A stretch of 64,000 bases of DNA from contig NZ_FNCE01000002.1 in NCBI RefSeq assembly GCF_900100655.1, forward strand, positions 310,001-374,000. Direction: 5' to 3'. Numbering within the stretch: the first letter of the stretch is position 1; the number at the start of each line of letters is the position of its first letter. Below, piece after piece: positions 1 through 64,000 of the stretch. A program made the position numbers and the translations under genes. Source of the stretch: Limimonas halophila. Lineage in GTDB: Bacteria; Pseudomonadota; Alphaproteobacteria; Kiloniellales; Rhodovibrionaceae. The notes below the pieces were generated by a model. That model was not told the DNA's origin and did not search any database. It was given only the letters and a program-made list of their open reading frames with translations.

Positions 1-712
1 ACACGTAGGCCATCTCGCTGTCGTTAAACCCCGCCGGGACCGGGATGTTCCGCGCCATGCCGCCGGCCCGGTCGGCAGGACCGCCGCTGGCGGCGGGATC
101 GCGGCTGTTCCGCGTCATTGGCCAGCGCCCGACCTCGTGGACAGAAACCGTGAGCACACGGTCGTCCTCGGCGAACGCATCCTGGACGCCGTCGCCGTGA
201 TGCGCGTCGATGTCCAGGTAGACGATCTGCGTCAGCCCGCCGTCCAACAGCGCCTGCAGCGCCAAAACGGGATCGTTGAAATAACAGAAGCCGCTTGCCC
301 GGTCGGGCCTCCCGTGGTGTGTGCCGCCGGCCGGGCTGTAGACGCATCGCACACCGGCCAGCAGCAGCGACGCGGCATGCAACGATCCGCCGCAGGCAGT
401 GGCGGGCCGCCGGAAGATCTCGGGAAAAACGGGGTTGCCACGCGCGCCCAGGTGATGGCGCATCTTCACGGCGTCCGAGACCTGTTGCGTACGTTCCGCC
501 GCCTGCACGGCAGCGATGTAGGCGGGATCGTGGAAGCGGGCCAGTTCGGCAGGCGTGGCCCGCGGACTGTCGTGATAGACCGCATCCGGCAGCCAGCCGA
601 GGCTGCGGCACAGGTCGAGGCAGCTCGATACGCGCGGAATGGCCAGCGGGTGCTTCCGGCCGTAGCTGGAATGCCGGTAAATCTCGCTGGCGATGAACTG
701 CGGCGCGCTCAC
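1..712 (-). CDS. Histone deacetylase / AcuC-type deacetylase, partial
   Basis: N-terminal 237 codons of a zinc-dependent deacetylase of the arginase/HDAC fold; the C-terminus runs off the left edge. Visible hallmarks are the tandem catalytic histidines in SPAGGTHHGRP (H132-H133) and the metal site YLDIDAHHGDG (D167, D169, H171). Bacterial members remove acyl or amide groups from small molecules such as acetylpolyamines or from acetylated enzymes; the substrate cannot be told here. The start chosen is a GTG at 712 preceded by GAGGG about 5 nt upstream. It lies 57 bp after mnhG on the same strand and may be the last gene of that operon. Confidence 0.85.
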   Translation of the reverse strand, partial: MSAPQFIASEIYRHSSYGRKHPLAIPRVSSCLDLCRSLGWLPDAVYHDSPRATPAELARFHDPAYIAAVQAAERTQQVSDAVKMRHHLGARGNPVFPEIFRRPATACGGSLHAASLLLAGVRCVYSPAGGTHHGRPDRASGFCYFNDPVLALQALLDGGLTQIVYLDIDAHHGDGVQDAFAEDDRVLTVSVHEVGRWPMTRNSRDPAASGGPADRAGGMARNIPVPAGFNDSEMAYV

Positions 713-769
713 CGTCCCTCGCGTTTTCCCTCAGCTGCAACCTTCGGCCTGGCCCAGCGCCCGGCCCGC

Positions 770-1153
770 TCACGCGTCGTCGTTGTCGCGCGGCCGCGAG
801 CGCAGCCGGTGCTCCGACCCTTGATATCGGCCGCGCAGCTCGTCGATCGAGGTGCCGCGCCACAGCGGTACGCCGGAAATGTACGCGGCCCGGCCGAGCA
901 GGTGCGCGGCCACCGGCGCCGTCATGATCAGGAAGAGGATGGCGGCCAGCGCGCGCAGGACCACCCCCGGTTCGCCGGACCAGACGGCGACGCCCACGAG
1001 CACGAGGCCGGAGCCGAGCGTTCCCGCCTTCGTCGCCGCGTGCATGCGCAGGTAGACGTCGGGCATGCGCACGAGGCCCAGCGCGGCACTGAAGACGAAA
1101 ACCGCGCCGGTCATCGCGGCCAACCCGGCCAGGATCTCCGCGATCAGGCTCAT
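770..1153 (-). CDS. mnhG: Mrp/Mnh Na+/H+ antiporter subunit G
   Basis: A 127-residue membrane protein with three hydrophobic segments and the subunit G signature LGLVRMPDVYLRMHAATKAGTLG near residues 25-47. MnhG is a small essential subunit of the seven-part cation/proton antiporter in the inner membrane, used for Na+ export and pH homeostasis. It overlaps the end of mnhF by 4 nt, so the two are translationally coupled. The arginine-rich, hydrophilic C-terminus (about residues 108-127) is longer than the core needs. Confidence 0.93.
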   Translation of the reverse strand: MSLIAEILAGLAAMTGAVFVFSAALGLVRMPDVYLRMHAATKAGTLGSGLVLVGVAVWSGEPGVVLRALAAILFLIMTAPVAAHLLGRAAYISGVPLWRGTSIDELRGRYQGSEHRLRSRPRDNDDA

Positions 1154-1494
1154 CCCTCGCGCCCTCCGTCGCGGCCACCGAGGCTGTCGTAGCCGTGGTC
1201 CAGCTCACCGCCGCGCCGCTCGATCAGGCGCGCGAAGAAGACGGTCGCCAGGAATGCCACCAGTCCCAAGGCGATGGCGATTTCGAGATAAAGCGTCTCG
1301 CCGGTGGCCAGGACGCGCAGCGCGATGAAGCCGATGGCCAGGATCGCCAGCATGTCCAGCGCCACGACGCGGTCCGCCAGGCTCGGTCCACGCACGAGAC
1401 GGACCAGGGTCAGCAACAGGGCCGCGACCACGAGGACCAGGGAGATCGCGACCGCGATGCCCAGAAAGCCGTTGCTGCCGAAGAATGGGCTCAT
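1150..1494 (-). CDS. mnhF: Mrp/Mnh Na+/H+ antiporter subunit F
   Basis: A 114-residue protein with three transmembrane segments (about residues 9-30, 43-60, 67-89) and the MnhF-typical stretch RGPSLADRVVALD before the second helix. It is a small subunit of the multisubunit cation/proton antiporter. The last 20 residues are glycine/arginine-rich and polar. It sits between mnhE (4-nt overlap at 1491-1494) and mnhG, the canonical order. Confidence 0.93.
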   Translation of the reverse strand: MSPFFGSNGFLGIAVAISLVLVVAALLLTLVRLVRGPSLADRVVALDMLAILAIGFIALRVLATGETLYLEIAIALGLVAFLATVFFARLIERRGGELDHGYDSLGGRDGGREG

Positions 1495-2006
1495 TCGAAC
1501 GCCTCGCGGATCCGGTCCTCGAAGGTGCGTTTGAGGTCGTGCTTGTCCGCTTCGGGATCTTCGATGGCCATGGAGTGGACGTAAAGCGTCTCGCGGTCGT
1601 CCGAGACGTCCATGCTCAAGGTGCCGGGCGTCAGCGAGATCAGGTTGGCGAAGACCATGATCTCCAGATCGTCACGCGCATCCAGCGGCACGGCGATGAT
1701 TCCCGACTGGAATTGCAGGCGCGGCGTGTAAACGAGCTGCAGAACCTGGATCGCAGAGACCACCAGTTCGTAGATGAAGGTCCCGGCCAGCGACAGCACG
1801 CGCCGGAAGCGCGCGAAGTACAAGGTGTCCCCCCACAGCCCGCGCGGAATCCACAGCGCAATGCCCGCCAGGACATAGCCGATCACGAGGTTCAGCCCGC
1901 TCAGCGTGCCGGTCACCAGCACCCACGCCAGGGTCAGGATTGCGTGCAGGACAAACAGGTTGACGGGCTGCCTGCGCAGGGGCGGCTGTTCGATCCGGCT
2001 GTCCAT
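1491..2006 (-). CDS. mnhE: Mrp/Mnh Na+/H+ antiporter subunit E
   Basis: A 171-residue subunit with N-terminal hydrophobic helices (about residues 16-50, 65-85) followed by a soluble domain containing ANLISLTPGTLSMDVS, the conserved MnhE motif. An open frame extends far upstream, but that is a shadow of mnhD; the ATG at 2006 begins the recognisable protein and lies 20 bp after the mnhD stop. It is part of the cation/proton antiporter complex in the inner membrane. Confidence 0.92.
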   Translation of the reverse strand: MDSRIEQPPLRRQPVNLFVLHAILTLAWVLVTGTLSGLNLVIGYVLAGIALWIPRGLWGDTLYFARFRRVLSLAGTFIYELVVSAIQVLQLVYTPRLQFQSGIIAVPLDARDDLEIMVFANLISLTPGTLSMDVSDDRETLYVHSMAIEDPEADKHDLKRTFEDRIREAFE

Positions 2007-2026
2007 GTCTCGCCTCCCGCGCCCGG

Positions 2027-3529
2027 TCACGTCGCCTGCCCCAGGACGGCGCCGATGTAGTCGGATGGCGCCATGAGCTCCCCCGCCGATCGCTGCGCCA
2101 CGCCGACCACGGGCTGCGCCCACAGCCCGATCAGGACAGTCAGCAGCGCCATCACAGCCAACGGGACGGCGGACATCGCCACCTGCCCGCCCCCGGAGAC
2201 GGGTCCCGGGGCCTCGCCCGGCGCCGGGCGGTTGCGCCAGAAGCCGAGCGCCCAGACCTTCGCCATGGAATACAGCGTCAGAAGCCCGGTCACGAGCACG
2301 GCCGCGGCGATGATGAAGGCATCCGCATCCAAACTTGCCTGCACGAGCAGCACCTTGGGCCAGAAGCCCGACAGCGGCGGCACCCCGGCAAGCGACATCG
2401 CCGCGACGAAGAAGATCACCGCCAGCCACGGCCGCTCCAGGTACAGGCTGCCGAGCCGGTTCAGGTTGCCGGTGCCGGTTGCGCGCTCGATCACGCCGGC
2501 GGCCATGAAGAGCGCCGCCATGACCACGATGTGATGCAGCGTGTAGACCAGCGCGCCCGTCAGCCCCGCCTGGGTGTCCAGCCCCACGCCGGCCAGGATC
2601 ACCCCGATGCCGCTGACGAGGTTGAAGGACAACACGCGCCGCACCTCGGTCTGCGCGATCGCGCCCAGCACGCCGGTCAGCATCGTCAGCACGGCGATCA
2701 CGAGGATGAGGGCGTTCGTGTAGCTCTCGCCCACAGTGAAGATCAGCGTGAAGGTGCGCACCACGGCGTAGACGCCCACCTTGGTCAGCAGCGCCGCGAA
2801 CACCGCCGACACCGCGGCGGCCGGCGTGTGATAGCTCGCCGGCAGCCAGAAGTAGAGCGGGAACACCGCCGCCTTCATGCCGAAGGCGATCAGGAACAAC
2901 GTGGCGATCACCGCGATGCGCGCGGGCGCCTGGTGGTCCGCGACGGTGCGCCCAAGATCGGCCATGTTCAGCGTGCCGGTGACGCCGTAGAGCAGCGCGA
3001 TGGCGCCGAGCAGCGTGGCCGTGGCCACGAGGTTGAGCACGACGTACTTCACCGCGCCGTCGACCTGCCGGCGCTCGCCGCCCAGGGCCATGAGGCCGAA
3101 CGAGGCGATCACCATCACCTCGAACCAGACGTAGAGGTTGAAGATGTCGCCCGTCAGGAAGGAGCCGCCCACGCCCGTCAGCAGCGCGTGGAACAGGGGA
3201 TGGAAGCCGAAGACCTCGCGCCCCGGGTCCAGGTCGGTGAGCGCGTAGACCGCCACGCCCAGCCCGATCACGGCGGTGACGAACACCAGCGCCGCGCTGA
3301 GGGTGTCGGCGACCAGCGTGATACCAAAGGGCGCGGCCCAGCCGCCCATCTGGACGGATGCGACACCGCCGCTGAGGACGCCCTGCAACAGCAGCAGCGT
3401 TCCCGCCACGAGCGCCAGCATGCCGACGAGCGAAATCCAGCGCTGCGCCCGGCCCGACGACCAGGCGACAAGACACAGGGCCGCCGTCAGCACGGGAACG
3501 GCGATCGGCCAGATCAGCAGCCACGTCAT
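2027..3529 (-). CDS. mnhD: Mrp/Mnh Na+/H+ antiporter subunit D
   Basis: A 500-residue polytopic protein homologous to the NuoM/NuoN proton-pumping subunits of complex I. The proton-channel core is visible (YVWFEVMVIASFGLMALGG, and later AFGMKAAVFPLYFWLPASYH, with the conserved membrane-buried Lys and Glu). The chosen ATG at 3529 overlaps the mnhC stop by 4 nt. A longer open frame upstream belongs to the mnhC region in another frame. MnhD and MnhA are the ion-translocating subunits. Confidence 0.95.
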   Translation of the reverse strand: MTWLLIWPIAVPVLTAALCLVAWSSGRAQRWISLVGMLALVAGTLLLLQGVLSGGVASVQMGGWAAPFGITLVADTLSAALVFVTAVIGLGVAVYALTDLDPGREVFGFHPLFHALLTGVGGSFLTGDIFNLYVWFEVMVIASFGLMALGGERRQVDGAVKYVVLNLVATATLLGAIALLYGVTGTLNMADLGRTVADHQAPARIAVIATLFLIAFGMKAAVFPLYFWLPASYHTPAAAVSAVFAALLTKVGVYAVVRTFTLIFTVGESYTNALILVIAVLTMLTGVLGAIAQTEVRRVLSFNLVSGIGVILAGVGLDTQAGLTGALVYTLHHIVVMAALFMAAGVIERATGTGNLNRLGSLYLERPWLAVIFFVAAMSLAGVPPLSGFWPKVLLVQASLDADAFIIAAAVLVTGLLTLYSMAKVWALGFWRNRPAPGEAPGPVSGGGQVAMSAVPLAVMALLTVLIGLWAQPVVGVAQRSAGELMAPSDYIGAVLGQAT

Positions 3530-3966
3530 TGCGCCGCCTCCCGCTGCTCGGCACGCACGTCCGCCCCTCGGGCGCGTTCCTGACCGGCGGCGCCGGAGGG
3601 TGGGCTCTGATCGGCGTAGGGCGGCTCGGCTTCGCGCATGGCATCGACGTCGACGGTGCCCATCGAAGCATAGGCGCGGTACGTCAGCACCAGCGCGAAC
3701 GCCAGCAGGCTGAAACCGATCACGATGGCCGTGAGGATCAGCGCCTGCGGCAGCGGGTTCGCCACCGGCCCGGCGGGCTCCTTGAGTCCGTCCGGCACCA
3801 GCGGCGGCGCGTTGCGCGTCAGCCCGCCGGCGGTGAAGATCACCAGATTGACGGCGTTCGAGAAGATGGCGATCCCGAGCAGCACGCGCACCAGATCGCG
3901 CGCCAGCAGCAGGAAGACCGCACACGCCACGAGAATGCCGATCGCGATTGCGAGCACAGGCTCCAT
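3526..3966 (-). CDS. mnhC: Mrp/Mnh Na+/H+ antiporter subunit C
   Basis: A 146-residue NuoK-like subunit with three transmembrane helices (about residues 2-20, 27-47, 72-95). It contains the NuoK-type pattern GIAIFSNAVNLVIF and the later PLPQALILTAIVIG. The C-terminal 45 residues are a charged, polar tail rich in Glu, Arg and Ala. The ATG at 3966 lies 2 nt after the mnhB stop, and the stop overlaps the mnhD start. Confidence 0.94.
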   Translation of the reverse strand: MEPVLAIAIGILVACAVFLLLARDLVRVLLGIAIFSNAVNLVIFTAGGLTRNAPPLVPDGLKEPAGPVANPLPQALILTAIVIGFSLLAFALVLTYRAYASMGTVDVDAMREAEPPYADQSPPSGAAGQERARGADVRAEQREAAQ

Positions 3967-3968
3967 GG

Positions 3969-4388
3969 TCACGCCGAGGCCTCTTCCAGTTCCAGCGCGA
4001 TCGCCGTCAACGCGCCCACGACGACCAGGTACACCCCGATGTCGAACATGAGCGGCGTGGACAGCGCGACGTGCATGCTCAGGCCCAGGTGCGGTTCGTA
4101 CCACAGCCCGGTCAGGAATGGCTCGCCGCCGATCAGCGAGAGCACACCCGACAGCGCCGCGACGAATAGCCCGAACCCGGCGATGGAGAGCGCCGGCACG
4201 CGCAGCGCATCCCGCGCCCACTGCGGCCCGAACGCCACGGAGTAGAGGATCACCGCACTCGCCGCGATCAGGCCGGCGATGAAGCCACCGCCCGGCTGAT
4301 TGTGCCCGCGGAACAGGATGTACACCGAGAACATCAGAATCAGGCTCATCAGCAGGCGCGTGGCGGTGTGGAGGATGATGGAATGCAT
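3969..4388 (-). CDS. mnhB: Mrp/Mnh Na+/H+ antiporter subunit B
   Basis: A 139-residue four-helix membrane protein with the MnhB signature FRGHNQPGGGFIAGLI (about residues 26-41) and the later STPLMFDIGVYLVV. It is a distinct subunit from the MnhB-like domain fused at the end of MnhA. Its first base overlaps the mnhA stop codon and it is followed 2 nt later by mnhC, so expression is tightly coupled. Confidence 0.94.
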   Translation of the reverse strand: MHSIILHTATRLLMSLILMFSVYILFRGHNQPGGGFIAGLIAASAVILYSVAFGPQWARDALRVPALSIAGFGLFVAALSGVLSLIGGEPFLTGLWYEPHLGLSMHVALSTPLMFDIGVYLVVVGALTAIALELEEASA

Positions 4389-6724
4389 CAGCCGGCTTCC
4401 TCCCCGCCGCGCCGGCGGCGCTTGAGCATCCCCAGCAGCGCGGCCGTGGACAGCCCCGCGACCGTCACGACGAAGATCTCGCCCAGGGTGTCGAGCGCGC
4501 GGAAGTCGACGAGGATGACGTTGACGATGTTGTGCCCGTGCGCCTCCGGCACCGAGGTTTCCGCGAAGTACTCGCTAAGCCGCAGATCCAGCGGCGTCTG
4601 CACGACCGCGAGCAGCAGCACCGTCACCGTGGCACCCACGGCCAGGGACAGCGCCGCGTCGCGCATGTGCCCCGCGCGCCGGCGGAACGCCGTCACCTCC
4701 AGCGGCACGCGCATGAGCACGAGCACCAGGATCACGACCGTCAGCGTCTCCACCATGAACTGCGTGAACGCGAGGTCGGGCGCCGAGAAAAGCAGGAAGA
4801 TCAGCGCCACCGCATAGCCGACGAGCCCGAGTGCCGCCACGGCGGCCACACGGCTGCGCACCACGGTCGTGACCAGTGCCCCGGCGATCAGGAGGGCCAG
4901 CGCCAACCACTCCATCAGCTCACCCGCCGGCCACGCGAACGCCCCGGGCCCGCCGCCGAGCGTCAGCAACGACCCGGCGACACCGGCCACGATCACGGCG
5001 AACGACACCCAGAGGTACTGGCGCAGATAGCCGGTTTGCTGGACGCGCGTCTGGATCGCGGCGAACCGTTCCAGCCCGGCGACGGCCTGATCGTAGCCGC
5101 GGTCCGGGCCCCAGCCGATTCTCCGCAGCGCACCTGTGATGCCGGCATGCACCCGGTCCCAGGTTAGATAGGTGGTGATGCCGATGGCCAGCGTCACGAC
5201 GCTCAAAACCAGTGGCCAGGTGATGCCGTGCCACAAGTAGAGGTGACCGGCGCCGTGCTCCAGCGGGGCTTCGCTGAGGCTCTGCATCATCGGAAAGACG
5301 AAGGTCGCCGAGGTGACGGGATGGAAGATGCCCGCCAGGAAGCCCAGGACGGCGAGCGTCAGCCCGCCCATGGTGAGCGCCGGCGGCCCCTCGTGCGGAT
5401 GCTTGGGCAGGTCGGGCTGCGCGCCGAAGAAGGGCCGGACCACCACCAGCCCGGCGGCGGCGACGGTCAGCGCATTCCCGAGCACGGCGGCCAGCGCGAC
5501 GATGCCGTTTGTGTGCAGCGCGCCCTCGTACATCACCTCCTTGGCGATAAAGCCGATGAAGGGGATGATCCCCGACATCGACAGGCCCGCCAGCACCGCC
5601 GCCGCGAAGCTGATCGGCATGGCCGAGCGGAGCCCGCCGAGCGCGCGGACATCGCGCGTGCCGGCCTCGTGGTCCACGGTGCCCGCAATCAGGAACAGCC
5701 CGCCCTTGTAGAGCGCGTGCGTGATGAGGAACGCGGCGGCAGCCTTGTAGGCCAGCGGCGTGCCGATGCCGATCAGCATCACCAGTGTGCCCAGGCCCGC
5801 GACCGTCGAATACGCCAGGATGCGCTTGAGGTCGGTCTGACTCAGCGCCAGCACCGCGCCTGTCAGCATCGTGGCGCCGCCGAAGATGACAAGCGCGTCG
5901 AACCACAGCGCCGTGCCGCCCAGCGACGGGCTCAGCCGCGCCAGCAGGTAGACCCCCGCCTTCACCATCGTGGAGCTGTGGAGGTAGGCGCTGACCGGCG
6001 TGGGCGCCTCCATCGCGTTGGGCAGCCAGAAGTGCAGCGGCACCTGCGCCGACTTCGAAAACGCCCCCAGCAGCACCAGCACCGTCATCGCGGCGTACAT
6101 CGGGCTCTCGCGCAGCACCTCGCCGGCCTGGTTGAGGTCCGACAGCGCCATGCTGCCGCCGGCCACGGCGCTCATGATGAGCAGCCCGGCCAGCAGCGCC
6201 AGCCCGCCGGCGCCCGTCACGACCAGCGCCTGCATGGCCGCCCGGCGCGAGGGTCCCTCGCTGTGGTTGTAGCCGATCAGCAGGAAGGATGTGAGCGACG
6301 TCAGCTCCCAAAACACAAAGAGCGTGATGATGTTGTCCGCGAGCACCACGCCCAGCATCGCCGCCATGAAGCTGAGCAGGTAGAGGTAGAAGCGCCCCAT
6401 CTGCCGGTCGCCGTGAAGGTAGGCGCCCGTGTAGATGACGACGAAGGTGCCGATGCCGCTGATCAGCAGCGCGAACAGCAGCGCCAGCCCGTCCACGAAG
6501 AAGGAGAGCGACACCCCGATCGCCGGCACCCAGGGCGTGGCGAAGCGGAGGGTTTCTCCGGCCGCCACCGCCGGCAGGAAGCTCAGGAAGTAAACGAAGA
6601 GCGCCGCCGGCAGCAGCCCCAGCAGCCACGACGCGCGCTCACCCAGCGTGCGCAGGATGGTGGGCGCGAACGCGCCGAGCACGAAACCGGAAAGAACGGC
6701 GGGCAGCATCATGGCGCTTGGCAC
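4388..6724 (-). CDS. mnhA: Mrp/Mnh Na+/H+ antiporter subunit A
   Basis: At 778 residues this is the full-length, NuoL-like large subunit carrying C-terminal MbhE/MnhB-like helices. Core motifs are FVFWELTSLTSFLLIGYNHS (about 134-153), SKSAQVPLHFWLPNAMEAPTPVSAYLHSS in two pieces, and ALYKGGLFLIAG. The C-terminal domain includes LIFLLFSAPDLAFTQFMVET. It is the first gene of mnhABCDEFG. The frame opens with a GTG at 6724; an ATG four codons later (6712) is an equally reasonable start because neither has a strong ribosome-binding site. The upstream gene coxG is divergent, so the promoter must lie in 6725-6932. Confidence 0.95.
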   Translation of the reverse strand: MPSAMMLPAVLSGFVLGAFAPTILRTLGERASWLLGLLPAALFVYFLSFLPAVAAGETLRFATPWVPAIGVSLSFFVDGLALLFALLISGIGTFVVIYTGAYLHGDRQMGRFYLYLLSFMAAMLGVVLADNIITLFVFWELTSLTSFLLIGYNHSEGPSRRAAMQALVVTGAGGLALLAGLLIMSAVAGGSMALSDLNQAGEVLRESPMYAAMTVLVLLGAFSKSAQVPLHFWLPNAMEAPTPVSAYLHSSTMVKAGVYLLARLSPSLGGTALWFDALVIFGGATMLTGAVLALSQTDLKRILAYSTVAGLGTLVMLIGIGTPLAYKAAAAFLITHALYKGGLFLIAGTVDHEAGTRDVRALGGLRSAMPISFAAAVLAGLSMSGIIPFIGFIAKEVMYEGALHTNGIVALAAVLGNALTVAAAGLVVVRPFFGAQPDLPKHPHEGPPALTMGGLTLAVLGFLAGIFHPVTSATFVFPMMQSLSEAPLEHGAGHLYLWHGITWPLVLSVVTLAIGITTYLTWDRVHAGITGALRRIGWGPDRGYDQAVAGLERFAAIQTRVQQTGYLRQYLWVSFAVIVAGVAGSLLTLGGGPGAFAWPAGELMEWLALALLIAGALVTTVVRSRVAAVAALGLVGYAVALIFLLFSAPDLAFTQFMVETLTVVILVLVLMRVPLEVTAFRRRAGHMRDAALSLAVGATVTVLLLAVVQTPLDLRLSEYFAETSVPEAHGHNIVNVILVDFRALDTLGEIFVVTVAGLSTAALLGMLKRRRRGGEEAG

Positions 6725-6932
6725 CCAAGGATGGAACCTGAGGAGACCCGGGCTCGCACCAGCGGCGCGTCCGCACGGTCGCGGTTATCGGGCGCGCACC
6801 TTATGGCCCCCCGGACGGGGCATGCAAGTTGTTCGCAGCCCCGCGGTTGCCGCCGGTCCGCGCCATCATTAGACCGACCAAGGATGGCCGCGGTTTTCGC
6901 GGGGGCGAGCAGCAGTCAGGGAGGACGCCGCC
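6725..6932. promoter_or_regulatory. Divergent intergenic region mnhA / coxG
   Basis: 208 bp separate the start of the minus-strand mnh operon from the plus-strand cox cluster. It must hold promoters for both. The coxG ribosome-binding site AGGGAGG (about 6918-6924) is clear. I could not assign convincing -35/-10 boxes or an operator. Confidence 0.5.
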
Positions 6933-7745
6933 ATGGAAATGACGGGCGAGCAGCGCATCGCCGCGCCGCGCGAGCGCGTTTGGGAAGCGCTCAACGATCC
7001 CGAGATTCTCAAGCAGTGCATCCCGGGCTGCCAGTCCATCGAAAAGAGCGACGAGAACAGCTTCGCGGCGAAGGTGAAGGCCAAGGTCGGGCCGGTGAAC
7101 AGCACCTTCTCGGGCACGGTGACGCTGTCCGACCTCAACCCGCCGGAAAGCTACACCATCTCCGGCCAGGGCTCCGGCGGTGCGGCGGGATTCGCCAAGG
7201 GCTCGGCCCGGGTCTCGCTGGAAGAAGACGGCGGCGAGACGATCCTGCGCTACACCGTTGACGCGCAGGTGGGCGGCAAGCTGGCCCAGGTGGGCCAGCG
7301 CCTGATCCAGTCCACGGCCAACAAGTACGCCAAGCAGTTCTTCGACAGCTTCACCGAGAAAGTGGGCGCCGCCCAGGCGGCGGAAACCGCGGCCGAAGCC
7401 GAGCAACCGCAAGCGGAAACCGCCCCGGCAGCCGAAGCGACCGAGCCGCCGGCCACCGGGGAAGCGCCGGCTGCGGCGCCCGCAGGCGAGACTGCCGCCC
7501 CGTCCCCGGAAGCGGAGGCAACCGCCGGCGCCGGCACCACGGCCCGCGCGCAGTCGCAAGCCCCGCAGGAAGCCGCGGAAACCGTGGCGGAAACGGCGGG
7601 CGGCACCACGCAGCCGGGATCGGAGTCCCAGCCCGCCCAGGAGCCGAGCGCAGCGCCCGAAAATCGGCGCGGCTTGGACCCGAAGATCTGGGTTCCGGGT
7701 CTCATCGCCCTGATCGTGATTCTCCTTGCGATCCTGAGCGCGTAA
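6933..7745 (+). CDS. coxG: CoxG-type carbon monoxide dehydrogenase subunit G, membrane-tethered
   Basis: A 270-residue protein. Residues 1-146 form an SRPBCC/CoxG domain (EQRIAAPRERVWEALNDPE at the start; GQGSGGAAGFAKGSARVSL mid-domain). Residues 147-250 are a low-complexity Ala/Glu/Pro/Thr linker, and residues 252-269 are a single hydrophobic helix ending the protein (WVPGLIALIVILLAIL). In Oligotropha CoxG is implicated in docking CO dehydrogenase to the inner membrane, which fits this tail-anchor design. It is the first cox gene, preceded by a strong AGGGAGG site, and is separated from coxS by 170 bp. Confidence 0.9.
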   Translation: MEMTGEQRIAAPRERVWEALNDPEILKQCIPGCQSIEKSDENSFAAKVKAKVGPVNSTFSGTVTLSDLNPPESYTISGQGSGGAAGFAKGSARVSLEEDGGETILRYTVDAQVGGKLAQVGQRLIQSTANKYAKQFFDSFTEKVGAAQAAETAAEAEQPQAETAPAAEATEPPATGEAPAAAPAGETAAPSPEAEATAGAGTTARAQSQAPQEAAETVAETAGGTTQPGSESQPAQEPSAAPENRRGLDPKIWVPGLIALIVILLAILSA

Positions 7746-7915
7746 AGACGCGCATTCCCCGGCGTGAGCGCGGTTGACCGGGCTAGCCCCGCGGCCACAA
7801 CATTCCACCGGCAGCATCGGCGGCGAAGAACCGGGACACCCCACGAACGACCAAAGATCCGGCAACGCCGCGCCGCCCGTGCATTCCCGACACGGCGATC
7901 GACAGGGAGAGATCG

Positions 7916-8383
<468 letters not shown>

Positions 8384-8387
8384 CGCC

Positions 8388-10748
8388 ATGCCGGACAGTG
8401 GCACGACCGTTCTGCGCAAGGAAGACAACCGCTTCCTGACCGGCACCGGGCGCTACACCGACGACTTCAACCGCGCCGGTCAGGTCTACGCAGTCTTCGT
8501 GCGCGCCGAGCAGCCGCACGCCCGCATCGCCGCCATCCACACCGAGGAGGCGCGGAACGAGCCGGGCGTCGTGGCGATCTTCACGGGCAAGGATCAGGAA
8601 GCCGACGGCGTGGGCTCTCTGCCCTGCGGCTGGGTGGTCACGGACAAGCACGGCAACCCGAACAAGGCCCCTGCCCACTATCCCCTGGCGCGCGACAAGG
8701 TGCGCTACGTCGGCGACCACGTGGCGGTGGTTATCGCCAAAACCTACAGCCAGGCGCGCGACGCCGCCGAACTGGTCGAGGTGGAGACGGAGCCGCTGGA
8801 GGCAAACGTCGACCCGGCCAAGGCGCTCGAGGGCGCGCCCGCCGTCCACGACGACGCGGCCGACAACCTCTGCTACGACTGGGAGCTGGGCGACCAGGCG
8901 GCGACCGCGCAGGCGTTCCAGCAGGCCCACCACGTCACGAAGCTGGACCTGCGCAACAACCGCTGCATCCCCAACGCCATCGAGCCGCGCGCCTGCCTCG
9001 CCGAGTACGATCCGGGCACGGACGAATACAACCTTACCACCACCAGCCAGAACCCTCATCTGGAGCGGCTCATCCTGTCCGCCTTCGTGCTCGGCATCCC
9101 CGAGCACAAGCTGCGCGTCCACTCGCCCGACGTCGGCGGGGGCTTCGGTTCCAAGATCTACGCCTATCCCGAGGAGACGACCTGCGTCTGGGCGTCCAAG
9201 AAGCTGGGCGGCAAGCCCATCAAGTGGACGGCCCAGCGCGGGGAAAGCTTCGCCGCCGACGCGCACGGGCGCGACCACGTCACCCACGCGGAGCTGGCGC
9301 TGGACGAGCAGGGCCACTTCCTGGGGCTGAAGGTGGACACGATCGCCAACCTGGGCGCCTATCTGTCCAACTTCGCCACCTCGATCCCGACCTACCTCTA
9401 CGCCACGCTGTTGGCTGGCCAGTACACGACGCCCGCGATCCACTGCAACGTGCGCGGGGTGTTCACCAACACCGCGCCGGTGGACGCCTACCGGGGCGCC
9501 GGGCGCCCGGAGGCCACCTACGTGGTCGAGCGCATCGTCGAGCGGGCGGCGCGGGATCTCGGCATGGACCCGGCGGAGATCCGCCGGCGCAACTTCGTCC
9601 AGCCCGACCAGTTCCCCTACCAGACGCCGGTGGCGCTGACCTACGACAGCGGCAACTACGAAAAGGGTCTGGACGAAGCCCTGCGCATGATCGACTACGC
9701 CAACTTCGATCGGCGCCGGCAGGACTCCGAAAAGCGCGGCAAGCTACGCGGCATCGGCTTTTCCGCCTACATCGAGGCGTGCGGGCTCGCTCCCTCGCAG
9801 GTGGTCGGGCAGCTCGGCGCCGGCGTGGGCCTGTGGGAGTCCGCCCAGGTGCGCTTCAACGCCACCGGCACGGTCTCGGTGTTCACGGGCTCGCACAGCC
9901 ACGGCCAGGGCCACGAGACGACCTTCGCCCAGGTGGTCGCCGAGCGCTTCGGCCTGCCGGTGGAGAACGTGGACATCGTCCACGGCGACACCGGCCGTAT
10001 CCCGATGGGCATGGGCACCTACGGCTCGCGCTCCCTGGCCGTGGGCGGCTCCGCGATCTCGCGCGCCTGTGACAAGGTGGTCGACAAGGGCAAGAAGATC
10101 GCCGCCCATCTGCTCGAAGCGTCCGTGGACGACATCGAGTTCGACCGCGGCAGCTTCCGCGTGGCGGGCACGGACAAGGCCAAGTCCATCGGCGAGATCG
10201 CCTTCGCCGCCTACGTGCCGCACAACTACCCCGAGGGCGTCGAACCCGGCCTGGACGAGACGGCCTTCTACGATCCGTCCAACTTCACCTACCCGGCCGG
10301 GGTGCACGTTGCCGAGGTGGAGATCGACCCCGACACGGGCGACACCGAGATCGCGGACTGGGTGGCCGTCGACGACTTCGGCACCGTCATCAACCCGATG
10401 GTTGTCGAGGGACAGATCCACGGCGGCATCGCCCAGGGCGTCGGCCAGGCGCTGATGGAGGAAGGTGTCTACGACGCCGACGGTCAGCTCGTCACCGGCT
10501 CCTACCAGGACTACTGCATGCCGCGCGCGGACGATCTGCCGTCCTTCCGCATCGGCATGATCGAAACGCCCTGCCCGCACAATCCCTTGGGCGCCAAGGG
10601 CTGCGGCGAAGCCGGCACGATCGCGGCCCCGGCGGCGCTCATGAACGCCATCACGGATGCGCTCGGCACGGACGAGATCTCCATGCCGGCGACGCGGGAA
10701 AAGGTCTGGCGGACGGCCCAGCGCCGGCTGCAGCAGGCGGCTCAATAA
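8388..10748 (+). CDS. coxL: Molybdenum hydroxylase / form II CO dehydrogenase large subunit
   Basis: A 786-residue molybdopterin-cytosine-dinucleotide-binding subunit. Seen: the VGGGFGSK cofactor loop, the active-site loop AYRGAGR (residues 367-373) and the catalytic glutamate in GCGEAG (E741). Characterised CO dehydrogenases (form I) have AYxCSFR with a cysteine bound to copper; AYRGAGR marks the form II / BMS clade, whose physiological substrate is often uncertain. It is therefore a confident Mo-hydroxylase catalytic subunit, but CO as substrate is inferred only. GAGGGGG precedes the ATG; coxM follows 12 nt after the stop. Confidence 0.88.
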
Positions 10749-10760
10749 GGAGGCGGCGCC

Positions 10761-11555
10761 ATGTACGAATTCGACTACCACAAGCCCGGCAGCCTCGAGG
10801 AAGCGGCCAAGCTGCTGAGCAGCGAGGAAGACGCCTCGCTCATCGCCGGCGGGATGACGCTGCTGCCCACGATGAAGCAGCGCCTCGCGGCGCCCACATC
10901 CGTGATCGACCTCAGCGGTATTCCAGGGCTGAAGGGCGTCAGCACCGAGGGCAACAGCGTGGTCGTGGGCGCCATGACCACCCACAACGAGGTCGCCTCG
11001 GACGCGACCGTGCGTTCAAAAATTCCGGCTTTGGCGGAGCTTGCCGGCCAGATCGGGGACGCCCAGGTGCGCAACCGTGGCACGATCGGCGGGTCCATCG
11101 CCAACAACGACCCGGCCGCCGACTATCCGGCCGCGATCGTCGGCCTGGGCGCCACGGTGCGCACGAACCAGCGCGAGGTCGCGGCGGACGACTTCTTCGA
11201 GGAGTTGTTCGAGACGGCGCTGGAAGACGGGGAGATCGTCACGCAGGTGGTCTTCCCCGTGCCGGAGAAAGCGGGCTACCGGAAGTTCCACAACCCCGCC
11301 TCGCGCTACGCTATCGTCGGCACCTTCGTCAGCAGCGGGCCCCAGGGCACGCGCGTGGCCGTCACGGGCGCCGGCCCGTGCGTCTTCCGTGTGCCGGAGA
11401 TGGAGCAGGCGCTCGCCTCGGCGTGGAAGCCGGAGGCAGTGGACGGCATCCGCGTCAGCGCGGACGAGCTGAACACCGACCTGCACGCCAGCGCCGAGTA
11501 CCGGGCCCACCTCGTGACTGTCATGGCCCGCCGCGCAGTGCAGGCCGCGGGCTAA
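10761..11555 (+). CDS. coxM: Molybdenum hydroxylase / CO dehydrogenase medium subunit, FAD-binding
   Basis: A 264-residue flavoprotein subunit with both FAD-binding motifs of the family: AGGMTLLPTMK (residues 29-39) and TIGGSIANNDPAADYP (108-123). It takes electrons from the CoxS clusters to FAD and then to the quinone pool or another acceptor. The order S-L-M differs from M-S-L of Oligotropha but is common in form II clusters. A GC-rich hairpin follows the stop. Confidence 0.94.
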   Translation: MYEFDYHKPGSLEEAAKLLSSEEDASLIAGGMTLLPTMKQRLAAPTSVIDLSGIPGLKGVSTEGNSVVVGAMTTHNEVASDATVRSKIPALAELAGQIGDAQVRNRGTIGGSIANNDPAADYPAAIVGLGATVRTNQREVAADDFFEELFETALEDGEIVTQVVFPVPEKAGYRKFHNPASRYAIVGTFVSSGPQGTRVAVTGAGPCVFRVPEMEQALASAWKPEAVDGIRVSADELNTDLHASAEYRAHLVTVMARRAVQAAG

Positions 11556-11581
11556 AAACCGGGGCAAAACCATTTTCCCGA

Positions 11582-11613
11582 CGCCCGGGGCGGTCCGCCG
11601 TCCCGGGCGTTTG
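11582..11613 (+). terminator. Candidate terminator after coxM
   Basis: CGCCCGGG (11582-11589) and CCCGGGCG (11602-11609) form a perfect 8-bp stem, followed by TTTG and a second short T run. It would separate the cox structural genes from the ydbH group. Confidence 0.6.
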
Positions 11614-11672
11614 CTTTGCCGCCCACGCCCACCCATGCTTGCGCCATCCTACGCGAACCGGGTTTGTCCCCG

Positions 11673-14495
11673 ATGCGGCACCTCGCGCGCACGCTTGCCG
11701 GCGTTGTCCTGATCCTGGCGGTGCTCGTTGTCAGCGCTGTCATCTGGCGCACGCAACTCGCCGAGGTCGCCGGCACGCGCTGGCTCGCCGCGCAGGGTTT
11801 TGGCAAGGCCGACTTCGCCGTCAAACGGCTCAGCCTGTCCCACGTGGTGGTGACGGACGTGGACCTGGGCTCCGGCGCACCGCAGGCCGAGCGGATCAGC
11901 GCCACGTTTACCGCGAACGACCTGCTGCACGGGACACTAAAATCACTCGAAATCAGGGGCTTGCGCGCCACGGTCGATCCGCTGAGCGGCGACCGCTCGC
12001 CGTGGCTTCCGCGCTCGACGGGTGCCACGACCGCGACGGAGACGGAGACCGGAGATGGCGCCTGGTCCCACAGCCTGCCGCGCATCGCGCTCCGCGATGC
12101 CAGGATCGTGGTTCAGGTTCCCGGCACGCCGGACATTCCCGTTCAGTTCCAGGGCCAGCTGCGCCCCGAGAATGGCTTGGCCGTCACCTTCGAGGCGAAC
12201 GCACGCGAACGCTTCGCCCAAGCCCGGCTGGAGGGCACGTTGACCGACCTCGCCACGGAACCCAGCGGCCAACTGGACGGGGCCATCAACGCCGACTTGG
12301 CGACGCTCCCGGTGGCGTGGCGGAACGCCCTGGCGATCCCAACCGGCCGGTTTTCGCTTCGGCTCCGACACGAGGGGCGGCTGCCGGCCCTCCAAACCTT
12401 GACCGGGCCCGAGCGGCGCATCCCCGATACCGGCCAGCTGGAAATCACGGCCAAACTGCGCGACGCCACGAGCGAGCCCTATGCCGAGGGGCTCACCGCT
12501 TCGGGAACACTGGCCGCGCACGCCACGGACGGCGAGCTGCGCATCACAGCGCCCGATCCGATCACGCTCCGTACCGAAGGCGGGCGCGCTGCAGCCTGGG
12601 AACGGCTCGGGCTGCCGGACGAGCTTGCCCGCCTCTTCACGACGAAGACCCGCACCGAGATTACCCCGCGCGAAGCCGGGGCGCCGCTGCTGCGGGTGCG
12701 GCCGGTGGCGGCCGGGTGGCGGCTGGATGCGGCCGCGGCGGCAAGGGGTGAGATCGGGACCACCGGCGGTCTGGCCGGCGGGGTCGACGCGGTGGCCATG
12801 CTGGACGCCGACCTGGGCCTGCGCCGGGCCAAAGCCGATCCCGTGACGCTCACGGCCACGGGCCTGCCGCTGCCGTGGGGCGCCGTGAACACCGCCACGT
12901 ATCGCGGGACCGCGGCGCTCACATCGGGCACGTACACCGCGAGGGGCACGCTTTCCGCGACGGCGGCATCGGCGCGGATCGGCGAAGCAAGCGCGCGCGA
13001 CATCCGGATGAAGGCCCCGCTGACCGCGCGCTTTGCCGGCGGCGACGACGCGGAAATCGCGCTGCGCGCGCCCGGTTGGTTACACCTCGTCGAGGTCACG
13101 GCGCCGGGCGGGGTTTCCGTGGCGATGCCCGAGCGCATCGCTGTGCCGGACGCCTCAGCCGCGCTGAGTCCGGCGGGCGTGCGCGTCAGCGCCGTCACGC
13201 GGCCCGGAACGATCCGGATCGGCGACACCATCCGGACCAACGGCGGCCGCATCACGGTTTCGGTGGCGCAAACAGGCAGCGGTCTGCGGCTGGACGGGGC
13301 CGTGTCCGACGCTTCGGCCACGGTACCGGGCGCCGCACTGGCCGCGCGCGGAATCTCCGGCACCGTGGCGATGCCGCCCGGGGCCGCGCCACGCGGCGAC
13401 CTTACCGTCGCATCGCTCCGCCACACGGCGGCAACGCCGGCGTTCAAGCCCCTGAGCATCAATGCAGCGGTGACAGCGAGCGAGGGCGCGTACCGCTTGG
13501 ACGGCGCCGTATCCTTTGCGGACGCGACCCTGGAGGTGCCGGTCGAAGGCCGCTTCGACCCGGCCACGGGGACGGGGCGGCTCCGCGTGCCCCCTACGCC
13601 CATCCGCTTCGCGCCGGGCGGCCTGCAGCCGGCCGCGCTCAGCCCGCTGCTCGCCGACGCGACCAAGGTTTCCGGCACGCTGACGCCGGCGGCGACGCTC
13701 AGCCTGGGCGCGAACGGCCTGTCCAGCACGGGCGAACTCGCCATCGACGGGCTCGACGCCACTCTGCCCTTCTGCACGATCAGCAACCTCAACGGCACCC
13801 TTGCGCTGGACAGCCTGGTCCCGCCACGCACCGCCGGGGTGCAAACCGTTACCGCCGACACGATCACGGCCGCGTTGCCGCTCGCCGACGTGGAAGCCCG
13901 CGTGCGCCTGGATGCCGCGGCCAACGGCAAGCCGATCGTTCATGTGGCCGAAGCCACTGGAAAGCTCGCCGAGGGCGAGGTGTCGCTTCGCAACATCGTC
14001 TGGACCCAGAGCGCGACCCGCGTGGACGCGCCGGTCCACATCAGCGGCATGTCGCTGAGCAAGCTGATCGAGGAAATCGGCGTCGAGGATATCAGTGGCA
14101 CCGGAAACCTGGTCGGCACGATCCCAGTCCGTGTCGAAGACGGTGCGGCGCTGGTGGACGACGGCACGCTCAGGGCGACCGGACCGGGCCAGCTTCGTGT
14201 ACGCCTCGGCGCGGCGGAAAGCCTCAAGGCCGCCGGCGGCGAGCATGTCACGCTCATGCTGCGGGCCCTGGAGAATTTCCAGTACGATGTTCTATCGATT
14301 GGCGTTAACCGGCCGACGCCCGGAGAGATGAAAGCGACCGTGACGCTTGGGGGGCGGAATCCCGACGTGCTCGACGGCTATCCCTTCCGCTTCAACGTCA
14401 ACATCTCGGGCGACATGCGCCCACTCCTCGAAGCGCTCCGGCGCGGGCGCGCGCTGTCGGCGGACTTGCTGAACAACGCGATCTCCGTGCAATGA
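11673..14495 (+). CDS. ydbH: YdbH-family intermembrane phospholipid transport protein (AsmA-like)
   Basis: A 940-residue protein with an N-terminal hydrophobic anchor (residues 9-25) and a long periplasmic body of beta-rich repeats rich in Thr, Ala and Gly. YdbH belongs to the AsmA-like group (with TamB and YhdP) that forms a hydrophobic groove spanning the periplasm for phospholipid transfer to the outer membrane. The identification rests on overall character and on the two following genes, which match YnbE and YdbL. The ATG at 11673 puts the anchor at the N-terminus; the open frame extends 19 codons further without a better site. Confidence 0.82.
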   Translation: MRHLARTLAGVVLILAVLVVSAVIWRTQLAEVAGTRWLAAQGFGKADFAVKRLSLSHVVVTDVDLGSGAPQAERISATFTANDLLHGTLKSLEIRGLRATVDPLSGDRSPWLPRSTGATTATETETGDGAWSHSLPRIALRDARIVVQVPGTPDIPVQFQGQLRPENGLAVTFEANARERFAQARLEGTLTDLATEPSGQLDGAINADLATLPVAWRNALAIPTGRFSLRLRHEGRLPALQTLTGPERRIPDTGQLEITAKLRDATSEPYAEGLTASGTLAAHATDGELRITAPDPITLRTEGGRAAAWERLGLPDELARLFTTKTRTEITPREAGAPLLRVRPVAAGWRLDAAAAARGEIGTTGGLAGGVDAVAMLDADLGLRRAKADPVTLTATGLPLPWGAVNTATYRGTAALTSGTYTARGTLSATAASARIGEASARDIRMKAPLTARFAGGDDAEIALRAPGWLHLVEVTAPGGVSVAMPERIAVPDASAALSPAGVRVSAVTRPGTIRIGDTIRTNGGRITVSVAQTGSGLRLDGAVSDASATVPGAALAARGISGTVAMPPGAAPRGDLTVASLRHTAATPAFKPLSINAAVTASEGAYRLDGAVSFADATLEVPVEGRFDPATGTGRLRVPPTPIRFAPGGLQPAALSPLLADATKVSGTLTPAATLSLGANGLSSTGELAIDGLDATLPFCTISNLNGTLALDSLVPPRTAGVQTVTADTITAALPLADVEARVRLDAAANGKPIVHVAEATGKLAEGEVSLRNIVWTQSATRVDAPVHISGMSLSKLIEEIGVEDISGTGNLVGTIPVRVEDGAALVDDGTLRATGPGQLRVRLGAAESLKAAGGEHVTLMLRALENFQYDVLSIGVNRPTPGEMKATVTLGGRNPDVLDGYPFRFNVNISGDMRPLLEALRRGRALSADLLNNAISVQ

Positions 14496-14562
14496 CCGCT
14501 CCCCCTTGCCGTGTTCGGGCGGCGGGCGCATCCTTCCGTAGCGGTTATGGAGGCTGGCCGGC

Positions 14563-14754
14563 GTGACTCGTGCATCCATCCTGATCGCCCTGGCGCTGGG
14601 TCTGGCATCGGCGGCGTGCCAGCCAACGGTGCGCATGCAAGCGCCCGAGGAGCCCATCACGATCAACCTCAACGTGAAGCTGGATGCCGAGGTGCGCGTG
14701 AAGCTGGAAGAAAAGGCCGAGCAGGACATCGAAAAGAACCCGGACATCTTTTGA
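14563..14754 (+). CDS. ynbE: YnbE-like lipoprotein
   Basis: A 63-residue lipoprotein precursor. Its signal peptide ends in LASAAC with lipidated Cys19; the mature part has the YnbE hallmark PITINLNVKLDAEVRVKLEE. In E. coli YnbE is an outer-membrane lipoprotein that stacks on YdbH to complete the lipid-transport bridge. The start is a GTG at 14563 with GGAGG about 9 nt upstream. It lies 67 bp after ydbH and 15 bp before ydbL. Confidence 0.88.
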   Translation: MTRASILIALALGLASAACQPTVRMQAPEEPITINLNVKLDAEVRVKLEEKAEQDIEKNPDIF

Positions 14755-14769
14755 AGGATCGCATCCAGG

Positions 14770-15114
14770 ATGTTGGTGCGCCGTCATCTTTTGGCTCTCG
14801 TTCCGGCCGTGCTGCTGGCAGCGGTCGCTGCGCCGGTGGCTGGAACGCCGTCGCTGGACAGCCTGCGCGCCCAGGGCGTGATCGCCGAGCGCTACGACGG
14901 CTACGTGGAGATCCGGGTGGACGACCCACCCAGCGGCGCCAAGCAGGTGGTCGACCAGGTCAACGCCAAACGCCGCCAGATCTACCAGGAACGCGCCAAG
15001 AACCAGGGCGTCGCGCCGGAGGCGGTCGGCAAGGTCTACGCCGAACAGATCGTGGAGCGGGCGCCCGACGGCACCTACTTCAAGAAGCCGGACGGCAGCT
15101 ACGTCCAGAAGTAG
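14770..15114 (+). CDS. ydbL: YdbL-family periplasmic protein (DUF1318)
   Basis: A 114-residue protein with a signal peptide (hydrophobic residues 6-21, likely cleavage near VAG|TPS). Its DUF1318 core includes LRAQGVIAERYDGYVEIR and VNAKRRQIYQERAKNQG, followed by a C-terminal FKKPDGSYVQK. YdbL is a periplasmic chaperone-like factor that modulates YdbH-YnbE assembly in E. coli. It completes a ydbH-ynbE-ydbL operon embedded inside the cox gene cluster. Confidence 0.9.
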   Translation: MLVRRHLLALVPAVLLAAVAAPVAGTPSLDSLRAQGVIAERYDGYVEIRVDDPPSGAKQVVDQVNAKRRQIYQERAKNQGVAPEAVGKVYAEQIVERAPDGTYFKKPDGSYVQK

Positions 15115-15226
15115 CGCCGATGCCGGCTTGTGAGCCGCAAGCCGGCGATGCGACCGCGTCCCGACGAGCAAAGGCGCCGTGGTCGCCGCGGATGCCACAC
15201 GCGGCCAACCGCGAAACGAGGGCCGG

Positions 15227-16159
15227 ATGACGCGCACGCTGCCCCAGTCCGTCGACGCCACCCAGGAGCTCTTGAAGGACGGCCAGTACGTCGCCGACCG
15301 CAGTCTGGCGACCGTCCTCTACCTCTCGCTCACGCTGGGCCGGCCGCTCTTCCTCGAAGGCGAGGCCGGCACGGGCAAGACCGAGATCGCCAAGGTGCTC
15401 GCCGCGACCCTCGGGCGCACGCTCGTGCGCCTGCAGTGCTACGAGGGCCTCGACGTCGCCTCCGCGGTCTACGAGTGGAACTACCCGAGGCAGATGATGG
15501 AAATCCGCATGTCGGAAGCCGTGGGCGACCGCGACCGGGAGCAGCTCGCCGCCGACATCTTCGATGAGCGCTTCCTGATCGAACGCCCCGTCCTGCGCGC
15601 CCTTAAGCCGGACATGGCCGGCCCGCCCGTGCTGCTGATCGACGAGCTGGACCGCACGGACGAACCCTTCGAGGCCTATCTGCTGGAGGTGCTGGCCGAC
15701 TATCAGGTGACGATCCCGGAACTGGGCACGATCAAGGCGCCGGAACCGCCGATCGTCATCATCACCTCCAACCGCACGCGTGAGATCCACGACGCCCTCA
15801 AGCGCCGCTGCTATTACCACTGGGTGCCCTACCCCGCGGCGGACCGCGAGCTGGACATCCTGCGCGTGAAGGCGCCGGGGGCCCCCGCGGAACTGTCGCA
15901 GCAGGTGGTCGCCTTCGTGCAGAAGCTGCGCGGCATGGACCTCTACAAGCAGCCCGGCGTGGCGGAGACGCTGGACTGGGCCGACGCCCTCACCCAGCTC
16001 GACAAGGTCGCGCTTACCCCCGAGGCGATCGACGACACCCTCGGCACCCTGCTGAAATACCAGGACGATATCGCCAAGATCGAAGGCAGCGAGGCCCGGC
16101 GCATCCTGGACGAGGTCAAGCAGGAACTGACCAGCCAGGCCGCGCGCTCGGCCTCCTGA
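15227..16159 (+). CDS. coxD: MoxR-family AAA+ ATPase, CoxD-like
   Basis: A 310-residue ATPase with Walker A GEAGTGKT (45-52), Walker B VLLIDELD (135-142) and a sensor-1 IITSNRTRE. CoxD-type MoxR ATPases act with CoxE and CoxF to insert sulfur and copper into the CODH active site after apo-enzyme assembly. The ATG at 15227 follows GAGGGCCGG; an upstream extension of the frame is not conserved-looking. coxE follows 16 bp later. Confidence 0.93.
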   Translation: MTRTLPQSVDATQELLKDGQYVADRSLATVLYLSLTLGRPLFLEGEAGTGKTEIAKVLAATLGRTLVRLQCYEGLDVASAVYEWNYPRQMMEIRMSEAVGDRDREQLAADIFDERFLIERPVLRALKPDMAGPPVLLIDELDRTDEPFEAYLLEVLADYQVTIPELGTIKAPEPPIVIITSNRTREIHDALKRRCYYHWVPYPAADRELDILRVKAPGAPAELSQQVVAFVQKLRGMDLYKQPGVAETLDWADALTQLDKVALTPEAIDDTLGTLLKYQDDIAKIEGSEARRILDEVKQELTSQAARSAS

Positions 16160-16175
16160 TCGCGGGGAGCGCCCG

Positions 16176-17429
16176 GTGACGGCCACGGCGCACAACAACC
16201 GCACCCCCGAGCCGGCCGGCAGCGACGGCCGCCTGGTCGAGAACCTGATGCTGTTCGCGCGCACGCTGCGCGCGGCCGGCCTGCCCGTCGGGCCCGGGCG
16301 CGTGCTGCAGGCCGTGGATGCCATGCGGGCCGTCGGTATCGACCGGCGCGACGACCTCTACTGGGCGCTGCACGCCGTCTTCGTGAACCGGCGCGAGGAA
16401 CACGCGCTCTTCGATCAGGCCTTCCAGGTGTTCTGGCGCAACCCGCGCCTGCTGGACCGCCTGCGCCAACTGGTCCTGCCGGAAACGCCCGGCGGCGCCG
16501 AAGAGAACCAGGACCGGCGCGAGATCGCCCGGCGGCTGGCGGAAGCCCTCTCATCGGGCAGCGAGCGCGACACCGCGCGCGAGGAACGGGAAGAGATCGA
16601 GATCGACGCGGCCGAAACCTGGTCGCGCGAGGCGGTGCTGCGCACCATGGATTTCGAGTCCATGGGGCGTGCCGAGATCGAGGACGCGAAGCGTGCCATT
16701 GCCCGCTTCCGCCTGCCCGTCCGGCCCATTCGCACGCGCCGCCACCGCCCCGCCCAGCATCCGGGGCAGGCGGACCTGCGGCGCACCATGCGGGCCGCGC
16801 TGCGCGCCGGGCGCGACGACATCCCGCTGCAGTGGCGGCGCCAGCGCCACCGCCCGCCGCCGCTGGTGATGATCTGCGACATCTCGGGCTCCATGGCGCA
16901 GTACTCGCGCATGGTGCTGCACTTCATGCACACCGTCACGCGCGACCGCGACCGGGTGCACAGCTTCGTCTTCGGCACGGAACTGACGAACATCACCCAC
17001 CACCTGCGCCATCAGGACGTCGACGAAGCGCTGGCGAAGGTGGGCAGCACGGTCACTGACTGGGAAGGCGGCACGCGCATCGGGCACTGCCTGCACACCT
17101 TCAACCGCCTGTGGGCGCGCCGCGTGCTCGGCCAGGGCGCGGTGGTGCTGCTCATCACCGACGGCCTCGACCGCGACAACGCCGAGGGCCTGCGCGCGGA
17201 GATGAAGCGGCTGCACAAGTCGGCGCGCCACGTGCTGTGGCTCAACCCGCTCTTGCGGTATTCCGGGTATGCACCAAAATCCCTGGGAGCCAGGGCAATG
17301 CTGCCGTACGTCGATGACTTCCGGCCTGTGCACAACTTGGCGAGCCTGAGCGAGTTGGCGGACGTGCTTAGCGCGCCCATCGAGCACCGGACCAGCGGGA
17401 TGGCGGCATGGCGGGCGATGATCGCGTAA
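16176..17429 (+). CDS. coxE: VWA-domain protein, CoxE-like
   Basis: A 417-residue soluble protein. The C-terminal half is a von Willebrand A domain with the MIDAS motif DISGS (residues 235-239) and a later LLITDGLDRD. The N-terminal half is the helical CoxE region with many Arg/Glu residues. CoxE partners the MoxR ATPase in maturation of the Mo enzyme. The start is a GTG preceded by GGGGAG. Its last 22 nt overlap the next gene. Confidence 0.92.
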   Translation: MTATAHNNRTPEPAGSDGRLVENLMLFARTLRAAGLPVGPGRVLQAVDAMRAVGIDRRDDLYWALHAVFVNRREEHALFDQAFQVFWRNPRLLDRLRQLVLPETPGGAEENQDRREIARRLAEALSSGSERDTAREEREEIEIDAAETWSREAVLRTMDFESMGRAEIEDAKRAIARFRLPVRPIRTRRHRPAQHPGQADLRRTMRAALRAGRDDIPLQWRRQRHRPPPLVMICDISGSMAQYSRMVLHFMHTVTRDRDRVHSFVFGTELTNITHHLRHQDVDEALAKVGSTVTDWEGGTRIGHCLHTFNRLWARRVLGQGAVVLLITDGLDRDNAEGLRAEMKRLHKSARHVLWLNPLLRYSGYAPKSLGARAMLPYVDDFRPVHNLASLSELADVLSAPIEHRTSGMAAWRAMIA

Positions 17430-17758
17430 CGGACAGTGCCCTTCCCGAGGGCGACGAGCTGGCCACGGCCCAGGCCTGGCTGGACGCGGGGCGAACGGTC
17501 GCGCGCGCCACGGTGGTTTCCACGTGGGGGTCCTCGCCGCGGCCGGCGGGAAGTCAGCTGGTGGTCGACGAGACCGGCAACATGGTGGGCTCGGTCTCGG
17601 GCGGCTGCATCGAGGGCGCCGTCGTGCACGAGGCCAAGCAGGCCATGAAGACCGGCCAGCCGAAGCTGCTGGAATTCGGCGTCAGCGACGAGCGCGCCTG
17701 GGAGGTCGGCCTGGCCTGCGGCGGCACGGTCCACGTCTGGGTCGAGAAGGTGGCATGA
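17408..17758 (+). CDS. XdhC/CoxI family protein, N-terminal domain only
   Basis: A 116-residue protein equal to the N-terminal XdhC_CoxI domain alone, with STWGSSPRPAGSQLVVDE and SVSGGCIEGAVV (residues 62-73) and a final CGGTVHVWVE. XdhC proteins bind the molybdenum cofactor, help load its terminal sulfur and insert it into xanthine-dehydrogenase-family enzymes. The Rossmann domain is encoded separately by the next gene, with a 4-nt ATGA overlap. Confidence 0.92.
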   Translation: MAGDDRVTDSALPEGDELATAQAWLDAGRTVARATVVSTWGSSPRPAGSQLVVDETGNMVGSVSGGCIEGAVVHEAKQAMKTGQPKLLEFGVSDERAWEVGLACGGTVHVWVEKVA

Positions 17759-18492
17759 AACGCGCGGTTCTCGACACGCTCCAGCAGGCGCGGGCGCACA
17801 AGCGCCCTGTGGCGCTGGTCACGGACCTGGAGACGGGCCACGCCGCCGTGTACGACGACGGCGAGGTGGTCGCGGGCAGCCTGATGCTGTCGGCACCGGC
17901 CCTGCATGCCGTGGCGAATGCGATCCAGCGCGACCGCAGCGGCCGCCTGCCCGATCCCAACGACCACCTGATGGTGGAGGTCTTCAACCCGCCGCTGCGG
18001 CTGGTCGTCGTGGGGGCGGTGCACATCGCCCAGGCCCTGGCGCCCATGGCCCAGATCGCGGGCTACGAGGTAACCGTTGTTGACCCGCGGCGCGCCTTCG
18101 CCACGGACGCGCGCTTCCCCCGGGTCGCCATGCGCCACGACTGGCCGGACGAGGCCCTGCAAGCGCTCCAGCCGGACCGGCGCACGGCCGTGATCACGCT
18201 CACCCACGATCCCAAGCTGGACGACCCGGCCCTGAGGACCGCGCTGGCGAGCCCGGCCTTCTACATCGGCGCGCTCGGTTCCACGCGCACGCACGCCAAG
18301 CGCCTGGAACGGCTGGCGGACGAGGGCTTGAGCGACGATCAGCTCCGCCGCATCCACGGGCCGCTCGGCCTGCCACTGGGCGGCCGGGCACCCGCGGAAA
18401 TCGCCATCGCCGCGCTTGCCCAGATGACGCAGGTGCTCCACGGCGCGCCGCCGCTGGAAAAACGCGCTTCGGCCGATGCCGCGGCGGACTGA
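17755..18492 (+). CDS. XdhC Rossmann-domain protein (CoxF/CoxI C-terminal half)
   Basis: A 245-residue protein. Residues 1-75 resemble a second, shortened XdhC_CoxI N-domain; from about residue 80 a Rossmann fold begins (PPLRLVVVGAVHIAQALAPM), continuing through VVDPRRAFAT and FYIGALGSTRTHAKR to GLPLGGRAPAEIAIA. It is a molybdenum-cofactor insertion chaperone. The start overlaps the stop of the previous gene, so the two halves are probably made in equal amounts. The open frame extends into the previous gene in a shadow frame. Confidence 0.92.
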   Translation: MKRAVLDTLQQARAHKRPVALVTDLETGHAAVYDDGEVVAGSLMLSAPALHAVANAIQRDRSGRLPDPNDHLMVEVFNPPLRLVVVGAVHIAQALAPMAQIAGYEVTVVDPRRAFATDARFPRVAMRHDWPDEALQALQPDRRTAVITLTHDPKLDDPALRTALASPAFYIGALGSTRTHAKRLERLADEGLSDDQLRRIHGPLGLPLGGRAPAEIAIAALAQMTQVLHGAPPLEKRASADAAAD

Positions 18493-18495
18493 GCC

Positions 18496-20136
18496 ATGCG
18501 CTTCGGCACCGTGTCCGTCGCCGAGGCCGAGGGAACCATCCTCGCGCACAGTCAGCAGGTCGGCGACACCACCTTCAAGAAAGGCCGGCATCTTTCCGCC
18601 GCCGATGTCGTGGCGCTGCGCGCGGCGGGCGTGAACGCCGTGATCGCTGCGCGCCTGGAGGACGGCGACCTGGACGAGGACGCGGCGGCGCGGCGCATGG
18701 CGGAGGCGTGCCAGGGCGCCAACATGAGCGCGAGCACCGCCGCCACCGGCCGCGTGAACCTCTTCGCCGAGCACGACGGCGTGCTGGTATACGACCGCAC
18801 CGCGCTGGACCGCGTGAACGGTGTGGACGAGGCGGTCACGATCGCCGCGCTGGAGCCGTACGCGCGCGTCGGCGCCGGCCAAATCGTGGCGACGATCAAG
18901 ATCATTCCCATCGCCGTTCCCGCCGCCACTGTGGCCCAGGCGGCCGAGATGGCGGCGGCCCAAGCGCCTTCTCTGCTCCGCGTCGCCCCCTTCCGGGCCC
19001 GGTCGGCGGGGCTGGTCCAGACCACCCTCCCCGGTACGCGGGACAAGGTGCTGGCCAAGACCACGGAAACCGTGCGCACGCGCCTGGAGTCGCTGGGCAG
19101 CACGCTGGCCGCGGAAGAGCGGACGGCGCACACGCCGGATGACGTGGCCGGCGCCCTCTCCCGCCTGCTCGGGCGCGGCTGCGACCTCATCCTCATGCTG
19201 GGCGCCTCGGCGACGGTGGACCGGCGCGACACCCTGCCCGCCGCGATCGAGCAAGCCGGCGGCACGGTCGAGCGCTTCGGCATGCCCGTCGATCCGGGGA
19301 ACCTGCTGGTGCTTGGGTACCTGGAGGGCGCGGCGGTCCTCGGCATGCCGGGGTCGGCGCGCTCGCCGCGCATCGGCGGCAACGACTGGGTGCTGTGGCG
19401 GCTGTGCGCCGGCTTCGACGTGACCTCGGCCGAAATCGCGCGCATGGGCAGCGGTGGGCGCTTGAAGGAGATCCACAGCCGGCCGTTGCCGCGCACCCAC
19501 GCGGCGCCCGCGTCGACGAGCGCCCCCCGAACACCGCCGCGCATCGCCGGGCTGGTGCTCGCCGCCGGGCAATCCCGGCGGGCCGGCGACCACAACAAGC
19601 TGCTCGCGGCGATCGACGGCACGCCGCTCGTGCGCCGGACCGTGGATACCGTGCTCGCCTCGCACGCGAACCCGGTCACGGTGGTAACCGGCCACGACCG
19701 CGAGGCCGTCGAGGCTGCGCTGAACGGCGCCGAGGTCGCGACCGTCTACAACCCCGACCACGCCAGCGGCATGGCCAGCTCGCTGCGCACAGGGGTCAAG
19801 GCGCTGCCGCCGGACATCGACGGCGTCGTCGTCGTGCTGGCGGACATGCCCGATTTGACGGCCACGGTCATCGACCGCCTCGTGGCCGCTTTCGCACCGG
19901 ACCACGGGGCGGCCATCTGCGTCCCAACTTGGCAGGGCAAGCGGGGCAACCCGGTGCTGTTCGCCAAGCGGTTCCTGCCCGAGATGCTGGAGATCGAGGG
20001 CGACGTCGGCGCCAAGCCGCTCTTGCACGCGCACGCTGAGGCGGTGCGCGAGGTTGCGATGCCGGACGCCGGCATCCTGCACGACCTGGATACGGCCGAG
20101 GCGCTCGCCGCCTACACGCGCTCCAGCGCCGGCTGA
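18496..20136 (+). CDS. Fused molybdopterin-binding (MoeA/MogA-like) and MobA-like nucleotidyltransferase
   Basis: A 546-residue two-domain protein. Residues 1-330 hold a molybdopterin-binding fold (CDLILMLGASATVDRRDTLP near 229-248; GMPVDPGNLLVLG near 262-274). A Pro/Ala-rich linker follows, and from about residue 349 a MobA/MocA-type nucleotidyltransferase domain (LVLAAGQSRRAGDHNKLL, then VLADMPDLT). MocA transfers CMP to Mo-molybdopterin to make the cytosine-dinucleotide cofactor used by this enzyme family, so the fusion probably finishes the cofactor for CoxL. It starts 3 nt after the preceding stop. Its end overlaps the convergent hydrolase gene by 25 nt. Confidence 0.9.
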   Translation: MRFGTVSVAEAEGTILAHSQQVGDTTFKKGRHLSAADVVALRAAGVNAVIAARLEDGDLDEDAAARRMAEACQGANMSASTAATGRVNLFAEHDGVLVYDRTALDRVNGVDEAVTIAALEPYARVGAGQIVATIKIIPIAVPAATVAQAAEMAAAQAPSLLRVAPFRARSAGLVQTTLPGTRDKVLAKTTETVRTRLESLGSTLAAEERTAHTPDDVAGALSRLLGRGCDLILMLGASATVDRRDTLPAAIEQAGGTVERFGMPVDPGNLLVLGYLEGAAVLGMPGSARSPRIGGNDWVLWRLCAGFDVTSAEIARMGSGGRLKEIHSRPLPRTHAAPASTSAPRTPPRIAGLVLAAGQSRRAGDHNKLLAAIDGTPLVRRTVDTVLASHANPVTVVTGHDREAVEAALNGAEVATVYNPDHASGMASSLRTGVKALPPDIDGVVVVLADMPDLTATVIDRLVAAFAPDHGAAICVPTWQGKRGNPVLFAKRFLPEMLEIEGDVGAKPLLHAHAEAVREVAMPDAGILHDLDTAEALAAYTRSSAG

Positions 20137-20957
20137 GCCGCCCTGGACGCGTTCCCACCGGCAACGCGCGCCAGAAAGCGCAGCGTCGCCTCGCGGCCGC
20201 CCTGGTCCCAGACCCCGGTGTGGCCCGCGCCGCGGACGGAATGCCACGTTTTGGGCGCATTCGCCGCCGCGAAGAGCCGCTCGCCCAGGTCCGGCGGCAC
20301 CACGCTGTCCGCGGTGCCGTGCAGCATGAGCAACGGCGCCGTCACCGTCCGGATGCGCGCCCGCGATTCGAAGCGGTCCCGCACCAGCCGCCGGGCCGGC
20401 ACGTACCAGTAGTGGCGCTGCGCCACATCCGCGATCGCGGTGAAGCCGCCTTCCAGGACCAGGCCGGCTACCGGGCGCCGGGCGGCCAGCGCGGTCGCCA
20501 CGCCCGTGCCCAGAGATTCGCCGTAAAGGACGACGCGCTCGGGCGGGATGCCGAGGACGGCCAGACGCTCCAGCACGCTTTCGGCGTCGGCGATCAGGCC
20601 GGCCTCGCTCGGTTGCCCGGGATTGCCGCCGAACCCCCGGTAGCCAACGACCGCGACGTTCCAGCCGGCAGCGTGCAGGGGGGCGAACTTGTCCAGGCGG
20701 TGACCCAGATGGCCCGCGTTGCCGTGACAGGCGAGCACGCCAAAGTCGGCCGAGTCAGCGGACGCAAGCGCGTGGCGGAGCGTCACGCCGTCGGCCGTAC
20801 GCGTCCCGATCGACTCGTACGGCGCGCTCAGGCGGGGCGGTTCGGGGTTGGGCCGGTACAACAGCCGACGTTGGCCGAGATGAAGGCCGGAGACCAGGAG
20901 GCCGTACAGCCCCATTCCCGTGGCCACGGTCCAGGCCACGCCCGTCATCAGGCTCAT
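20112..20957 (-). CDS. Membrane-anchored alpha/beta hydrolase (BEM46-like)
   Basis: A 281-residue serine hydrolase. An N-terminal helix (about residues 6-24) anchors it; the catalytic set is visible as GESLG (Ser148), an Asp in LHGTADSVVPP and His in GAGHTGVWD. The oxyanion region is ACHGNAGHLGHR. The fold and anchor match the BEM46/ABHD13 type; the substrate is unknown. An ATG at 20957 is preferred; the frame extends to a TTG at 21017 that would overlap the bactofilin stop. It overlaps the convergent molybdopterin gene by 25 nt. Confidence 0.85.
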   Translation of the reverse strand: MSLMTGVAWTVATGMGLYGLLVSGLHLGQRRLLYRPNPEPPRLSAPYESIGTRTADGVTLRHALASADSADFGVLACHGNAGHLGHRLDKFAPLHAAGWNVAVVGYRGFGGNPGQPSEAGLIADAESVLERLAVLGIPPERVVLYGESLGTGVATALAARRPVAGLVLEGGFTAIADVAQRHYWYVPARRLVRDRFESRARIRTVTAPLLMLHGTADSVVPPDLGERLFAAANAPKTWHSVRGAGHTGVWDQGGREATLRFLARVAGGNASRAAQPALERV

Positions 20958-21013
20958 GCGCGGCTCAGCCCCTGGGTATGCGGGATCCCCGCCCAACCCC
21001 TTGTGGCACGGGA

Positions 21014-21625
21014 TCAAACGAGTTCCGGCGTGCGGTCGCGGTCGACCGCCGGTCCGGCCGTCGGTGGATCGTTCTGCAGATCCTCCGTGGCCGCCTCGGC
21101 CGGTGGCGGAGCCTGCGCCGGTGCGCTTGTCCGTGCAATATCGCCGGAGATCTCGCCGCCGGCCTCCACCACCAGTTCATCATATCGGACCGTGCCGGTG
21201 ACGACCCCCGTGGCGGCCACCGTCAGGCGGCCGGCCACCGTCAGGGTTCCATCGAACGTGCCGGCGATGGTGGCGAACTCGACATCGACCCGGCCGGTGA
21301 ACAGGCCGCCTTCGGCCACCTCCAGGCTGCCGGACGGCAACGTGGCGTTGGCCCGGCCATGAACGATGACGTGCCGGGTGTTGTCGATGGTGCCGCGGAA
21401 GCGAACGCTGCGGCCGATCACCAGTTGGCCCATGGGCGTGTCGCCACCAGCATCGGCACGGGCACGATCAGCCCCGCTGGTTTTCACGCCCCCGCGCGCG
21501 TTGACGGCTCGGGCCGGAACACCGGGAAGAAGCCGGCGGGGCGGCTGCGGCTCGGTGGGGCCTTGTTTCGAGGAGGACGTTGGCGTGTGAGACACCGTCG
21601 CGAACCTCTCGCTCTCGTTTCGCAT
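21014..21625 (-). CDS. Bactofilin (polymer-forming cytoskeletal protein)
   Basis: A 203-residue protein with a disordered N-terminus (about 1-63), a right-handed beta-helix bactofilin core (IGRSVRFRGTIDNTRHVIVH to VVEAGGEISGDI) and a Pro/Ala-rich tail. Bactofilins self-assemble without nucleotide and position envelope or polysaccharide machinery. The ATG at 21625 is chosen over a TTG 18 codons upstream; neither has a strong ribosome-binding site. The hydrolase gene follows closely on the same strand. Confidence 0.88.
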   Translation of the reverse strand: MRNESERFATVSHTPTSSSKQGPTEPQPPRRLLPGVPARAVNARGGVKTSGADRARADAGGDTPMGQLVIGRSVRFRGTIDNTRHVIVHGRANATLPSGSLEVAEGGLFTGRVDVEFATIAGTFDGTLTVAGRLTVAATGVVTGTVRYDELVVEAGGEISGDIARTSAPAQAPPPAEAATEDLQNDPPTAGPAVDRDRTPELV

Positions 21626-22020
21626 GGGGATCGGGATAACGGCCCAACCGGGTCGTGGATACAACCATGCTGTGGCCAATGTGTGGCAAATTCGGCTGGC
21701 TGTCCGGATTTTTGCGGAACAAAGGAAACTCGAAGCACGTTAAGATTTTAGGCTTTATTAACGGCTTTCGCTGATGCTCGTGATACGATGGCGTGGCGGC
21801 GCCGCCTTCGCTTTGCCTGCCACCCGCTCGAGCTTGGAAGGCCGGGGGATGTCGAACGAGCTCACGCCGAGAACGCCGCACGCGAGACCGGCTGAATGGA
21901 TGCCCGTGACGGTCGGCGGACGCGATCGGTCGCCATGGATGGACAAACCGGCTTCTGGATGCTCATCTCGCGCGTTGGACGATCTGTCTTGCCGATTTTC
22001 GCGTGCGCCAGGAGGCGTGA
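21626..22020. promoter_or_regulatory. Divergent intergenic region bactofilin / histidine kinase
   Basis: 395 bp with a markedly AT-richer stretch around 21700-21780 (TTAAGATTTTAGG, TTTATTAACGG) that likely holds promoters. A strong AGGAGG at 22010-22015 belongs to the histidine kinase. Short open frames here have no recognisable protein character. Confidence 0.45.
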
Positions 22021-23589
22021 TTGGTTCCGCCCACGCTGCAACAGGCAGAACCGGTGATGGCGCGCTTTGATCCGCGCCGGGCGCTGCGGCGGCTGGCGAT
22101 GCCCGTGCCGCGCCTGCGGTCGATCCGCGCCAACTTTCTCGCCATCAACATTCCGCTCATCGTGGTGGCGATGCTCACGCTCTTCGGGCTGTACGAGTAC
22201 ACCGCCTACACGCATGCCCGGCACGAGTTGCAGCAAAAGCTCCAGCGGATACTGGACAATCAGTCGGCTGTGCTGAAGGAGTCGCTCTGGACGCTGGATC
22301 ACGAGCGCATCCGCCTCATTCTCACGGCGGCGGGCGCGGACCCAGACATCCGCGGCGCCGCCGTCTACGACAACATGGGCAACATGCTGGCGGCGGTGGG
22401 CGAGTTCGACCGCACACGGATGCCGCACCTCGTCGCGTCCAAGGACATCGTCTACGAGCGCCACGACGAGCGCCGCGTGATCGGGCAGTTCACCGTCGCC
22501 TTGACCAACAAGCGACTGGAAGCCGCGGCGGCGGAACGCCTCGTTTGGGCAAGCGTCCTGGCCGCGCTGCTGTTGCTCAGCGCCATCGTCAGCGCGCTCC
22601 TCGCGAATCGCTGGGTGATCGGCATCCCCCTGCAGCGGCTGCTGAATTCCATCGCGCGCACCGAGAAACGCGGCGGCCGTCAGGCCGTGCAATGGGACAG
22701 CAACGACGAAATCGGCGCCGTGGTCAAAGCCTTCAACCGCATGCAGGCGCACCAGCAGCGCTACGAAACCGAACTGCGGCGAGCACGCGACCACCTGGAA
22801 CGCCGCGTTGCCGAACGCACGGCGGAGTTGGCACGCGCCCGCGACGCCGCCGAAGCGGCGAACAAGGCCAAGACCGGCTTCCTTGCCAACATGAGCCACG
22901 AACTCCGCACGCCCTTGAACGCCATCATCGGCTTCGCGGAGGTGCTCGAAAACGAGGTGATGGGCGAACTTGGGCACCACCGCTACAAAGACTATGCGAA
23001 GGACGTGCGCGAGAGCGGGCAGCACCTGCTCGCGCTGATCAACGATCTACTGGACCTCTCCAAGGCCGAAGCCGGGCACCTGGAGCTGAATGAGGACGAG
23101 GTGAATCTGGGCAGCGCGGTGCGCCAGAGCATCGCCATGGTGAAGCCGCGCGCTGACAACAGCGGTGTTCAGCTCACGGAAACCATGCCGGAGCAAACGC
23201 CGGTCCTCTACGCCGATCAGCGCAAGCTCAAGCAGATCCTGCTCAACCTCCTGACGAACGCGGTGAAGTTCACCGAAAGCGGAGGCGAGGTCCGCGTGTG
23301 CGTGGACTGGGCGGGCCAAGAGCCGGTACTGTCCGTTCAAGACAACGGCATCGGCATCGCCAAGGAAGACCTGGACCGGATCATGCAGCCCTTTGCGCAA
23401 GTCGACACCTCGATGAACCGGAAGTACGAAGGCACCGGGCTGGGCCTGCCGCTCGTCAACTCCCTGGTCGAGCTGCACGGGGGCACGATGACCATCGACA
23501 GCACGCCCGGCTCGGGCACGCGCGTCGAGATCCGCATGCCGACCGACCGGGTGATCCGGTATCGGGAGGATCAAAAGGCCGCGTCGTGA
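22021..23589 (+). CDS. Membrane sensor histidine kinase
   Basis: A 522-residue kinase: TM1 (about 39-57), a periplasmic sensor of about 115 residues, TM2 (175-195), HAMP (196-248), a coiled coil, then HisKA with the H-box MSHELRTPLN (phospho-His293) and an HATPase domain with LLNLLTNAVKF, DNGIGI and GTGLGLPLV. No receiver domain and no response regulator gene is adjacent, so its partner lies elsewhere. The start is taken as TTG at 22021 because AGGAGG ends 5 nt before it; an ATG at 22057 is the alternative and lacks such a site. Confidence 0.92.
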   Translation: MVPPTLQQAEPVMARFDPRRALRRLAMPVPRLRSIRANFLAINIPLIVVAMLTLFGLYEYTAYTHARHELQQKLQRILDNQSAVLKESLWTLDHERIRLILTAAGADPDIRGAAVYDNMGNMLAAVGEFDRTRMPHLVASKDIVYERHDERRVIGQFTVALTNKRLEAAAAERLVWASVLAALLLLSAIVSALLANRWVIGIPLQRLLNSIARTEKRGGRQAVQWDSNDEIGAVVKAFNRMQAHQQRYETELRRARDHLERRVAERTAELARARDAAEAANKAKTGFLANMSHELRTPLNAIIGFAEVLENEVMGELGHHRYKDYAKDVRESGQHLLALINDLLDLSKAEAGHLELNEDEVNLGSAVRQSIAMVKPRADNSGVQLTETMPEQTPVLYADQRKLKQILLNLLTNAVKFTESGGEVRVCVDWAGQEPVLSVQDNGIGIAKEDLDRIMQPFAQVDTSMNRKYEGTGLGLPLVNSLVELHGGTMTIDSTPGSGTRVEIRMPTDRVIRYREDQKAAS

Positions 23590-23647
23590 GCGCGGCTCGC
23601 CGCGCGGGCTGGAACACGTCGCCCGTGTTCGTTACACACGGCGCGTC

Positions 23648-24487
23648 ATGATGATCGAAACCCTTCCCCCGCTAACCGAGCTGCTCGTCATGCTCGGGGC
23701 GCTGCTCGTGGCCGGTGCCGGCGCGGGCTTCATCGCCGGGCTGCTCGGCATCGGCGGCGGCATCATCATTGTGCCGGCGCTGTACCAGGTCTTCAGCGTG
23801 CTGGAGGTGCCGGCCGACGTCCGCATGCACGTGGCCGTGGGCACCTCGCTGGCCACGATCGTGGCGACCGGCTTTCGCTCGGCGCGGGCCCACCATCGTC
23901 GGGGCGCCGTGGATCTGGAACTGCTCAAGCAGTGGCTGATCCCCATCATTGCCGGTGCCGTCGCCGGCAGCGTCATTTCCGATCTCGTCACCGGGGCGAC
24001 GCTGACGGCCGTGTTTGCCGTGGTGGCACTCGGGATCGCGCTGCAGATGACGGTCGTGCGGCCTGAAGCCCGGCTGGTGGACCGCCTGCCCGGCCAACCC
24101 GTGCGCAGCCTGATGGCGACGGTGATCGGCATGATCGCCACGATGATGGGCATCGGCGGCGGGATGCTGACGGTGCCGACGCTACGCCTGTGCAACTACC
24201 CCACCCGGAACGCTGTCGCCACTGCCTCCGCCGTGGGTTTCCTCATCGCCGTTCCGGCAACCCTGGGCTTTATCGTCGCGGGCTGGCAGACGCCGGGTGT
24301 ACCGCCGCTGTCGCTGGGCTACGTGAACCTGCTGGGCTTCGCCATCATCGCCCCGGTCACCGTCACGATCGCGCCACTTGGCGCGCGTGTGGCCCACACC
24401 ATTCCCCAAACGGCCTTGCGCGTCCTCTTCGGGATCTTCCTGTTGGTGGCCTCCGGCCGCCTTCTCTACGGAAGCTTCGTGGCGTGA
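23648..24487 (+). CDS. TauE/SafE-family membrane permease
   Basis: A 279-residue protein of about eight transmembrane helices with the duplicated family signature: GFIAGLLGIGGGIIIVPAL near residues 25-43 and MIGMIATMMGIGGGMLTVP in the second half. The family exports sulfite, sulfoacetate or related organic anions across the inner membrane; the substrate is unknown. It follows the kinase gene by 58 bp on the same strand. No ribosome-binding site is visible before the ATG. Confidence 0.92.
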   Translation: MMIETLPPLTELLVMLGALLVAGAGAGFIAGLLGIGGGIIIVPALYQVFSVLEVPADVRMHVAVGTSLATIVATGFRSARAHHRRGAVDLELLKQWLIPIIAGAVAGSVISDLVTGATLTAVFAVVALGIALQMTVVRPEARLVDRLPGQPVRSLMATVIGMIATMMGIGGGMLTVPTLRLCNYPTRNAVATASAVGFLIAVPATLGFIVAGWQTPGVPPLSLGYVNLLGFAIIAPVTVTIAPLGARVAHTIPQTALRVLFGIFLLVASGRLLYGSFVA

Positions 24488-24511
24488 TGCGTGCGCCGGT
24501 GACGACCGGTC

Positions 24512-25852
24512 TTACAGCGCCACCTCAAGCGTCAGCATCACGACGTTGGCCGTGAAGTCTTCGCGGTCGAGCGTCGAGGCCCGCTTGGAGAAGCGGTAGC
24601 TGAGGCTGGCGTCGAGATGCCGGTTCCACAGGTAGTCGATCGAGGCGCCGGCCTCGAACCGGTCGTCGTCGCGGTTCACGCCCTCGAAATCCTCCTTCTG
24701 ATACAGGCCGTCGACGCCGACGAGGAGATTGCGCAGGAGTTCGTGGTCGGCCGACAGCGAGACCGCCGAGCGAACCCGCGAACTGGCGTTCTGCCGGGTC
24801 GTTTCTTCGATGGCTCGCTCGACGGCGAGACTGAAGGTGGTCAACTGCGTGGCGTTCCAGGTCACTTCCGCCCCGAAGTCCAACCCGTCGACCGTGCTCA
24901 GCGTGGGGCCGTCGAAGTCCTGCGACTGGAATCCAGCGAAGATGTTGCCGAACGTCTTCGCTGAGATCTCGAAATCCACGCCCCCGGCGGCGCGCCACCC
25001 CTCGGAATCTCGGTCGCGGCCCCGATCGTCGACTGCCGCGTCGTAGTCCCGGATGTTGTACGATCCACGCACGAAGAGGTCATAGCGCGGCGACGTGGAA
25101 AAGGAAACCTCGCCGACCGCCTCGTATATCGTGCGGTCGCGGTCGTCGTTGTTGATCTCCCCGACCGCGTTGCGCGCATCGACATCCTTGAAATTCAGAT
25201 CCGTGACATTCCCCTGAACGTCCAGCGTGATCGTGTTCAGTTCGTGGACGATACCGAGCACGCCGCGTGTCCGGTCGTACTCCGTCGGCTCCTCACCAAA
25301 AACATCTTCCGGGGAGTCGCGTTCCTCGTGCAAACGTTCGAAGGAGCCTTCGACATAAATGTTGGAGCTTCGCTGAATATCGATCTGGCCGTCCGCCAGG
25401 GCGGAGAAGTTCGTGTAGTTCTCGTCCGTGTTGTCTGCGTACAGGGTCTGCTCGCCTCGAAGTGTCACGTTCAGCGAATGCCGGGACCAAAGCGAATTCA
25501 ACGAAATCTCCGGCCGGATGAAGGTGATCAAGTCGTCTTCTTCGTTGTTGTTCTGCCGAAAGATGTTATCGTCGTACGCTTCGGTCACCGCAAGCGACGG
25601 AAACACCATGAATGCGCCGAGCCGTCCGCCGCGAGGCGACACGCGGGGGCGGGACCGGTCCCGGACGGTTTGACCCGCTTCCAGAAATCGCTCGGCGCGA
25701 CCGCTTTCCGTCCCCGTGGCCTCGCCCGAAGCCGTGGTTCCTTGTGCCGCGGATCCATCGTCCTGCGCATACGCCGGCAACGGGAGAAGCAGCCCCATGC
25801 CGAGAGCGACGAGCCACCAGCCACGTTTCTGCGTCGGGTTCGGTTGGGCCAC
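24512..25852 (-). CDS. Outer-membrane beta-barrel protein of the polysaccharide-associated type
   Basis: A 446-residue protein with a signal peptide (hydrophobic residues 12-27, cleavage likely after YAQ or AYA). The mature part alternates hydrophobic and polar residues in beta-strand style and ends in an outer-membrane-type C-terminal strand (MLTLEVAL). It resembles the BBP2-like/VpsM barrels found with exopolysaccharide genes. The start is GTG at 25852 with AGGGGGA 6 nt upstream. It is the last gene of the minus-strand polysaccharide module. Confidence 0.78.
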   Translation of the reverse strand: MAQPNPTQKRGWWLVALGMGLLLPLPAYAQDDGSAAQGTTASGEATGTESGRAERFLEAGQTVRDRSRPRVSPRGGRLGAFMVFPSLAVTEAYDDNIFRQNNNEEDDLITFIRPEISLNSLWSRHSLNVTLRGEQTLYADNTDENYTNFSALADGQIDIQRSSNIYVEGSFERLHEERDSPEDVFGEEPTEYDRTRGVLGIVHELNTITLDVQGNVTDLNFKDVDARNAVGEINNDDRDRTIYEAVGEVSFSTSPRYDLFVRGSYNIRDYDAAVDDRGRDRDSEGWRAAGGVDFEISAKTFGNIFAGFQSQDFDGPTLSTVDGLDFGAEVTWNATQLTTFSLAVERAIEETTRQNASSRVRSAVSLSADHELLRNLLVGVDGLYQKEDFEGVNRDDDRFEAGASIDYLWNRHLDASLSYRFSKRASTLDREDFTANVVMLTLEVAL

Positions 25853-25971
25853 GATATCCCCCTAAAGGACAGGCGAGTTCACACTCTGAATTCCCTGTGG
25901 AAACAAAGATCCGGTGAATTGCGTGTGCTGTCAATTCATCCGAAGTGAACTCATGCCAATGGGGTATGGGG

Positions 25972-27465
25972 TCAATATGCGTTGCGGTGGCCCAACACGA
26001 AGACGGTGCGGATCAGGATCCAGAGGTCCAGCGCGAGCGACCAGTGGGTCATGTACCAGATATCATGCGCCACGCGGGTGCGCATCTTCGCCAGCGTTTC
26101 GGTCTCCCCGCGCAGGCCGTTGACCTGCGCCCATCCCGTGATTCCGGGCTTCATGCGGTGGCGCTCGATGTAGGCCGGAATGCGGCTTCCATACCATTCG
26201 TCGTGCTGAATCGCATGGGGCCGCGGGCCCACGATCGACATCTCGCCGTGCAGCACGTTGAACACCTGCGGAAGTTCGTCGAGGCTGGTCCGGCGCAACC
26301 ACCGGCCAACGCGCGTCACGCGCGGATCGCCGCGCACGGCCTGCTTGACCTCTTCGCCACCGGCCGACGCCTGCGCATGCATCGTCCGGAACTTCCAGAT
26401 CTGGAACGGCTGTCCATTGACGCCGCGACGGTGCTGGCGGAAAAGCACCGGGCCCGGCGTCTCCGCGCGCACCGCGACCGCGATCAAGCCCATAAGCGGT
26501 GCCAGGAGGAGAAGCGCCACGGCGGAGACCGCCAGATCCTCCAGCCGCTTGACCGTCGCCTGCTGCGCCGACAACGGGCGCCGGAGCAGGCGCACCGTGG
26601 GGATGCCGACCAGCGTGCCGAGCGGCCGATCGGTAAAGACATCGTCGTACCCGTTGGCGACAACATCCACATCGACCGCGATGCGGCGCAAGGCGTGCAG
26701 GTTCGCCGTCAACTCGGCCCCGGTCATGCCCGGTGCGACAACGAGAACCCGATCCACCGGCCGTTGGGCGAGCAACTCGGCCAGATCCGCCACGCTCGCC
26801 GCCGACGCGATGCCGCCGACGGCCACCGTACGTCCGGGTACACAGAACGCGCTCACGTACACGCCCTGCGACCGTCCACGCTCCTCGACACGGCGGAGCC
26901 AGAGCGTGGCGCGATCCGGCTGGTCAAAGGCAATGACCGCAAGGGCCTCGTGAAGCCGATTGCTGTCCCCCCTGCCCCCAATTGTGCCGGTGACGGTCGC
27001 CCGATAGGCGACCACCGCCGCCAGGCCGGCGGCGTACGATCCCGCGACGAAAGCCGGTTGCGCGACCGCGCCCCCGCTGGCTGCGGCGAGCAAAACGGCA
27101 CCGGTCACCGCCGCCAGCGTCCATGCCAGCGCCGCCTTAGGAAGCGCCGCCAGCGACGAAGTGGAGCGATCCGACCGACTCTCCGCCAGAACGTAGATCA
27201 GGACGACGACAGCGGCACAGATCGTGGCGAACAGCGGTTCCACCTGCGCTCGCCCCGAACTGTCGCGCACGGCGACGACGAACGCAGCGGCCAGGAGCCC
27301 GACCACGCCGATTTCCCCGGCGGCAGCGCCGGTTCGCAGAAGCCGCGCCCCCGGAATGGGACCCGCTTGGCGGATAGGCTGTTCCGTTGCCCGTCGCCCC
27401 TTGAGATCGCTCACGGCCTGCACCCTGTATGACGAGGCGCTCCACGAGCGCTCGAACCACGACAC
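25972..27465 (-). CDS. Polyprenyl-phosphate sugar-1-phosphate transferase (exopolysaccharide initiating enzyme)
   Basis: A 497-residue membrane protein with N-terminal hydrophobic helices, a middle nucleotide-binding-like domain (residues about 150-300) and a C-terminal bacterial sugar transferase domain. The latter shows FRQHRRGVNGQPFQIWKFRT, LRRTSLDELPQVFNVL and GEMSIVGPRP, the catalytic pattern of the WcaJ/ExoY/WbaP group. It loads the first sugar phosphate onto undecaprenyl phosphate. The annotated start is a GTG at 27465; an internal GTG about 15 codons later is possible. A palindrome lies 67 bp upstream. Confidence 0.92.
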   Translation of the reverse strand: MSWFERSWSASSYRVQAVSDLKGRRATEQPIRQAGPIPGARLLRTGAAAGEIGVVGLLAAAFVVAVRDSSGRAQVEPLFATICAAVVVLIYVLAESRSDRSTSSLAALPKAALAWTLAAVTGAVLLAAASGGAVAQPAFVAGSYAAGLAAVVAYRATVTGTIGGRGDSNRLHEALAVIAFDQPDRATLWLRRVEERGRSQGVYVSAFCVPGRTVAVGGIASAASVADLAELLAQRPVDRVLVVAPGMTGAELTANLHALRRIAVDVDVVANGYDDVFTDRPLGTLVGIPTVRLLRRPLSAQQATVKRLEDLAVSAVALLLLAPLMGLIAVAVRAETPGPVLFRQHRRGVNGQPFQIWKFRTMHAQASAGGEEVKQAVRGDPRVTRVGRWLRRTSLDELPQVFNVLHGEMSIVGPRPHAIQHDEWYGSRIPAYIERHRMKPGITGWAQVNGLRGETETLAKMRTRVAHDIWYMTHWSLALDLWILIRTVFVLGHRNAY

Positions 27466-27531
27466 CTCGTCGACACACGGACGCTACCGCGGAGCACAAA
27501 GTCCAGGCCATGTCGCTTTCGCAATAAGAGA

Positions 27532-27545
27532 ATGCCATTTGGCAT
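27532..27545. promoter_or_regulatory. Palindrome upstream of the sugar transferase gene
   Basis: ATGCCA-TT-TGGCAT is a perfect inverted repeat with a 2-bp spacer in the AT-richer 174-bp gap between the flippase and sugar transferase genes. Its size and place suit an operator, but no regulator is known. Confidence 0.35.
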
Positions 27546-27639
27546 ACCCTTCTTGAAATGCGACTGATCCCAAAAAGCCTGAACTCAATAACCGACTGGG
27601 TCGGAAATCAACTGAAAACTGCTGATGAATGTTGGTCGG

Positions 27640-28965
27640 TCAAGATGTTGAAGGCGCGCGATAGCGCCCCATCGCCGGGTTGATACCGAGAAGGCGGATG
27701 GCGAGCACCCAGGTGACGATGTTGCGCGCAGCCAGCGTGACCGAGGTGGCGATGGCCGCGCCTTCGAGGCCGAGCATCGGAATGAGCCAGAGGCCGAGGA
27801 TCACGAGCAGCACCATCTCGAAGCTCGCGATCAGCAGCAGCACGCGCTCGCGCCCCATCATCGCCAGCAGCATGCCGACGGGCCCGGTGGCCAGGTTCAG
27901 AAGCTGGCCCACCGCCAGGATCCGCAGCGCCGCGTCGCCGGCTTCGAAGGCCTGGCCGAACAGCCCGAGCGGCAGGGTCGGCACTGCGAAAAACAGGACG
28001 AAGAACGGGATTGTGCCGACCACCAGAATGCCGGTCGCCGAGCGCGTCATCTCCGCGAGGTCATCGAACCGCTGGGCCCGGCTCAGGGACGCCGCCTTGG
28101 GAGCCAGTATGGTGTTGATCGCCGCCAGCATCATGCCCGGGATCCAGATCAGTTGGAGGCACACCCGGAAAACGCCGACCGTCGCCTCATCGGTGGCGAC
28201 GCCGACAAGAAGCACCGACAGCCAGTCCGAGGCGTGGTTGGCCAGTCCCACGCCAAGCAGTGGAAGCGACAGCGCCAGCATGCCGCGAACGCCGGACGTT
28301 TCCCCAATTCCGCCGGACGTTGCGGTCAGGAACCGCCAGACGACAAACGCCCCGACCAGCGCGCTGAGCCCCAGCGCCGCCGTGAACACGCTGATCACGC
28401 CGCTTGCCGTCGCGGGAATGCCGAGAAGCAGTGCGACGAGCAAAACCGCCCGGAAAAGCAGCTGGGTCAGAACCTTGTGCCAGACCACCCAGTGCCACGC
28501 CCGGGCCAGCGCGGCGAAGAAATGGGTCATGCCGCGGAACACGACGCCGAGCGCAATAAGCGGCATGACAGCCGCAAGGGCCGCGCTGTTGAAGGCCGCC
28601 TCGCCGATCCACCCGCCGCCAGCCCACAATCCGGCCGCCAGCAGCACGGCAACCCCGAGCGCGAGCGCCATCGCGCGTCGGACCGCGGCACCGCACGGCG
28701 CGGTCTCCCCGCTTTCGTCGCGGGCGAAGATCTTGACCGCTCCCAGGTCGAGCCCCAGGGAGGCCACACCGCCGAGAACACCGGTCAGCATCATGGCCAG
28801 CGCATACAGGCCCGCCCCCTCGGCGCCGAATTGTCGGGCGATCAACAAACTGATCGCGAGCCCGCAAGCCGCCGCGGCCGCATGTGTAATGAACGAGCGT
28901 CCGCCCGCTCGTAGCAAATCGAACTTGTTTGCGCGCTTGGCTGAATCGACGAATTTCCAAATCAT
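27640..28965 (-). CDS. Polysaccharide flippase (Wzx / MATE-like oligosaccharide transporter)
   Basis: A 441-residue protein with about twelve hydrophobic segments. The opening GRSFITHAAAAACGLAISLLIARQFGAEGAGLYALA is typical of the PST/MVF flippase family, ending in a basic tail. Flippases carry lipid-linked repeat units across the inner membrane. It lies between the beta-helix gene (91 bp upstream) and the sugar transferase gene on the same strand, so it is part of the same module. Confidence 0.88.
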   Translation of the reverse strand: MIWKFVDSAKRANKFDLLRAGGRSFITHAAAAACGLAISLLIARQFGAEGAGLYALAMMLTGVLGGVASLGLDLGAVKIFARDESGETAPCGAAVRRAMALALGVAVLLAAGLWAGGGWIGEAAFNSAALAAVMPLIALGVVFRGMTHFFAALARAWHWVVWHKVLTQLLFRAVLLVALLLGIPATASGVISVFTAALGLSALVGAFVVWRFLTATSGGIGETSGVRGMLALSLPLLGVGLANHASDWLSVLLVGVATDEATVGVFRVCLQLIWIPGMMLAAINTILAPKAASLSRAQRFDDLAEMTRSATGILVVGTIPFFVLFFAVPTLPLGLFGQAFEAGDAALRILAVGQLLNLATGPVGMLLAMMGRERVLLLIASFEMVLLVILGLWLIPMLGLEGAAIATSVTLAARNIVTWVLAIRLLGINPAMGRYRAPSTS

Positions 28966-29056
28966 TCAGTGTTCCGAAAAAAGATACGTTGCGCCCAGGC
29001 GCCGCGCCGATCCGAACTTGACGATTGATGGCCGCCACACGATCCGGTTCCACATG

Positions 29057-30364
29057 TCACGAGGTCTCGCATCCTGGTAACGCCCCGCCGGCCAGCATGG
29101 CCTGCAAATGCGTCGTCGCGCCCGCCTTTGTAGCTCGGGGCGCCGCAGCGCCTTCCGGCGGAAGAAGAAGATCGGGCACAACACGCGACCGGGCGAACCC
29201 ATCCGCGAAGACAGCGCCGTAGTAGCCGTCCGCGTTGGAGTCACGGGACTGGACCTTCATGTTTCCGCCTGCCGTCACGCCGGTTCCGAGCCGAAGTCCC
29301 GTGGTGACGTTCCCGGCCACACGCAGGTTTTGGCCTTCGGTGCTGATGTGTGCGCGCCACTGCAAGCGCGGATAGGTGATCACCGTGTTGTTGTTTATCG
29401 AGCTATCCCTGAGACCGCTCGCCGTTATCCCGTGAAATGCGCTCGTGTAGATGACGTTGTGGTCGATCGTGAAACGGGCGTATCCGGACGGCGGGGGATC
29501 ACCGATAAACAGCGCTTGGGTCGAATGAACGTTGTTTTGAAAAAGGATATTGCCGCGAAGGATAACGTCCGATGTCGGAACGTCCGACTTGGTGTTCCAG
29601 AATTGGATGAAATCCGTATGCGCAACTTCGTTCGGGTGCGTCGCAAACACCCAGTTGTTCGCGATACATACGTGGCGAACCCCGACGAAATTCATCCCAT
29701 CCTTGGCGACGTCTGAGACGCTGTTGCGAACGACCTTGAGATGGTCGGTTTCACGAAAGCGCGCGCCGATCAGCACATTGTGGATCTCGTTCCGCTCAAC
29801 CCGAATGTTGGTGGATTTGGAAACGAACACCCCCATCCGGTCGTTTTCGAAATCGCCGTCCGGCGTCCCACGGATCTGGTTCTGCGTGAGCCGGATCCGG
29901 CTGGACCGAGTGATCTCTATGGCGGCATTGCGGGGCTTGGCGTAACGACCCGATGGCCGTCCGGCGGCATCAATGCGGACGCCGCGGATCTCGACGCCGT
30001 GAACATCGCGGAGCCGCAGCGTTGTCAGAACGGCGGACCAGGGCTGGCGACTGCGCACGACGATCGGGTCGTCGAACGCTTTGCGCGTCAGGCTGACGGT
30101 GCCGTATCGGCCCGGCGCCAGGACGATCTCGGCACCACTCCTCGCCCGAGCAAACGCGCGCTCCAACGCAACGGCGCTCGCGACCCGTACGATGTCACCA
30201 CCGCCTCGTTCAGCACCGAAACCCGAAAGCGGCAACGCCAGCGCCAGTGCGAGGCACAGGACTGAAACAGGGAGACCCGGCCGTCCGCCCCAGTGCCGAT
30301 GGACGCAGAACCGGATACCGCTCAGCCAGCGCCATGGTTTTGCTGTTCTCCGAATTCGATCCAT
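29057..30364 (-). CDS. Right-handed parallel beta-helix repeat protein, secreted
   Basis: A 435-residue protein with a basic N-terminus and a hydrophobic signal or anchor (about residues 31-50). It is followed by repeated short beta-coil units of the PbH1 type (IEITRSSRIRLTQNQIRG, STNIRVERNEIHNV, DHLKVVRNSVSDV). This fold is common in polysaccharide lyases, epimerases and hydrolases, so a role in modifying the exported polymer is plausible but unproven; no catalytic residues could be assigned. Confidence 0.82.
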   Translation of the reverse strand: MDRIRRTAKPWRWLSGIRFCVHRHWGGRPGLPVSVLCLALALALPLSGFGAERGGGDIVRVASAVALERAFARARSGAEIVLAPGRYGTVSLTRKAFDDPIVVRSRQPWSAVLTTLRLRDVHGVEIRGVRIDAAGRPSGRYAKPRNAAIEITRSSRIRLTQNQIRGTPDGDFENDRMGVFVSKSTNIRVERNEIHNVLIGARFRETDHLKVVRNSVSDVAKDGMNFVGVRHVCIANNWVFATHPNEVAHTDFIQFWNTKSDVPTSDVILRGNILFQNNVHSTQALFIGDPPPSGYARFTIDHNVIYTSAFHGITASGLRDSSINNNTVITYPRLQWRAHISTEGQNLRVAGNVTTGLRLGTGVTAGGNMKVQSRDSNADGYYGAVFADGFARSRVVPDLLLPPEGAAAPRATKAGATTHLQAMLAGGALPGCETS

Positions 30365-30639
30365 GCCCGGAGGTTAGGAGACAACCGCCGCCCCAACCAC
30401 GTCTCGACGGCATGAGCGTGGCGCCTCTTTCGGTCGCCGAAATGAGCCCGACATCGCAAAATGCCACGGCGTCTGCTGAAACGGTGACGGCCCTGCACCA
30501 ACACGCCGGGCGGCGACCGATCGTGCGCCCGGCCCTCGCGCACCGCCAGAGGTGCCCGGAAAGGGGAGGACCGCAGCGTTTGCTGCGAATCTCCGCCGTC
30601 CGGGCTCGGGGGACCGCGTCCATCATGCTCGCCGTGATC
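30365..30639. other. Spacer between symporter and beta-helix genes
   Basis: 275 bp that must hold the promoter for the minus-strand polysaccharide module and the 3-prime end of the symporter transcript. I see no coding capacity, terminator or repeat I can defend. Confidence 0.4.
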
Positions 30640-32043
30640 CTAGCCGGTTTCCAGTGGTGTCACGCGAGCGCCTGCGGCAGCCGGATCGGTACGGCGGCTG
30701 CTGAACACGGCACCGCCGGCGACCACGGCCGCGGACGCGAGCAGCGCGCCGAGGAAGGGGCCGAGCGTCGGCACCCCGCCCGGAAACGTCACCGCCAACA
30801 GCGTGCCATCCTGGACCAGCGCGCCGCCGACACCGCCGGCCACACCCGCAAGCGCGGCCGCGAGCGCGCCGGCGCCGGTCAAGCGCGTACCCAGACCGGC
30901 CAACGCCGGCACCACGGCCGTGGCGCACAGCAGGTCCGCGACCAGCAGGATGCGCAACACGGAGTAGCCCTGCAGTGCGACGGCGATCGCCGGCACCATC
31001 AACGCCACCGTAAGCCAACGCGCCGCACCGAGCGAGAGGGTCGGGCGCTCCGACCCCACCAGCGCGGCCAAGCCACTTTCCAGGGTATCCACGGACGAGG
31101 CGACGAGCGTGATCGCGAGCACCAACACAACCGGCCCCAGCCAGCCCGGCCCCGCCCCGAAGAGCGCGAACAGCGGCGCCGGCGGCTCGCCCAGCGGCAG
31201 CCCGGCGCCCGCGGCCAGCAGCCCCAGGGTTCCGGTCACCGCGATCACCAGCACCGACACCAATGCGCCCCAGAGGCCGCCACGCACCAACGCACGGTCG
31301 GAGGCTGCCGACCACACGCGCTGCCAGTAGCCCTGGTGGAAAAGGTTGGCCGCCGTCACGGCGATCACGAGCGTGATAGCTGCGTGCCAACCGCCCAGTT
31401 GTGCACCACGCGGTTCCGGCGCATCCGGTAGCGCAGACGCCCCGGCGAATGCGGCCGCCAGCAGCAGAACCACCAGCACCACAGCCTGCCAGCGATCCGT
31501 GCGGAGGCTGGCGCGCAGACCGCCGCTCGCCGTGTAAAGCAGCGTCGTGCCCGCGACCAGCGCCACGGCGACCCAGGCCGGCACACCGCTCAGCAATGCC
31601 GTCACCGAGCCCGCCGCAGTCAGCTCGGCGGTCACGAAGGTCAGCATGTAGAGCACAGAGAGGGCCACGGCATAGGCGTGGAACGCCGGGCCGTAGCGCG
31701 CATGCAGGAAGGTCGTCAGCCCGTGCCCCTTGGGCGCGAGGCGGCGCAACCGGGGCCCGGCCAGCCCATACACCAGGAAGGGCGCGCCCGCCCCCACGGC
31801 GTACCCGGCGATGCCGAGCGGGCCCACGAAGGCTCCCACTTCCGGCGGCGCGAAGAGAATCCACGCCCCCGCTCCTGAGGCGAGAAAAGACAGCCCCAGC
31901 GCCGTCGCCGGCTGAGAGTGGCGGGCTGTGAGATAGTCGTCGAGTGAGGTGCGGGACCGGCGGGCACGCAGGCCGATCCAAGCGAACGCGGCCAGCACAG
32001 CAACCAGCAGTGCCGCCGCGAGGACGGACGAAACACCGGGCAT
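30640..32043 (-). CDS. thiV: SSS-family Na+/solute symporter under TPP riboswitch control (predicted thiamine-precursor transporter)
   Basis: A 467-residue polytopic protein of the sodium:solute symporter family with about 13 helices, including a PanF-like core (GYWQRVWSAASDRALVRGG; later VASSVDTLESGLAAL). A complete TPP riboswitch lies directly upstream, ending at the AGGGAG site of the ATG at 32043. Comparative genomics earlier named TPP-regulated SSS members ThiV, predicted to import the HMP moiety of thiamine. Family and riboswitch are seen; the substrate is inferred. thiL is also in this window. Confidence 0.88.
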   Translation of the reverse strand: MPGVSSVLAAALLVAVLAAFAWIGLRARRSRTSLDDYLTARHSQPATALGLSFLASGAGAWILFAPPEVGAFVGPLGIAGYAVGAGAPFLVYGLAGPRLRRLAPKGHGLTTFLHARYGPAFHAYAVALSVLYMLTFVTAELTAAGSVTALLSGVPAWVAVALVAGTTLLYTASGGLRASLRTDRWQAVVLVVLLLAAAFAGASALPDAPEPRGAQLGGWHAAITLVIAVTAANLFHQGYWQRVWSAASDRALVRGGLWGALVSVLVIAVTGTLGLLAAGAGLPLGEPPAPLFALFGAGPGWLGPVVLVLAITLVASSVDTLESGLAALVGSERPTLSLGAARWLTVALMVPAIAVALQGYSVLRILLVADLLCATAVVPALAGLGTRLTGAGALAAALAGVAGGVGGALVQDGTLLAVTFPGGVPTLGPFLGALLASAAVVAGGAVFSSRRTDPAAAGARVTPLETG

Positions 32044-32044
32044 G

Positions 32045-32140
32045 TCACGCTCCCTACGCAGGTATGAACCTGGTCAGGTTCGAGGGGTCAGTGCCCTTCG
32101 GCACACTCTCAGCCCGGAATACGCGGGCTCCCCCGGATTG
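32045..32140 (-). promoter_or_regulatory. TPP (THI-box) riboswitch
   Basis: Read on the minus strand, the conserved elements are in order: GGGGGAGCCC, GGGCTGAGAG (plus-strand 32106-32115), ACCCCTCGAACCTGA and CAGGTTCATACCTGCG (about 32057-32088), then TAGGGAGCG merging into the ribosome-binding site of the symporter gene 6 nt before its ATG. That overlap suggests control at translation initiation: TPP binding would hide AGGGAG. Confidence 0.95.
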
Positions 32141-32389
32141 TCCGGCGAGGGTGGGTCAACGTGGCCGCCATGACAACCACAACCGTAAAGCTGTCCAGGC
32201 CATGGCCCACCGACGGCTGGGCACACATCCCGGCCTGCGCCGCCTGCCCCGGATTCACTGCGTGTAAAACGCCAGGCAAGCAGGACTTCCCGTTGGACGC
32301 GCTGTCAGCAAGCGCTTAGCCCAGGCGCCGAGAACGGGTCCGTCGCGCCGCCGGAATCACGGCAGAATCTCGGGATATCAGGAGAAAGA

Positions 32390-32466
32390 TGGTCGGAGCG
32401 GCAGGATTCGAACCTGCGACCTCTCGGCCCCCAGCCGAGTGCGCTACCAAGCTGCGCCACGCTCCG
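32390..32466 (-). tRNA. tRNA-Pro (GGG anticodon)
   Basis: A 77-nt cloverleaf on the minus strand. Acceptor CGGAGCG pairs with CGCTCCG; the anticodon stem CTCGG/CCGAG encloses loop CTGGGGG with anticodon GGG; the T-arm contains GGTTCGAATCC. The discriminator is A and the CCA end is encoded. It follows the MerR gene, a placement usual in Alphaproteobacteria. Confidence 0.97.
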
Positions 32467-32531
32467 ACCGACCTTCAGCGGTGAATCGCACCGCTACGTC
32501 TCCGCCCATATACAAACCTCCGGGAGCGGCT

Positions 32532-33017
32532 TCAATCCCCAGCGTCCAATCCAGCGCGACGCAGTTCGTCGCGCGCCGCCGTCAACTCGGCAAGCACCTG
32601 TTCCAGTTCGTGACGATGGGATGCGTCCAGCTCGGCGGGCGCCGACGACGCATCCGTTCCACCGGATGCGCCTTCCCCGTCACCCTGTGCGGTCTGGCCG
32701 CGGTCGGATTGTGGGCGCCCGCCCTGGCGCGCGCGGCGAAGGTTGCGCGGGACCTCGATTTGGCCGTCCTCAAGGAACTGTTGGACATCCTTAATGGTGT
32801 AGCCGTCGCTGTAGAGGAGGTCGCGAATCCGCCGGAGAAGATCGATGTCCTCAGGCCGGTAGTACCGCCGCCCACCGCCCCGCTTCAGGGGCTGAACCTC
32901 GTCGAACTTCGTTTCCCAGAACCGCAGCACATGCTGGGGCAACTGAAGCTCTTCCGCCACCTCGCTGATTGTGCGAAACGCGGCGGCCGATTTGCTTCCT
33001 GCACGGCGCCTTGCCAT
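32532..33017 (-). CDS. MerR-family transcriptional regulator
   Basis: A 161-residue protein. A MerR winged helix spans residues about 14-85 ([22 protein letters not shown], then [23 protein letters not shown]), followed by a disordered Gln/Gly/Ser-rich linker and a C-terminal coiled coil. Dimeric MerR proteins twist promoters with long spacers. No effector-binding cysteines are seen. The ATG at 33017 is chosen because upstream codons lack homology and lie in ihfA-adjacent DNA. It follows ihfA by 35 bp. Confidence 0.9.
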
Positions 33018-33052
33018 CGCGACGGGGTGCCCCTGCTGTCTCAGCCGCTGGC

Positions 33053-33370
33053 TCAGCCAGCGCTGCGTTGTGCGCGCAGGACCTCGTTCAAGCGATTCTT
33101 GAGCACGTGCGAGGCCCGGAAGACCAGCGTTTTCCGGGGCTGAATCGGGACTTCCTCGCCGGTCTTGGGATTGCGGCCGACGCGGTGTCCCTTGTTGCGC
33201 ACGCCAAAGCTGCCGAACGAGGAAATCTTCACGGTTTCCCCCCGCAGCAGCGCGCTGGAAATCTCTTCCAGAACGTCTTCGACGAGTTTCGCCGACTCGT
33301 TCCGGCTCAGCCCGACCTCTTGATACACGGCCTCGGTCAAATCGGCACGCGTGACGGTATCCTCCGCCAT
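33053..33370 (-). CDS. ihfA: Integration host factor alpha subunit
   Basis: A 105-residue HU/IHF-fold protein. The DNA-bending arm contains [12 protein letters not shown], whose proline intercalates into DNA, and the N-terminal helices read [20 protein letters not shown]. With IhfB it bends DNA at promoters and recombination sites. The ATG at 33370 gives a length typical of alphaproteobacterial IhfA. It lies between fabH and merR. Confidence 0.95.
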
Positions 33371-33466
33371 AGGCCCATACCCCCTCGCCGGTGGACGTCC
33401 GCACGCTACTGGTCCCCGGCACACGCGTCAATTTTGAGAGCTTGGATACGTGGTTAGGCGACAGCG

Positions 33467-34435
33467 TTACCAGCGGACCAGCGCCGAGCCCCAGGTGAAG
33501 CCGCCGCCCATGCCTTCCATGAGGACCAGATCGCCGCGCTGGATGCGGCCGTCGTCCACGGCTTCGCACAACGCCAGCGGGATGGAGGCCGCGGAGGTGT
33601 TGGCATGGCGGTCCACGGTGGAAACAACGCGATCCGGCGGCAGGTTCAGCCGCCGGCCCATGGCCTCGATGATGCGCATGTTGGCCTGGTGCGGCACCAG
33701 CCAGTCCACGTCGCCCGGGGTCAGGTCGTTGGCGTCCAGAGCTTCGTCGATCACCTCCGCCATGCGCGAAACCGCGTGGCGGAACACCTCACGGCCTTCC
33801 ATGCGCAGGTGGCCAACGGTCTGTGTGCTCGAGGGGCCGCCGTCCACGTAGAGGGCATCGTGGTGGCGACCGTCGGAATGCAGGTGCGTGGAAAGCACGC
33901 CGCGGCCGTCCGCCTCGCCGTTCTCGACCGCCTCCAAAACGACGGCGCCGGCCCCGTCCCCGAAGAGCACACAGGTGCCGCGGTCCTCCCAATCGAGGAT
34001 GCGGGAAAACGTCTCCGCGCCCACGACGAGGGCCGTACGCGCCTGCCCCACCTTGATGAAGTTGTCCGCCACGGCCAGCGCATAGACAAAACCCGTGCAG
34101 ACCGCGTGCACGTCAAACGCCGCGCCGCGCGTCATGCCCAGCCGCGCCTGAATCCGGGTGGCCGTCGCCGGGAAGGTCTCATCCGGGGTCGCGGTGGCCA
34201 CGACCAGGAGATCCACGTCGTTGGCCGTCATGCCGACCTGAGCCAACGCGCGCTGGGCGGCCGTCGTGCCCAGATCGGCCGTCGTCTCGCCCGTTGCCGC
34301 GATGCGGCGCTCGCAGATGCCCGTGCGCTGGCGGATCCACTGATCCGAGGTGTCGAGGCGCTGCGCGATCTCGTCGTTGGTTAGAACGCGCTCCGGCAAA
34401 TAGGCGCCGCAGCCCGTCATCAGCGCGCGCTTCAT
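33467..34435 (-). CDS. fabH: 3-oxoacyl-ACP synthase III
   Basis: A 322-residue condensing enzyme with the full catalytic triad: Cys113 in [11 protein letters not shown], His249 in [10 protein letters not shown] and Asn279 in [13 protein letters not shown]. FabH starts type II fatty acid synthesis by joining acetyl-CoA to malonyl-ACP. It lies 3 nt after plsX, so the pair is co-transcribed, the usual arrangement. Confidence 0.97.
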
Positions 34436-34438
34436 GCT

Positions 34439-35482
34439 TTACCCCGCCGCCTGTGCCGCCGGAACGGAGCGGTCGATGCTGGCCAGATCCGAGCGGATCC
34501 GCTCCAGGAAGTCCTCGCGGACCATGTCCACGGCCACGTCGATCGCGTTGGCGAAGCCGACAGCATCCGTACCGCCGTGGCTCTTCACGGTGATCCCGTT
34601 CAACCCCAGAAAGATGGCCCCGTTGTAGCGCCGGGGATCGGTCCGCTGGCGGAGTTTTTGCATGGCGCGCCGTGCGAAGAGGTAGCCGATCTGCGCGAAC
34701 ACCGAACTTTTGAACGTCCGTTGCAGGTAGACGCTGACCAGCTTGGCGGTTCCTTCACTCGCCTTCAAGGCGACATTGCCGGTGAAGCCGTCGGTCACGA
34801 TGACGTCAACCGTGCCTTTCGCCATGTCGTCGCCTTCGATGAAGCCGTAGAAGCGCCCGGGCAGATCCAACTCGTTGAGTTGATCGCGCGCGGCCCAGAG
34901 GGTTTCGTGACCCTTCAACTCTTCCGAACCCACGTTGATCAGCCCTGTCGCGGGCTCAACCGTGCCAAGCACCGTGCGGCAGAAGACATTCCCCATCACC
35001 GCGAAATCGACCAGGTTCTGGGCCGAACACTGCACGTTCGCCCCCAGATCCAGCATCACGGATTCACCGCGCAGCGTGGGGAAGAAGGACGCGATGGCGG
35101 GGCGCTCGATGCCCGGCAGCATCTTGAGCACGAGCTTCGACATCGCCATCAGCGCGCCCGTGTTGCCGGCGGACACGCACGCGCCGGCGCGGCCGTCGCG
35201 CACAGCCTCCACGGCACGCCGCATCGAGGCGTCGCGGCTACCACGCAGGGCAGCCGAGGGCTTCTCCGAATCGCTGACCACATCGTCACAGTGGACGAGC
35301 GTTGTGACCTGCTTGAGCCGCTTCATCTTGTCGAGCCGCGGCCCGACCTCGCTTTCGCGGCCGAAGATCAAGAAGTCGACATCGGGGTGACGCTTGCGGG
35401 CGAGGTCGGCCCCGCGCAGCACCATCCGCGGCGCGTGGTCTCCCCCCATGGCGTCCAGTGCGATCGTGAGACGCCCGCTCAC
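34439..35482 (-). CDS. plsX: Phosphate acyltransferase
   Basis: A 347-residue enzyme that makes acyl-phosphate from acyl-ACP for phospholipid synthesis with PlsY. Family motifs seen are IALDAMGGDHAP at the N-terminus, CVSAGNTGALMA mid-protein and FVGxVE-like FIEGDDMAKGTVDVIVTDGF. The start is a GTG at 35482 with GGAG 12 nt upstream; a longer open frame upstream is not part of the family. It is followed by fabH after 3 nt. Confidence 0.95.
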   Translation of the reverse strand: MSGRLTIALDAMGGDHAPRMVLRGADLARKRHPDVDFLIFGRESEVGPRLDKMKRLKQVTTLVHCDDVVSDSEKPSAALRGSRDASMRRAVEAVRDGRAGACVSAGNTGALMAMSKLVLKMLPGIERPAIASFFPTLRGESVMLDLGANVQCSAQNLVDFAVMGNVFCRTVLGTVEPATGLINVGSEELKGHETLWAARDQLNELDLPGRFYGFIEGDDMAKGTVDVIVTDGFTGNVALKASEGTAKLVSVYLQRTFKSSVFAQIGYLFARRAMQKLRQRTDPRRYNGAIFLGLNGITVKSHGGTDAVGFANAIDVAVDMVREDFLERIRSDLASIDRSVPAAQAAG

Positions 35483-35647
35483 AGCCCGATCTCCATGGCT
35501 TGCTCGCCAGCCGTGCTCGGCCGGTCCGGCCACGCGCACGCGCGCGCACAAACCGTACCCAGGAAGGATACGGCCTGAACTCGCGCACGCGCCGTCGCGC
35601 GGCCGGTTCCGTTCCGGCCGCCGCCCTCAAACGACACGGATGTCGCG

Positions 35648-35833
35648 TCAGGAATCGTCTTTCGGCTCAATGACCTCACGACCCTTATACATGCCGGTCT
35701 TGAGGTCGATGTGATGGGGACGGCGATACTCGCCGCTGTCCTGATCCACGACATAGGCGGGCGCCTTCAGCCCCAGATGGGAGCGGCCCTTGTCGCGGCG
35801 GGACTTGGATTTCTTCTTCTTCGGGACCGCCAT
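35648..35833 (-). CDS. rpmF: 50S ribosomal protein L32
   Basis: A 61-residue basic protein beginning [19 protein letters not shown], diagnostic for L32, with a C-terminal [15 protein letters not shown]. No zinc cysteines are present, so this is the zinc-free form. It sits between the DUF177 gene and plsX, the conserved bacterial order. About 165 bp separate it from plsX. Confidence 0.97.
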
Positions 35834-35936
35834 GGTGTGTGCTCCTGTTTTCCTCGCGACCGCATTGAAGCCGACGTGATAAAGGAAGACACCCGCTGCG
35901 ACAAGGCCAGCAGATGCGCCTTCCACGGCGCACCCC

Positions 35937-36476
35937 TCAGTGGCGCCACCGCAGCTCCGCCAACTTCGCGAAGGGGTTGCGCTCCTCGTCCGGACTGGTT
36001 TCCGCGCTGGCGGTGCCGAACTCGGCACCTGGCGCGCGCGGATACGGGTCCAGGGCCAGGGCGAGCTGTTCGGCCAGGATTTCGCCCAGATCCAGGCTGT
36101 TGCCGGTCAGTGGCTCGGGCGTGTCCTCGTCGTCCGGCGAGACGAACACCTCGCTGTCTTCCGGGTGCGGCGCCGTGGTGTAAAGCTGCACGAAGGATTC
36201 TTCAATCCGGTTGGCGACCTCTTCCAGGGTCACCACGCAAACCTGGGTCACCTCGGCGCGCACACGGCCTTCCACGCGGATCAGCGGCCCGTTGCCGGGC
36301 CGACGGACGCGCAGCGAGCCCGACAGGCTTTGGATGCCCGGCAGATCGAACCGTGTTGCCAGCGCCGCGGTTTCGCTCGCGCTCGCCTCGTAATCCGCGT
36401 CGAACGTGCCGGCGGACAGGCGGTCCAGGCGAAGTGGACGCGAGAATTCCGTCGTGCCATCGGGCGCGAGTGTCAT
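35937..36476 (-). CDS. YceD/DUF177-family protein
   Basis: A 179-residue protein of the YceD family, which is linked to 23S rRNA maturation and nearly always lies just upstream of rpmF, as here. Visible signatures are [25 protein letters not shown] in two parts, and an acidic C-terminal half with [19 protein letters not shown] ending in [13 protein letters not shown]. The ATG at 36476 gives the expected family start. Confidence 0.92.
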
Positions 36477-36537
36477 TGGCCACAAGCCTCCAGCAGGATG
36501 GCGTGAAGGAAACGGTACGTGGCAGGCGCGAAGCCGG

Positions 36538-37104
36538 TCAATCGACGGCGCCGCCCACTTCCGCGCCGACCGCAGGCGGATCGCCGAACACCTGCGCGGT
36601 GCCCTGGAACGCATCATCCGGCATGCTGTCGAGGCGCTCGGCCTCGCGGCGCACGTACGCGGCCATTAGCTCAAGGGCGCGCGGGTCCGGCGTGGCGACC
36701 GTTCCATACAGATTGCGCGCGAGCGCATCGCACAGATCGCCCTCGCCGTCCAGCGCCCGGCCGTAGGCGTCGAAGCGACCGTAGAACCCCTGCGCCATGC
36801 GCTTCACCCGCGGGGCGACACCGAGATCACCCGCCCCCATTTCCCGCAACGAGCGGTCCATGTCGTCAACGAGCGTGTCGAAAAGCGCCTGGCCGCGTTC
36901 GGCCAGCGGGTTGGCGGCGCGCTGGAGCCGGCGGATTACCAGCGTGGCATGCAGCACGATGGCGTCGAAACGCCCGTCCAGGGTGTCCGGAACGCCCAGG
37001 TCCCTGTAGAACACGGGTGCTCGCGCCTGCTCGACCACCCGGTCGTACAGGGCCCGCGCCATGTCCGCCTCCGGCTGCTTGCGCCGGAACATCCGTCCCA
37101 ACAT
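36538..37104 (-). CDS. Ubiquinol-cytochrome c chaperone, CBP3 family
   Basis: A 188-residue soluble protein. Recognisable blocks are ALYDRVVEQARAPVFYRDLG near residues 18-37, TLDGRFDAIVLHATLVIRRL and DDMDRSLREMGAGDLGVAPR. The family (CBP3/UQCC1) helps cytochrome b synthesis and assembly of the bc1 complex. ATG at 37104 or 37092 are both possible. It is divergent from bamE with 93 bp between them, the standard alphaproteobacterial arrangement. Confidence 0.9.
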   Translation of the reverse strand: MLGRMFRRKQPEADMARALYDRVVEQARAPVFYRDLGVPDTLDGRFDAIVLHATLVIRRLQRAANPLAERGQALFDTLVDDMDRSLREMGAGDLGVAPRVKRMAQGFYGRFDAYGRALDGEGDLCDALARNLYGTVATPDPRALELMAAYVRREAERLDSMPDDAFQGTAQVFGDPPAVGAEVGGAVD

Positions 37105-37197
37105 GCGTGCTCGTGTCGCTCTGCCCGGCAGTGGGCTTGAAGTGGTCCACCACGTGCGCATAATCAAGTCGTTTCCGTCCAAGGCAAGGATCGAACG

Positions 37198-37710
37198 ATG
37201 GTGCAGCGCGGCAGGACGGCACGCGTGGTGGCGTGGGCTCTCGTGGCGGGCACGGCGTTGGCAGCCGCCGGGTGCGAGGCGCCCAAACGTGTCCACGGGA
37301 ACATGCCCGAGAAGGACGAGATCGCCAAAATCCGCGCGGGTAAAGACACGCGCAACGATGTCGTCGACGTCCTGGGAGCGCCGTCCACGCGCGCCCCATT
37401 CGCGAATGAAACCTGGTATTACATCGGCGCGGAGAAAAAGCAGATCGCCTTCTTCGAGCCGGAAGTGGTCACGCGGCGCGTCTTCAAGGTTTCCTTCCGC
37501 GACGACAACACGGTTGCCGACACGAAGGTGCTCACCAAGACCGACGGCCGCGCCATCGACCCGGTGGACGACATCACACCGACGGCCGGCCGCGACTTGA
37601 ATGTCTTCGAGCAGCTCATCGGGAACCTGGGCCGATTCAATCAGTCCGGGTCGAGCGGCGGTGCGTCGCCGGGTCCGGGCCGCGGGCCGACCACCCCCAG
37701 GCCGCAATAA
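37198..37710 (+). CDS. bamE: Outer-membrane assembly lipoprotein BamE
   Basis: A 170-residue lipoprotein precursor: lipobox LAAAGC with Cys26. The SmpA/OmlA core follows (GKDTRNDVVDVLGAPSTR; ETWYYIGAEKKQIAFF; RRVFKVSFRDDNTVADTK). It is a subunit of the BAM complex that folds outer-membrane proteins. The C-terminal 40 residues form a Gly/Ser/Pro-rich tail beyond the core. It converges with fliL through a shared hairpin. Confidence 0.95.
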   Translation: MVQRGRTARVVAWALVAGTALAAAGCEAPKRVHGNMPEKDEIAKIRAGKDTRNDVVDVLGAPSTRAPFANETWYYIGAEKKQIAFFEPEVVTRRVFKVSFRDDNTVADTKVLTKTDGRAIDPVDDITPTAGRDLNVFEQLIGNLGRFNQSGSSGGASPGPGRGPTTPRPQ

Positions 37711-37727
37711 TGTGCGGTATCACCTGT

Positions 37728-37755
37728 GCGGGCACCCGGTGTGCCCGCGCGGGTT
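37728..37755. terminator. Candidate terminator between convergent bamE and fliL
   Basis: GCGGGCAC (37728-37735) and GTGCCCGC (37741-37748) form a perfect 8-bp stem with a 5-nt loop, followed on the plus strand by GCGGGTTTT. It mainly suits bamE; fliL ends at 37765 on the other strand and may share it. Confidence 0.6.
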
Positions 37756-37764
37756 TTCGAGGCG

Positions 37765-38235
37765 CTATCCGGCCGTCTCGCGCCGGTTGACTTCCTTGAA
37801 GAAGATCCCCTTCACCGCCGGGCCGATGATGTCCCTGGCGGTGCGCGTCAGCCGCTGTTTCACCAGCTTGTCGCGGTTCTCGTGCTCCCGAACGTAGTCG
37901 AGGGAGTACATGCCGTGGAGTTGTTTGATGAACGCATCGCGCAACTCGCGGCCGTGGCTGTCGATAATCTCGGTGCTCGCCTGTCGCACCTCCACCGACA
38001 CCACGACGCTCAAAATCCGGACCACTTGGCCTTCGTCCATGACCGGAACGGAAATGGGGTCCATCTCCACGAACTGAACGGGGTCGTCCGAGGCCTGCTT
38101 TTTCTTTGCAGACCCGGAGTCCGAGCCGCTGTCGAGAAAGGGGACGGGCTCGCCGCGCACGCCGAACCACCAACCGCCACCGCCGGCGGCAACGGCCATC
38201 ACGACAAGAGCCAGGATGAGAAGCAGACGGGCCAT
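37765..38235 (-). CDS. fliL: FliL-like flagellar basal body-associated protein
   Basis: A 156-residue protein with one N-terminal transmembrane helix (about residues 3-20), a polar linker and a FliL domain (SVEVRQASTEIIDSHGRELRD, ending GIFFKEVNRRET). FliL surrounds the stator units and supports motor torque. No other flagellar gene is present in the window, so this copy is isolated from the usual fliL-fliM set. It follows thiL by 66 bp on the same strand. Confidence 0.85.
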   Translation of the reverse strand: MARLLLILALVVMAVAAGGGGWWFGVRGEPVPFLDSGSDSGSAKKKQASDDPVQFVEMDPISVPVMDEGQVVRILSVVVSVEVRQASTEIIDSHGRELRDAFIKQLHGMYSLDYVREHENRDKLVKQRLTRTARDIIGPAVKGIFFKEVNRRETAG

Positions 38236-38301
38236 GCGGCGCGGATCTCTCCGTTGGATGCGGCGCCAGCGTGCGCCGTCTCGGTAAACTGCGCGTAAAA
38301 G

Positions 38302-39279
38302 TTAATGGTGGCGCCAGCCCATACCGTCCACCGAGAGCCGCTGACCGGCCCGGTCACGCATCTCCACGTCCTGCCCGTCGGTCACGGCCCCGATCCGCGC
38401 GATCGTCACGCCCGCCGCTTCGGCCGCCGCCCGGACTTCGGAGTCGTGCTCAGGCGACGCCGTGAAGGCCAGTTCGTAGTCATCGCCACCGGTGAACAGC
38501 GCCGCCAGCGTGGCCATCCCGGTGTCCAGCACGCGGCGCGACGCTGAACTCAGCGGCACATGTTCGGCGTCCATGACGATCCCGACGCCGGATGCCGTCG
38601 CGAGGTGCCCCAGATCCGCGACCAGACCGTCGGAAACATCGACGGCGGCCGTGGCGAGGCCCTGCTCGCGCAAGGCCCTGCCCAGAGCAACACGCGGCTG
38701 TGGCAGGCGGTAGCGATCACACAGCACCGCCAAATCCGCGCCGTCGCCCGACAGCTCGCCGCGGCACGCGCGCAGCCCGAGCGCCGCGTCACCGATCGTC
38801 CCCGAGACGTAGACCCAGTCCCCGACCCGAGCCCCGGAACGCCGCAGCGCCGACGCGCGCGGCACCGCCCCAACGGCGATGAGCGTCAGGCAGCTCGGGC
38901 CCGGCATGGCCGTGGTGTCGCCGCCCAGCAGCTCGATGCCGTAGGTTTCCTGGTCCCGCCCCAGCCCCTCGGCGAAGCGGGCGACCCAGGCGCCGTCCAG
39001 CTCGCGCGCGAACGCGGTGCTCAGCAGATAGCCGAGCGGGCGCGCGCCCATCGCGGCCAAGTCCGAGAGGTTCACACGCACCAGCTTCTGCGCGATGCGA
39101 TCGGGGGGGTCGTCGGGAAGGTAGTGGACGCCGCTGGTGATGGTGTCGAGCGTCAGCGCCAGATCGCCGTCAGTTGGCGGCGTTAGCAGCGCGGCGTCGT
39201 CGCGCAGCCCCAGCGCGGCGTCGGAATCGCGCGCCAGCGGCGCGAAATGCGTGGCGATGAGGTCGAACTCGTCCCACAC
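38302..39279 (-). CDS. thiL: Thiamine-monophosphate kinase
   Basis: A 325-residue enzyme of the PurM/ThiL superfamily that phosphorylates TMP to TPP. Seen: LRDDAALLTPP, LALTLDTITSGVHYLPD with metal-binding aspartates, LVRVNLSDLAAMGARPLG, AVDVSDGLVADLGHLA and FTGGDDYELAFTA. The start is a GTG at 39279, 7 nt after nusB, with no clear ribosome-binding site, so it may rely on coupling to nusB. nusB-thiL pairing is common in Alphaproteobacteria. Confidence 0.95.
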   Translation of the reverse strand: MWDEFDLIATHFAPLARDSDAALGLRDDAALLTPPTDGDLALTLDTITSGVHYLPDDPPDRIAQKLVRVNLSDLAAMGARPLGYLLSTAFARELDGAWVARFAEGLGRDQETYGIELLGGDTTAMPGPSCLTLIAVGAVPRASALRRSGARVGDWVYVSGTIGDAALGLRACRGELSGDGADLAVLCDRYRLPQPRVALGRALREQGLATAAVDVSDGLVADLGHLATASGVGIVMDAEHVPLSSASRRVLDTGMATLAALFTGGDDYELAFTASPEHDSEVRAAAEAAGVTIARIGAVTDGQDVEMRDRAGQRLSVDGMGWRHH

Positions 39280-39286
39280 GGCCGGC

Positions 39287-39790
39287 TCAGGCGAAATCCC
39301 CGGCCGCGTCGCCGCCGCGCGCCGTTTCGGGATGCAGCGTGCGCGCCAGGCGGTCGAGCACGCCGTTCACGAGCCCGGCCTCACCGCCGTCGAAAAAGGC
39401 GCGGCCGAGTTCGACGTACTCGTTGATGATGGCGCCGACGGGCGCATCCTGGTTCTCCGAGAGCTCGTAGGCGCCACATTCCAAGATGATGCGCAGCACG
39501 GTCTCCAGGCGGTCGAGCGGCCAATCGGGATCGAGCACGGCGCACACCATGTCGTCCAGCTCCCGACGCCGCCCCGGCACGCCGTTGACGAGCTGGCCGA
39601 ACAGCGTGCGGTCGACGCGGCCGATCTTGAGCCCTTCCATGTCCTCGTGCAGACGGTTCTGCAGGAAATCCAGCAGCACCGTCCCGGGGTCGAGTTCTCC
39701 GAGTTCGACTTGATACAGCGCCTGCACGGCGGCCAAGCGGGCCTGCGTGCGGCGGTCGGGCGCGTGCGGTCGGGCGCTGGCGGCGCTCAT
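39287..39790 (-). CDS. nusB: Transcription antitermination factor NusB
   Basis: A 167-residue all-helical RNA-binding protein: RRTQARLAAVQALYQVEL at residues 13-30, RTLFGQLVNGV, and APVGAIINEYVELGRAF near the end. It binds boxA with NusE in rRNA antitermination. The ATG at 39790 is chosen; the longer open frame overlaps ribH in a shadow frame. The last 15 residues are a Gly/Ala-rich tail. Confidence 0.96.
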   Translation of the reverse strand: MSAASARPHAPDRRTQARLAAVQALYQVELGELDPGTVLLDFLQNRLHEDMEGLKIGRVDRTLFGQLVNGVPGRRRELDDMVCAVLDPDWPLDRLETVLRIILECGAYELSENQDAPVGAIINEYVELGRAFFDGGEAGLVNGVLDRLARTLHPETARGGDAAGDFA

Positions 39791-39801
39791 GCCGGGATCT
39801 C

Positions 39802-40259
39802 CTAGCGCGGATAGAGGTGATAGGCGCGCTTCAGTTCGATCATGTCGAGGCAGGCCTGCGCGGCCTCGCCGCCCTTGTTGCGGCGGTCCGTGCGGGCGCG
39901 CTCCAGCGCCTGCTCGTGGTTTTCGCACGTAAGCAGGCCGTAGCCCAGCGCCAAGGTGTAGTGGCAGGCCAGATCCTGCAGCTTGCGTGTCGTCTGCTCG
40001 CAGACGTGATCGTAGTGCGAGGTCGCGCCCCGGATCACGCAGCCCAGCGTCACGTAGCCGTCGGCGCGCCGGCGCAGGGCGTAGAAGTCGAGGGAGCGCA
40101 CGGCGATCTGCACGGCGGCCGGCAGTTCGAAGGCACCGGGCACGCGCACGTGCTCCCAGGTGGCGCCGGCGCGCTCGATGGTGTCGATGGCGCCCTGAAG
40201 CAGATGCTCGCCGACGTCCTCGTAGTAGCGCGCCTCGGCGATAAGGATGTGGGGCGCGG

Positions 40260-40263
<4 letters not shown>
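39802..40263 (-). CDS. ribH: 6,7-dimethyl-8-ribityllumazine synthase
   Basis: A 153-residue lumazine synthase (penultimate riboflavin step). Motifs: AEARYYEDVGEHLLQGA, VPGAFELPAAVQIA, VTLGCVIRGATSHYDHVC with the catalytic His, and GYGLLTCENHEQALERA. The length matches the icosahedral or pentameric family. ATG at 40263 overlaps the ribBX stop by 4 nt. nusB follows 11 nt later. Confidence 0.96.
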
Positions 40264-41404
<1,141 letters not shown>

Positions 41405-41426
<22 letters not shown>

Positions 41427-42019
41427 TGCGCCTCCACAAGGCGGGCAACGTAGCGCGCCAGCATGTCGATCTCCAGATTGACCCGGTCGCCGGCGGCCAG
41501 CGCCCCGAAGGTGGTCACCGCGGCGGTGTGGGGGATGATGTTCACGCCGAAACTGGCCGAGCCGACCTCGTTCACCGTGAGCGACACGCCGTCGACCGCG
41601 ATCGAGCCCTTGGGCGCGATCAGCGCCATCAGGCGCGGCGGCACGGCGATGGTGGTGCGCCAGGAGTCGCCCTCACGCGTGTGCGCCGTCACCTCGCCGA
41701 CACCGTCGACGTGGCCCGACACGAGATGCCCGCCCAGCTCATCGCCCGCGGTCAGCGAGCGCTCCAGGTTCACGCGCGTGCCCTCGCGCCACGCGCCCAG
41801 CGTCGTGCAATCCAGCGTTTCCCTGGACACGTCCACCGCGAACCAGCCGGACCCCAGTTCCACGGCCGTCAGGCAGACGCCCGAACAGGCGATCGACGCC
41901 CCGGTCGCAATGCGGGCGGTGTCCCAGGCCGTTTCGATGACCATGCGCCGCCCGCTGCCGTCCGCCGAGGGCGCAACCTTGCGGATGCGGCCGCAATCGC
42001 TGATCAGGCCCGTGAACAT
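41405..42019 (-). CDS. ribE: Riboflavin synthase, alpha subunit
   Basis: A 204-residue protein made of two repeated lumazine-binding barrels: [12 protein letters not shown] opens the first, and the second carries [12 protein letters not shown] with later [16 protein letters not shown]. It converts two dimethylribityllumazines to riboflavin. Two [13 protein letters not shown]-like substrate-site strands are present. It overlaps ribD by 16 nt and ribBX by 22 nt, so the rib genes are translationally coupled. Confidence 0.96.
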
Positions 42020-43129
42020 CCCGACTCCCGCACGCGCTCGTGGGTTTCCATGGTGTCGCCGCCCACCCGGATGGTGCTCGTTTGCCGGAACGTGGGCACG
42101 GCGTCGAGTCCCGTCACCCCGGCCCCGGCGATGGCGGGCACACCGTCGCCGCCGATGAGGCTGGGCGCCCGGAACCAGATGAGGCGGTCCACCAGATCGG
42201 CGCGCATCAGGGCGCCGGCAAGCCGGCCACCCCCTTCCACGAGCACGCGCGTCAGGCCACGGCTGCCCAGGGCCGCCAGCGCCCCGGTGAGCGAAACGCC
42301 GGTGCCCTCGCCGTCGTCGTCCGGGGCCAGGTGGGCGACGCTCACGCCGGCGTCGTTGAGCGCGGCCGTGCGGTCGCTTGGCGCGTCCCAGCGCGTCAGC
42401 ACCACCGTCGGGACGGTATGGGCGTCGCGCACGAGCGCGTGCGTCAGCGGAAGGCGCAGGCGGCTGTCCAACACCACACGGGTCGGCTGCCGCGCCGCGC
42501 CGCCGCCCAGGCGCACCGTCAGGCGCGGGTCGTCGCGCGCCGCCGTGCCGCTGCCGACCAGCACCGCGTCGTGACGGGCGCGCTCCAGGTGGGCGCGGCT
42601 ACGCGCCTCGGGCCCGGTGATCCACTGGCTCTCGCCGGTGCGCGTGGCGATGCGCCCGTCCAGCGTCGTCGCGAGCTTGAGCGTGACCTCGGGCCGTCCC
42701 TCGCGGCGATGGCGCACGTAGCCCGCGTTGAGCGCCGCCGCCTCGGCATCGCGCACGCCCTCGACCACCTCGATCCCGGCGTCGCGCAGCCGCGCGATGC
42801 CGTGGCCGGCGACCCGCTCGTCGGGATCGCGCATGGCGACGACGCAGCGGCTGACCCCCGCCGCGATCAGGGCTTCGCTACAGGGCGGCGTTGTGCCGTG
42901 ATGATCGCACGGTTCCAGCGTGACATAGGCGGTCGCGCCCGCGGCATCCGAGCCGGCGTGCCGCAGCGCTTCCTGCTCGGCGTGCGGTCGCCCGCCCGGC
43001 TGCGTCCAGCCGCGCGCGATCGCGCGCCCGTCGCGGACGAGCACACACCCCACCGCCGGGTTGGGCGCGACCCGGCCGAGCGCGCGCTGCGCCAGCGCCA
43101 GGGCCGAGCCCATCCAGGCGCGGTCGATT

Positions 43130-43152
<23 letters not shown>
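42004..43152 (-). CDS. ribD: Bifunctional diaminohydroxyphosphoribosylaminopyrimidine deaminase / uracil reductase
   Basis: A 382-residue enzyme. The N-terminal zinc deaminase has HAEQEAL and [15 protein letters not shown] (the His and two Cys ligands); the C-terminal NADPH reductase has [20 protein letters not shown] and [13 protein letters not shown]. It performs riboflavin steps two and three. The start is uncertain: GTG at 43152 overlaps nrdR by 23 nt and is preferred; an ATG at 43113 would drop 13 residues. Confidence 0.95.
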
Positions 43153-43594
<442 letters not shown>

Positions 43595-43627
43595 TCACCC
43601 TCGTCTCCGGGCCGGCGTCCGCCCCGC

Positions 43628-44935
43628 TTACTGCCCGTAAATGGGGAAGCGGCGGCAAAGCGTCAGGACGTCGTCGCGGACCGCGCGCTCGGTCTCGGCG
43701 ATGTTGTCCGGATCGTCGCGCAGGCCGTCGAGCACGCGCGCGATCAGATCGGCGACCTGGCGGAACTCCTCCGGCCCGAAGCCGCGCGTGGTGGCGGCCG
43801 GCGTGCCCAGGCGGATGCCCGAGGTCACGGTCGGCTTCTCCGGGTCGAAGGGGACGCCGTTCTTGTTGCAGGTGATGCCCGCGCGGTCGAGGCTCGCTTC
43901 GGCGGCCTTGCCGGTCAGGCCCTTGGGGCGCAGGTCGACCAGGATGACGTGCGTGTCCGTGCCGCCGCTGACCATCTCCAAGCCGTGCTCCTGCAGGCGG
44001 CCGGCCAGCGTCTTGGCGTTGTCGACGATGCGCTGGGTGTAGGCGCGGAACTCGGGGGTCAGCGCCTCGCCCAGGCCGACGGCCTTGCCGGCGATGCTGT
44101 GCATCAGCGGCCCGCCCTGCAGGCCCGGGAAGACGGCCGAATTGACCTTCTTGGCGATGTCGGCGTCGTTGGTCAGCACCATGCCGCCACGGGCCGCACG
44201 CAGCGTCTTGTGCGTCGTGGTCGTCGCGACGTGGCAGTGATCCAGCGGGTTCGGGTGCACGCCGCCGGCGACCAGCCCGGCGAAGTGCGCCATGTCCACC
44301 TGGAAGATGGCACCCACCTCGTCCGCGATCTCGCGGAAGCGCTGGAAGTCGATGAAGCGCGGATAGGCCGAGCCGCCGGTGATGATGATGCGCGGCTTGT
44401 GCTCGTGCGCGAGCTTGCGCACCTCGTCGAAGTCGATCTGGCCGTCTTCCTGGCGCACGCCGTACTGGACGGCGTTGAACCACTTGCCGGAGAGGTTCGG
44501 CGCGGCGCCGTGCGTCAGGTGGCCGCCGGCGGACAGCGACAGGCCCATCACGGTGTCGCCGGGCTTGGCGAGCGCCAGCAGCACGGCCTGGTTGGCCTGC
44601 GCGCCGGAGTGCGGCTGCACGTTGGCGTAGCCGCAGTCGAACAGCTGCTTGGCGCGCTCGATCGCCTTTTCCTCGGCGATGTCGACGAACTCACAGCCGC
44701 CGTAGTAGCGCTTGCCGGGGTAGCCCTCGGCGTACTTGTTCGTCAGCACACTGCCGGTGGCTTCCAGCACCGCGCGCGAGACGATGTTCTCGGACGCGAT
44801 CAGCTCGATCTGGTTCTGCTGCCGGCCGAGTTCCTTGTTGATCGACCCCATGATCTCGGGGTCGCGCTCCGCCAGCGGCGTGGTGAAGAAGCCGTCGGCG
44901 CTCACGTCGGGTTGCTGAGCCTCATCCGCCGTCAT
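43628..44935 (-). CDS. glyA: Serine hydroxymethyltransferase
   Basis: A 435-residue PLP enzyme that interconverts serine and glycine and supplies one-carbon units as methylene-tetrahydrofolate. Seen: the PLP-lysine motif [16 protein letters not shown], substrate region [14 protein letters not shown], and the cofactor-site DMAHFAGL. Length is typical. It sits 15 nt after rpiB and 33 nt before nrdR on the same strand. Confidence 0.98.
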
Positions 44936-44950
44936 CGTCCGTCGTCCCCT

Positions 44951-45403
44951 CTAGGTCCTTGCCGCCCCGTTTCCCAGCTTCGCGACGCGGCGTTCGTGGC
45001 GTCCGCCCTCGAAAGGTGTTTCCAGGAACACCCGCAGGCAATCCTTCGCGACTTCGGCCCCGATCGTGCGGGCGCCGAGGGCCAGGACGTTGGCGTCGTT
45101 GTGCTGCCGGGCAAGCCGCGTGATCGTGGCATCGTGACACGGGGCCGCCCGCACGGCCGGGTTGCGGTTGGCCGCGATGGAAATGCCGATGCCGGTGCCG
45201 CAGACCAGCACGCCGCGCTCGGCGCGTCCGTTCTCGATCGCCTCCGCGATGGCCCGGCCGAAGTCCGGGTAGTCCACGGACTCCTCATCGTGGGTACCCA
45301 GGTCCAGCGGCTGCGCCCCCAGCTTGCCGAGCTCCTCGGCGAGCTCCTGCTTCAGTCGGTACCCGGCATGATCCGAGGCGATGGCGACCACACGATCCGA
45401 CAT
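44951..45403 (-). CDS. rpiB: Ribose-5-phosphate isomerase B
   Basis: A 150-residue RpiB/LacAB enzyme: ASDHAGYRLK (His12 region), SVDYPDFG and catalytic Cys68 in GVLVCGTGIGISIAANR. It interconverts ribose-5-phosphate and ribulose-5-phosphate, the latter being the substrate of the RibB domain coded downstream. It is the first gene of the minus-strand run and is divergent from the binding-protein gene at 45625. Confidence 0.96.
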   Translation of the reverse strand: MSDRVVAIASDHAGYRLKQELAEELGKLGAQPLDLGTHDEESVDYPDFGRAIAEAIENGRAERGVLVCGTGIGISIAANRNPAVRAAPCHDATITRLARQHNDANVLALGARTIGAEVAKDCLRVFLETPFEGGRHERRVAKLGNGAART

Positions 45404-45624
45404 GTCCGCTTCCCGGCCCTTTCCGGCTTTGCCGACTCCCCGCGGGTGTCACGGTGTTTAAACAGGCGCGGGCGGTGGAAGCAACGGGAAACCAGCCGCC
45501 GGGCGCGCCCATGTGCGGGAGTCCTTCTGACAACCCCGTGCGGGTTCGCTGGCGTTGCCGCCGTGTCGCTGCCACAGTAGCAAGGCACTAACCCACAAGC
45601 GAAAGCACGCAAGGGAGGTACAGC

Positions 45625-46836
45625 ATGCCAAGCACCCCGCGGCTCGCCCTCGCCGGGATCATGGCGGGGGCGCTCGTAGCCAGCCCGGCGATGGCGCAGG
45701 ACGTCAAGATCGGCGGGCTTTTCCCGCTGACGGGCGACCTGCAGGCCTACGGCTCCACCTCGAAGCAGGGCCTTCAGCTCGCGGTCGAGGAGATCAACGC
45801 CGCCGGCGGCGTGCTCGGTGAGGACCTGAAGACCGCCTTCGCCGACACCAAGACCACGCCCCAGGCCGGCGTCGACGCCGCGAACAAGCTGGTCTCCGTG
45901 GAAAACGTGGCCGGCATCGTCGGCGCGATGTCTTCGGGCGTTTCCATCTCCGTGGCGCGCGCGGTGACCAGCTCCAAGGGCGTGCCGCAAATCTCCAACG
46001 CCTCCACCTCACCGACGATCACGACGCTGGAGGACAACGGCTATCTCTTCCGCACGGTGCCCTCGGACGCGCTTCAGGGCCGGGTGCTCGGCAACCTCGC
46101 CTACGACAAGGGCTACCGGTCCGTGTCCACGCTCTACGTGAACAACGCCTACGGCGAGGGCCTTGCCAACACCTTCAAGAAGCAGTTCGAGAAACGCGGC
46201 GGTACCGTGCCGGCCTCCCTGCCCTACGAGAAGGGCAAGGCTTCCTACCGTGGCGAGCTGTCGGAGGCCAAGAAGGGCGGCGCCGAGGCGCTGGCGCTCA
46301 TCGGCTATCCGCAGAACGGCACCACCATCATCCGCCAGGGCCTGCAGCAGGGGCTGTTCCAGAAATTCATCTTCACCGACGGCATGAAGGCGCCGGAGGT
46401 GCCGAAGCAGATCGGCGGCACCTATCTGGACGACAGCCTCGGCACGGTGCCCGCGGCCCCCAAGGGCGAGGGCGCGGCGCACTTCGAAAGCGCGTTCAAG
46501 GACGCTTACGGCGAGTTGCCGCCGAAGCCCTTCATCGACACGGCCTACGACGCTGCCTACCTGCTCGCGCTGGCGATGCAGAAAGCCGGCTCCACCGAGG
46601 GTGAGGCCGTTCGCGACGCCCTCTCCGAGGTCGCCAACCCGCCGGGCAAGGAGGTCGGCCCCGGCGAGTGGGAGGCGGCGCTGACGGCGCTGAAGAACGG
46701 TGAGCAGGTGAACTACGACGGCGCCGCCGGCTCGCACGACTTCGACGAGAACGGCGACGTGCCCGGCATCTTCCAGCAGTGGAGCTTCAAGGGCACCGAG
46801 GTCACCACGATCCAGCGCATCAAGCCCGAGCTCTAA
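45625..46836 (+). CDS. ABC transporter substrate-binding protein, branched-chain amino acid (Liv) type
   Basis: A 403-residue periplasmic protein with a signal peptide cleaved after AMA (about residue 24). The mature start KIGGLFPLTGDLQAYG and later DTKTTPQAGVDAANKLV match Peripla_BP_6 (LivJ-like) receptors; the ligand may be an amino acid or another small organic acid or amide. The ATG is preceded by AAGGGAGGT. The permease and ATPase genes lie downstream on the opposite strand. Two terminators follow. Confidence 0.93.
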   Translation: MPSTPRLALAGIMAGALVASPAMAQDVKIGGLFPLTGDLQAYGSTSKQGLQLAVEEINAAGGVLGEDLKTAFADTKTTPQAGVDAANKLVSVENVAGIVGAMSSGVSISVARAVTSSKGVPQISNASTSPTITTLEDNGYLFRTVPSDALQGRVLGNLAYDKGYRSVSTLYVNNAYGEGLANTFKKQFEKRGGTVPASLPYEKGKASYRGELSEAKKGGAEALALIGYPQNGTTIIRQGLQQGLFQKFIFTDGMKAPEVPKQIGGTYLDDSLGTVPAAPKGEGAAHFESAFKDAYGELPPKPFIDTAYDAAYLLALAMQKAGSTEGEAVRDALSEVANPPGKEVGPGEWEAALTALKNGEQVNYDGAAGSHDFDENGDVPGIFQQWSFKGTEVTTIQRIKPEL

Positions 46837-46859
46837 CCGGCGCCGACAGGCCGGTTTTT
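46835..46859 (+). terminator. First terminator after the Liv-type binding protein
   Basis: AACCGGC (46835-46841) and GCCGGTT (46850-46856) form a 7-bp stem overlapping the TAA stop codon, followed by TTT. Confidence 0.65.
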
Positions 46860-46864
46860 GGCTC

Positions 46865-46898
46865 AAGCCCGCGGTCCTTCGGGATCGCGGGCTTTTTC
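46865..46898 (+). terminator. Strong rho-independent terminator
   Basis: A 13-bp stem (46865-46877 with 46882-46894, one G-U pair) closed by a TTCG tetraloop and followed by a T run. It is textbook intrinsic termination for the binding-protein gene, 6 nt after a weaker hairpin. Confidence 0.95.
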
Positions 46899-47081
46899 CG
46901 GTGCGCCCCGCGCCGACGCCGTTCCGCGCGGGCCGATCCGAAATGCGTTTAATAGGCTATAGGTTGATCCAGACAAAGCTTCCGGGCACGCTTCCGCATG
47001 CACACGGATCGCGCAAGCGCTTACGGCGGCCAACGCGCGCAAACCAGACCCACGATCCGGCGCCGAGCGGGGGCGGCGCTG

Positions 47082-47516
47082 ATGTACGAGATCGAAGTCG
47101 AACTGGACGACGGCGACTGGCTGCTTCAGGGCTTCTGTCTGGACCGCAACGACGCCCTGGCCTGCGCCATCCGCATGGCTTCGGGCAGCAAGCCCCGACG
47201 CTGCCGGGTCGTCTCGCTGACCTGGTGGCCGGATAGCGGCCGATTGAACCGGAACACGCTGCTGGAAGCCGCGGGGCCGGAACAAATTCCACGACCGACG
47301 ACCAGCTCGGCCTCCCCTGGCTCCACCGAGATAGCCGCGGTGCAGCCGGCGACGCGGTCGTCTCACGCGCCGGCGCCGGCCGGCCGCACCACGCGAGCCC
47401 CAAAATGGCCCCCGCCTGCCCGGATCGGCCAGTGGCTGCTGATCGCGCTGGCGTTGCTCGTGGGCGCGCCCCTGGGCGGGGCGCTGACCGTGTACCTGGT
47501 CCTGCTGATCGCCTGA
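47082..47516 (+). CDS. Hypothetical protein with a C-terminal membrane helix
   Basis: A 144-residue protein I do not recognise. Residues 1-65 are a compact, possibly globular region (MYEIEVELDDGDWLLQG; later RCRVVSLTWWP), residues about 66-118 are a Pro/Ala/Thr/Ser-rich linker, and residues 121-143 form a single hydrophobic helix ending the protein, so it is probably tail-anchored. The ATG at 47082 is chosen over an upstream frame extension because a GGGGGCGG site precedes it. It converges with livM, 10 bp apart. Confidence 0.65.
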   Translation: MYEIEVELDDGDWLLQGFCLDRNDALACAIRMASGSKPRRCRVVSLTWWPDSGRLNRNTLLEAAGPEQIPRPTTSSASPGSTEIAAVQPATRSSHAPAPAGRTTRAPKWPPPARIGQWLLIALALLVGAPLGGALTVYLVLLIA

Positions 47517-47526
47517 GAAGCTGGCT

Positions 47527-48489
47527 TCACCGCTTCTCGCGCCGGGACTCCTTGCGGATGCCGCGCATGCGCTCGCCGGCCTCGCTGAGCATGCCTTCCG
47601 GCCGCGTCACCAGGATGATCTCCAGCAGCACGCCGATCAGCAGGATGCGCACGGCCCCGGCCTGGGTCGCGAGCGCGCCGGGCAGCAGCCCCGTGACCAT
47701 CTCACTGGCCGACCAGATTCCCCAGATAACGAGCGCACCCAGCAGCGCCCCCTTGTTGTTGCCGCTGCCGCCGGCGATCAGCATCACCCACACCAGGAAG
47801 GTCGCCAGCATGGGCTTGAAGGCTTCGGGGCTGATGAAGGAGATGAAGTGCGCGTACAGCGCGCCGGCCAGCCCCATCACGGCCGCGCCGACGACGAAGG
47901 CCTGAATGCGGAAGCCCATGACGTTCTTGCCGGCGGCCAACGCGCTGTCTTCGTTCTCGCGGATGCTGCGCAGCACGCGCCCCCAGGCGGCCCGGCGGGC
48001 CACTTCCAGGGCGGCGTAGACGATCGCCACGACCACGGCGATGATAACCAGGAAGGTGACCTCGAAGCTCACCCCCTCGATCCAGGCGAGCGGCCGCGGG
48101 ATGTCCGGCATACCGCGAACGCCGCCCGTGATCTCGGTTTCCGTCTTCATCACCAGGCGGATGATCTCGGCAATGCCGATCGTGGCGATCGCCAGATAGT
48201 CCGCCCGCAATTTGAGCGTCACCAGCCCCACGAGCACCGCGAGCACGCCGCTCGTCACCATCGCGGCGACCATGCCCACCGGGATCGGCAGGCCGAAGCC
48301 GCCCCAGTGCGCCTCGCTCGGCGGCGCGGTTAGCATGCCGCTGGTGTAGGCCCCGACGGCGAAGAACGCCGCGACCCCGATGTTGAACAGCCCCGTCATG
48401 CCCCACTGCACGTTCAGGCCGAGCGCGAGCAGCCCGTAGATGCCGATGAGGCACAGCGAGAAAACGGCGTAGTCGATGATCCCTTCCAT
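47527..48489 (-). CDS. livM: Branched-chain amino acid-type ABC permease LivM
   Basis: A 320-residue inner-membrane permease with about 8-10 helices. The LivM hallmark is GLNVQWGMTGLFNIGVAAFFAVGAYTSG (residues about 24-51); the coupling loop WGRVLRSIRENEDSALAAGKN contacts the ATPases. The ATG at 48489 directly follows the livH stop; a longer frame upstream is a livH shadow. The final 20 residues are strongly basic. Confidence 0.94.
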   Translation of the reverse strand: MEGIIDYAVFSLCLIGIYGLLALGLNVQWGMTGLFNIGVAAFFAVGAYTSGMLTAPPSEAHWGGFGLPIPVGMVAAMVTSGVLAVLVGLVTLKLRADYLAIATIGIAEIIRLVMKTETEITGGVRGMPDIPRPLAWIEGVSFEVTFLVIIAVVVAIVYAALEVARRAAWGRVLRSIRENEDSALAAGKNVMGFRIQAFVVGAAVMGLAGALYAHFISFISPEAFKPMLATFLVWVMLIAGGSGNNKGALLGALVIWGIWSASEMVTGLLPGALATQAGAVRILLIGVLLEIILVTRPEGMLSEAGERMRGIRKESRREKR

Positions 48490-48490
48490 C

Positions 48491-49354
48491 TTACGCCTTC
48501 CGTCCAGCGAACAGGCCCGTCGGGCGCACAACCAGCATGATGACCATGATCGCGAACGCCACCGCCGGCTTGTAGGACGGCGGGATGGCGATCGTCGAAT
48601 ACTCCTGCGCCAACCCGATGATCAGCCCGCCGACGACGGCGCCGTAGGGCCGGCCAATGCCGCCCAGGATGGCGGCGGCGAACACCGGCAGCAGGATGCG
48701 CCAGCCCATGACCGGGTGCAGGCGCGTGTCCATGCCCAGGAAGATCCCGGCCGCCGCGGCCAGCCCGCCGCCGATGATCCAGGTCCAGATGATGACGGTG
48801 TTCACCCGGATGCCCGTCACCTGCGCCAGGTCGGCGTTGTCGCTCATGGCGCGCATGGCCTTGCCCATCTTCGTCTTCTGCAGGAAGAGGTGGAGGGCCA
48901 CCATGAGCGCGATCGCGCCCAGGAAGATGACGATGTGGTCGGGGGAGACGTTCACCCCGCCCACGCGGTAGGGCATCGTGATGCCGGTTTCGTAAACTTG
49001 GTTGCTCGGCCCCCAGACGATCTGGATAAGGCTGCGCAGGATCAGCGCCACGCCCACCGATGCGATCAGCAGGATCACCGGCGCCACCCGGCGCAGCCGC
49101 CGGTAGAGCACCTGATCGATCGCGATGGCCGTCGCCGCGGTGCCGGCCACGCCCACGGGCAGCGCCACCAGCGTGGACACGCTCACGCCCTGCACCACCG
49201 CCAGCGCGAGATAGGCGCCGAGGGTGATGTAATCGCCGTGGGCGAAGTGCGGAAAGCGCAGGATGCCGTAGACGAGCGAGAGCCCGATCGCGCCCAGGGA
49301 AACGATGCTCCCGAGCACGAGGCCGTAGACCGTAAGCTGCAGAAATTCCGTCAT
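48491..49354 (-). CDS. livH: Branched-chain amino acid-type ABC permease LivH
   Basis: A 287-residue permease with LivH features: YGLVLGSIVSLGAIGLSLVYGI at the N-terminus, FAHGDYITLGAYLAL, and KTKMGKAMRAMSDNADLAQVTGI as the coupling helix. It forms the membrane channel with LivM. Its stop abuts the livM start and livF lies downstream in the opposite sense of reading order, 20 bp before its ATG. Confidence 0.95.
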   Translation of the reverse strand: MTEFLQLTVYGLVLGSIVSLGAIGLSLVYGILRFPHFAHGDYITLGAYLALAVVQGVSVSTLVALPVGVAGTAATAIAIDQVLYRRLRRVAPVILLIASVGVALILRSLIQIVWGPSNQVYETGITMPYRVGGVNVSPDHIVIFLGAIALMVALHLFLQKTKMGKAMRAMSDNADLAQVTGIRVNTVIIWTWIIGGGLAAAAGIFLGMDTRLHPVMGWRILLPVFAAAILGGIGRPYGAVVGGLIIGLAQEYSTIAIPPSYKPAVAFAIMVIMLVVRPTGLFAGRKA

Positions 49355-49374
49355 CGCCGGCCCGTTTGCCCTCG

Positions 49375-50079
49375 TCAGCCGCCCAGGAACATCTCCGCCA
49401 CCTCGCGGTCGGCGAGCAGGTTGGCGGAGCTGTCGGTGTGACGGTTGCGCCCCGTCGTGAGCACGTAGCCGCGATGGGACATGCGCAGCGCCTGCTTGGC
49501 ATTCTGCTCGACCATCAGGATGCTCACGCCGAGGTCGTTGATTTTGCGGATGTTCTCGAAAATCAGGTCGACGATGGCTGGCGCCAGGCCGGCCGTGGGC
49601 TCGTCCATCAGCACCAGGCCGGGATCGAGCATCAGCGCGCGGCCCATCGCCACCATCTGCCGCTGGCCGCCCGAGAGCGCGCCCGCCGGCTGGCGCCGCT
49701 TCTCGTAGAGGGCGGGGAAGAGCTCGTACACGCGCTGGAGTTCGGCGCTGTAATCGTCGTTGCGGATGAACGCGCCCATTTCCAGATTTTCCTCGACCGT
49801 CAGGGTCGGGAAAACGTTCTTTTCCTGGGGCACGTAGCAGATGCCCGAGCGCACGACCTGATCCGGGCGCAGCCCCGTGATATCGCGATCGCGATAGGCG
49901 ATCCGGCCGCCGGAGACGCGGATCAGCCCGAAGATCGCCTTCATCACAGTGGACTTCCCGGCGCCGTTGGGGCCGATCAGCACCACGATCTCGCCCGGCT
50001 CGACGCGCACATCCACGCCCTTGAGGATGTCCACGTCGCCGTACCCGGCATACAGGCCGTCAACGGTCAGCAAACTCAT
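49375..50079 (-). CDS. livF: Branched-chain amino acid-type ABC ATPase LivF
   Basis: A 234-residue ATPase: Walker A GPNGAGKST (about 36-44), Q-loop CYVPQEKNVFPTLT, signature LSGGQRQMVAMGRAL, Walker B LVLMDEPTAGLAP and the LivF-typical end QNAKQALRMSHRGYVLTTGR. It pairs with LivG to power the LivHM channel. ATG at 50079 is chosen. An unrelated binding-protein gene lies just upstream. Confidence 0.95.
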   Translation of the reverse strand: MSLLTVDGLYAGYGDVDILKGVDVRVEPGEIVVLIGPNGAGKSTVMKAIFGLIRVSGGRIAYRDRDITGLRPDQVVRSGICYVPQEKNVFPTLTVEENLEMGAFIRNDDYSAELQRVYELFPALYEKRRQPAGALSGGQRQMVAMGRALMLDPGLVLMDEPTAGLAPAIVDLIFENIRKINDLGVSILMVEQNAKQALRMSHRGYVLTTGRNRHTDSSANLLADREVAEMFLGG

Positions 50080-50216
50080 GCCCGTCCGCCGCGCTGCTTT
50101 CGAAGAATCACAAGGGTGCCCACGCGGGCGGCGGGCACCCCTTTCGATTGAGGCTGGCGGAGATTGGCCGATGGCGGGCCGGCGGTCAAACCGCCTGACC
50201 CGCCGGCGCGACGGAA

Positions 50217-50975
50217 TCACATGTTGTATTTGGAGATGATGCGCTCGTAGGTGCCGTTTTCCCGGATGGCTTCGAGTCCGGCGTCGAGGTCGCGAGCCAG
50301 CTGCGCCGCGTTCTCGGCGTTGTTCGAGATCGCCATGTGCAGCGTGCCCTCCATCAGCAGCGGCTCCAGGAAGACGTAGTCGTCCAGGCTCGCGTTCGGC
50401 AACTTGTCGAGTTCGTTGCGGAAGATGCCGTGGGACATGGCCACCATGTCGACGCGGCCATGGACCAGCTTCTTCACGCTGGCGGTCTGGTTGGGCGCCG
50501 GATCCTTCTCCAGGAAGTCGGCGTTGTCGAATTTTTCAGGATAGGCCCAGCCCTGCTGATAGCCGATGGTATATTGCGTGAGGTCCTTGAGCGACCCGTA
50601 GGATGTCACGCCCAGGCTTTCGTCGGCGATCAGGCCCACTTTGACCGTGTAGAAGGATTCCTCGGTGAAGTGAAACGCCTTGTCCCGTTCCTCGGTGTAA
50701 TAGGCGCCCAGCATGCCGTCTTTCTCGCCGCGCTTGGCCATGGCCATGGCCCGTTTCCACGGCAGAAACTCGACGGTCACGGTGTGGCCGACTTCCTTCG
50801 CGGCGGCTTTCGCCAGCGCCGCCACGGGTCCGCCCTTCTCGAGCGACTCGCCGTAGAACGGCGCCCAATTGACGGTGGTCAACTCGATCGTGGCGGCCTT
50901 TGCCGACGGGGTCGCAGCCACCGCCGTGACGGTGGCGGCCATGGCGACACCGGCGAACAAGCGAGATGTGGTCAT
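50217..50975 (-). CDS. Periplasmic solute-binding protein, SBP_bac_3 family
   Basis: A 252-residue protein with a signal peptide (cleavage near AKA|ATI) and a polar-amino-acid-type binding fold: TVNWAPFYGESLEKGGPVAA, FLPWKRAMAMAKRGEKDGML and HGRVDMVAMSHGIFRNEL. Its ligand is unknown. No matching HisM/GlnP-type permease is nearby; it stands alone between livF and livG. Its 210-bp upstream region is unusually AT-rich. Confidence 0.9.
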   Translation of the reverse strand: MTTSRLFAGVAMAATVTAVAATPSAKAATIELTTVNWAPFYGESLEKGGPVAALAKAAAKEVGHTVTVEFLPWKRAMAMAKRGEKDGMLGAYYTEERDKAFHFTEESFYTVKVGLIADESLGVTSYGSLKDLTQYTIGYQQGWAYPEKFDNADFLEKDPAPNQTASVKKLVHGRVDMVAMSHGIFRNELDKLPNASLDDYVFLEPLLMEGTLHMAISNNAENAAQLARDLDAGLEAIRENGTYERIISKYNM

Positions 50976-51044
50976 GTGGAGTCTCCCTGACGGTGTTTTG
51001 TTGTCGATTCCGGCTGTTTCCGGATGACATCGGATGCAAACACC

Positions 51045-51140
51045 GCCAGGGACGCAAATTCGGATTTAAATTAAGTTAATAAAATAAACAAATAACTTGA
51101 TTACGGAACACCACACGGCAGCATTATTCGAATCGAATAT
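51045..51140. other. AT-rich island between the binding protein and livG
   Basis: This stretch (TTTAAATTAAGTTAATAAAATAAAC and similar, about 51061-51100) is very AT-rich compared with the rest of the window. It upholds a promoter for the minus-strand binding-protein gene and may mark an old insertion junction. No terminal repeats were found. Confidence 0.5.
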
Positions 51141-51185
51141 TCGTCAAATTTAAAAGACGACCGGTCGCGCAATGCGATTACGCAA

Positions 51186-51968
51186 TCAGGCACTCGCATC
51201 GGCCGCCGTGGCGGCGCCGCCACCGAAGTAGGCTTCCAGCACCGCTTCGTTGCTGCGGATTTCGGCCATTGAGCCCTGGGCCAGCACATGCCCCTGCGCC
51301 ATGCAGATGACCGGGTCGCACAGCTCCCCGATCATGTCCATGTCGTGCTCGATGATGCAGAAGGTGTAGCCGTGCTCGCGGTTGAGCGTGCGGATGACGT
51401 CGGTGAGCTGGGCCATGAGCGTGCGGTTCACGCCGGCGCCGGGCTCGTCCAGCAGCACGACACGGGCGTCCGTCATCATCGTGCGCCCGATTTCCAGCAG
51501 CTTCTTCTGGCCACCGGAAAGGTTGCCCGCGAGCTCGTGGCGCACGTGGGTCAGCTGCAGCGTTTCCAGCGCCTGCTCGGCGCGCTCGCGCACCCGCGCC
51601 TCGTCACCGCGCGTCCGCGCCGGCCGGAACCAGGCGTTGAAAAGGTTTTCCCCGGACTGCTCGGCTGGGACGAGCATGAGGTTTTCCAGCACCGACATGC
51701 GCGCGAGCTCGTGCGGGATCTGGAAGGTGCGCACGAGGCCTTTGCGGAAGAGCCGGTGCGGCGAGACGCTCGTCACGTCCTCGCCGTCGAGCAGGACGCT
51801 GCCATCGTCCGGCTGGAGGAAGCCGGCCACGATGTTGAACAGCGTGGACTTGCCGGCGCCGTTCGGTCCGATCAGGCCGGTGATCGTCCCCTTGCCCACC
51901 GTCAGCGAGCAGTGGTCCACGGCCACCAGCCCGCCGAAGCGCTTCACGATGTCGCGGACCTCGATCAT
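51186..51968 (-). CDS. livG: Branched-chain amino acid-type ABC ATPase LivG
   Basis: A 260-residue ATPase of LivG type: GPNGAGKSTLFNIVAGF, FQIPHELARMSVLENLMLVP, LSGGQKKLLEIGRTMM, VVLLDEPGAGVNRTL and the C-terminal IEHDMDMIGELCDPVICM. Together with LivF it powers the importer. ATG at 51968 has AGGGGGA upstream; the frame continues 7 codons further. It is separated from livF by the SBP_bac_3 gene, unlike the usual livHMGF order. Confidence 0.94.
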   Translation of the reverse strand: MIEVRDIVKRFGGLVAVDHCSLTVGKGTITGLIGPNGAGKSTLFNIVAGFLQPDDGSVLLDGEDVTSVSPHRLFRKGLVRTFQIPHELARMSVLENLMLVPAEQSGENLFNAWFRPARTRGDEARVRERAEQALETLQLTHVRHELAGNLSGGQKKLLEIGRTMMTDARVVLLDEPGAGVNRTLMAQLTDVIRTLNREHGYTFCIIEHDMDMIGELCDPVICMAQGHVLAQGSMAEIRSNEAVLEAYFGGGAATAADASA

Positions 51969-52052
51969 CCGATCCCCCTGACGAACCACGGCGCGAATGC
52001 CGCCAACAGCTAGCTCATCGGGGTCGGGTGGACAAGCGGCCGGCGCGTTCCG

Positions 52053-52268
52053 TCAGACCACGATGCCGCCCTTGCCGCTGCCTCTGGGCTTGCGGTCGCG
52101 GTCCAGCACATAGCGAAGCTTCTGCTTCGCCGTCCGCTTCAGCTCGTCCTCGGACTGCTGCGCGTCCCCGACGATGCACACCTCGGTCAGGGTCTTCACG
52201 TCCATCGCCGACACCTTCACGAAGCGTCCGCGTGGAATAAACTCGATGATGACGCCACCCTCGCGCAT
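52053..52268 (-). CDS. Small conserved protein, DUF6898-like
   Basis: A 71-residue protein, [20 protein letters not shown] at the start and [16 protein letters not shown] near the end, with a basic Gly-rich C-terminus. It resembles a short alphaproteobacterial family of unknown function that I recall as DUF6898; this assignment is from memory and not checked. It is divergent from gcdH (84 bp apart). The long frame reaching upstream is a gcdH shadow. Confidence 0.7.
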
Positions 52269-52352
52269 GCGGGCGATGATAACCTGATTGCATGCGCCCC
52301 GCCACCGGCGCGCCAAAGCATCGCGCGCGGCCGCCAAAACGGAGAAAGCGCC

Positions 52353-53582
52353 ATGAGCCAGATCGACGCCAACCAGGCCAGCGGCGAGACCGCCGGCACG
52401 AAGAGCCGCCCGCCCTTCGCGTGGGACGATCCGCTGCGCCTCGCCGACGAGCTCACCGAAGAGGAGCGCATGGTCTGGGAGACGGCGCAGGGCTATGCGC
52501 GCGACAAGCTGATCCCCCGCATCGTCGAGGCGCACCGCTACGGTCGCACGCACCGCGACATCATGCCGGAGATGGGCGAGCTGGGCCTGCTCGGTGCCGC
52601 CCTGCCCGCAGACTACGGCTGCGCCGGTGTTAGCTACGTCGCCCAGGGCCTGATCGCGCGCGCCATCGAGGCCGCCGATTCCGCCTACCGCTCGGCCTTG
52701 AGCGTGCAGTCCTCGCTGGTGATGCACCCGATTTACAAGTTCGGCAGCGAGGACCAGCGGCGGACCCACCTGCCCCGCCTCGCCAGCGGCGAGCGAATCG
52801 GCTGTTTCGGCCTCACGGAGCCGGACGCGGGCTCGGATCCCGGATCAATGCGCACGCGCGCGGAGCCGGTGGACGGCGGCTACCGCCTGCGCGGCACCAA
52901 GACCTGGATCACCTCGGCCCCCATCGCGGACATCTGCGTGGTCTGGGCGCGGACGGCCCCGGAGGACCGCATCAACGGCTTCATCCTGGAGCGCGGGATG
53001 GAGGGGCTGTCGACGCCGGAGATCGAAAGCAAGGCGGCGCTCAAGGCCTGGCCGACGGGCGAGATCGTCATGGACGACGTCTTCGTGCCCGCCGAAAACC
53101 GCCTGCCGAACGTGCAGGGCCTGAAGGGCCCGTTCTCCTGCCTCACCTCGGCGCGCTACGGCCTTGCCTGGGGTGCCATGGGCGCGGCGGAGTTCTGCTG
53201 GCACGCCGCGCGCTCCTACACGCTCGAGCGCCACCAGTTCGGCAAGCCGCTGGCCGCGACCCAACTGATACAGAAGAAGCTGGCCGACATGCAGACCGAG
53301 GTTGCGCTCGGCTTGCAGGCCGCGCTCCGCCTCGGCCGCCTGATGGATGCCGGTGAGGCCACGCCCGAAGCCGTGTCGATGTTGAAAAGAAACGCCTGCG
53401 GCAAGGCGCTGGAGATCGCGCGAATGGCGCGCGACATGCACGGCGGCAACGGCATCTCCGACGAGTATCACGTGATCCGGCACATGGTGAACCTGGAGGC
53501 CGTCAACACCTACGAGGGCACACACGACGTGCATGCCCTCATCCTGGGCCGCGCCCAAACCGGCTGGTCGGCCTTCGGGTAA
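52353..53582 (+). CDS. gcdH: Glutaryl-CoA dehydrogenase
   Basis: A 409-residue acyl-CoA dehydrogenase. The glutaryl-CoA group is indicated by the ending [20 protein letters not shown] with the catalytic glutamate, by [19 protein letters not shown] with the substrate-carboxylate arginine, and by [16 protein letters not shown]. It oxidises and decarboxylates glutaryl-CoA to crotonyl-CoA in lysine and tryptophan catabolism. GGAG precedes the ATG. No other lysine-degradation gene is adjacent. Confidence 0.95.
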
Positions 53583-53590
53583 CATTCCGC

Positions 53591-53619
53591 GCGCCCGGCG
53601 GACGCTCCGCCGGGCGCGG
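53591..53619. terminator. Large hairpin between gcdH and the MarR gene
   Basis: CGCGCCCGGCGGA (53591-53603) and its perfect reverse complement (53607-53619) form a 13-bp stem with a 3-nt loop 9 nt after the gcdH stop. There is no T run on either strand, so it may pause or protect convergent transcripts rather than act as a classic intrinsic terminator. Confidence 0.5.
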
Positions 53620-53639
53620 TCATCACGCGCCGCCGGTCG

Positions 53640-54104
53640 TTACGCGACGGAGCTTACGCCGGTGACGCGCGCGGCCGCCCAGAAGCCTTCCAGGCGCTGC
53701 AACGAGTCGTTGGTGGTGCCGAGCGCGCCTTCGTCGACGCCGCTGTTCGCCAACTCGCGGGCATGGCGGTCGAACAGCTCGTCCAGCCGGTTGCAGATCT
53801 CCATGCCCTTCTCGGAGCACTGCAGGTGCGTGGCGCGCTTGTCGTGCGGCGACCGCTCCTGGTGGAGATAGCCGTTCTCCACCATCTTCTTGACGTTGTA
53901 GGACACGTTCGAGCCGAGGTAGTAGCCGCGCTGCGTCAGCTCGCCGACGGTGAGCTGCGAATCCCCCAGGTTGAACAGGATCATGGCCTGGACCGCGTTG
54001 AGGTCGCGAACGCCGAGGCGGTCCAGCTCCGTCTTCACGAGTTCCATGCACTGGCGGTGCAGACGCTCGATCAGCGCGATCGTCTCGAGATAAGCGGGTT
54101 TCAC
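53640..54104 (-). CDS. ldtR: MarR-family transcriptional regulator, LdtR-like
   Basis: A 154-residue winged-helix regulator: DLNAVQAMILFNLGDSQLTVGELTQRGYYLGSNVSYNVKKMVENGYL spans the DNA-binding region (written here only as landmarks LTVGELTQRGYYLGSN and YNVKKMVENGYLHQ). This resembles LdtR, the alphaproteobacterial MarR that controls an L,D-transpeptidase and osmotic-stress genes. The start is a GTG at 54104 preceded by GGGAG. The symbol is tentative. Confidence 0.85.
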   Translation of the reverse strand: MKPAYLETIALIERLHRQCMELVKTELDRLGVRDLNAVQAMILFNLGDSQLTVGELTQRGYYLGSNVSYNVKKMVENGYLHQERSPHDKRATHLQCSEKGMEICNRLDELFDRHARELANSGVDEGALGTTNDSLQRLEGFWAAARVTGVSSVA

Positions 54105-54288
54105 GGCGCCGCTCCCCCCTGTGGTGTCCCTACGGTCCCGCGCCGACGTGGCGCATCATGCCGCCAGCCAGCGCAGGGCATGGCTCATTCTGTGAGGCAG
54201 GAAAACAGCCCACGGTTAACGTCTCGTTTAGATGCTTGAATTTGGCACGACTTGCGGGCGTGGCCGGGCCGCTCCTCGCACGCACGTC

Positions 54289-54765
54289 TTAAAGCCACTC
54301 GACGGGATCGGCCAAGCCCCGCTTTTCCAGGTAGCGCTGGTGGTAGGGCTCCGCGGGCCAGAAGGTGCCGGCCGGTTCGATCGCGGTGGCGATGGGCGCG
54401 CGGTACACCCCCCACTCATCCAGCCGGGCGCGGGATGCCTCGGCCCGCGCACGTTGATCGTCATCGTGGCAAAAGATCACCGAGCGGTACTGCGTCCCCA
54501 CGTCTGGGCCCTGCCGATTGACTTGCGTGGGGTCGTGGCAGCCCCAGAAGACCTCCAGCAGCGCATCGTAGGTGACGACTGCCGGGTCGTAGCTGACCTG
54601 CACCACCTCGGCGTGCCCCGTGCGGCCGGTGCACACCTGTTCGTACGTCGGGTTCGGCACCGTGCCGCCCATGTAGCCGACGACCGCGTCGGTCACCCCC
54701 TGCGTGCGACGGAAGGTGACCTCGACGCCCCAGAAACAGCCCGCACCAAACGTCGCCGTCGCCAT
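54289..54765 (-). CDS. msrA: Peptide methionine sulfoxide reductase A
   Basis: A 158-residue MsrA with the catalytic motif GAGCFWG (Cys10) near the N-terminus. Also present are [19 protein letters not shown] and [11 protein letters not shown], plus a [18 protein letters not shown] block. It reduces the S-epimer of methionine sulfoxide. No C-terminal resolving cysteines are seen, so it may be of the one- or two-cysteine type. ATG at 54765 is preferred over the longer frame. Confidence 0.96.
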
Positions 54766-54969
54766 CGCTCGCCTCCCGCAGTGGGCCGTGCGCAAACATC
54801 CGAATTCGCCCTGAATCTAGCGCACCAGGCCCGCTTCGGCGATGGGTGCGGACCATGCTCGACGGCCCGGGTTACCACCGTTACGTTGTGCGCTCGAATC
54901 CCGAAGGACGCGTGACCTGCGCCGCACAGCTGCCGCCGGCAGCGCATCCCAGGGCGGAGATCGCGAAAA

Positions 54970-55782
54970 GTGGCAGGGGACCCCGTGCAACGTTCCACGG
55001 CCGGCCGGGCTGCTCCGGCGAGCGCGCCCGCGCGCCTGCGCGGCGGCACGTTTACCATGATGATTCTGGACGTGCCCGCCGAGGGCGACGCGCTCGAGGG
55101 GGTGCGGGCCAAGATCGCCCAAGCGCCGAGCTTTTTCGAAAGCGCCCCCATCGTGCTGGACCTGGACGACGTCTCGGACGACGCCAACCTGGATCTCGGC
55201 AAGCTGGCCGCACGGCTGCGCGAGTTGAACCTCGTCGCCGTGGGGGTGCAGAACGGCAGCGAGGCCCAGAACACGGCCGCGCTCCAGGCCGGGTTGTGCC
55301 CCTTCCCGTCCTGGCGTTCCGGCCGCCAGCGGCCCGGGCGCGCCACCAGCGCCGATCCCGAAGGCCGCGACGCCCGGCGCGAGCCGAAGCGTGAGCGCGG
55401 CGAGGAGAGCGGGGACAGCGGCGCGGACGACAACGGCCGCCCGGCCGAGCTGGTCACCACCCCCGTCCGCTCGGGGCGACGCATCCACGCGCGCGGCGAC
55501 CTGGTCGCCATGGCGCCCGTGAGCGTCGGCGCGGAACTCATCGCGGACGGCCACATCCACGTCTACGGCCCGTTGCGCGGCCGCGCCCTCGCCGGCGTGC
55601 GGGGCGACCACGGCGCGCGCATCTTCTGCCAGAGCCTGGAAGCCGAACTGGTGTCCATCGCGGGCGCTTACCTCGTCCGCGACGACATCGACGAATCCCT
55701 GATCGGTCAGCCGGTCCAGATCTATCTCAATGGCGAGCGGGTTGAGGTCGAGCCGCTTCCCCGCTCCGTGCGCGGATCATGA
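54970..55782 (+). CDS. minC: Septum-site-determining protein MinC
   Basis: A 270-residue FtsZ-ring inhibitor: N-domain to about residue 105 (RLRGGTFTMMILDVP; ESAPIVLDLDDVSDD), a long charged linker (about 106-165), then the beta-helical C-domain (GRRIHARGDLVAMAPVSVGAEL, HIHVYGPLRGRALAG in parts). The start is a GTG at 54970 with GGAG about 10 nt upstream. minD follows 13 nt later. Confidence 0.95.
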   Translation: MAGDPVQRSTAGRAAPASAPARLRGGTFTMMILDVPAEGDALEGVRAKIAQAPSFFESAPIVLDLDDVSDDANLDLGKLAARLRELNLVAVGVQNGSEAQNTAALQAGLCPFPSWRSGRQRPGRATSADPEGRDARREPKRERGEESGDSGADDNGRPAELVTTPVRSGRRIHARGDLVAMAPVSVGAELIADGHIHVYGPLRGRALAGVRGDHGARIFCQSLEAELVSIAGAYLVRDDIDESLIGQPVQIYLNGERVEVEPLPRSVRGS

Positions 55783-55795
55783 AGGAGGCGTGCTG

Positions 55796-56611
55796 GTGAG
55801 CGAAGTCGTGGTCATGACCTCGGGCAAGGGCGGTGTGGGCAAGACCACCTCCGCTGCCGCCTTTGCCACGGGCCTCGCCCAGCGGGGCTATGCCACCGTC
55901 GTCATCGATTTCGACGTGGGCCTGCGCAATCTCGACCTGGTGATGGGCTGCGAGCGCCGGGTCGTGTTCGACTTCGTCAACGTCATCAACGGCGACGCCA
56001 AGCTCAGCCAGGCGCTGATCAAGGACAAGCGCTCGGAAAACCTCTACATCCTTCCCACCAGCCAGACGCGGGACAAGGATGCGCTGACGCCCGACGGCGT
56101 GGGCCGGGTGCTGGAGTCCCTGAAGGAGCAGTTCGACTACATCGTCTGCGACAGCCCCGCCGGTATCGAGCGCGGCGCGGTCATGGCGCTTTACCACGCC
56201 GACCAGGCGGTGATCGTCACCAACCCCGAGGTGTCTTCGGTGCGCGACAGCGACCGCATCCTGGGCATCCTGCAGTCCAAGTCGAAGCGCGCCGAGGAAA
56301 ACCTGGAGCCGGTGCGCGAGCATCTCCTGGTCACGCGCTACGACCTGGACCGCGTCGAGCGCGGCGAGATGCTGACCGTGGACGATGTGATGGACATCCT
56401 CTCCATCGAACTGCTCGGCGTCATCCCGGAGGATCAGGCCGTCCTGCGCGCGTCCAACATCGGCCAGCCCGTCATCCTCGACAACGACAGCACGCCGGGT
56501 GCCGCCTACGGCGACGCGGTGTCGCGCTTCCTGGGCGAGGACGTGCCGCACCGCTTTCTGAAGCGCGAGAAGCGCGGCGTCTTTCAGCGACTCTTCCGGA
56601 GGTCGGCATGA
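55796..56611 (+). CDS. minD: Septum-site-determining ATPase MinD
   Basis: A 271-residue ParA-type ATPase with the deviant Walker A KGGVGKTT (K11 and K16) and a C-terminal amphipathic membrane-targeting helix (VFQRLFRRSA). It carries MinC to the cell poles. The start is a GTG at 55796 with AAGGAGG 7 nt upstream, the strongest site in the operon; the longer frame upstream overlaps minC. Confidence 0.97.
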   Translation: MSEVVVMTSGKGGVGKTTSAAAFATGLAQRGYATVVIDFDVGLRNLDLVMGCERRVVFDFVNVINGDAKLSQALIKDKRSENLYILPTSQTRDKDALTPDGVGRVLESLKEQFDYIVCDSPAGIERGAVMALYHADQAVIVTNPEVSSVRDSDRILGILQSKSKRAEENLEPVREHLLVTRYDLDRVERGEMLTVDDVMDILSIELLGVIPEDQAVLRASNIGQPVILDNDSTPGAAYGDAVSRFLGEDVPHRFLKREKRGVFQRLFRRSA

Positions 56612-56886
56612 GGCTGAGCAAGCTGTTCCGCCGGGAACAGGCCTCCGCGCCCCAGGCGAAGGAGCGCCTGCAACTGGTGCTGGCCCACGAGCGCGCCGGC
56701 CGCGAAGGGGCGGACTACCTGCCCGCGCTGCAGCGCGACCTGATGGCCGTGATCAAGAAATACATCGCCGTGGACGACGACAAGGTTCAGGTGCAGGTGG
56801 ACCGCGGCGAGGACGTCTCCACGCTGGAGGTCAACATCGAGCTGCCGGAAGCCAGCGGCGGCCGGCGCGGCCGGAAGTCGGCCTGA
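56608..56886 (+). CDS. minE: Cell-division topological specificity factor MinE
   Basis: A 92-residue protein with the MinD-activating helix region ERLQLVLAHERAGRE (residues about 20-34) and the dimerisation strands following it. It drives MinCD oscillation. Its ATG overlaps the minD stop by 4 nt. It converges with hemB, with 3 bp between the stops. Confidence 0.96.
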   Translation: MRLSKLFRREQASAPQAKERLQLVLAHERAGREGADYLPALQRDLMAVIKKYIAVDDDKVQVQVDRGEDVSTLEVNIELPEASGGRRGRKSA

Positions 56887-56889
56887 GGG

Positions 56890-57945
56890 TCAGGGCTCGC
56901 GCAGCCATTCCGCGGCCTCGACCGCGGCGTAGGTCAGCACGCCGTCGGCCCCGGCCCGCTTGAAGGCCAGCAGGCTCTCCAGCACAACCTGACGGTTGTC
57001 CAGCCAGCCGCGCTCCACGGCGGCCTTCATCATCGCGTACTCCCCGCTGACCTGGTAGGCGAAGGTGGGCACGCGGTGCGCGTCCTTCACGCGCCGCAGG
57101 ACGTCCAGGTACGGCATCCCCGGCTTCACCATCACCATGTCGGCGCCTTCCTGCAGGTCGAGGCCGACCTCGCGCAGCGCCTCGTCGGTGTTGGCCGGGT
57201 CCATCTGATAGGTCTTCTTGTCCCCGGCGAGGAATCCGCCGGAGCCCACGGCGTCGCGGAACGGGCCGTAGAAGGCGCTGGCGTACTTGGCCGAATACGC
57301 CATCATCTTCACGTCCTGGTGCCCCGCGGCGTCCAGCGCCCGCCGGATGGCCCCCACGCGCCCGTCCATCATGTCGGACGGGCCGATGATGTCGCAGCCG
57401 GCGTCCGCCAGCGTGCGCGCCTGCCGGATCAGCGCGTCGATCGTGGCGTCGTTGGGGATGCGCCCGTCCTCGACCAGGCCGTCGTGACCGAGTGCGTTGT
57501 AGGGGTCGAGCGCGACGTCGCACATCAGGCCGATGTCGGGGACCTGGCGCTTGATCTCGCGCACGGCGCGGCAGACGAGGTTGTCGGGGTTCCACGCCTC
57601 GGCGCAGTCGGCCGTCTTGCGCTCCGAGGGGACGTGCGGGAAGAGCGCCACCACGGGAATGCCGAGATCGCGGGCGCGAGCGACCGCGTCCACCGCGCGC
57701 TCGATCGACAGCCGGTGCACGCCCGGCATCGAGGGCACCTCGCGCCACACGTCGGTGCCGTCTTCCAGGAAGAGCGGCCACATCAGATCGGCCGGCGTCA
57801 AGCGGGTCTCCGCGACCAGCCGGCGGGTCCAGGGCTCGCTGCGGTTGCGCCGCAGGCGCACCGTGGGAAAGGCGCCGTGAGCCGCCGGCTGCGGCGCCGC
57901 GTCGGGGCCGGTGCCCGGCCCGCGCGAAGAGGAAGTGTCACTCAT
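56890..57945 (-). CDS. hemB: Delta-aminolevulinic acid dehydratase (porphobilinogen synthase), Mg-type
   Basis: A 351-residue enzyme of tetrapyrrole synthesis. Active-site lysines lie in MVMVKPGMPYLD and MAYSAKYASAFYGPFR. The metal-binding loop reads LMCDVALDPYNALGHDG: the three zinc cysteines of the Zn-type enzyme are replaced by aspartates, giving the magnesium-type. ATG at 57945 adds a short N-terminal extension. It is convergent with minE. Confidence 0.96.
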   Translation of the reverse strand: MSDTSSSRGPGTGPDAAPQPAAHGAFPTVRLRRNRSEPWTRRLVAETRLTPADLMWPLFLEDGTDVWREVPSMPGVHRLSIERAVDAVARARDLGIPVVALFPHVPSERKTADCAEAWNPDNLVCRAVREIKRQVPDIGLMCDVALDPYNALGHDGLVEDGRIPNDATIDALIRQARTLADAGCDIIGPSDMMDGRVGAIRRALDAAGHQDVKMMAYSAKYASAFYGPFRDAVGSGGFLAGDKKTYQMDPANTDEALREVGLDLQEGADMVMVKPGMPYLDVLRRVKDAHRVPTFAYQVSGEYAMMKAAVERGWLDNRQVVLESLLAFKRAGADGVLTYAAVEAAEWLREP

Positions 57946-58157
57946 TCAGCATGGTTTCCGCCGTCGTGGGTCCCGGCCCGATCGGACACGCCGATCGTGG
58001 CAGGATCGTAGAAAGGCCGGGCGGCACTCACAAGGCCGTCATCGCGGCGGCGCGGCCCGCCGGCATCGGAAAGCTGGTCCACGGCGCCTTGATCCGCCGG
58101 CATCTTGGCCACACCCTCTTCCGCGCCGAACCCGGTTTCACCGATCAGGACCCGCCC

Positions 58158-58928
58158 ATGCCGTCCGGCCCCGAAACGGCCCCCGCACCCGGGCAGGCCG
58201 AGCCCCGCACGATCGTGTGCCGCGTCACGGCCGTGGAGCAGGCCGCGCGCGACATCTACGTCGTGCGTCTCGCACGCGACGGTGGGGAACCGCTGACCCA
58301 CACGGCGGGGCAGTACGCGCGCGTGGCCTTCGACGACCAGCCGGAGCGCGACTACTCCATCGCCAGCCGGCCATCGGCCAGCGAGTTCGAGTTCCACATC
58401 CGCAACATGAACAGCGGGCCGAGCCACTACGTCGCCACGGCGCTCAAGCCGGGCGAGCGCGCGACGGTGCGCGGGCCGTTCGGCGCGACCTATCTGCGCA
58501 CGGACCACAGCGGCCCCATCGTGGCCATCGGCGGCGGCTCCGGCCTCGCGCCCATGAAGGCGATCGTCGAGGAAGCCCTCGCCCGCGGCATGACGCAACC
58601 GATCTCCCTTTACGCGGGCGTGCGGGACGAACCGGACCTCTATCTCGTCGAGCACTTCCGGGCGCTGGAAGCCAGGCACCCGAACTTCCGCTTCATCCCC
58701 GTGCTGTCCCATCCCAGCGGGCCGACGGCGCACCGCACGGGCATGGTGCCCGATGCCGTCGCGGCGGACCTGCCGGACCTGAGCCGCGCCAAGGCGTACC
58801 TGGCGGGGCCGCCGCCCATGGTGGAAGCCGCCCTCCAGCGCCTGCCCGAACTCGGCATCGCGGCGGACAACCTGCACGCCGACTCCTTCATCGGCGAGGC
58901 CGAGCGCCGCCAGCGCGACGGCGAATAG
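58158..58928 (+). CDS. FAD/NAD(P)-binding ferredoxin reductase-like oxidoreductase
   Basis: A 256-residue FNR-like flavoprotein: FAD motif RDYSIASRPS, pyrophosphate-binding VAIGGGSGLAPMKAIVEEA and a terminal YLAGPPPMVEAAL. There is no [2Fe-2S] domain and the usual catalytic cysteine at the NAD site is replaced (AGPPPM). It resembles the reductase components that use NAD(P)H to reduce a partner; the partner is unknown. ATG at 58158 has AGGA upstream; a longer open frame is not supported. Confidence 0.85.
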   Translation: MPSGPETAPAPGQAEPRTIVCRVTAVEQAARDIYVVRLARDGGEPLTHTAGQYARVAFDDQPERDYSIASRPSASEFEFHIRNMNSGPSHYVATALKPGERATVRGPFGATYLRTDHSGPIVAIGGGSGLAPMKAIVEEALARGMTQPISLYAGVRDEPDLYLVEHFRALEARHPNFRFIPVLSHPSGPTAHRTGMVPDAVAADLPDLSRAKAYLAGPPPMVEAALQRLPELGIAADNLHADSFIGEAERRQRDGE

Positions 58929-58940
58929 GAACGCCCGGCC

Positions 58941-59768
58941 TCAGCCCGTCCCGCGTTCGCCGAGCGGGTCCGGCACCAGGGTGCGGCCGTGCAGCGCGTT
59001 CAGCCAGTCGAGTCCCGCGCGCAGGCGCACCACCTCGCCCACGACGATGACGGCGGGCGGCTCGATCCCCGAGGCGGTCACGTCGGCCGCCGCGTCAACC
59101 AGCGTGGTTTCCAGCACGTGCTGGCGCGGCGTGGTGGCGCGGCTGACGATCGCCACGGGCTCGTCGGGCGGCCGGCCGCCCGCGCGCAGCCGTTCCGACA
59201 TGGGCTCCAGGTGCTTCATGCCCATGTAGACCACGAGCACGGGCGCGCGGCAGAGCGCGTCCCAGTCCAGGCTGGTGTGCAGCGCCCCGCCGACGTCGTG
59301 GCCGGTTACGAAGGTGACGGCGGAGTTGGTTTCCCGGTGCGTGAGCGGAATCCCCGCGTAGGCCAGCCCGCCCAGGCCGGCCGTCATGCCCGGCACGATG
59401 CGGAAGGGCACGCCGGTGTCGGCGAGGGCCAGGGCTTCCTCACCGCCACGTCCGAAGACCAGCGGATCGCCGCCCTTCAGGCGCACCACGCGCCGGCCGG
59501 CGCGGGCGTGCTGCACCAGCCGCAAGGAGATGTCGCGCTGCTTGGCCGAGGGTCGGCCGCCGCGCTTGCCAGCGTGCTCCAGCTCGACGCCCGCCGGCAC
59601 GAGGTCGAGCACGCCTTCGTCCACGAGCGCGTCGTAGACCACGACATCGGCCTGCTGGAGGGCATGATAGGCCAGCAGCGTCAGCAGGCCGGGATCGCCC
59701 GGCCCCGCCCCGACGAGCCACACCCATCCGCGCAGGAGATCCGGAAACTGTCCGCGTTCGCCGACCAT
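58941..59768 (-). CDS. cobA: Uroporphyrinogen-III C-methyltransferase
   Basis: A 275-residue SAM-dependent tetrapyrrole methylase: LVGAGPGDPGLLTLLA at residues about 18-33, KRGGRPSAKQRDI, VVRLKGGDPLVFGRGGEE and PLTHRETNSAVTFVTGH. It makes precorrin-2 for siroheme or cobalamin. There is no fused CysG dehydrogenase/ferrochelatase part, so those steps lie elsewhere. It follows the ABC-exporter gene by 55 bp. Confidence 0.95.
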   Translation of the reverse strand: MVGERGQFPDLLRGWVWLVGAGPGDPGLLTLLAYHALQQADVVVYDALVDEGVLDLVPAGVELEHAGKRGGRPSAKQRDISLRLVQHARAGRRVVRLKGGDPLVFGRGGEEALALADTGVPFRIVPGMTAGLGGLAYAGIPLTHRETNSAVTFVTGHDVGGALHTSLDWDALCRAPVLVVYMGMKHLEPMSERLRAGGRPPDEPVAIVSRATTPRQHVLETTLVDAAADVTASGIEPPAVIVVGEVVRLRAGLDWLNALHGRTLVPDPLGERGTG

Positions 59769-59823
59769 GGCCGGACTGTACGCAAGCGGCCCCGCGCCTG
59801 CCAGCCTCCCGCGCGATCCAGCC

Positions 59824-61518
59824 TCACGCCGCCGCGGCCGGCGGACCGCCCAACATCGCCGCCGCCGGCCCGCCGGCCTCCAGCAGCGCGCGCGGCGCCC
59901 CATGCTCCACCACGCGGCCGTCGCGGACGAACCAGACGGTGTCCGCGGCGAGCGCGGCGTCGCGGTCGTGCGTGACCATGAGGACGGTCGCCGGCGTCGT
60001 TCGCAGCAGCGTTCGCAGCGCCGAACGGCCGGCCGGATCGAGCGCGTCGTCGGCCTCGTCCAACAGCAGCAGCCGCGGCTGCGCCAGCGCCGCCCGCGCC
60101 AGCAGCACGCGCCGCCGTTCCCCGGCGGAGAGGTTTCGCCCGCCTTCCGCGAGCTTGCCGTCCAGCCCGCCCAGGCGGTCCAGGACGCCGGCGAGCCCGT
60201 GCGCATGCGCGACCGCTTCGATGGCGTCGTCGTCGGGGCGCTCGGCACAGGCAGCCGCCAGCGCGGCGCGCAGGCTGCCTTTCAGGATCGGCGTCGCCGC
60301 GCGCACCAGCGCGATCTCGCGCGCCCGCCGCGAGGGCGGGACGTGGCGCAAATCCGCGCCGTCCAGCCGAACGTGCCCGCTCGCCGGGTCGTCCAGGCGC
60401 GCCGCGAGGTCCAGCAGCGTCGACTTGCCCGCCCCGTTGGGCCCTACCACAGCCACCCGATCCCCGGCGGAAGCCGATGCTGTCAGCTCGTCGAGCGCGC
60501 CCGGCACCTCGACATCCTCGAACGCGAGCGCGGCGGGCTGCGCCGCCGGTTCCGGCGTCGGCGCGTCGGACTCGGCCGGATCCGGCAGCGCCGGGAGTGT
60601 CAGCCACTTGTGCACCTTCTGATGGGCCACCGACCAGGCGCGGTAGCGGTCGCACACCAGCGCAAGATCGCGTAGCGGCGTGGTCGCCAGGCCCAACGCG
60701 GTCATCACACCGACCGCGGTGCCGACCGGGGCATCCGTCACGATGGCGGTGCCCAGCACACAGGCCACGGCGGCGCCGCCGATCAATTCCGGGATCGCGC
60801 GGATGGTTTCGATGGCCACGGCGCGCCGCACCGCCGCGGTCCGCAACGCCCGCATGCGCCCGTTCAGCCGCCGCAAGTCGGCATTCAGCCGCCCCATGAG
60901 GCGCAGCTCGGGCGCCACCGGCATGCGCTCGTTCATGTCGGCGGCGATGCGGCCACGCTCCTGGCGGACCTCGCGGTTGGGCGCGATCAACGCCGGGGAA
61001 GCGAGCGCCATCACGATCACGGCCACGAGCAGGGGCCCGGCGGCGGCCAACGCCAGCGGTACGCTCATCACCGCCAGCAGGCCCAGCATCACCGGGAGCA
61101 TGCACCCCGCCGAGATCAGCCGCGCGACCCCCTCGCTGACCCAAACCTTGAAGACGCGCAGATCGCCGATATAGCGGATCGCCAGGTAGCCGCTGCGGCG
61201 ATGGGCCAGGGTGCGCGCCGGCAGGCGGGCAATGTGCGCGAACAGCCGGCGGCGCAGGTCGGCGGCGTACGTCTGGCCGATGTGCTCACCGATCCCGCGC
61301 TCGGCGACGCGCAGCCCGGCCGTCAGCGCGCCGGCCGCGACGAGCCCCGCGAGCGCCAACCATGGAAGCCCCGCCCCGCTGCCGCCAACATGGTCGAAAA
61401 CGCTGCGCGTGGCGGCGGCGACCACCGCCGCGGCCCCGGCCTCGACCCAGGCAAGCCCAACCAGCACCGCGATCCGCCGCGTGCGCCCGCGCGTGAAGAT
61501 GGGCGGCGGCGCGCTCAT
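59824..61518 (-). CDS. Fused ABC exporter (membrane domain plus ATPase), substrate unknown
   Basis: A 564-residue half-transporter. About five to six helices lie within residues 15-290; the ATPase is at about 330-564 with Walker A GPNGAGKS (359-366), signature NLSAGERRRVLLARAAL, Walker B LLLLDEADDALDP and a switch His in VTHDRDAAL. The region where the Q-loop glutamine should be reads LVRAATPILKGSL, so that glutamine is absent. It overlaps the P-loop NTPase gene upstream by 4 nt. Substrate and direction are not evident; an exporter fold is inferred. Confidence 0.85.
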   Translation of the reverse strand: MSAPPPIFTRGRTRRIAVLVGLAWVEAGAAAVVAAATRSVFDHVGGSGAGLPWLALAGLVAAGALTAGLRVAERGIGEHIGQTYAADLRRRLFAHIARLPARTLAHRRSGYLAIRYIGDLRVFKVWVSEGVARLISAGCMLPVMLGLLAVMSVPLALAAAGPLLVAVIVMALASPALIAPNREVRQERGRIAADMNERMPVAPELRLMGRLNADLRRLNGRMRALRTAAVRRAVAIETIRAIPELIGGAAVACVLGTAIVTDAPVGTAVGVMTALGLATTPLRDLALVCDRYRAWSVAHQKVHKWLTLPALPDPAESDAPTPEPAAQPAALAFEDVEVPGALDELTASASAGDRVAVVGPNGAGKSTLLDLAARLDDPASGHVRLDGADLRHVPPSRRAREIALVRAATPILKGSLRAALAAACAERPDDDAIEAVAHAHGLAGVLDRLGGLDGKLAEGGRNLSAGERRRVLLARAALAQPRLLLLDEADDALDPAGRSALRTLLRTTPATVLMVTHDRDAALAADTVWFVRDGRVVEHGAPRALLEAGGPAAAMLGGPPAAAA

Positions 61519-62648
61519 GCGGGGGCGCCGGCAGCGTTGGCGGAGGGGTCCTCGCTCGCGGCGATCCGGACCTCGGGCTCGACCGCCGCGGCGCTTTCCA
61601 CCGGTCCCGGAACCTTGTGGCCACCGTCGAGGATGCGCAGCGCACAGGCGGGGTCGAGGAGTTCGCTCGTCGGCTTCACGGGCGCGGCGACCGCGGTCTG
61701 GGTTTCCTGGCTCGCCAGCGGCCCGTTGGTGAACAGCCCCGACATGGCCAGCATCGACAGCCCGCAGCTCCGCACCGCCTGATCGCCGGCGACGGCACCG
61801 AGCGCATCGGTCGCCGCGAACACCACGCCGTCCACGCGCCGCCGGAACGCCGCCCGGCGCATGAGCGCGGCGGTTTCCGCCTGATAGACGCCGTCGGCCA
61901 CTTCCATGACCACTGCCTCGGCCCCGTCCGCGATCAGGTGCGCCACCAGACTTTCCATGGCGGCCCCGATGCGGGCCGGGGACTGGCGATAGGTGGAGGC
62001 CATGCCGGCGTCGGTGAAATCCAGCACGCGGTGCGCGCCAGCGTCGGCGAAGGCGTGAACATCCTTGGACGCCCCGGTCCCGGTCACCTTGGCCGCGCCC
62101 ACCGCCAGGCCGCCGCGGCTCAGCCCGTGGATCAGGGAGGCCGCCACCGTCGTCTTGCCGGCGTTCATGGCCGAACCGACCACGGCGATCACCGGCACAC
62201 GGGCGCGCGACCGCCGGAACGGCAAGCCATAGCTGGCGACGTTGACGGTCTTGCCGGTCGCGTGGGTGAGCAGCCCCAGCGGTCGTACCGAGGTCGGCGC
62301 ACTCATGTCCGTGTGGGCGTGGCGCATCCGGCCGATGATGCCACCGCCGGCCACGAGATCCGCGCCTTCCCCGTCGAGACTGGCGACGGCCTCGAACTGA
62401 TCGGGGGCATACCGGTCGCCGCAGGCCGCCACCACCAGATCGCCGCGGTAGAGCTGCGCCATCCGGCCCGTGCGCAGTTGCAGGTTCTTGTGCTGGCCAA
62501 CCGATCCAACGCGGGCCAGCACGAGATCGCCCGAGCGGGCGCGCGTCAGGTCGCTTTCCAGGCCGGCCACGTCGGCAGTCGCCACCCGCCGGGTCGTGAA
62601 CGCCCACTTTGCCTGGGAGAGCACGGAGCCGTTGGCGCCAAGGGTCAT
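61515..62648 (-). CDS. P-loop NTPase of MobB/BioD-like fold, function unknown
   Basis: A 377-residue protein I do not recognise as a named family. Residues 1-145 are a beta-rich N-domain (GDLVLARVGSVGQHKNLQ); from about 152 a SIMIBI-type P-loop domain begins: Walker A GSAMNAGKTT (158-167), then VGAAKVTGTGASKD (183-196), like the KPVxTG segment of BioD and MobB. Next come VLDFTDAGMASTY (208-220) and an acidic VVMEVADGVYQAE (246-258). It is the first gene of a coupled pair with the ABC exporter. ATG at 62648 has GGGAGCGAAGCGAG upstream. Confidence 0.7.
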   Translation of the reverse strand: MTLGANGSVLSQAKWAFTTRRVATADVAGLESDLTRARSGDLVLARVGSVGQHKNLQLRTGRMAQLYRGDLVVAACGDRYAPDQFEAVASLDGEGADLVAGGGIIGRMRHAHTDMSAPTSVRPLGLLTHATGKTVNVASYGLPFRRSRARVPVIAVVGSAMNAGKTTVAASLIHGLSRGGLAVGAAKVTGTGASKDVHAFADAGAHRVLDFTDAGMASTYRQSPARIGAAMESLVAHLIADGAEAVVMEVADGVYQAETAALMRRAAFRRRVDGVVFAATDALGAVAGDQAVRSCGLSMLAMSGLFTNGPLASQETQTAVAAPVKPTSELLDPACALRILDGGHKVPGPVESAAAVEPEVRIAASEDPSANAAGAPA

Positions 62649-63093
62649 CTCGCTTCGCTCCCGTATCGGTTGCCGCCGGCGACGGAACGGCTCGGCCGGA
62701 TGCCCTCGACACTGCCGCGCCGAAACCGGGAGTCCGTAGCCTGACATAACGCGCGTGAACCGGGTTGTGAGATTTTCGGAGCGAAACTGTTACACACGGC
62801 GCGGTTCTTTGCCATGCCCCGGAAGCGGGCACGCACCACCCGCGACAGGGTCGGTATCGGCCAAGAGGAGGGTCACGATTTCGCCGTCGATCTTGGACCA
62901 GGCCGGCGAACGGCGCCCTCTGCCCGCCCCGCCCAGGTTCCGCCAACGCCCGGGCTCCGTAGGGGGATGTAGGCGACGAGCGGAACGGCCGGGCTGCGCA
63001 CCGTTCGCGCCGGGCACCATCGTGTCCGCGACAGAAAAGCGCCGGATCGGGAGAAACCGATCCGGCGCGTTCAGGCCAGCACAGAGGGGGACG
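62649..63093. promoter_or_regulatory. Intergenic region between rpoH and the P-loop NTPase gene
   Basis: 445 bp without a convincing gene. It contains the rpoH terminator at 63039-63068 and, nearer the NTPase gene, AT-richer DNA around 62764-62815 that should hold the promoter of the two-gene unit. A 15-nt match to the sequence before the TauE gene lies at 62789-62803. Confidence 0.5.
63035..63068 (-). terminator. rpoH terminator
   Basis: A perfect 12-bp stem (63039-63050 with 63057-63068) with loop GAGAAA, followed on the minus strand by TTTT. It lies 26 bp after the rpoH stop. Confidence 0.9.
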
Positions 63094-63984
63094 TTATGCG
63101 GGAGCGCGCTGAGCGCGTGTGCGGTCTTGTTCCGCCCCTTCCAGCACGCGCTTGCGCAACTCCTGTAGGGCGCGGTGCTCGATCTGTCGCACGCGCTCCT
63201 TGCTGATGCCCAGCTCTTCGCCAAGCTCCTGAAGCGTCACGCTTTCCTCCTTGAGGTGGCGCTGGCGAATGATGTGCTGCTCGCGCGCCGGCAGGTGGGT
63301 CAGCGCCGTGTTGAGCCAGCGCTCGCGCAGCGAGCTGTCGTGGCTCCGCTGGGCCACCTCCTCCGGCGAGGCGGCGTCGTCGACCAGCAGGTCCTGCCAC
63401 TCCGAACTGCCGTCCTCACCCAACGGCGCATTCGCCGACTGGTCGGGGGCCGAGAGGCGAGACTCCATATTCTCGACCTGGCCGAGCTGGACCTTCAGCT
63501 GATCCGCGATTTGCTGCCGCGCATCCGTGTCGGAGATGCCCTGGTCCGATCCAGCGATCTTGGCGCGCAGGCGGCGCAGGTTGAAGAAGAGGGCCTTTTC
63601 CTGCGTGGTCGTGCCCAGACGCACCATCGACCAGTTGCGCAGCACGAAATCCTGAATGGCCGCCCGGATCCACCACACCGCGTAGGTGGAGAACCGCACC
63701 TCGCGGTCGGGATCGAAGCGCGCAGCGGCCTGCATCAGGCCCAGGTTGCCCTCCTGCAACAGGTCCGACATGTTCAGGCCGTATCCGCGATATTGCGTGG
63801 CGTGGCTGACGACCAGCCGGGCGTGCGCGTTGACGAGTTCGTCCAGCGCGTCCTGGTCCTGGTCGTGGGCCCAGAGCATGGCCAGTTCGTGCTCGCGTTC
63901 CCGCGTGAGCAGCGGGGCCTTCATGGCCTCCCGGATGTAGCGCTGGGTGGCCGCCTGACTGTCGGAAAGCTCTCTCGCCGTCAT
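63094..63984 (-). CDS. rpoH: RNA polymerase sigma-32 (heat-shock) factor
   Basis: A 296-residue group 3 sigma factor. Region 2 includes DLLQEGNLGLMQAAARFDP and RFSTYAVWWIRAAIQDFVL; the RpoH box QEKALFFNLRRLRAK is clear; region 4.2 has LGEELGISKERVRQIEHRAL. The RpoH box separates it from RpoD. Alphaproteobacteria often carry two rpoH copies; which one this is cannot be told. The ATG at 63984 is near the window edge, so its promoter is outside. Confidence 0.96.
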   Translation of the reverse strand: MTARELSDSQAATQRYIREAMKAPLLTREREHELAMLWAHDQDQDALDELVNAHARLVVSHATQYRGYGLNMSDLLQEGNLGLMQAAARFDPDREVRFSTYAVWWIRAAIQDFVLRNWSMVRLGTTTQEKALFFNLRRLRAKIAGSDQGISDTDARQQIADQLKVQLGQVENMESRLSAPDQSANAPLGEDGSSEWQDLLVDDAASPEEVAQRSHDSSLRERWLNTALTHLPAREQHIIRQRHLKEESVTLQELGEELGISKERVRQIEHRALQELRKRVLEGAEQDRTRAQRAPA

Positions 63985-64000
63985 GGCCCGTGATCCTGCG

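Follow-up and report, generated by a model that had tools for sequence, protein, structure and literature searches.

An overlapping P-loop NTPase and ABC half-exporter gene pair in Limimonas halophila as the candidate core of a make-and-export module

A 64,000-nt stretch of Limimonas halophila DNA (NZ_FNCE01000002.1; hereafter the window, in whose positions all coordinates are given unless a locus is named) carries a gene for a P-loop NTPase that runs directly into a gene for an ABC half-exporter, which raises the question of what an NTPase and a transporter might accomplish together. The first-pass annotation of this DNA proposed that the NTPase makes or activates a small molecule that the transporter then moves. 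The features relevant to this proposal are as follows.

61515..62648, minus strand: NTPase gene, 377 aa; an open frame with coding base composition, belonging to a conserved, unnamed family of two-domain P-loop proteins
62205..62648, minus strand: N-terminal all-beta domain of the NTPase, residues 1-148 (AlphaFold2 pLDDT 94.5, conservation and fold searches)
61614..62201, minus strand: predicted BioD/DUF1611-like SIMIBI P-loop domain, residues 150-345 (VIA-align Z 15-17; hhalign to BioD E 1.9e-6)
62151..62177, minus strand: P-loop, G158-T166 (GSAMNAGKT), in which G158, G164 and K165 are invariant
62073..62090, minus strand: KVTGTG, residues 187-192, by sequence and by alignment to BioD KPVQTG; K187 is invariant
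61890..61904, minus strand: EVADG, residues 249-253; E249 is invariant and lines up with the Glu in the glycine-rich loop of BioD
59824..61518, minus strand: ABC half-exporter gene, 564 aa; a single chain holds both the transmembrane and the nucleotide-binding domain
61515..61518, minus strand: 4-nt overlap (ATGA) of the NTPase and ABC genes, read from the sequence; -4 is also the commonest spacing in relatives
63039..63068, minus strand: terminator-like hairpin after rpoH and upstream of the pair, from a consensus scan only

Organization of the NTPase-ABC pair

Both genes of the pair are intact by their reading frames in the window. The NTPase gene begins with ATG and is preceded by GGGAG about 10 nt upstream; the third-position GC contents of the NTPase (0.88) and ABC (0.91) genes are similar to those of the neighboring rpoH and cobA. 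By the consensus scan, the hairpin sets rpoH apart from the pair, and no Rfam match was found between positions 57000 and 64000. Two earlier claims, that the genes overlap by 4 nt and that the exporter is a fused protein, were borne out: the ABC protein is a single chain in which PF00664 (ABC_membrane, 42.3 bits) and PF00005 (ABC_tran, 82.3 bits) both score above their Pfam cut-offs, and its Walker A (GPNGAGKST), signature (LSAGE), Walker B, and H-loop motifs are intact. We rejected the specific identities CydC (174 bits against a cut-off of 329), CydD (163 against 435), and MsbA (158 against 602) for this protein. Directly downstream of the ABC gene, on the same strand, lies a cobA/SUMT-type uroporphyrinogen-III methyltransferase gene (58941-59768). 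As cobA was not seen next to the pair at any surveyed locus, it was dismissed as a functional partner, and its adjacency in the window is treated as chance.

Fold and family membership of the NTPase

The AlphaFold2 model of the NTPase, built on an alignment of 37 sequences, has a mean pLDDT of 91.8 and agrees with the first reading of the protein: residues 1-148 are mostly beta, residues 150-345 form a SIMIBI domain, and the latter includes the KVTGTG segment. The model gave VIA-align Z scores of 15-17 over 170-200 residues and the motif order of BioD; the structural matches of the P-loop domain include TM0796 (2g0t, Z 16.9), BioD (about 16), the DUF1611 protein 2obn (15.1), and DgcN (7xrj, 14.8). 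By its entry title, the last is a D-glutamate N-acetyltransferase, which carries out an acetyl-transfer step. Profile comparison by hhalign pointed in the same direction, with E values against BioD of 1.9e-6 over 159 columns for the core-family profile and 1.6e-7 for a mixed profile including distant members; against DUF1611/DgcN, the family profile gave E 0.04, which is not significant. A BioD-like fold is thus predicted.

The label 'BioD/MobB-like' that was first given to the NTPase holds at the level of fold but not at that of family, since no cut-off was reached in Pfam or NCBIfam; the best scores below cut-off were 22.1 bits for MobB (against 26.6) and 23.4 bits for a MobA/MobB model (against 379). 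Three identities were therefore discarded: BioD (dethiobiotin synthetase), whose model TIGR00347 is absent from the hits at E values up to 1; MobB/molybdopterin, for which TIGR00176 reached 21.8 against 76.2 bits in addition to the PF03205 shortfall above; and DUF1611/DgcN, whose model PF07755 (cut-off 25 bits) had no hit in the window protein and reached 20.0 bits, below the cut-off, in one relative. The genome also encodes a separate true BioD (G000:C1) and a separate bona fide DUF1611 protein, to which the NTPase of the window adds a third representative of the fold group.

The N-terminal domain is also mostly beta when predicted alone. Its conserved residues are H53, R62, R79, Y80, D83, Q84, and E86, and in the alignment R62 and R79, together with K187 and E249 of the P-loop domain, are invariant in distant members of the family too. 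A conserved, arginine-rich beta domain suggests a ligand site. The domain had no match in the PDB (best Foldseek E 0.39; best VIA-align Z 3.4, to LexA), which does not prove a new fold, and DUF1611 is absent from its Foldseek and VIA-align match lists, an absence that does not exclude a shared fold.

Conservation and gene company of the pair

One scan of genome contigs yielded 39 loci from Gamma- and Alphaproteobacteria, actinobacteria, Chloroflexota, Acidobacteriota, and Planctomycetota, and further loci came from plasmids and from relatives of the window genome. Where at least 1.7 kb of room was available (61 loci), an ABC gene of the same family lies directly downstream of the NTPase gene on the same strand in 50, with spacings from -25 to +125. 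The pairwise distances of the two proteins across these 50 pairs correlate strongly (Mantel r 0.84), a value reached in none of 2000 permutations (maximum 0.17). The pairing is far beyond chance; because the loci were found through the NTPase, the counts hold for NTPase loci rather than for every such ABC gene. Occurrence is patchy, at 23 of 61 genomes of the window's order, 4 of 299 in a phylum sample that includes the window's own genome, and 5 of 149 in another family. Two outcomes had been named beforehand as counting against the proposal, an unconserved pair and a match to a characterized family. Neither was found: the pair is widely conserved in the neighbor survey, and by curated cut-offs neither protein falls in a characterized family.

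On a Microvirga ossetica plasmid (NZ_CP016620.1; L046:5881-7644), a 587-aa frame annotated as a transposase carries the NTPase domain in its first ~340 residues and looks like a fusion or a misannotation. Elsewhere (L146:9063-9899; G439 contig C1 853772-854772), the NTPase match is broken in two and has transposase-like genes within a few kb, which suggests decay of the module in that genome. A phage origin was rejected, as PHROGs and a scan of viral contigs were both empty; one putative-phage fecal contig in the phage set carries an NTPase-ABC pair. Anti-phage defense was likewise set aside, since PADLOC had no hit for the NTPase or for the hydroxylase and hydrolase described below and matched only the ATPase domain of the ABC protein. 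The first-pass annotation knew of no named system with this pairing, and we found no description of the pair or the module in the open-access literature. Searches there for the pair, the module, the combination of partner genes, LpqC with an ABC transporter, and a P-loop N-acetylglutamate synthase returned nothing relevant (subscription literature was outside their scope), and those for DUF1611 returned unrelated papers only. The superfamilies are known; for their combination, for the N-terminal domain, and for the arginine-linked branch presented below, the open literature gave no description.

The earlier remark that nothing adjacent explains the pair applies to the window but not to its relatives, where several further genes are linked. 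A PahZ1/LpqC-type alpha/beta hydrolase with a GxSGG nucleophile motif and conserved Asp and His is encoded nearby in 40 of 65 loci, a response regulator in 25, a histidine kinase in 23, and an Asp/Asn-type hydroxylase (PF05118) in at least 13; close relatives, of which L087 and L094 are examples, have these genes arranged as hydroxylase, hydrolase, NTPase, ABC, kinase, regulator. An ECF sigma factor, an anti-sigma-like protein, and an S8 subtilase, which is secreted, also recur with the module (7 of 65 loci each), as at L083:3212-6063, L087:432-3151, L094:2449-5155, L043, L044, and L144; in the first three of these loci, the signal peptide of the subtilase is followed by a long poly-Asp or Asp/Asn stretch. 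The window genome yielded an ortholog of neither the hydrolase nor the hydroxylase, and its histidine kinases match the module kinase at only 25-38%, mostly over the kinase domain. The window genome thus appears to keep only the two-gene core, which is the form in most actinobacterial loci too. Seemingly lacking the hydrolase, the hydroxylase, and the module's own two-component genes, the core there would work either without them or with unlinked substitutes.

A more distant branch of the family, at about 24-34% identity, lacks the ABC gene; given this divergence and the missing transporter, its members may perform different chemistry. In two phyla, these homologs keep company with argC and argB: at L135:6089-9739 (G377 contig C23), the order is EamA-argR-NTPase-argC-argB, with the EamA-type transporter upstream, and on a Planctomycetota contig (L041:5713-10021), the NTPase gene and argC overlap, with argB and an M20 deacylase gene in divergent orientation. 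Another distant homolog (L134) adjoins an M20 glutamate-carboxypeptidase-like gene. On a Priestia megaterium plasmid (NZ_CP085446.1; L045:2730-11418), the homolog belongs to a biosynthetic cluster of phosphonate type, which also encodes PEP mutase, ornithine carbamoyltransferase, M20, TPP enzyme halves, and two ATP-grasp proteins resembling L-amino-acid ligases. No ArgJ was found in the L135 genome, which is rated 100% complete, and no ArgA with a GNAT domain in 1.75 of its about 2.6 Mb; over this 1.75 Mb, E. coli ArgA matched only the argB-like kinase, and argH is present. The NTPase-like genes of L135 and L041 are candidate replacements for N-acetylglutamate synthase.

Proposed function, rival explanations, and known systems

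The presence of distant relatives inside arginine-making clusters suggests that the pair makes and exports a modified acidic amino acid. The reading we prefer, with a probability of roughly 45%, is of an NTPase that acts on an acidic amino-acid-like substrate, by activation or N-acylation, and of an ABC protein that exports the product. The NTPase-ABC pair would then be the core of an accessory make-and-export module. The BioD-type P-loop domain would use ATP or, as in DgcN, act with an acyl donor to activate or acylate the substrate, which the conserved arginines of the N-terminal beta domain probably help to bind. Most likely, an acidic amino acid or something closely similar, such as Glu, Asp, or hydroxy-Asp, would gain an amide or N-acyl linkage, and the half-exporter, probably as a homodimer, would carry the product out of the cytoplasm. 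In the fuller loci, modification of the substrate may fall to the hydroxylase (Asp/Asn beta-hydroxylase family) and cleavage of the product to the PahZ1/LpqC-like hydrolase. The original idea of a small molecule made or activated by one protein and moved by the other thus has indirect backing from the BioD-type fold and profile and from distant homologs in arginine-type and peptide-type clusters. The chemistry itself (reaction and substrate), what is exported, and in which direction are our inferences from the fold, the conserved residues, and the neighboring genes.

The main rival makes the NTPase a helper of the exporter rather than a biosynthetic enzyme: an ATPase or switch for its gating, loading, or assembly, in the manner of MinD, HypB, or SRP-type SIMIBI proteins. 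The tight coupling and co-divergence of the two genes would fit such a role, as would the high rank of the SIMIBI switch proteins SRP54 and FtsY in the Foldseek list and the lack of any other linked module gene in the window genome. Against this, distant homologs with the same conserved residues occur without the ABC gene in biosynthetic clusters, the NTPase gene stands apart from the ABC gene in three loci (L004, L012, and L092), and the conserved arginine-rich beta domain hints at a ligand site; we therefore consider this role rather unlikely, if the strongest of the rivals.

Less likely than an accessory ATPase are systems for polymer export or lipid flipping. In the first, an anionic polymer or oligomer (of the poly-Asp, polymalate, or hydroxybutyrate type) would be made, exported, and recycled, with the NTPase activating the monomer, the ABC protein exporting, the hydrolase depolymerizing, and an OprO/P-type porin passing the polyanion. 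The profile of the linked hydrolase indeed matches LpqC (E 5.8e-36) and poly(Asp) hydrolase-1 (E 2.4e-35) in the PDB, the hydrolase also resembles PHB depolymerase-like proteins, and Porin_O_P is encoded beside the module in 10 of 65 loci. However, PHB-esterase-like proteins have broad substrates, the module has no polymerase-type gene, and neither the window locus nor most actinobacterial loci have the hydrolase and the porin, all of which makes such a polymer system improbable. As for an MsbA-like flippase serving the remodeling of a membrane lipid, with an LpxO-like hydroxylase acting on an acyl chain, it may draw on the MsbA-type similarity of the ABC protein, a weak resemblance (19 bits) of the linked hydroxylase to LpxO, and the two-component and ECF regulation in relatives, but the MsbA and LpxO models lie far below their cut-offs, the hydroxylase is equally near L-proline cis-4-hydroxylase, and no acyltransferase or glycosyltransferase is linked, leaving it very improbable.

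Returning to synthesis and export of an acidic amino-acid derivative, a broader version is possible, if doubtful: the NTPase family would be a P-loop enzyme class of a new kind that N-acylates amino acids or forms amides with them. Its exporter-linked branch would supply an acidic amino-acid derivative for export, and its ABC-free branch would take the place of N-acetylglutamate synthase (ArgA/ArgJ) where arginine-type clusters occur in some Alphaproteobacteria and Planctomycetota. A two-gene unit that recurs in proteobacteria, actinobacteria, chloroflexota, and acidobacteriota under no named family probably signals an overlooked exported metabolite; if the arginine-linked cousins do substitute for N-acetylglutamate synthase, the family would fill a missing step in a central pathway.

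Among known systems, BioD shares with the NTPase the SIMIBI fold, the P-loop, a Lys in KPVQTG corresponding to K187, and the Glu corresponding to E249, but it lacks the extra N-terminal beta domain, and the NTPase does not occur in biotin clusters. DUF1611, DgcN, and TM0796 have the same two-domain layout and P-loop domains among the best structural matches, and some members of the NTPase family are named DUF1611 by PGAP; their structural matches, however, barely cover the N-terminal domain of the NTPase. MobB is similar in the P-loop region (PF03205), but no molybdopterin genes were noticed beside the NTPase in the surveyed loci. The ABC protein resembles exporters of the CydC, CydD, and MsbA type in being a single-chain transmembrane and nucleotide-binding half-exporter, and differs in scoring far below their cut-offs and in co-diverging with the NTPase. 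Finally, PahZ1 and LpqC are related to the hydrolase linked to the pair, of which no ortholog was found in the window genome; a PahZ1 enzyme cleaves beta-Asp amide bonds (PMC4456602).
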